Shown in pieces: positions 1 through 14,329 of a DNA stretch of 14,329 nucleotides (position 1 is its first letter; each line of letters opens with the position of its first letter). The DNA is from Atopobium sp. Its GTDB lineage: Bacteria > Actinomycetota > Coriobacteriia > Coriobacteriales > Atopobiaceae. The notes under the pieces were generated by a model. That model did not search any database. It was not told the origin of the DNA and saw only the letters and a program-made list of their open reading frames with translations. Made by a program: the position numbers and the translations under genes. The DNA lies in assembly GCA_015259045.1 (NCBI GenBank), contig JABZHD010000014.1, positions 1 to 14,329 on the forward strand. Reading direction: 5' to 3'.

Positions 1-1670
1 TCATTAAGCGTCTGTTCCTGCTTGGCAACCCTCTGACGCTTACCGAGACCATGTCTGATGAGCTTATTGAGATTGTTGCTGATGACCTTGGTCGCCAGAT
101 TAAGATCATGTCCAAGGAAGAGGAGAATTCCTTCACCTTCTACGATGATCCTAAGGACTTGAAGCCACGTCCTCCAGTAGTTACCGTCATGGGTCACGTT
201 GACCACGGTAAGACATCGCTTCTGGACGCAATCCGTCACACTGGCGTTGCAGCTGGCGAGGCCGGCGGCATTACACAGGCAATCGGTGCTTCTCAGGTCA
301 CCATTAACGGCCGTGAGATTACCTTCATCGATACCCCAGGTCACGAAACCTTTACCGCTATGCGTGCTCGTGGTGCAAAGGTTACCGATATTGTCATTCT
401 GATTGTTGCTGCAGACGACGGCGTTATGCCTCAGACCATTGAGTCTATTAACCACGCAAAGGCTGCTGGCGTTCCAATTGTTGTTGCTGTCAACAAGATT
501 GATAAGCCAGGCGCAGATCCTACCCGCGTTCGTCAGGAGCTCACCGAGTACGGTGTTATTCCTGAGGAGTGGGGCGGACAGAACATGTTTGTTGACATCT
601 CCGCTAAGCAGAATTTGGGCATCGACGATCTTCTCGAGACCATTCTTTTGCAGGCAGATGTCCTTGAGCTGAAGGCAAACCCAGACACCTTTGCGTCTGG
701 TAACGTTCTTGAGGCTAAACTTGACCGTGGTCGTGGCTCTGTTGCTACTGTTTTGGTTACACGCGGTACACTCCACATTGGAGATGCTCTTGTTGCTGGT
801 ATGGCCTTTGGCCGCGTCCGTGCAATGCTTGATCCTAAGGGCAACGCAGTTACTACCGCAGGCCCTTCTGACGCAGTTGAGATTCTTGGTCTGCAGACCG
901 TTCCTGGCGCAGGCGATGAGTTCCGTGTCTTCCAGGAGGAGCGCGACGCCCGTGAGCTTGCTGATCAGCGCGCCCTTAAGGCTCGTATTGAAGAGCAGAA
1001 CCGTGTTAAGCACGTTACCCTCGAGAACCTCTTTGACACCATGGCTGACCGTGACGTCAAGGAACTCAACCTCATCATCAAGGCTGATGTTCAGGGCTCC
1101 ATCGAGGCTCTCCAGGACTCCCTGGACAAGATGGACCAGTCCGAGGTTCGTATCAGCACCATTCACTCTGCTGTTGGTGGAATCACCGAGACCGACGTTG
1201 TTCTCGCCGATGCATCCAACGCAATCATCATTGGCTTTGGCGTCCGTCCAGATGCAAAGGCCAAGCTTGCTGCAGAGCGCGTAGGCGTTGAGATTAGAAC
1301 CTATAGCGTTATCTACAAGGCAATCGAAGAGATTGACGCTGCTCGTATTGGTATGCTTAAGCCAACTGAGCAGGAAGTTCAGACTGGCGTTGCTGAGGTT
1401 CGCGATACCTTCAAGGTTCCTAAGGTTGGTATTGCTGCAGGCTGCATGATTTCTGAGGGCGAGATTTCTCGCGACGATAACATCCGACTCATTCGTGACG
1501 GTTTTGTTGTCTACGACGGAAAGATTGCATCGCTCAGGCGCTTCAAAGACGACGTTAAGAGCGTTAAATCCGGCTATGAATGCGGTATTGGCCTTGAGAA
1601 CTTCCAGGACATCAAGCCTGGCGACCAGCTTGAGGGCTATCGCATTGAGCAGGTGGCTCGTACCGAGTAA
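1..1670 (+). CDS. infB: Translation initiation factor IF-2, 5'-truncated by the window edge
   Basis: IF-2 is the GTPase that brings fMet-tRNA to the 30S subunit and promotes 50S joining. The frame is open from base 3; the first ATG, at 51, is internal, because the 16 codons before it (IKRLFLLGNPLTLTET) are IF-2-like sequence, so the true start lies outside the window. About 555 residues are visible. Counting from the ATG at 51, the G domain shows G1 GHVDHGKTS (about 48-56), the switch segment AGGITQAIGA, G3 DTPGHETF, G4 NKID and G5 SAK. Domain II, the linker helix, the IF2-C1 domain and the C-terminal fMet-tRNA-binding C2 domain (from about MLKPTEQEVQ to the end) follow in normal order. The stop is 11 bases before rbfA, the usual nusA-infB-rbfA arrangement. 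Codon use is strongly biased, as expected for a highly expressed gene. No defects are visible. Confidence 0.97.
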   Translation, partial: IKRLFLLGNPLTLTETMSDELIEIVADDLGRQIKIMSKEEENSFTFYDDPKDLKPRPPVVTVMGHVDHGKTSLLDAIRHTGVAAGEAGGITQAIGASQVTINGREITFIDTPGHETFTAMRARGAKVTDIVILIVAADDGVMPQTIESINHAKAAGVPIVVAVNKIDKPGADPTRVRQELTEYGVIPEEWGGQNMFVDISAKQNLGIDDLLETILLQADVLELKANPDTFASGNVLEAKLDRGRGSVATVLVTRGTLHIGDALVAGMAFGRVRAMLDPKGNAVTTAGPSDAVEILGLQTVPGAGDEFRVFQEERDARELADQRALKARIEEQNRVKHVTLENLFDTMADRDVKELNLIIKADVQGSIEALQDSLDKMDQSEVRISTIHSAVGGITETDVVLADASNAIIIGFGVRPDAKAKLAAERVGVEIRTYSVIYKAIEEIDAARIGMLKPTEQEVQTGVAEVRDTFKVPKVGIAAGCMISEGEISRDDNIRLIRDGFVVYDGKIASLRRFKDDVKSVKSGYECGIGLENFQDIKPGDQLEGYRIEQVARTE

Positions 1671-1681
1671 GAAGGGACAGC

Positions 1682-2092
1682 ATGAAACAGAATCAGTTTT
1701 CTCGTCGTACTAATGAGATTGCTCGAGAAAAGCTCAGCTGGATCCTTTTGTTTGAAATTTCCGACCCTGATCTCCAGCTTGTGACTGTCACAAGCTGTGA
1801 GGTCTCGGTTGATAAGTCCTTTATGCGCGCGTATGTAAGCTGTGAACCTGATCGCTACGAGAAGGTCCTTGCAGCTCTCAAACGTGCAAAGGGTAGGATT
1901 CGCTCGCTTTTGGGTCATGCGTTGAACTGGCGTGTAACCCCTGAGCTTGATTTTAAGATTGATACCACTACCGATGAGGCTGAGCGCATTGCTCAGGCGC
2001 TTGAGGTGGTTCCACCAACTCTTGGTGTCGAGAAAGACGAGTTTGGATACCCTCTAGCTTCTGATGAAGAGAATTCTGGCGAGGAGGCGTAA
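1682..2092 (+). CDS. rbfA: 30S ribosome-binding factor A
   Basis: RbfA is a small KH-fold protein that binds immature 30S subunits and helps mature the 5' end of 16S rRNA, notably in the cold. The 136-residue length is normal for the family. Recognisable segments are the N-terminal basic helix with RRTNEIAREKLSWIL, the ISDPDLQLVTVTSCEVS strand region, and the helix-strand unit GRIRSLLGHALNWRVTPELD followed by a TTDEAERIAQAL helix. The C-terminus ends in an acidic tail (DEENSGEEA). A GAAGGGA ribosome binding site lies just before the ATG. The gene sits 11 bases after infB and 4 bases before the DHH phosphoesterase gene, whose ribosome binding site (GAGGAGG) is inside the last codons of rbfA. 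This implies translational coupling in one operon. Confidence 0.95.
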   Translation: MKQNQFSRRTNEIAREKLSWILLFEISDPDLQLVTVTSCEVSVDKSFMRAYVSCEPDRYEKVLAALKRAKGRIRSLLGHALNWRVTPELDFKIDTTTDEAERIAQALEVVPPTLGVEKDEFGYPLASDEENSGEEA

Positions 2093-2096
2093 GTAA

Positions 2097-3116
2097 GTGA
2101 CGTCACTGAATACAAAAGTCAGTCGTCCAGAGTTTGACGAGGTTATTGCTCTTATCGAGCAGGCCTCGTCAATCGTCGTTTGTGCGCATACTTCTCCTGA
2201 TGGAGATGCTATTGGCTCTGGATTAGCACTTTCTTCCATTATTCAGAGAAGATGGCCTAGCAAAACTGTCACTAATCTTTTGGCAGATGCTGATGGGGAA
2301 GTACCACGTATTTACAAGTTTCTTGATGGTACTGACAGCTTTGTTCCTGCAAATAAGTACGAGGGTACTCCAGACCTTTTTATCTGCGTAGACCTATCTA
2401 CTGCAGGACGTTTGGCTGATGCAGAAGCACTGATGAACCGTTCTAAGACGGTGGCAGTGCTTGACCATCACCCCTATAACAACGTGTATTGGAATGCAGG
2501 ACTTGTGCGTCCTGATGCGGCGGCAACCGGTGTCATTATCACCGAGTTTGCATGTCATTTGGGTGCAGAACTTGTTCCCTCAGAGGCACAATGTCTTATG
2601 TGCGCTCTGGTAACTGATACCGGTCGTTTCCAGTACCAAAACGCTGACGGAGAGGCTTTTGAGGTTGCAAGTTTGCTGGTAGAAGCAGGCGCATCTCCTT
2701 CTCAGATTGCACTTCATGTCTATCAGAGTGACCGCTTGGCCTATCTTCACCTTGCCGCAAAGGTTATGGGCCGCATTCGCACTTTTGGTGAGGGTCGCGT
2801 TGCTTACAGCTACGTCACCACCGCAGATCTTTCTGCGTCAGGAGTTCCCCTTGCCGAGATGGATGGCCTGGTAGACATTGTGCGCTGCGTTGAGGGAACA
2901 GAAATTGCCCTCTTCCTCAAAGAGGTAGCTGGTGGAAAGGTTCGCGGCAATCTGCGTTCCAAATCTCAGCTTGATATCTCTGGTGTTGCACGTCAAATGG
3001 GTGGCGGTGGCCACACTGCCGCTGCAGGCTTTACCGCTGAAGGCACCATTGACGACGTATTTACTCAGATAGTTCCTCTGCTCATTGATCTTCTCGCACT
3101 TGACAAGGAGTCATAG
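2097..3116 (+). CDS. nrnA: DHH/DHHA1 phosphoesterase, NrnA-type nanoRNase / pAp phosphatase
   Basis: The protein has 339 residues and starts at GTG, chosen because GAGGAGG lies 10 bases upstream, inside rbfA. It has the two-domain layout of bifunctional oligoribonuclease/3'-phosphoadenosine-5'-phosphate phosphatase. The DHH domain shows HTSPDGDAIGSGLAL (31-45), VDLS (98-101) and LDHH (122-125), all metal-ligand motifs. The C-terminal DHHA1 domain carries the substrate-binding glycine motif GGGGH (302-306). Family members degrade 2-5 nucleotide RNAs and dephosphorylate pAp in the cytoplasm using Mn2+. The position between rbfA and truB is a conserved neighbourhood for this family in Gram-positive bacteria. 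The TAG stop abuts the truB start with no spacer. The exact balance of nanoRNase and pAp phosphatase activity cannot be read from sequence. Confidence 0.9.
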   Translation: MTSLNTKVSRPEFDEVIALIEQASSIVVCAHTSPDGDAIGSGLALSSIIQRRWPSKTVTNLLADADGEVPRIYKFLDGTDSFVPANKYEGTPDLFICVDLSTAGRLADAEALMNRSKTVAVLDHHPYNNVYWNAGLVRPDAAATGVIITEFACHLGAELVPSEAQCLMCALVTDTGRFQYQNADGEAFEVASLLVEAGASPSQIALHVYQSDRLAYLHLAAKVMGRIRTFGEGRVAYSYVTTADLSASGVPLAEMDGLVDIVRCVEGTEIALFLKEVAGGKVRGNLRSKSQLDISGVARQMGGGGHTAAAGFTAEGTIDDVFTQIVPLLIDLLALDKES

Positions 3117-4058
3117 GTGAAGCGAGGAGCAAGTGGAATTAACGCACTTATTGCAGTTGACAAGCCGCTTGGCTTAACCAGTCATGACGTGGTTTCTTGC
3201 GTTCGTCGCGCATTTGGCGAGAAACGCGTGGGACACGCGGGCACTTTGGATCCTAATGCAAGCGGCGTGCTGGTAGTGGGTATTGGCCTTGCCACAAAGC
3301 TGTTGGGGCTTCTGACGCTTGACCGCAAGGGATATGTAGCCGACATTTCGTTTGGAGCTCGCACCTCAACTGATGACGCAGACGGTGAGGTTGTGTCCAC
3401 AGCCCCAGTACCTGCAGAGTTGCGCGAGGAAGCGTTTGCCCGCGCTGCGTGCGCAAAGTTGGTGGGTTCCATAGATCAGCTGCCACCAGCGGTTTCCGCA
3501 ATTTCTGTTGATGGTAAACGTGCCTATCAGCTTGTTCGTGAAGGCAAAATGCCAGAACTAACGGCACGTAGAGTCTCTATTTACGACGCTACGCTTTTGG
3601 CGGTGCATGCGCCTTCTACTGAGGATGACTCACTGGTGTGGACGGTTGCTTTTGATGTTTCTAAAGGCACGTATATCAGAAGCATTGCTCGAGACCTAGG
3701 TCAGTCTCTTGGCACAGAGGCTCACATTAGTGGCCTAAGAAGGACATTCTCTGGCCCCATTACGCTTGGTAGCTGCGCTTTATTAGAAGAGCTTGAACAA
3801 AGCCCAGCTCAAGTACTTGAAGCCAAACGCCTCAATCCAACTGAGGTTCTTGGCTATCCTGTGCACAGGTTGACTGGAGCAGAATACAAATGTGTTGAGG
3901 TTGGAAAGCGTTTTGGTATTCCAGAAGATCTTTCTGAGGTTGCTCATAACTCACTGGTCAGCCTTGTGTGGAATGATGCTCTTGTGGGAATTTGGACAAG
4001 GCAAGGTTCCTGTCTAGTCTGCCAGACCAACTTCTCTCAAGGTATTTTGTGTAAGTAA
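3117..4058 (+). CDS. truB: tRNA pseudouridine-55 synthase
   Basis: TruB isomerises U55 in the T-loop of tRNAs to pseudouridine. The 313-residue protein begins at a GTG directly after the nrnA stop, with AAGGAG at 3105-3110 as ribosome binding site. The diagnostic motif GHAGTLDPNASGVLVVG is at 39-55, with catalytic Asp45 in GTLDP. Other TruB signatures are the early VDKPLGLTSHDVV segment, KGYVADISFGARTSTDDADGE (TruB motif with the conserved Tyr), QLPPAVSAISVDGKRAY, and the SKGTYIRSIARDLG segment near 183-196. The C-terminal part after about residue 240 resembles the short PUA-like tail but is weakly conserved. The gene lies 8 bases before ribF; truB-ribF adjacency is standard in bacteria. No frame damage is visible. 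Confidence 0.95.
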   Translation: MKRGASGINALIAVDKPLGLTSHDVVSCVRRAFGEKRVGHAGTLDPNASGVLVVGIGLATKLLGLLTLDRKGYVADISFGARTSTDDADGEVVSTAPVPAELREEAFARAACAKLVGSIDQLPPAVSAISVDGKRAYQLVREGKMPELTARRVSIYDATLLAVHAPSTEDDSLVWTVAFDVSKGTYIRSIARDLGQSLGTEAHISGLRRTFSGPITLGSCALLEELEQSPAQVLEAKRLNPTEVLGYPVHRLTGAEYKCVEVGKRFGIPEDLSEVAHNSLVSLVWNDALVGIWTRQGSCLVCQTNFSQGILCK

Positions 4059-4066
4059 GGACGCAC

Positions 4067-5104
4067 GTGAACAAGGTAGAACGTATAAGAGATTCTGTTT
4101 TGTATGGAAGTCATCTGCCGGCTCCGCTTGAGCTTGGTGACGCTGACTTCTATACACTGCGTTCTGACTGCTACAGGCAGCCTTGCGTGTGCGTGCTTGG
4201 TGTCTTTGACGGTCTTCATGAGGGCCATCAGGGGCTTCTCGCCAGCGCAAAGAAAGACGCTGAAGCTCGCAATGTGCCACTTGTTGCTGTGACGTTTCTG
4301 CCCGATCCTGTTGAGGTGCTGTTTGATGGTTCTCCTCGACGTTTGCTCTCGGGAGAAGACAGGCTTCGCGCGCTTGCCGCATGGGGAGTCGACGGCATTC
4401 TGGTGCATCACTTTACCCGCGAGTTTGCGGCATTGAGTGCTACGCAATACGTTGAGGGTAAGTTGCTTCCAAGCGTCTCGGCCGTGTCTGTTCATGTGGG
4501 TTCTGACTTTGGTCTGGGAGCTCAAGGCGCTGAAGGAAGCGCTTTGCTCACCTCGCTTGGACACAAACACGGTTTTGAAGTTCATGCTCACGAGCTTTTT
4601 TGTTCGGGTGGACAGAAAATTTCTGCCACTCGTATTAGGGGCTTGCTTGAGCAGGGCAAAGTTGAGGAGGCAGCAAGCCTGCTCGGCCGCTGGCACTTTT
4701 TAAGCGGTGTGGTCAAGCATGGTCGTGGTCAGGGCACTGGCTTTGGTTTTCCTACGGCAAATGTTGCACTTGACCTCAGAGATTGCATTCCTCAAGACGG
4801 CGTGTATGCGTGCTATGTGGTCCATGGCGCAACAGCTTGGCCTGCTGCGGTTAATGTGGGAAAAGCTCCTTCATTTGAGTCTCAAACAGGACCTTTGCTT
4901 GAGGCTAATCTTCTAGGTTTTAGCGGTAACTTATATGATTTAGAGGTTCAGACGGTATTTGTGAAGAGACTGAGGGAATCTAAAAAATTTGATTCGCTGG
5001 AAGACCTCAAGCAAGCCGTTCGTGGAAATATAGATTGGGTAGCCCAGAATCTGGGTACGACTTCATATAACTTAGAAAGCGGGGAGGTGGAAGATGATAA
5101 CTGA
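4067..5104 (+). CDS. ribF: Bifunctional riboflavin kinase / FAD synthetase
   Basis: RibF converts riboflavin to FMN and FMN to FAD. The 345-residue protein starts at GTG (TAAGGA upstream, overlapping the truB stop). The N-terminal nucleotidyltransferase domain has LGVFDGLHEGHQGLL with the HxGH ATP motif at 51-54. The ISATRIRGLLEQG motif (185-197) and LLGRWHFLSG (205-214) bridge to the C-terminal flavokinase domain, which has GFGFPTANV (225-233) for ATP/Mg2+ and flavin binding, followed by LEANLLGFSGNLYDLEVQTV (278-297) containing the likely base Glu279. Some kinase positions are looser than in textbook members: NVGKAPSF replaces the NxGxRPTF form, and GNLYD replaces DLYG. This is probably divergence rather than loss of function. 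The 3' end overlaps dnaG by 11 bases, so the two are probably translationally coupled. Confidence 0.93.
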   Translation: MNKVERIRDSVLYGSHLPAPLELGDADFYTLRSDCYRQPCVCVLGVFDGLHEGHQGLLASAKKDAEARNVPLVAVTFLPDPVEVLFDGSPRRLLSGEDRLRALAAWGVDGILVHHFTREFAALSATQYVEGKLLPSVSAVSVHVGSDFGLGAQGAEGSALLTSLGHKHGFEVHAHELFCSGGQKISATRIRGLLEQGKVEEAASLLGRWHFLSGVVKHGRGQGTGFGFPTANVALDLRDCIPQDGVYACYVVHGATAWPAAVNVGKAPSFESQTGPLLEANLLGFSGNLYDLEVQTVFVKRLRESKKFDSLEDLKQAVRGNIDWVAQNLGTTSYNLESGEVEDDN

Positions 5105-7076
5105 TGAAGATAAAGAGCGTGTAAGACAGGCAACGGACTTTGTCACGCTTGTGTCAGAGACAGTTGAGCTTAAACCTCGAGGTCAGGACTATTGGGGATG
5201 CTGTCCCTTCCACCAAGAAAAAAGCCCCTCATTCAAGATAAATCCCTCCACGGGTCTTTGGCACTGCTTTGGCGCTTGCTCCGAAGGCGGAGACGTCTTC
5301 AGCTATGTCATGAAGCGAGAAAACCTGGATTTTCCCGATGCCATTAGATATCTTGCTGATAAAGCAGGCATTACGCTTTCTGAAGAGGCTCATGTTTCTA
5401 AAGGACCTCGCAAGAATCGTTTGATCGAGTGCCTTACCGAGGCCGAGAATTACTTCCACTCCATGCTTATGCGCGGAAGGGGAGAAGGTCCTGAAGCAGC
5501 TCGTAGTTATCTTTCTGGCCGTGGATTTGGAGCAGCTGTCTGCAAGCGCTGGAAGCTGGGATATGCGCCTGGTAGAGGCGCGCTTGTGGCGCACTTGCGT
5601 AAATGTGGCTTTACCACGCAAGAGATGATTGCTGCCAACCTTGCCGTTGAGCGTAATGGTCGAATCAGCGACTGGTTCTATGATCGCGTGATGTTCCCCA
5701 TTCATGATGAACAGGGAAGAACCATTGCTTTTGGTGGACGAATTACTAAAAAGGTAGAAAACGCTCCCAAGTACCTTAATACCAGGGACACTTCCGTCTT
5801 TAATAAAGGCAAGCACCTCTTTGCCTACGACGTGGCAAAAGAGACTATTGCAGCTCAGTCTGAGGCCATAATTTGTGAGGGCTACACAGATGTTATTGCC
5901 ATGCACGAGGCTGGCTTTACTAATACTGTGGCAGCTCTTGGTACCGCATTTACGTCTGAGCACGTCAAGCTTATTGATCGTCAGCGTGCGCGCAAAATTA
6001 TTTGCATGTTTGATGGCGACGCCGCAGGTCAACACGCTGCTGCTCGTGCCATTAAATTTATCGATAAAACAACCGCTGCGTTTCTCTGTGTTGTTTTGCC
6101 CAATAATCAGGACCCCATGGAGTTTCTCGCCGAATCTGGTGCAGAAAAACTGCGTCCTATCTTAGACTCCGCTCGTCCACTCATGGACTTTGTCTTTGAT
6201 GCCACAACCGCGCAGTTTGACTTATCCGTGCCTGGTGGTCGAGTCAAGGCGCTTGAGGCTCTAGCATCCTTATTGGCTCCACTCAAGACATCGGTACTTC
6301 TGAGCGAGTATGCACTTCGTGTGTCTGACCTGCTTCATATTGATGTTGAGGAAGCAAAGCGCGCAATTAAAGCTGCTCCTATTCAAGACGATACGTTGGA
6401 TTCTCGTGCTTCAAAGGCAGCGCGTAAACAGCCTCAGAAGAGTGCGGCCAACTCTTCGTACAACTCAACTTCCAAGACTTCAACGTATACTGACGGTCCT
6501 TCATACGATGATGTCCCACCGTATGATGAGGTTCCGCCATATGACGATCCATCGTCGTATGTCGCCTCTGCTGATGCTTATACATCCCACGGTTCGCAGG
6601 GACTTTCCGCAGAAGACCGCAGACAGGTCAACTCAGAACTTGAGCTTTTAAGCGCTATGGCAACAAATCTGTCCTTGGTGCGAGAGTATCAAGACCGTAT
6701 TGCAGACTTTGTATGGGCTGATGCTCGCCACCAAACTATGGCATGGGCAATGCTTGCTACTCCAGAGGGAGCTACACCAGCGCAGGTAGTTGCTGCAGCT
6801 GCAGCTGTTGAGCCAAATGCGGCAGCTATTCTTTCGTCTGGTCGCGTGATATCTGAGGGCAACTCCGATACACGCCGCTCACTTGAGTTTATTGTTGATA
6901 CTGTTGACTACTACTCGGTGCAGCGCAAATTGCGAGAAATTCGTTCTAATTTACGCTCCAGTTCTTATGCAGGGGAGTCTTCTGACGGAACTCTAGCAGA
7001 AGAGCAGCTTGCCGCCGCACAAGCACTTCAGACACGAGCGCTGGAGTTAGGTAAGAGGCTTACTTCAGGGCAATAA
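5094..7076 (+). CDS. dnaG: DNA primase
   Basis: DnaG synthesises RNA primers for the replisome. The 660-residue protein starts at ATG 5094, inside the ribF end, with GGGGAGG at 5081-5087. The zinc-ribbon segment CPFHQEKSPSF has Cys37 and His40; the second ligand pair is Cys58 and Cys62 (HCFGACSEGGD). The canonical spacing there is CxxC, so this CxxxC is odd; the codons are unambiguous. The catalytic core follows, with the basic NRLIECL-AENYFHSML region and YAPGRG, and the TOPRIM domain with EGYTDVI (Glu262) and metal-binding DGD (307-309). After about residue 430 comes a low-complexity linker, including a hexapeptide repeat (about 469-486), then a helical C-terminal domain (about 505-660) in the position of the helicase-binding domain. 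Association with a ribosome-biogenesis operon on one side and rpoD on the other is a fusion of two classical clusters. Confidence 0.96.
   Translation: MITDEDKERVRQATDFVTLVSETVELKPRGQDYWGCCPFHQEKSPSFKINPSTGLWHCFGACSEGGDVFSYVMKRENLDFPDAIRYLADKAGITLSEEAHVSKGPRKNRLIECLTEAENYFHSMLMRGRGEGPEAARSYLSGRGFGAAVCKRWKLGYAPGRGALVAHLRKCGFTTQEMIAANLAVERNGRISDWFYDRVMFPIHDEQGRTIAFGGRITKKVENAPKYLNTRDTSVFNKGKHLFAYDVAKETIAAQSEAIICEGYTDVIAMHEAGFTNTVAALGTAFTSEHVKLIDRQRARKIICMFDGDAAGQHAAARAIKFIDKTTAAFLCVVLPNNQDPMEFLAESGAEKLRPILDSARPLMDFVFDATTAQFDLSVPGGRVKALEALASLLAPLKTSVLLSEYALRVSDLLHIDVEEAKRAIKAAPIQDDTLDSRASKAARKQPQKSAANSSYNSTSKTSTYTDGPSYDDVPPYDEVPPYDDPSSYVASADAYTSHGSQGLSAEDRRQVNSELELLSAMATNLSLVREYQDRIADFVWADARHQTMAWAMLATPEGATPAQVVAAAAAVEPNAAAILSSGRVISEGNSDTRRSLEFIVDTVDYYSVQRKLREIRSNLRSSSYAGESSDGTLAEEQLAAAQALQTRALELGKRLTSGQ
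6498..6563 (+). repeat. In-frame 18-base tandem repeat in the dnaG linker
   Basis: Three consecutive 18-base units encode PSYDDV, PPYDEV and PPYDDP, followed by a decayed fourth unit (SSYVAS). They lie in the disordered Ser/Thr/Pro-rich linker between the TOPRIM core and the C-terminal domain of DnaG. The units are diverged in third positions, so the array is not a very recent slippage product. It is acidic and aromatic; its function is unknown and could be only spacing. Confidence 0.75.
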
Positions 7077-7079
7077 AAA

Positions 7080-7133
7080 TACTCATTTTATGAGGATGCT
7101 ACTCATCTAATTTTTTATAAATTAAAATGAGTA
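7080..7133. promoter_or_regulatory. A/T-rich inverted repeat with alternative hairpins between dnaG and rpoD
   Basis: The 11-base arm TACTCATTTTA (7080-7090) is perfectly complementary to TAAAATGAGTA (7123-7133). Within it, CTCAT-TTT-ATGAG (7082-7094) can form a small hairpin of its own, and a second ACTCAT (7101-7106) can also pair with ATGAGT (7127-7132), so mutually exclusive foldings exist. The element starts 4 bases after the dnaG stop. It could be a weak 3' end for dnaG, an operator, or a leader element. No GC-rich stem or clear U-tract supports a standard terminator. Confidence 0.5.
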
Positions 7134-7135
7134 AT

Positions 7136-7166
7136 TTGATTAGGTAGAGAAACTTTTGGGTATAAA
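7136..7166 (+). promoter_or_regulatory. Candidate rpoD promoter
   Basis: TTGATT (7136-7141) and TATAAA (7161-7166) resemble the -35 and -10 elements of a primary-sigma promoter. The 19-base spacer is longer than the preferred 17, so strength is uncertain. Placement 31 bases before the rpoD GTG, directly after the inverted repeat, suits an rpoD-specific promoter. Read-through from dnaG is also possible. Confidence 0.4.
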
Positions 7167-7196
7167 GATTTGCGCTAATCTATCGAAAGGATATTT

Positions 7197-8564
7197 GTGG
7201 CTGCAAAAAAGGCAAATGAAGAGGTCAAACTCTCAGATGAGCTTACTAAAATTGTTGATGATCTGGTAAGTTCTTCAAAGTCTAACGGTAGTATCAGCGA
7301 AGACGATATTCAGGTTGCCATTCGTGACGTTGACGTTAATGATGATGAGCTTTCTGACCTGTATGATTCGCTGCGCGTTAAAGGTGTTGAGATTACTACC
7401 GCATCTGAAGCAACCGTTTCTTTCGCCATTGAAGATGACGCCGTAGAAGACGATTTTTCATCCGATGATGACTTGGATGACTCTTCTGATTTTGAAGATG
7501 AAGATGATGAAGATTTTGATGCCGTAAATGAGGCTCGCGAGGTCAAAGAGGCTCTCCGCTCTGTTTCTAAGGCAAAAGTCTCCAAGCCAAAACGTTCTTC
7601 TCGCGCTCGTGCTCGCCGTTCAGACACCACTACGGTTATGCTTACCGGCGATCCTGTCCGCATGTATCTTAAAGAGATTGGTAAGGTTGACCTGCTTACT
7701 GCATCAGAAGAGGTTCACCTTGCTATGAAGATTGAGGCAGGTACTGCAGCTTCTCAGAAGCTGGAGGATTTTGAGGACGGCCTCATCGAGCTTAACCGCG
7801 CAGAGCAGCGCCGCCTTATGCGTATTGAGTCTGTAGGACTTGATGCTAAGCAGCAGCTTATTTCGGCAAACCTTCGTCTTGTTGTCTCAATTGCAAAGCG
7901 CTATGTTGGCCGCGGTATGCTGTTCCTTGACCTTATCCAGGAAGGTAACCTGGGCCTTATTCGCGCTGTCGAGAAGTTCGATTACACCAAGGGCTTTAAG
8001 TTCTCAACATATGCTACGTGGTGGATTCGTCAGGCAATTACCCGTGCTATTGCAGACCAGGCACGTACCATTCGTATTCCTGTCCACATGGTAGAGACAA
8101 TCAACAAGCTGATCCGTGTTCAGCGTCAGCTTCTGCAAGATCTTGGTAGAGATCCTACCCCAGAAGAGATTGGCGCAGAAATGGGTATGTCTCCTGATCG
8201 CGTTCGCGAAATCCAGAAGATTAGCCAGGAGCCTGTCTCTCTTGAGACACCTATTGGTGAAGAAGAAGATTCACAGCTTGGAGACTTTATTGAGGACTCT
8301 TCAGCTGTTGCTCCACCAGATGCAGCTTCTGATTCAATGCTTCGTGAGCAGCTTGAGCAGGTTCTTGACGGCCTTGCTGATCGTGAGCGTAAGGTTATTA
8401 AGTTCCGCTTTGGTCTTGAGGATGGCCACCCTCGCACCCTTGAAGAGGTAGGCAAGGAGTTTGGAGTTACGCGCGAGCGTATTCGCCAGATTGAGTCCAA
8501 GACCTTGGCAAAGCTTCGTCATCCTTCTAGGTCCGGCCGTCTTAAGGACTATATGGAGGAGTAG
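7197..8564 (+). CDS. rpoD: RNA polymerase primary sigma factor (RpoD/SigA)
   Basis: This is the housekeeping sigma factor that directs RNA polymerase to -35/-10 promoters. The 455-residue protein begins at GTG 7197, preceded by GAAAGGA (7185-7191). Residues 1-75 form a region-1.1-like module. They are followed by a very acidic stretch (about 79-109, nearly all Asp/Glu/Ser/Phe) and a basic stretch rich in Arg/Lys (about 125-142). Region 1.2 starts at [11 protein letters not shown] (152-162). Regions 2.1-2.4 are seen in [17 protein letters not shown] (224-240), [19 protein letters not shown] (244-262) and [17 protein letters not shown] (269-285). Region 3 runs from [13 protein letters not shown] (292-304), and region 4 ends with the helix-turn-helix [20 protein letters not shown] (414-433). 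Completeness of regions 1.2-4 argues for the primary rather than an alternative sigma. dnaG-rpoD adjacency is a widespread gene order. Confidence 0.96.
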
Positions 8565-8619
8565 CTTCTTGGTTTAGGTATGCAAGAGATTGTGCAAGAA
8601 GAATTTGACTAAATTTTTT
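8565..8619 (+). terminator. Weak candidate terminator after rpoD
   Basis: CTTCTTG (8565-8571) is complementary to CAAGAAG (8595-8601), separated by 23 bases, and a T-rich stretch with six consecutive T (8614-8619) follows. The stem is short and the U-tract is distant, so this is only a weak candidate for ending rpoD transcription. Confidence 0.3.
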
Positions 8620-8630
8620 CTAAATAATGC

Positions 8631-8659
8631 TTGCATGGTTTGGAATGTCTCTCTATACT
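8631..8659 (+). promoter_or_regulatory. Promoter of the tRNA-Asn gene
   Basis: TTGCAT (8631-8636) and TATACT (8654-8659) are separated by exactly 17 bases, a near-consensus primary-sigma promoter. The -10 element ends 26 bases before the mature tRNA 5' end, which fits a short 5' leader removed by RNase P. Confidence 0.75.
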
Positions 8660-8685
8660 TAAACACCGCTGAGAAGCACACATAT

Positions 8686-8760
8686 TCCCCGATGGCGCAG
8701 CGGTAGCGCAGCTGACTGTTAATCAGCGTGTCGCAGGTTCAAATCCTGCTCGGGGAGCCA
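8686..8760 (+). tRNA. tRNA-Asn (anticodon GUU), CCA encoded
   Basis: The acceptor arm TCCCCGA (8686-8692) pairs with TCGGGGA (8750-8756). The D arm contains GCGC-AGCGGTA-GCGC. The anticodon arm GCTGA-CTGTTAA-TCAGC (8711-8727) presents GTT at 8718-8720, which reads AAC/AAU (Asn). The T arm GCAGG-TTCAAAT-CCTGC is canonical. The discriminator base is G (8757) and CCA is encoded in the DNA (8758-8760). Its own promoter and terminator make it a single-gene unit. Confidence 0.96.
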
Positions 8761-8768
8761 GAATTTTC

Positions 8769-8797
8769 AAGACCAGGCAATGCCTGGTCTTTTTTTG
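8769..8797 (+). terminator. Intrinsic terminator of the tRNA-Asn unit
   Basis: AAGACCAGGC (8769-8778) pairs with GCCTGGTCTT (8782-8791) around a 3-base loop and is followed at once by a run of T to 8797. It is a strong GC-containing stem plus U-tract, starting 9 bases after the CCA end. Confidence 0.92.
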
Positions 8798-8925
8798 TAA
8801 GAAAAGCTGTCCTGCTTTTCTCGCATTGCCAGCAGATTTTTATTCACAGATTTGAAGCGGACGATTTTCTCGATAACTTGGCCATTTGACCGCTTTTTCT
8901 TTATTTATCCTCAAAAACTTCAAAA

Positions 8926-8954
8926 TTGATACCGTAAAAGGTACAAAACATAAC
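8926..8954 (+). promoter_or_regulatory. Candidate mgl operon promoter
   Basis: TTGATA (8926-8931) and CATAAC (8949-8954) are separated by 17 bases. The -35 matches 5 of 6 consensus positions and the -10 matches 4 of 6. It is the best-spaced pair found in the leader and is overlapped by the ACCGTAA/TTACGGT dyad, as expected for a repressor-controlled promoter. It would give a 5' untranslated region of about 110 bases. Confidence 0.45.
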
Positions 8955-8979
8955 GCTTACGGTATTTCTACAACCGTTG
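8929..8979. promoter_or_regulatory. Operator-like dyad and third half-site at the mgl promoter
   Basis: ATACCGTAA (8929-8937) and TTACGGTAT (8957-8965) are a perfect 9-base inverted repeat spaced by 19 bases. A third copy of the core, ACCGTTG (8973-8979), lies 42 bases (about four helical turns) from the first in the same orientation. The first arm overlaps the -35 element and the second lies just downstream of the -10. Binding by a sugar-responsive repressor is the obvious inference, but no regulator gene is present in the window. Confidence 0.5.
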
Positions 8980-9036
8980 AGCGACATCTCACAAAGAGCT
9001 GTGATGAGATTTGTTAACGTACTCATTAAGGTCAGT

Positions 9037-9055
9037 GTTATGCAAAAGGCATAAC
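9037..9055 (+). promoter_or_regulatory. Hairpin directly before mglB
   Basis: GTTATGC (9037-9043) pairs perfectly with GCATAAC (9049-9055) across a 5-base loop AAAAG. It contains the only AAGG-like sequence in front of the ATG at 9058, so folding would discourage initiation there and favour the ATG at 9076, which has GAGAAAGG at 9060-9067. Confidence 0.45.
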
Positions 9056-9075
9056 AAATGAGAAAGGTCACTACT

Positions 9076-10359
9076 ATGGATGTGTCTCGTCGCAGTTTTC
9101 TAAAGTTCTGTGGTCTAGGCGTTCTTAGCGTTGGTGGATCTAGCGTTCTTGCAGCTTGCGCACCTAGCGAGAAAAAAGAGGAAGGCGCTAAAGGTGCAAA
9201 GGTAGAGAACAAGGATAAGCCTGTTGTCTTCTTCAACCGTCAGCCTTCTAACAGCTCAACCGGTGAGCTTGATACCAACACCCTTAACTTCAACAAGGAC
9301 ACCTATTACGTTGGCTTTGATGCAGTTCAGGGCGCAGAGCTCCAGGGCCAGATGGTTCTTGATTACATCAAGGCTCACGCAGCTGAGCTTGATCGTAACA
9401 AGGATGGCATCATTGGTTACGTTCTTGCAATTGGTGACATCGGTCACAACGACTCTATCGCTCGTACTCGTGGTGTCCGTAAGGCACTTGGTACTGGTGT
9501 TGAGAAGGACGGCAAGATTATTTCTGATCCAGTAGGCACCAACACTGACGGCTCCGCATCTGTTGTTCAGGACGGTAAGCTTGAGGTTGGCGGCAAGTCC
9601 TACACCATCCGTGAGCTTGCTTCTCAGGAGATGAAGAACACCGCTGGTGCAACATGGGATGCTGCAACCGCTGGTAACGCAATTGCTGCTTGGTCTTCTT
9701 CCTTCGGCGATCAGATTGATGTTGTTGTTTCCAACAACGACGGTATGGGTATGTCCATCTTCAACGCATGGTCAAAGGCTCAGAAGGTCCCAACCTTTGG
9801 TTACGACGCTAACTCTGACGCAGTTGCAGCTATTGCTGACGGCTATGCAGGCACCATTTCCCAGCACCCAGATGTCCAGGCTTACCTGACACTCCGTCTG
9901 CTCCGCAACGCTCTTGACGGTGTTGACATCAACACCGGCATTGAGACTGCAGACGAAGCTGGCGACAAGATTGACTCCAAGGACTACAAGTATGTTGCAG
10001 ATCAGCGTTCTTACTACGCTCTCAACCTTGCAGTTACCGCTGAGAACTACAAGGACAACCTTGACGCAACCACTCCTTACAAGGATGCTTCTGCTCAGCT
10101 GAGCGCAGACAAGCACCCAGAGAAGAAGGTTTGGCTCAACACCTACAACTCTGGCGACAACTTCCTTGGTTCAACCTATGTTCCACTGCTCAAGAAGTAT
10201 GCTCCACTGCTCAACCTCAACGTTGAGTACATCGCAGGCGATGGCCAGACTGAGTCCAACATTACCAACCGTCTTGGCAACCCTGACGAGTACGATGCAT
10301 TTGCATTCAACATGGTTAAGACCGACAACGGTTCTTCCTATACCCAGCTGCTTAAGTAA
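9076..10359 (+). CDS. mglB: Galactose/glucose-binding lipoprotein of the Mgl transporter, circularly permuted
   Basis: This is the substrate-binding protein for MglA/MglC. It has 427 residues from ATG 9076; an in-frame ATG at 9058 would add MRKVTT. A twin-arginine signal (SRRSFLK, 4-10) precedes a lipobox LAAC with Cys28, so it is probably a Tat-exported lipoprotein. The segment order is abnormal. The mature chain begins at the strand KPVVFFNRQP (48-57), which in MglB lies about 90 residues in. It continues through GDIGHNDSIAR (120-130), DRNKDG (106-111, calcium-loop-like), Trp194, SNND (219-222) and FGYDA (241-245) to the native C-terminal strand near ALNLAVTAENYKDNL (315-329). A linker (330-350) then leads into what is normally the N-terminus: KVWLNTYNSGDNF (351-363) to DAFAFNMV (407-414). 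E. coli contacts D14, F16, N91, H152, D154, R158, W183, N211 and D236 have counterparts here; N256 is Gln263. An insertion of roughly 25 residues lies at about 151-189. Confidence 0.88.
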   Translation: MDVSRRSFLKFCGLGVLSVGGSSVLAACAPSEKKEEGAKGAKVENKDKPVVFFNRQPSNSSTGELDTNTLNFNKDTYYVGFDAVQGAELQGQMVLDYIKAHAAELDRNKDGIIGYVLAIGDIGHNDSIARTRGVRKALGTGVEKDGKIISDPVGTNTDGSASVVQDGKLEVGGKSYTIRELASQEMKNTAGATWDAATAGNAIAAWSSSFGDQIDVVVSNNDGMGMSIFNAWSKAQKVPTFGYDANSDAVAAIADGYAGTISQHPDVQAYLTLRLLRNALDGVDINTGIETADEAGDKIDSKDYKYVADQRSYYALNLAVTAENYKDNLDATTPYKDASAQLSADKHPEKKVWLNTYNSGDNFLGSTYVPLLKKYAPLLNLNVEYIAGDGQTESNITNRLGNPDEYDAFAFNMVKTDNGSSYTQLLK

Positions 10360-10385
10360 TTAAGTAGTCGATAGCACGAAACAAT

Positions 10386-10449
10386 ACCGGAGGGGAGACA
10401 CCTGCTCTCCTCCGGTGTTCTCGCGAATAAGCGCAATAACTTAGCGAGA
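10386..10449 (+). promoter_or_regulatory. Intercistronic hairpins between mglB and mglA
   Basis: A 12-base-pair stem with one G-U pair (10386-10397 with 10405-10416, 7-base loop) follows the mglB stop by 26 bases. No U-tract follows, so it is not a standard terminator. A second, weaker pairing TCTCGC (10419-10424) with GCGAGA (10444-10449) lies just before the mglA ribosome binding site. Such structures often protect the upstream message from 3' exonucleases and raise binding-protein expression over the ATPase and permease; that role is inferred here. Confidence 0.65.
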
Positions 10450-10463
10450 TAAGGGGTGATTAC

Positions 10464-11972
10464 ATGGCAGATACAGAAAACGATATCGTTCTAACAATTG
10501 ATGGAATGAGCAAGTCCTTTGGACGTAACCGCGTTCTGGATCACATTTCAATGAACGTACGCCGTGGAACCGTTATGGGTCTTATGGGAGAGAACGGCGC
10601 AGGCAAATCTACCATGATGAAGTGCCTGTTTGGTACGTATCAAAAAGATGAAGGCAAGATATTTCTTGACGGCAAAGAGGTTAATTTCTCCGGACCAAAA
10701 GACGCACTTGAGAATGGTGTCGCAATGGTTCACCAGGAGCTTAACCAGTGCCTCGATAGAAATGTTGTAGATAACTTGTTCCTTGGTCGCTATCCCGTTA
10801 ATGCAATGGGTGTTGTCGACGAGGGACGCATGAAAAAAGAAGCTAATGAGCTCTTCAGGCGTCTTGGTATGACTGTAGACCTGACACAGCCTATGAAGAA
10901 CATGTCAGTATCTCAGCGTCAGATGTGCGAGATTGCAAAGGCAATTTCTTACAACGCTAAGATTATTGTTCTTGATGAGCCTACTTCTTCGCTTATGACT
11001 CAAGAGGTCGAGAAACTCTTTGAGATGATTCGTATGCTCAAAGAGCAGGGAATTTCACTGGTCTACATCTCTCACAAGATGGATGAGATCTTTGAGATTT
11101 GCGACGACATTTCAGTTCTTCGTGACGGCAAGCTTGTTATGACCAAGCGCTCTGATGAGACCAACATGAATGAACTTATCTCTGCAATGGTTGGCCGCTC
11201 ACTTGAAAATCGCTTCCCAGATGTTACTAACACACCTGGTAAGACGTATCTTTCTATTCAGCACCTTTCAACTAAATACGAGCCATACCTTCAGGACGTC
11301 ACCTTTGATGTAAAGAAGGGTGAGATCTTTGGTCTGTATGGTCTTGTCGGCGCTGGTAGAACTGAGCTTCTGGAAACAATCTTTGGTGTAAGAACCAGAG
11401 CTGCCGGTCGTGTCTACGTCAACGAGCACCTTATGAACTTCTCGACAGCTGCAGAGGCAATGGATCATGGTTTTGCCATGATTACCGAGGAGCGCAAGGC
11501 AAACGGCTTGTTCCTTAAGGGCGATTTGACGTTTAACACAACCATTGCAAACTTGAACCAGTACAAGGCTGGTCCAATTCTTTCTGATCCTAAGATGACT
11601 AAGGCTACCGTCAACGAGCTCAAGGTTATGAATACCAAGGCTCAGGGTCCATCAGACTTGATTTCAAGTCTTTCTGGCGGCAACCAGCAGAAGGTCATTT
11701 TTGGTAAATGGCTCGAGCGCTATCCTCAGGTTTTCCTGATGGACGAGCCTACTCGTGGTATTGATGTTGGTGCTAAATATGAGATCTACCAGCTCATTAT
11801 TGATATGGCTAAGAGCGGTACCACTATTATCGTAGTCTCTTCGGAGATGCCAGAGATTTTGGGAATTACCAACCGTATTGGCGTTATGTCCAACGGCAGG
11901 CTCTCGGGCATTGTAAATACCAACGAGACAAATCAAGAAGAACTCCTGCGCCTCAGCGCAAAGTACCTGTAG
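10464..11972 (+). CDS. mglA: Galactose/methyl-galactoside ABC importer, double ATPase subunit
   Basis: MglA powers sugar import by ATP hydrolysis on the inner face of the membrane. The 502-residue length and tandem nucleotide-binding domains match the MglA/RbsA/XylG family. Domain 1 has Walker A GENGAGKST (42-50), a signature region SVSQRQ (148-153) and Walker B IIVLDEP (167-173). Domain 2 has the characteristically degenerate Walker A GLVGAGRT (293-300, lacking the Lys), an intact signature LSGGNQQK (403-410) and Walker B VFLMDEPT (423-430). In this family the second site is usually catalytically unequal. The ATG is preceded by AAGGGG (10451-10456). The gene lies 104 bases after mglB, and its stop codon overlaps the mglC ribosome binding site. 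Substrate assignment rests on the neighbouring MglB and MglC rather than on this subunit. Confidence 0.93.
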   Translation: MADTENDIVLTIDGMSKSFGRNRVLDHISMNVRRGTVMGLMGENGAGKSTMMKCLFGTYQKDEGKIFLDGKEVNFSGPKDALENGVAMVHQELNQCLDRNVVDNLFLGRYPVNAMGVVDEGRMKKEANELFRRLGMTVDLTQPMKNMSVSQRQMCEIAKAISYNAKIIVLDEPTSSLMTQEVEKLFEMIRMLKEQGISLVYISHKMDEIFEICDDISVLRDGKLVMTKRSDETNMNELISAMVGRSLENRFPDVTNTPGKTYLSIQHLSTKYEPYLQDVTFDVKKGEIFGLYGLVGAGRTELLETIFGVRTRAAGRVYVNEHLMNFSTAAEAMDHGFAMITEERKANGLFLKGDLTFNTTIANLNQYKAGPILSDPKMTKATVNELKVMNTKAQGPSDLISSLSGGNQQKVIFGKWLERYPQVFLMDEPTRGIDVGAKYEIYQLIIDMAKSGTTIIVVSSEMPEILGITNRIGVMSNGRLSGIVNTNETNQEELLRLSAKYL

Positions 11973-11987
11973 GAGAGGATGATACAA

Positions 11988-13643
11988 ATGCCAAAAACAG
12001 GTGGATCTGTTCTGACGGCCGAGCAGGAAAAAGAGCTGCTAAAGCCTATTGATCAGAAGATTGGTTCCATTCAGGCTCAAATTGATGAGCTTCGCGCAAA
12101 TGGTACCAACAAAGTAATTTCAACACTGAGCGCTATTGAGTCAACAAAGCGCGATAAGTCTATCTCTGCTGAAGAGCGCAACACGCTAATTGAGGGCTAC
12201 AAGGCTGAGCTGGAGCTTGCAAAGAAGGTTGAGTCCGAGAACAGTGCTCAGGTCTCCAAGCTTATTGCAGAGGCCGAGGCGTATCTCAAGGAGCACTACA
12301 AGAGCGAGTATCTTGAGCCAGTTAAGGCAAGCTGTGCCGTAGAGAAGGAGCAGGCTAAGCAGAATTACGCTGCTGCTCTTGAGCGCCTCAAGAAGGAGCA
12401 CGAAGAGGCTGTCAGCAAGACTTCTGATGCTCAGGAAATCAAGGATGAGAAGTACGTCTATAAGAACCGTCAGTTTGATGCTAAGGTCAACTATCAGAAG
12501 GACCTTCAGCTCATCAAAGACCGCGCTCATAATGCGTTTAGTCATGAGTATCACCTCATCGACCTTCTCAGGATGTCTAAGTTCACTCCACTGGAGTCTC
12601 AGGCTCAGAAGTGGGAGAACTACAAGTACACCTTTAACACCCGTTCATTCTTGCTTCAGAACGGTCTGTACATTGTTATTCTCCTGGTATTTATTGCCCT
12701 TTGTATCATTACCCCAGCAGTCAAGGGCACTCAGCTCCTGACATACTCCAACGTCATCAACATTCTTCAGCAGGCATCGCCTCGAATGTTCCTGGCTCTT
12801 GGTGTAGCTGGATTGATTCTGCTTACCGGTACTGACCTGTCTATTGGTCGTATGGTTGGTATGGGCATGACCGCTTCAACCATCATCATGCACCAGGGCA
12901 TCAATACTGGTCAGGTCTTTGGTATCACTTTTGACTTTACCGGTATTCCAATTCCTGTCAGAATTATTATGGCTTTGGTTACCTGTATTGTTTTGAGTAC
13001 CTTCTTTACCAGCATCGCTGGCTTCTTTACCGCTAAGTTTAAGATGCATCCATTCATCTCCACCATGGCTAACATGCTGATTATCTTTGGTATTGTTACC
13101 TATGCAACAAAGGGTGTTTCATTTGGCGCTATCGAGCCATCTATTCCAGATATGGTTATTCCACGAATCGGCAAATTCCCATCCATCATTTTGTGGGCAA
13201 TCGCGGCTATCGCTATTGTTTGGTTCATCTGGAACAAGACCACCTTTGGTAAGAACCTCTACGCTGTAGGCGGAAACCCTGAGGCAGCAGCTGTTTCTGG
13301 TATTTCAGTCTTTAGGGTCATGGTTGGCGCTTTTGTCATGGCTGGTATTCTGTATGGATTTGGCTCTTGGCTTGAGGCCATGCGCATGGTTGGCTCTGGT
13401 TCCGCAGCTTATGGACAGGGTTGGGATATGGACGCAATCGCAGCCTGCGTTGTTGGTGGCGTCTCGTTTACTGGTGGTATTGGTAAGATCTCCGGTGTTA
13501 CCGTGGGTGTTCTTATCTTCACTGCACTGACTTACGCACTGACCATTCTTGGTATCGATACCAACCTGCAGTTTGTCTTCTCGGGCGTCATTATTCTGAC
13601 CGCTGTCACCCTTGACTGCTTGAAGTACGTCCAGAAGAAGTAG
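11988..13643 (+). CDS. mglC: Galactose/methyl-galactoside ABC importer permease with long N-terminal helical extension
   Basis: The ATG at 11988 is preferred: AGGAGAGG (11971-11978) lies 9 bases before it but directly abuts the in-frame ATG at 11979. The product has 551 residues. Residues from about 225 to the end align by eye over the whole length of E. coli MglC (336 aa). Recognisable segments are LALGVAGLILLTGTDLSIGR, the cytoplasmic EAA-like loop NKTTFGKNLYAVGGNPEAAA, the DAIAACVVGGVSFTGGIG segment and the C-terminal LDCLKYVQKK; about eight to ten membrane helices are present. Residues 1-220 have no hydrophobic segment and are rich in Glu, Lys, Ala and Gln with heptad-like patterning, so they are probably cytoplasmic coiled coil. 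That is unusual for MglC. The extension is in the same open frame with a good ribosome binding site, so it is not an assembly artefact of two start sites. The gene is the last of the operon. Confidence 0.92.
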   Translation: MPKTGGSVLTAEQEKELLKPIDQKIGSIQAQIDELRANGTNKVISTLSAIESTKRDKSISAEERNTLIEGYKAELELAKKVESENSAQVSKLIAEAEAYLKEHYKSEYLEPVKASCAVEKEQAKQNYAAALERLKKEHEEAVSKTSDAQEIKDEKYVYKNRQFDAKVNYQKDLQLIKDRAHNAFSHEYHLIDLLRMSKFTPLESQAQKWENYKYTFNTRSFLLQNGLYIVILLVFIALCIITPAVKGTQLLTYSNVINILQQASPRMFLALGVAGLILLTGTDLSIGRMVGMGMTASTIIMHQGINTGQVFGITFDFTGIPIPVRIIMALVTCIVLSTFFTSIAGFFTAKFKMHPFISTMANMLIIFGIVTYATKGVSFGAIEPSIPDMVIPRIGKFPSIILWAIAAIAIVWFIWNKTTFGKNLYAVGGNPEAAAVSGISVFRVMVGAFVMAGILYGFGSWLEAMRMVGSGSAAYGQGWDMDAIAACVVGGVSFTGGIGKISGVTVGVLIFTALTYALTILGIDTNLQFVFSGVIILTAVTLDCLKYVQKK

Positions 13644-13669
13644 CTGGCGCTCCCACGCCGCGTGCCGTA

Positions 13670-13753
13670 CAGCGCGGACATGCGCCGCAAGTGCGGAAAC
13701 GCAGCGGCGCCGAATGCCACAAGCGCGGAAACGCAGCGCAAGTGCGGAAAGCG
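13670..13753. repeat. GC-rich degenerate repeat cluster after mglC
   Basis: A 19-base unit CAAGTGCGGAAACGCAGCG occurs at 13688-13706 and, with one change, at 13720-13738. A shorter copy CAAGTGCGGAAAGCG follows at 13739-13753, and a decayed relative (CAGCGCGGACATGCG) begins at 13670. The cores of the first and third copies (CGC-AAGT-GCG) can fold into mini-hairpins. The block is much more GC-rich than its surroundings and lies between the mglC stop and the operon terminator. It has no CRISPR-like spacing. Confidence 0.7.
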
Positions 13754-13760
13754 TGCTATT

Positions 13761-13828
13761 ACGTGCAAGTTTCGAGGCGTCTACTCACGTAGACGCCTCT
13801 TTTTTGGCGAAAGACAGCGCTTGCACGT
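13761..13828. repeat. Inverted repeat flanking the mgl terminator
   Basis: ACGTGCAAG (13761-13769) and CTTGCACGT (13820-13828) are perfect 9-base inverted arms, with the operon terminator enclosed between them. The arrangement may simply be an extended RNA structure, or a trace of an inserted element. Confidence 0.5.
13774..13805 (+). terminator. Intrinsic terminator of the mglBAC operon
   Basis: GAGGCGTCTAC (13774-13784) pairs perfectly with GTAGACGCCTC (13789-13799) around a TCAC tetraloop and is followed by six T (13800-13805). It is an unambiguous Rho-independent terminator, 130 bases after the mglC stop. Confidence 0.95.
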
Positions 13829-13960
13829 TAAGGAAAAGTGGCTTTACGGGAAAATTACAAAGCAGCTGGTAAAATAAGGTATCTCTTCGGACATATGTCC
13901 TTTTACAAATTTCGCACCACACCTATGTCGGATAATCTGCAATTTTTGGCACTTGAATTG
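13806..13960. other. Unassigned sequence between the mgl terminator and the IS30 transposase
   Basis: No gene is supported here. The stretch holds a perfect 12-base palindrome GGACATATGTCC (13889-13900) and probably the right end of the IS30-family element, whose exact boundary cannot be fixed from one side. GCACTTG (13949-13955) is inverted as CAAGTGC (13967-13973) around the transposase stop codon. Confidence 0.5.
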
Positions 13961-14329
13961 TCAAAGCAAGTGCAACGTTTGGTGATGGTAGACTTCCCAA
14001 GGGCACTTCCAACCCAGACGCTTACGTGGCCTTAGGTTGAGTTCATTATATACTGCCTCAATCTCTCTATCGCTAATCGATGAGAGGTCTGTGCCTTTTG
14101 GAAAATACTCTCTTATGAGGCCGTTGGTATTTTCATTGGTACCTCTTTGCCAGGGATGATGTGGAAGACAGAAGTAGATACTTACTCCGATAGCTTCTTG
14201 AAGCTCTGCTGCTCGAGCAAACTCAGATCCACGATCAAGCGTTATGGTTTTTACTACCTCACCTCTCAAAGCTTGCTGTATAGCTACATTGACATCGGCA
14301 CTAGACCCTGATGCAGCTTTGCCACCAAC
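13949..14329 (-). mobile_element. IS30-family insertion sequence, partial (right boundary approximate)
   Basis: Inferred from the transposase. The terminal inverted repeat should lie within a few tens of bases of the stop codon, in about 13900-13960, but with the left end outside the window it cannot be matched. Insertion is downstream of the mgl terminator and disrupts no visible gene. Confidence 0.6.
13961..14329 (-). CDS. IS30-family transposase, C-terminal part, cut by the window edge
   Basis: The reading frame runs on the minus strand from the window end to a TGA at 13961-13963, giving 122 visible residues; the N-terminal helix-turn-helix and the first catalytic Asp lie outside. The visible part is the second half of the IS30 DDE domain: TITLDRGSEFA carries the second catalytic Asp, and HPWQRGTNENTNGLIREYFP carries the catalytic Glu in the family hallmark NENxNGL(I/L)R. 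The KGTDLSSIS segment, the RPRKRLGWKCPWEVY block and a C-terminal LHLL tail are also typical. No frameshift or internal stop is seen, so the gene may be intact beyond the edge. A TTG at 14269 is internal and not a start. It faces the mgl operon convergently. Confidence 0.92.
   Translation of the reverse strand, partial: VGGKAASGSSADVNVAIQQALRGEVVKTITLDRGSEFARAAELQEAIGVSIYFCLPHHPWQRGTNENTNGLIREYFPKGTDLSSISDREIEAVYNELNLRPRKRLGWKCPWEVYHHQTLHLL

Follow-up and report, generated by a model that had tools for sequence, protein, structure and literature searches.

The window, that is, the whole 14,329-nt stretch of Atopobium sp. DNA that was analysed, carries infB, rbfA, a DHH phosphoesterase gene, truB, ribF, dnaG, rpoD, a tRNA gene, mglB-mglA-mglC and an IS30 transposase fragment in this order, with gene names such as infB assigned from the matched families. 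The tRNA gene (8686-8757, + strand) is located between rpoD and mglB, and the mglB gene (9076..10359, + strand) encodes a galactose/glucose-binding lipoprotein of 427 amino acid residues of the TpMglB-2 (Type Ic) kind. The start at 9076 was preferred over that at 9058, and relatives (MDMSRRKF..., MVISRRSF...) agree with this choice. Directly downstream of mglB lie mglA (10464..11972, + strand), encoding an ATPase subunit of 502 residues, and mglC (11979..13643, + strand), encoding a permease of 554 residues with a BPD_transp_2 match at residues 259-542. The best NCBIfam matches of the two products were MglA (NF008215, 658.6 bits, cut-off 828) and MglC (NF007014, 276.2 bits, cut-off 386), both below the equivalog cut-offs, and the window MglA falls in the same clade as those of other permuted operons. 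The C-terminal part of an IS30 family transposase (13961-14329, - strand; NF033563, 131 bits) is encoded by a frame running off the window end. The nearest named relative is Atopobium sp. BS2, with MglB 97% and MglA 100% identical, and on this ground the window is taken for a piece of a Coriobacteriia chromosome.

When genome contigs were scanned, 481 of 515 stretches were found to encode a relative, and the best 80 of these 481 loci, from Coriobacteriia and several Bacillota classes, formed the loci set. A match to rpoD was observed in the fetched flank of only three of the best 80 loci (L027-L029).

Segment order and ligand site of MglB

The sequence-only reading had claimed that the segment order of MglB is rotated relative to E. 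coli MglB, and this was borne out by Pfam and profile comparison. The Peripla_BP_4 match covers MglB residues 43-282 and uses only profile positions 76 to 256 of 258, while residues 349-419 match PF18610 (Peripla_BP_7) over profile positions 1-71 of 71 with 146.2 bits (cut-off 36.8). As shown by the profile comparison, residues 47-329 (9214..10062, + strand) pair with mature residues 84-307 of E. coli MglB, and residues 351-420, within the transposed classical N-terminal segment (residues 350-427; 10123..10356, + strand), pair with E. coli residues 4-74. The motifs that had been assigned to the C-terminus were recovered in this alignment, namely NTYNSGDNF opposite TIYKYDDNF, the (A)GDGQTESN region opposite the DSQNDQ region, and DAFAFNMVKTDNG opposite KALAINLVDPAAAG. 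The classical MglB profile NF011924 gave 102.2 bits (cut-off 420) split over two stretches, and a full-length match in the classical order was not obtained. The gap between the two aligned parts (residues 330-349; 10063..10122, + strand) corresponds to the predicted new linker of about 20 residues joining the native C- and N-termini, and, judged by this alignment gap, it sits where TpMglB-2 has its fourth hinge and the connecting stretch between the native termini (PMC4990184).

Ahead of the mature protein lies a signal (9076..9159, + strand) that the earlier reading had taken for a lipoprotein signal; the lipobox (LAAC, Cys28) stands, and the type was refined to twin-arginine (SRRSFLK) by a TIGR01409 match (21.7 bits against 16.7, E 1.8e-4). 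The predicted structure matches 5JX2 and 6BGC end to end; the first structure run, built on nine close sequences, gave a poor model (pLDDT 60), and a good model came only from the run with 52 rows. Alignment A1 of the first run included two database hits, P0006 (525 aa) and P0008 (479 aa), in which part of the permuted protein is duplicated internally. Each duplication was seen on one contig, and both are probably assembly artefacts.

To map the sugar contacts, the published TpMglB-2 table was used. The E. coli contacts D14, F16, N91, H152 and D154 correspond to D361, F363, N54, H124 and D126 of the window protein, and R158, W183, N211 and D236 correspond to R130, W194, N221 and D244, in agreement with the earlier statement that these nine residues are kept. 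At the position of N256, the tenth contact in the table, the window protein (Q263) and TpMglB-2 both have Gln, and this is the only contact at which the window protein differs from E. coli. Among the 52 aligned permuted proteins, nine contact positions were invariant (52/52), the D14 position was Asp in 51 with Asn in TpMglB-2 alone, and the side-chain Ca ligands D106, N108, D110 and D215 were invariant. The kept predicted binding site supports the view that the fold is probably functional, and the protein would be expected to bind D-glucose, and perhaps also D-galactose.

The sequence-only reading was not aware that any natural permutant of this family had been described. This claim fails, because the structure of TpMglB-2 (Tp0684) of Treponema pallidum was published in 2016 as that of a circularly permuted "Type Ic" protein with homologues in Gram-positive bacteria (PMC4990184); the group is labelled there 'Type Ic / Cluster Bc' ligand-binding proteins, and the PDB entries are 5JX2, 6BGC and 6BGD, the latter two dated 2018. 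The string 'coriobacter' is absent from the main text of that paper. The window protein agrees with TpMglB-2 in the permuted order throughout its mature part (44-46% identical when the structures are aligned), in nine of the ten contacts listed there, in all four Ca ligands contributed by side chains and in its place as substrate-binding gene of an ABC sugar importer; it differs in having Asp (D361) instead of Asn at the E. coli D14 position, a Tat-type signal and a host of another phylum. Residues 349-419 belong to the same family as Pfam PF18610, with no difference seen, and this profile is listed among solute-binding profiles in PMC9602780. With classical MglB/GGBP (E. coli 2FVY, Salmonella 1GCA; NF011924) the protein has in common the fold over residues 44-328, nine of ten contacts and the operon partners, but not the segment order or the residue at the N256 position. 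We are highly confident that the window MglB serves an mglBAC sugar importer as its substrate-binding lipoprotein and belongs to the known, circularly permuted TpMglB-2 branch of MglB. The permuted fold is already known and its function is an ordinary one, and the finding mainly adds a Coriobacteriia example, with conserved site and operon, to a published fold.

Permutation, gene capture and tethering

Whether the C-terminal segment is a true transposed N-terminus or was taken from another gene is a question left open in 2016, and it is addressed here by profile evidence. In the first profile set, the moved segment scored 22.7 against the classical N-terminus by hhalign; none of 200 column shuffles reached this value (maximum 18.5), and the reversed profile scored 12.6. 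The richer set (32 classical N-termini and 52 permuted C-termini, of which 25 were left after the program's filter) raised the score to 25.0, which was equalled by none of 500 shuffles (mean 10.9, maximum 20.5; reversed profile 7.5). When classical MglB was divided into 11 sliding windows of 92 residues, the N-terminal window was the best (22.7 versus at most 18.0), and the D-N-F sugar-contact motif and the strand regions were in register across 65-67 columns. With the whole classical profile as target, the best-scoring of 200 shuffles was close behind the real score (21.7 versus 23.0). When windows of the permuted protein were compared with the classical N-terminus, the window 45-125 scored 27.0, above the moved segment, through nine columns of ordinary overlap at classical residues 84-92; scores of 24.2 and 23.9 were obtained with the windows 305-385 and 325-405, into which the moved segment partly extends.

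Given these scores, homology of the moved segment to the classical MglB N-terminus is supported rather than proven, because the hhalign probabilities were only 20% (first set) and 40% (richer set). These modest values also speak for the possibility raised in PMC4990184 that the segment came from some other gene and acquired the structure of the MglB N-terminus by convergence, as do the low identity reported there (13% over 100 residues) and the PDB single-sequence search and Pfam, which did not link the segment to classical N-termini. The in-register likeness and the absence of any matching shuffle, together with the low scores of the reversed profiles and the preference for the N-terminal window, favour a true permutation, and capture appears improbable. 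An assembly or reading error that dropped the first 100 codons of a normal mglB gene is extremely improbable: no point in its support was found, a gene 97% identical with the same order is present in another genome, 25 of the 296 genomes sampled from the class carry PF18610, and a relative, TpMglB-2, has crystal structures.

It was suggested in PMC4990184 that the permutation is an adaptation to lipid tethering, by which anchor strain is kept off the contacts D14 and F16, and a simple lipobox pattern was indeed present in 75 of the best 80 of 481 permuted loci, the five misses being all Clostridia. However, the pattern was also found in 12 of the 15 classical transporter proteins examined (the three without it include L151, whose start is doubtful, and L152, which begins too late), and signal-plus-Cys N-termini were read by eye in the classical-order MglBs of five genomes of the window's own family (L122-L126). 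Since classical-order MglBs often carry a lipobox too, tethering alone does not explain the permutation, and we regard this account as quite unlikely. The export route of the permuted proteins appears to differ by phylum, to judge from their N-termini: within the best 80 of 481 loci, the twin-arginine motif precedes the lipobox in 18/18 Coriobacteriia loci, in one of the two that have no class, and in 0/60 Bacillota loci (54 Clostridia, two Erysipelotrichia, two Tissierellia, one Bacilli and one unclassed). This comparison covered L027-L106 together with the window signal at 9076-9159.

For the window protein, the following course may be proposed. The permuted MglB would be exported, here probably via the Tat route, and anchored by a lipid at Cys28; it would fold into the usual two lobes, its own C-terminal segment completing the N lobe, close on D-glucose, perhaps also on D-galactose, and pass the sugar to MglC/MglA.

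Distribution and history of the permuted operon

The survey of Coriobacteriia orthologues suggested by the sequence-only reading was carried out on the 296 sampled genomes of the window's class with the result given above (25 carriers of PF18610). The profile was also found in three of 291 sampled genomes of the class of a Hungatella genome (the Clostridia sample) and in two of 199 sampled genomes of the phylum of a Levyella genome, each sample including its centre, and in none of 14 control genomes. The protein search, which admitted only candidates of 0.55-1.75 times the query length and was no systematic search for fusions, gave at least 7974 matches with E 0.001 or better among 7996 candidates scored, which may include classical relatives; PF18610 was present in 120 of 120 among the matches listed. 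Among 72,556 plasmid records there were 75 matches, and coverage of the treponemal query was 80% or more in two of these, one from Treponema saccharophilum and one from Agathobacter rectalis. No treponemal copy was found in the scan of viral contigs.

The sampled permuted operons, which come from three phyla, form a single clade. In the MglC and MglA trees of 30 operons (22 permuted and eight classical), permuted and classical proteins were split at 100/100 in each, with Treponema outermost among the permuted ones. When a tree was built from the MglB region common to both segment orders, with 15 of the 52 permuted proteins and 35 classical or more distant ones, the permuted proteins formed one clade, at 99/98 with outgroup and 100/100 without; long-branch warnings were given for the MglC tree and for the MglB trees with and without outgroup. 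In both the MglC and the MglA tree, Coriobacteriia branch shallowly within Bacillota, at moderately supported forks. This position suggests that the permuted operon moved horizontally among phyla; horizontal transfer was also proposed by the 2016 authors (PMC4990184). Most likely, the permutation happened once, by rearrangement of the mglB gene in the ancestor of the operon, and the operon would then have spread among Spirochaetota, Bacillota and Coriobacteriia. The sequence-only reading had proposed, as a plausible route, a tandem duplication of mglB with subsequent loss of the outer halves. A half-deleted mglB intermediate was not seen in the best 80 of 481 loci, where the second mglB matches (nine loci) were classical-order neighbours.

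These neighbours are classical-order MglB-like genes. In eight of the best 80 of 481 loci (L042, L048, L061, L064, L065, L086, L092 and L104) such a gene is found upstream of the permuted mglB in the same orientation, as part of a histidine kinase module, and in a ninth (L044) it is divergent. At all nine loci a histidine kinase lies near the permuted mgl operon; a response regulator was matched there in all but L042 and L065, and a further binding protein in all but L044. The classical-order protein is perhaps a sugar sensor subunit. More generally, permuted operons of Bacillota often have a histidine kinase gene and a gene for an AraC-type response regulator in the fetched stretch. Each of the two was matched in 45 of the best 80 of 481 loci (E 1e-15, with 25-100% identity to those of L048), none of them a Coriobacteriia locus, and the window has no such neighbours. 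The bold idea that the classical-order gene of some Clostridia is a remnant of the tandem duplication behind the permutation was not supported by unconstrained trees: the nine proteins fell on the classical side at a weak fork (88/75) when a distant outgroup was included, and they joined the classical clostridial transporter L153 at 99/95 when it was left out. A tree constrained to place the nine with the permuted proteins was not rejected (AU p 0.341 and 0.315).

The N-terminal extension of MglC

The part of the locus worth following is the extension of MglC. About 229 residues (11979..12665, + strand) precede the first hydrophobic stretch (230-248) of the window protein, and its alignment with E. 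coli MglC (336 aa) does not begin before residue 220. The extension is rich in K, E, A and L and reached no Pfam cut-off, a phmmer search of the PDB with MglC gave no match, and no description of the extension was found in open-access PMC full text; the main text of PMC4990184 names tp0686 once and 'MglC' never. Because it precedes the first membrane span and has this composition, the extension may be a cytoplasmic helical module.

When MglC residues 1-214 were used as query, matches were obtained in 26 of the 296 genomes of the class, and 25 of these were exactly the PF18610 carriers; in one carrier (G081) the extension was read through a TAA within the matched stretch. The match in the 26th genome (E 8e-4, in a frame of 1182 residues) looks like chance. 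The extension was present in 77 of the best 80 of 481 permuted loci, and the other three end at contig ends before mglC. MglC of Treponema saccharophilum (562 aa) has an extension related to that of the window protein (36% across 87 residues, E 5e-8 in pairwise comparison), and the Agathobacter MglC has 549 aa, versus 336 aa in the classical Cetobacterium and 339 aa in the classical Fusobacterium protein.

The Clostridia sample and the classical operons of E. coli, Cetobacterium and Fusobacterium served as controls. In the Clostridia sample, where mostly four candidates were scored per genome, MglC matches (E 1e-40 or better) were obtained in 37 of 291 genomes. The three genomes with extended MglC were the three with PF18610; the matches began at query residue 205 or later in 33 of the 37, and one (G558) ends at a contig end. 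One of the PF18610 carriers, G297, also has a second, unextended MglC-like gene. Among the clostridial stretches with unextended MglC, a classical-order MglB was present in 13 of 14, and the 14th, a short one, showed none. The five genomes of the window's own family with classical-order MglB lipoproteins (L122-L126) lack PF18610 and the MglC extension; they are unfit as a control, because their fetched stretches hold no mglA or mglC of this kind and gave only weak matches to other ABC genes (L132 and L133).

The extension of about 215 residues was paired with permuted MglB in every readable case, in three phyla, and was absent from the classical MglCs examined. We tentatively propose, while considering it somewhat unlikely, that the permuted MglB and an MglC with a helical cytoplasmic module of about 215 residues make up a distinct, rebuilt importer, whose two parts arose together once and work together. 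If this were true, the permutation would be part of a rebuilt transporter and not a neutral accident, and the module might link MglC with MglA, a regulator or glucose metabolism. With its pairing across three phyla, this transporter offers a useful natural example in which to study the consequences of such a rearrangement.
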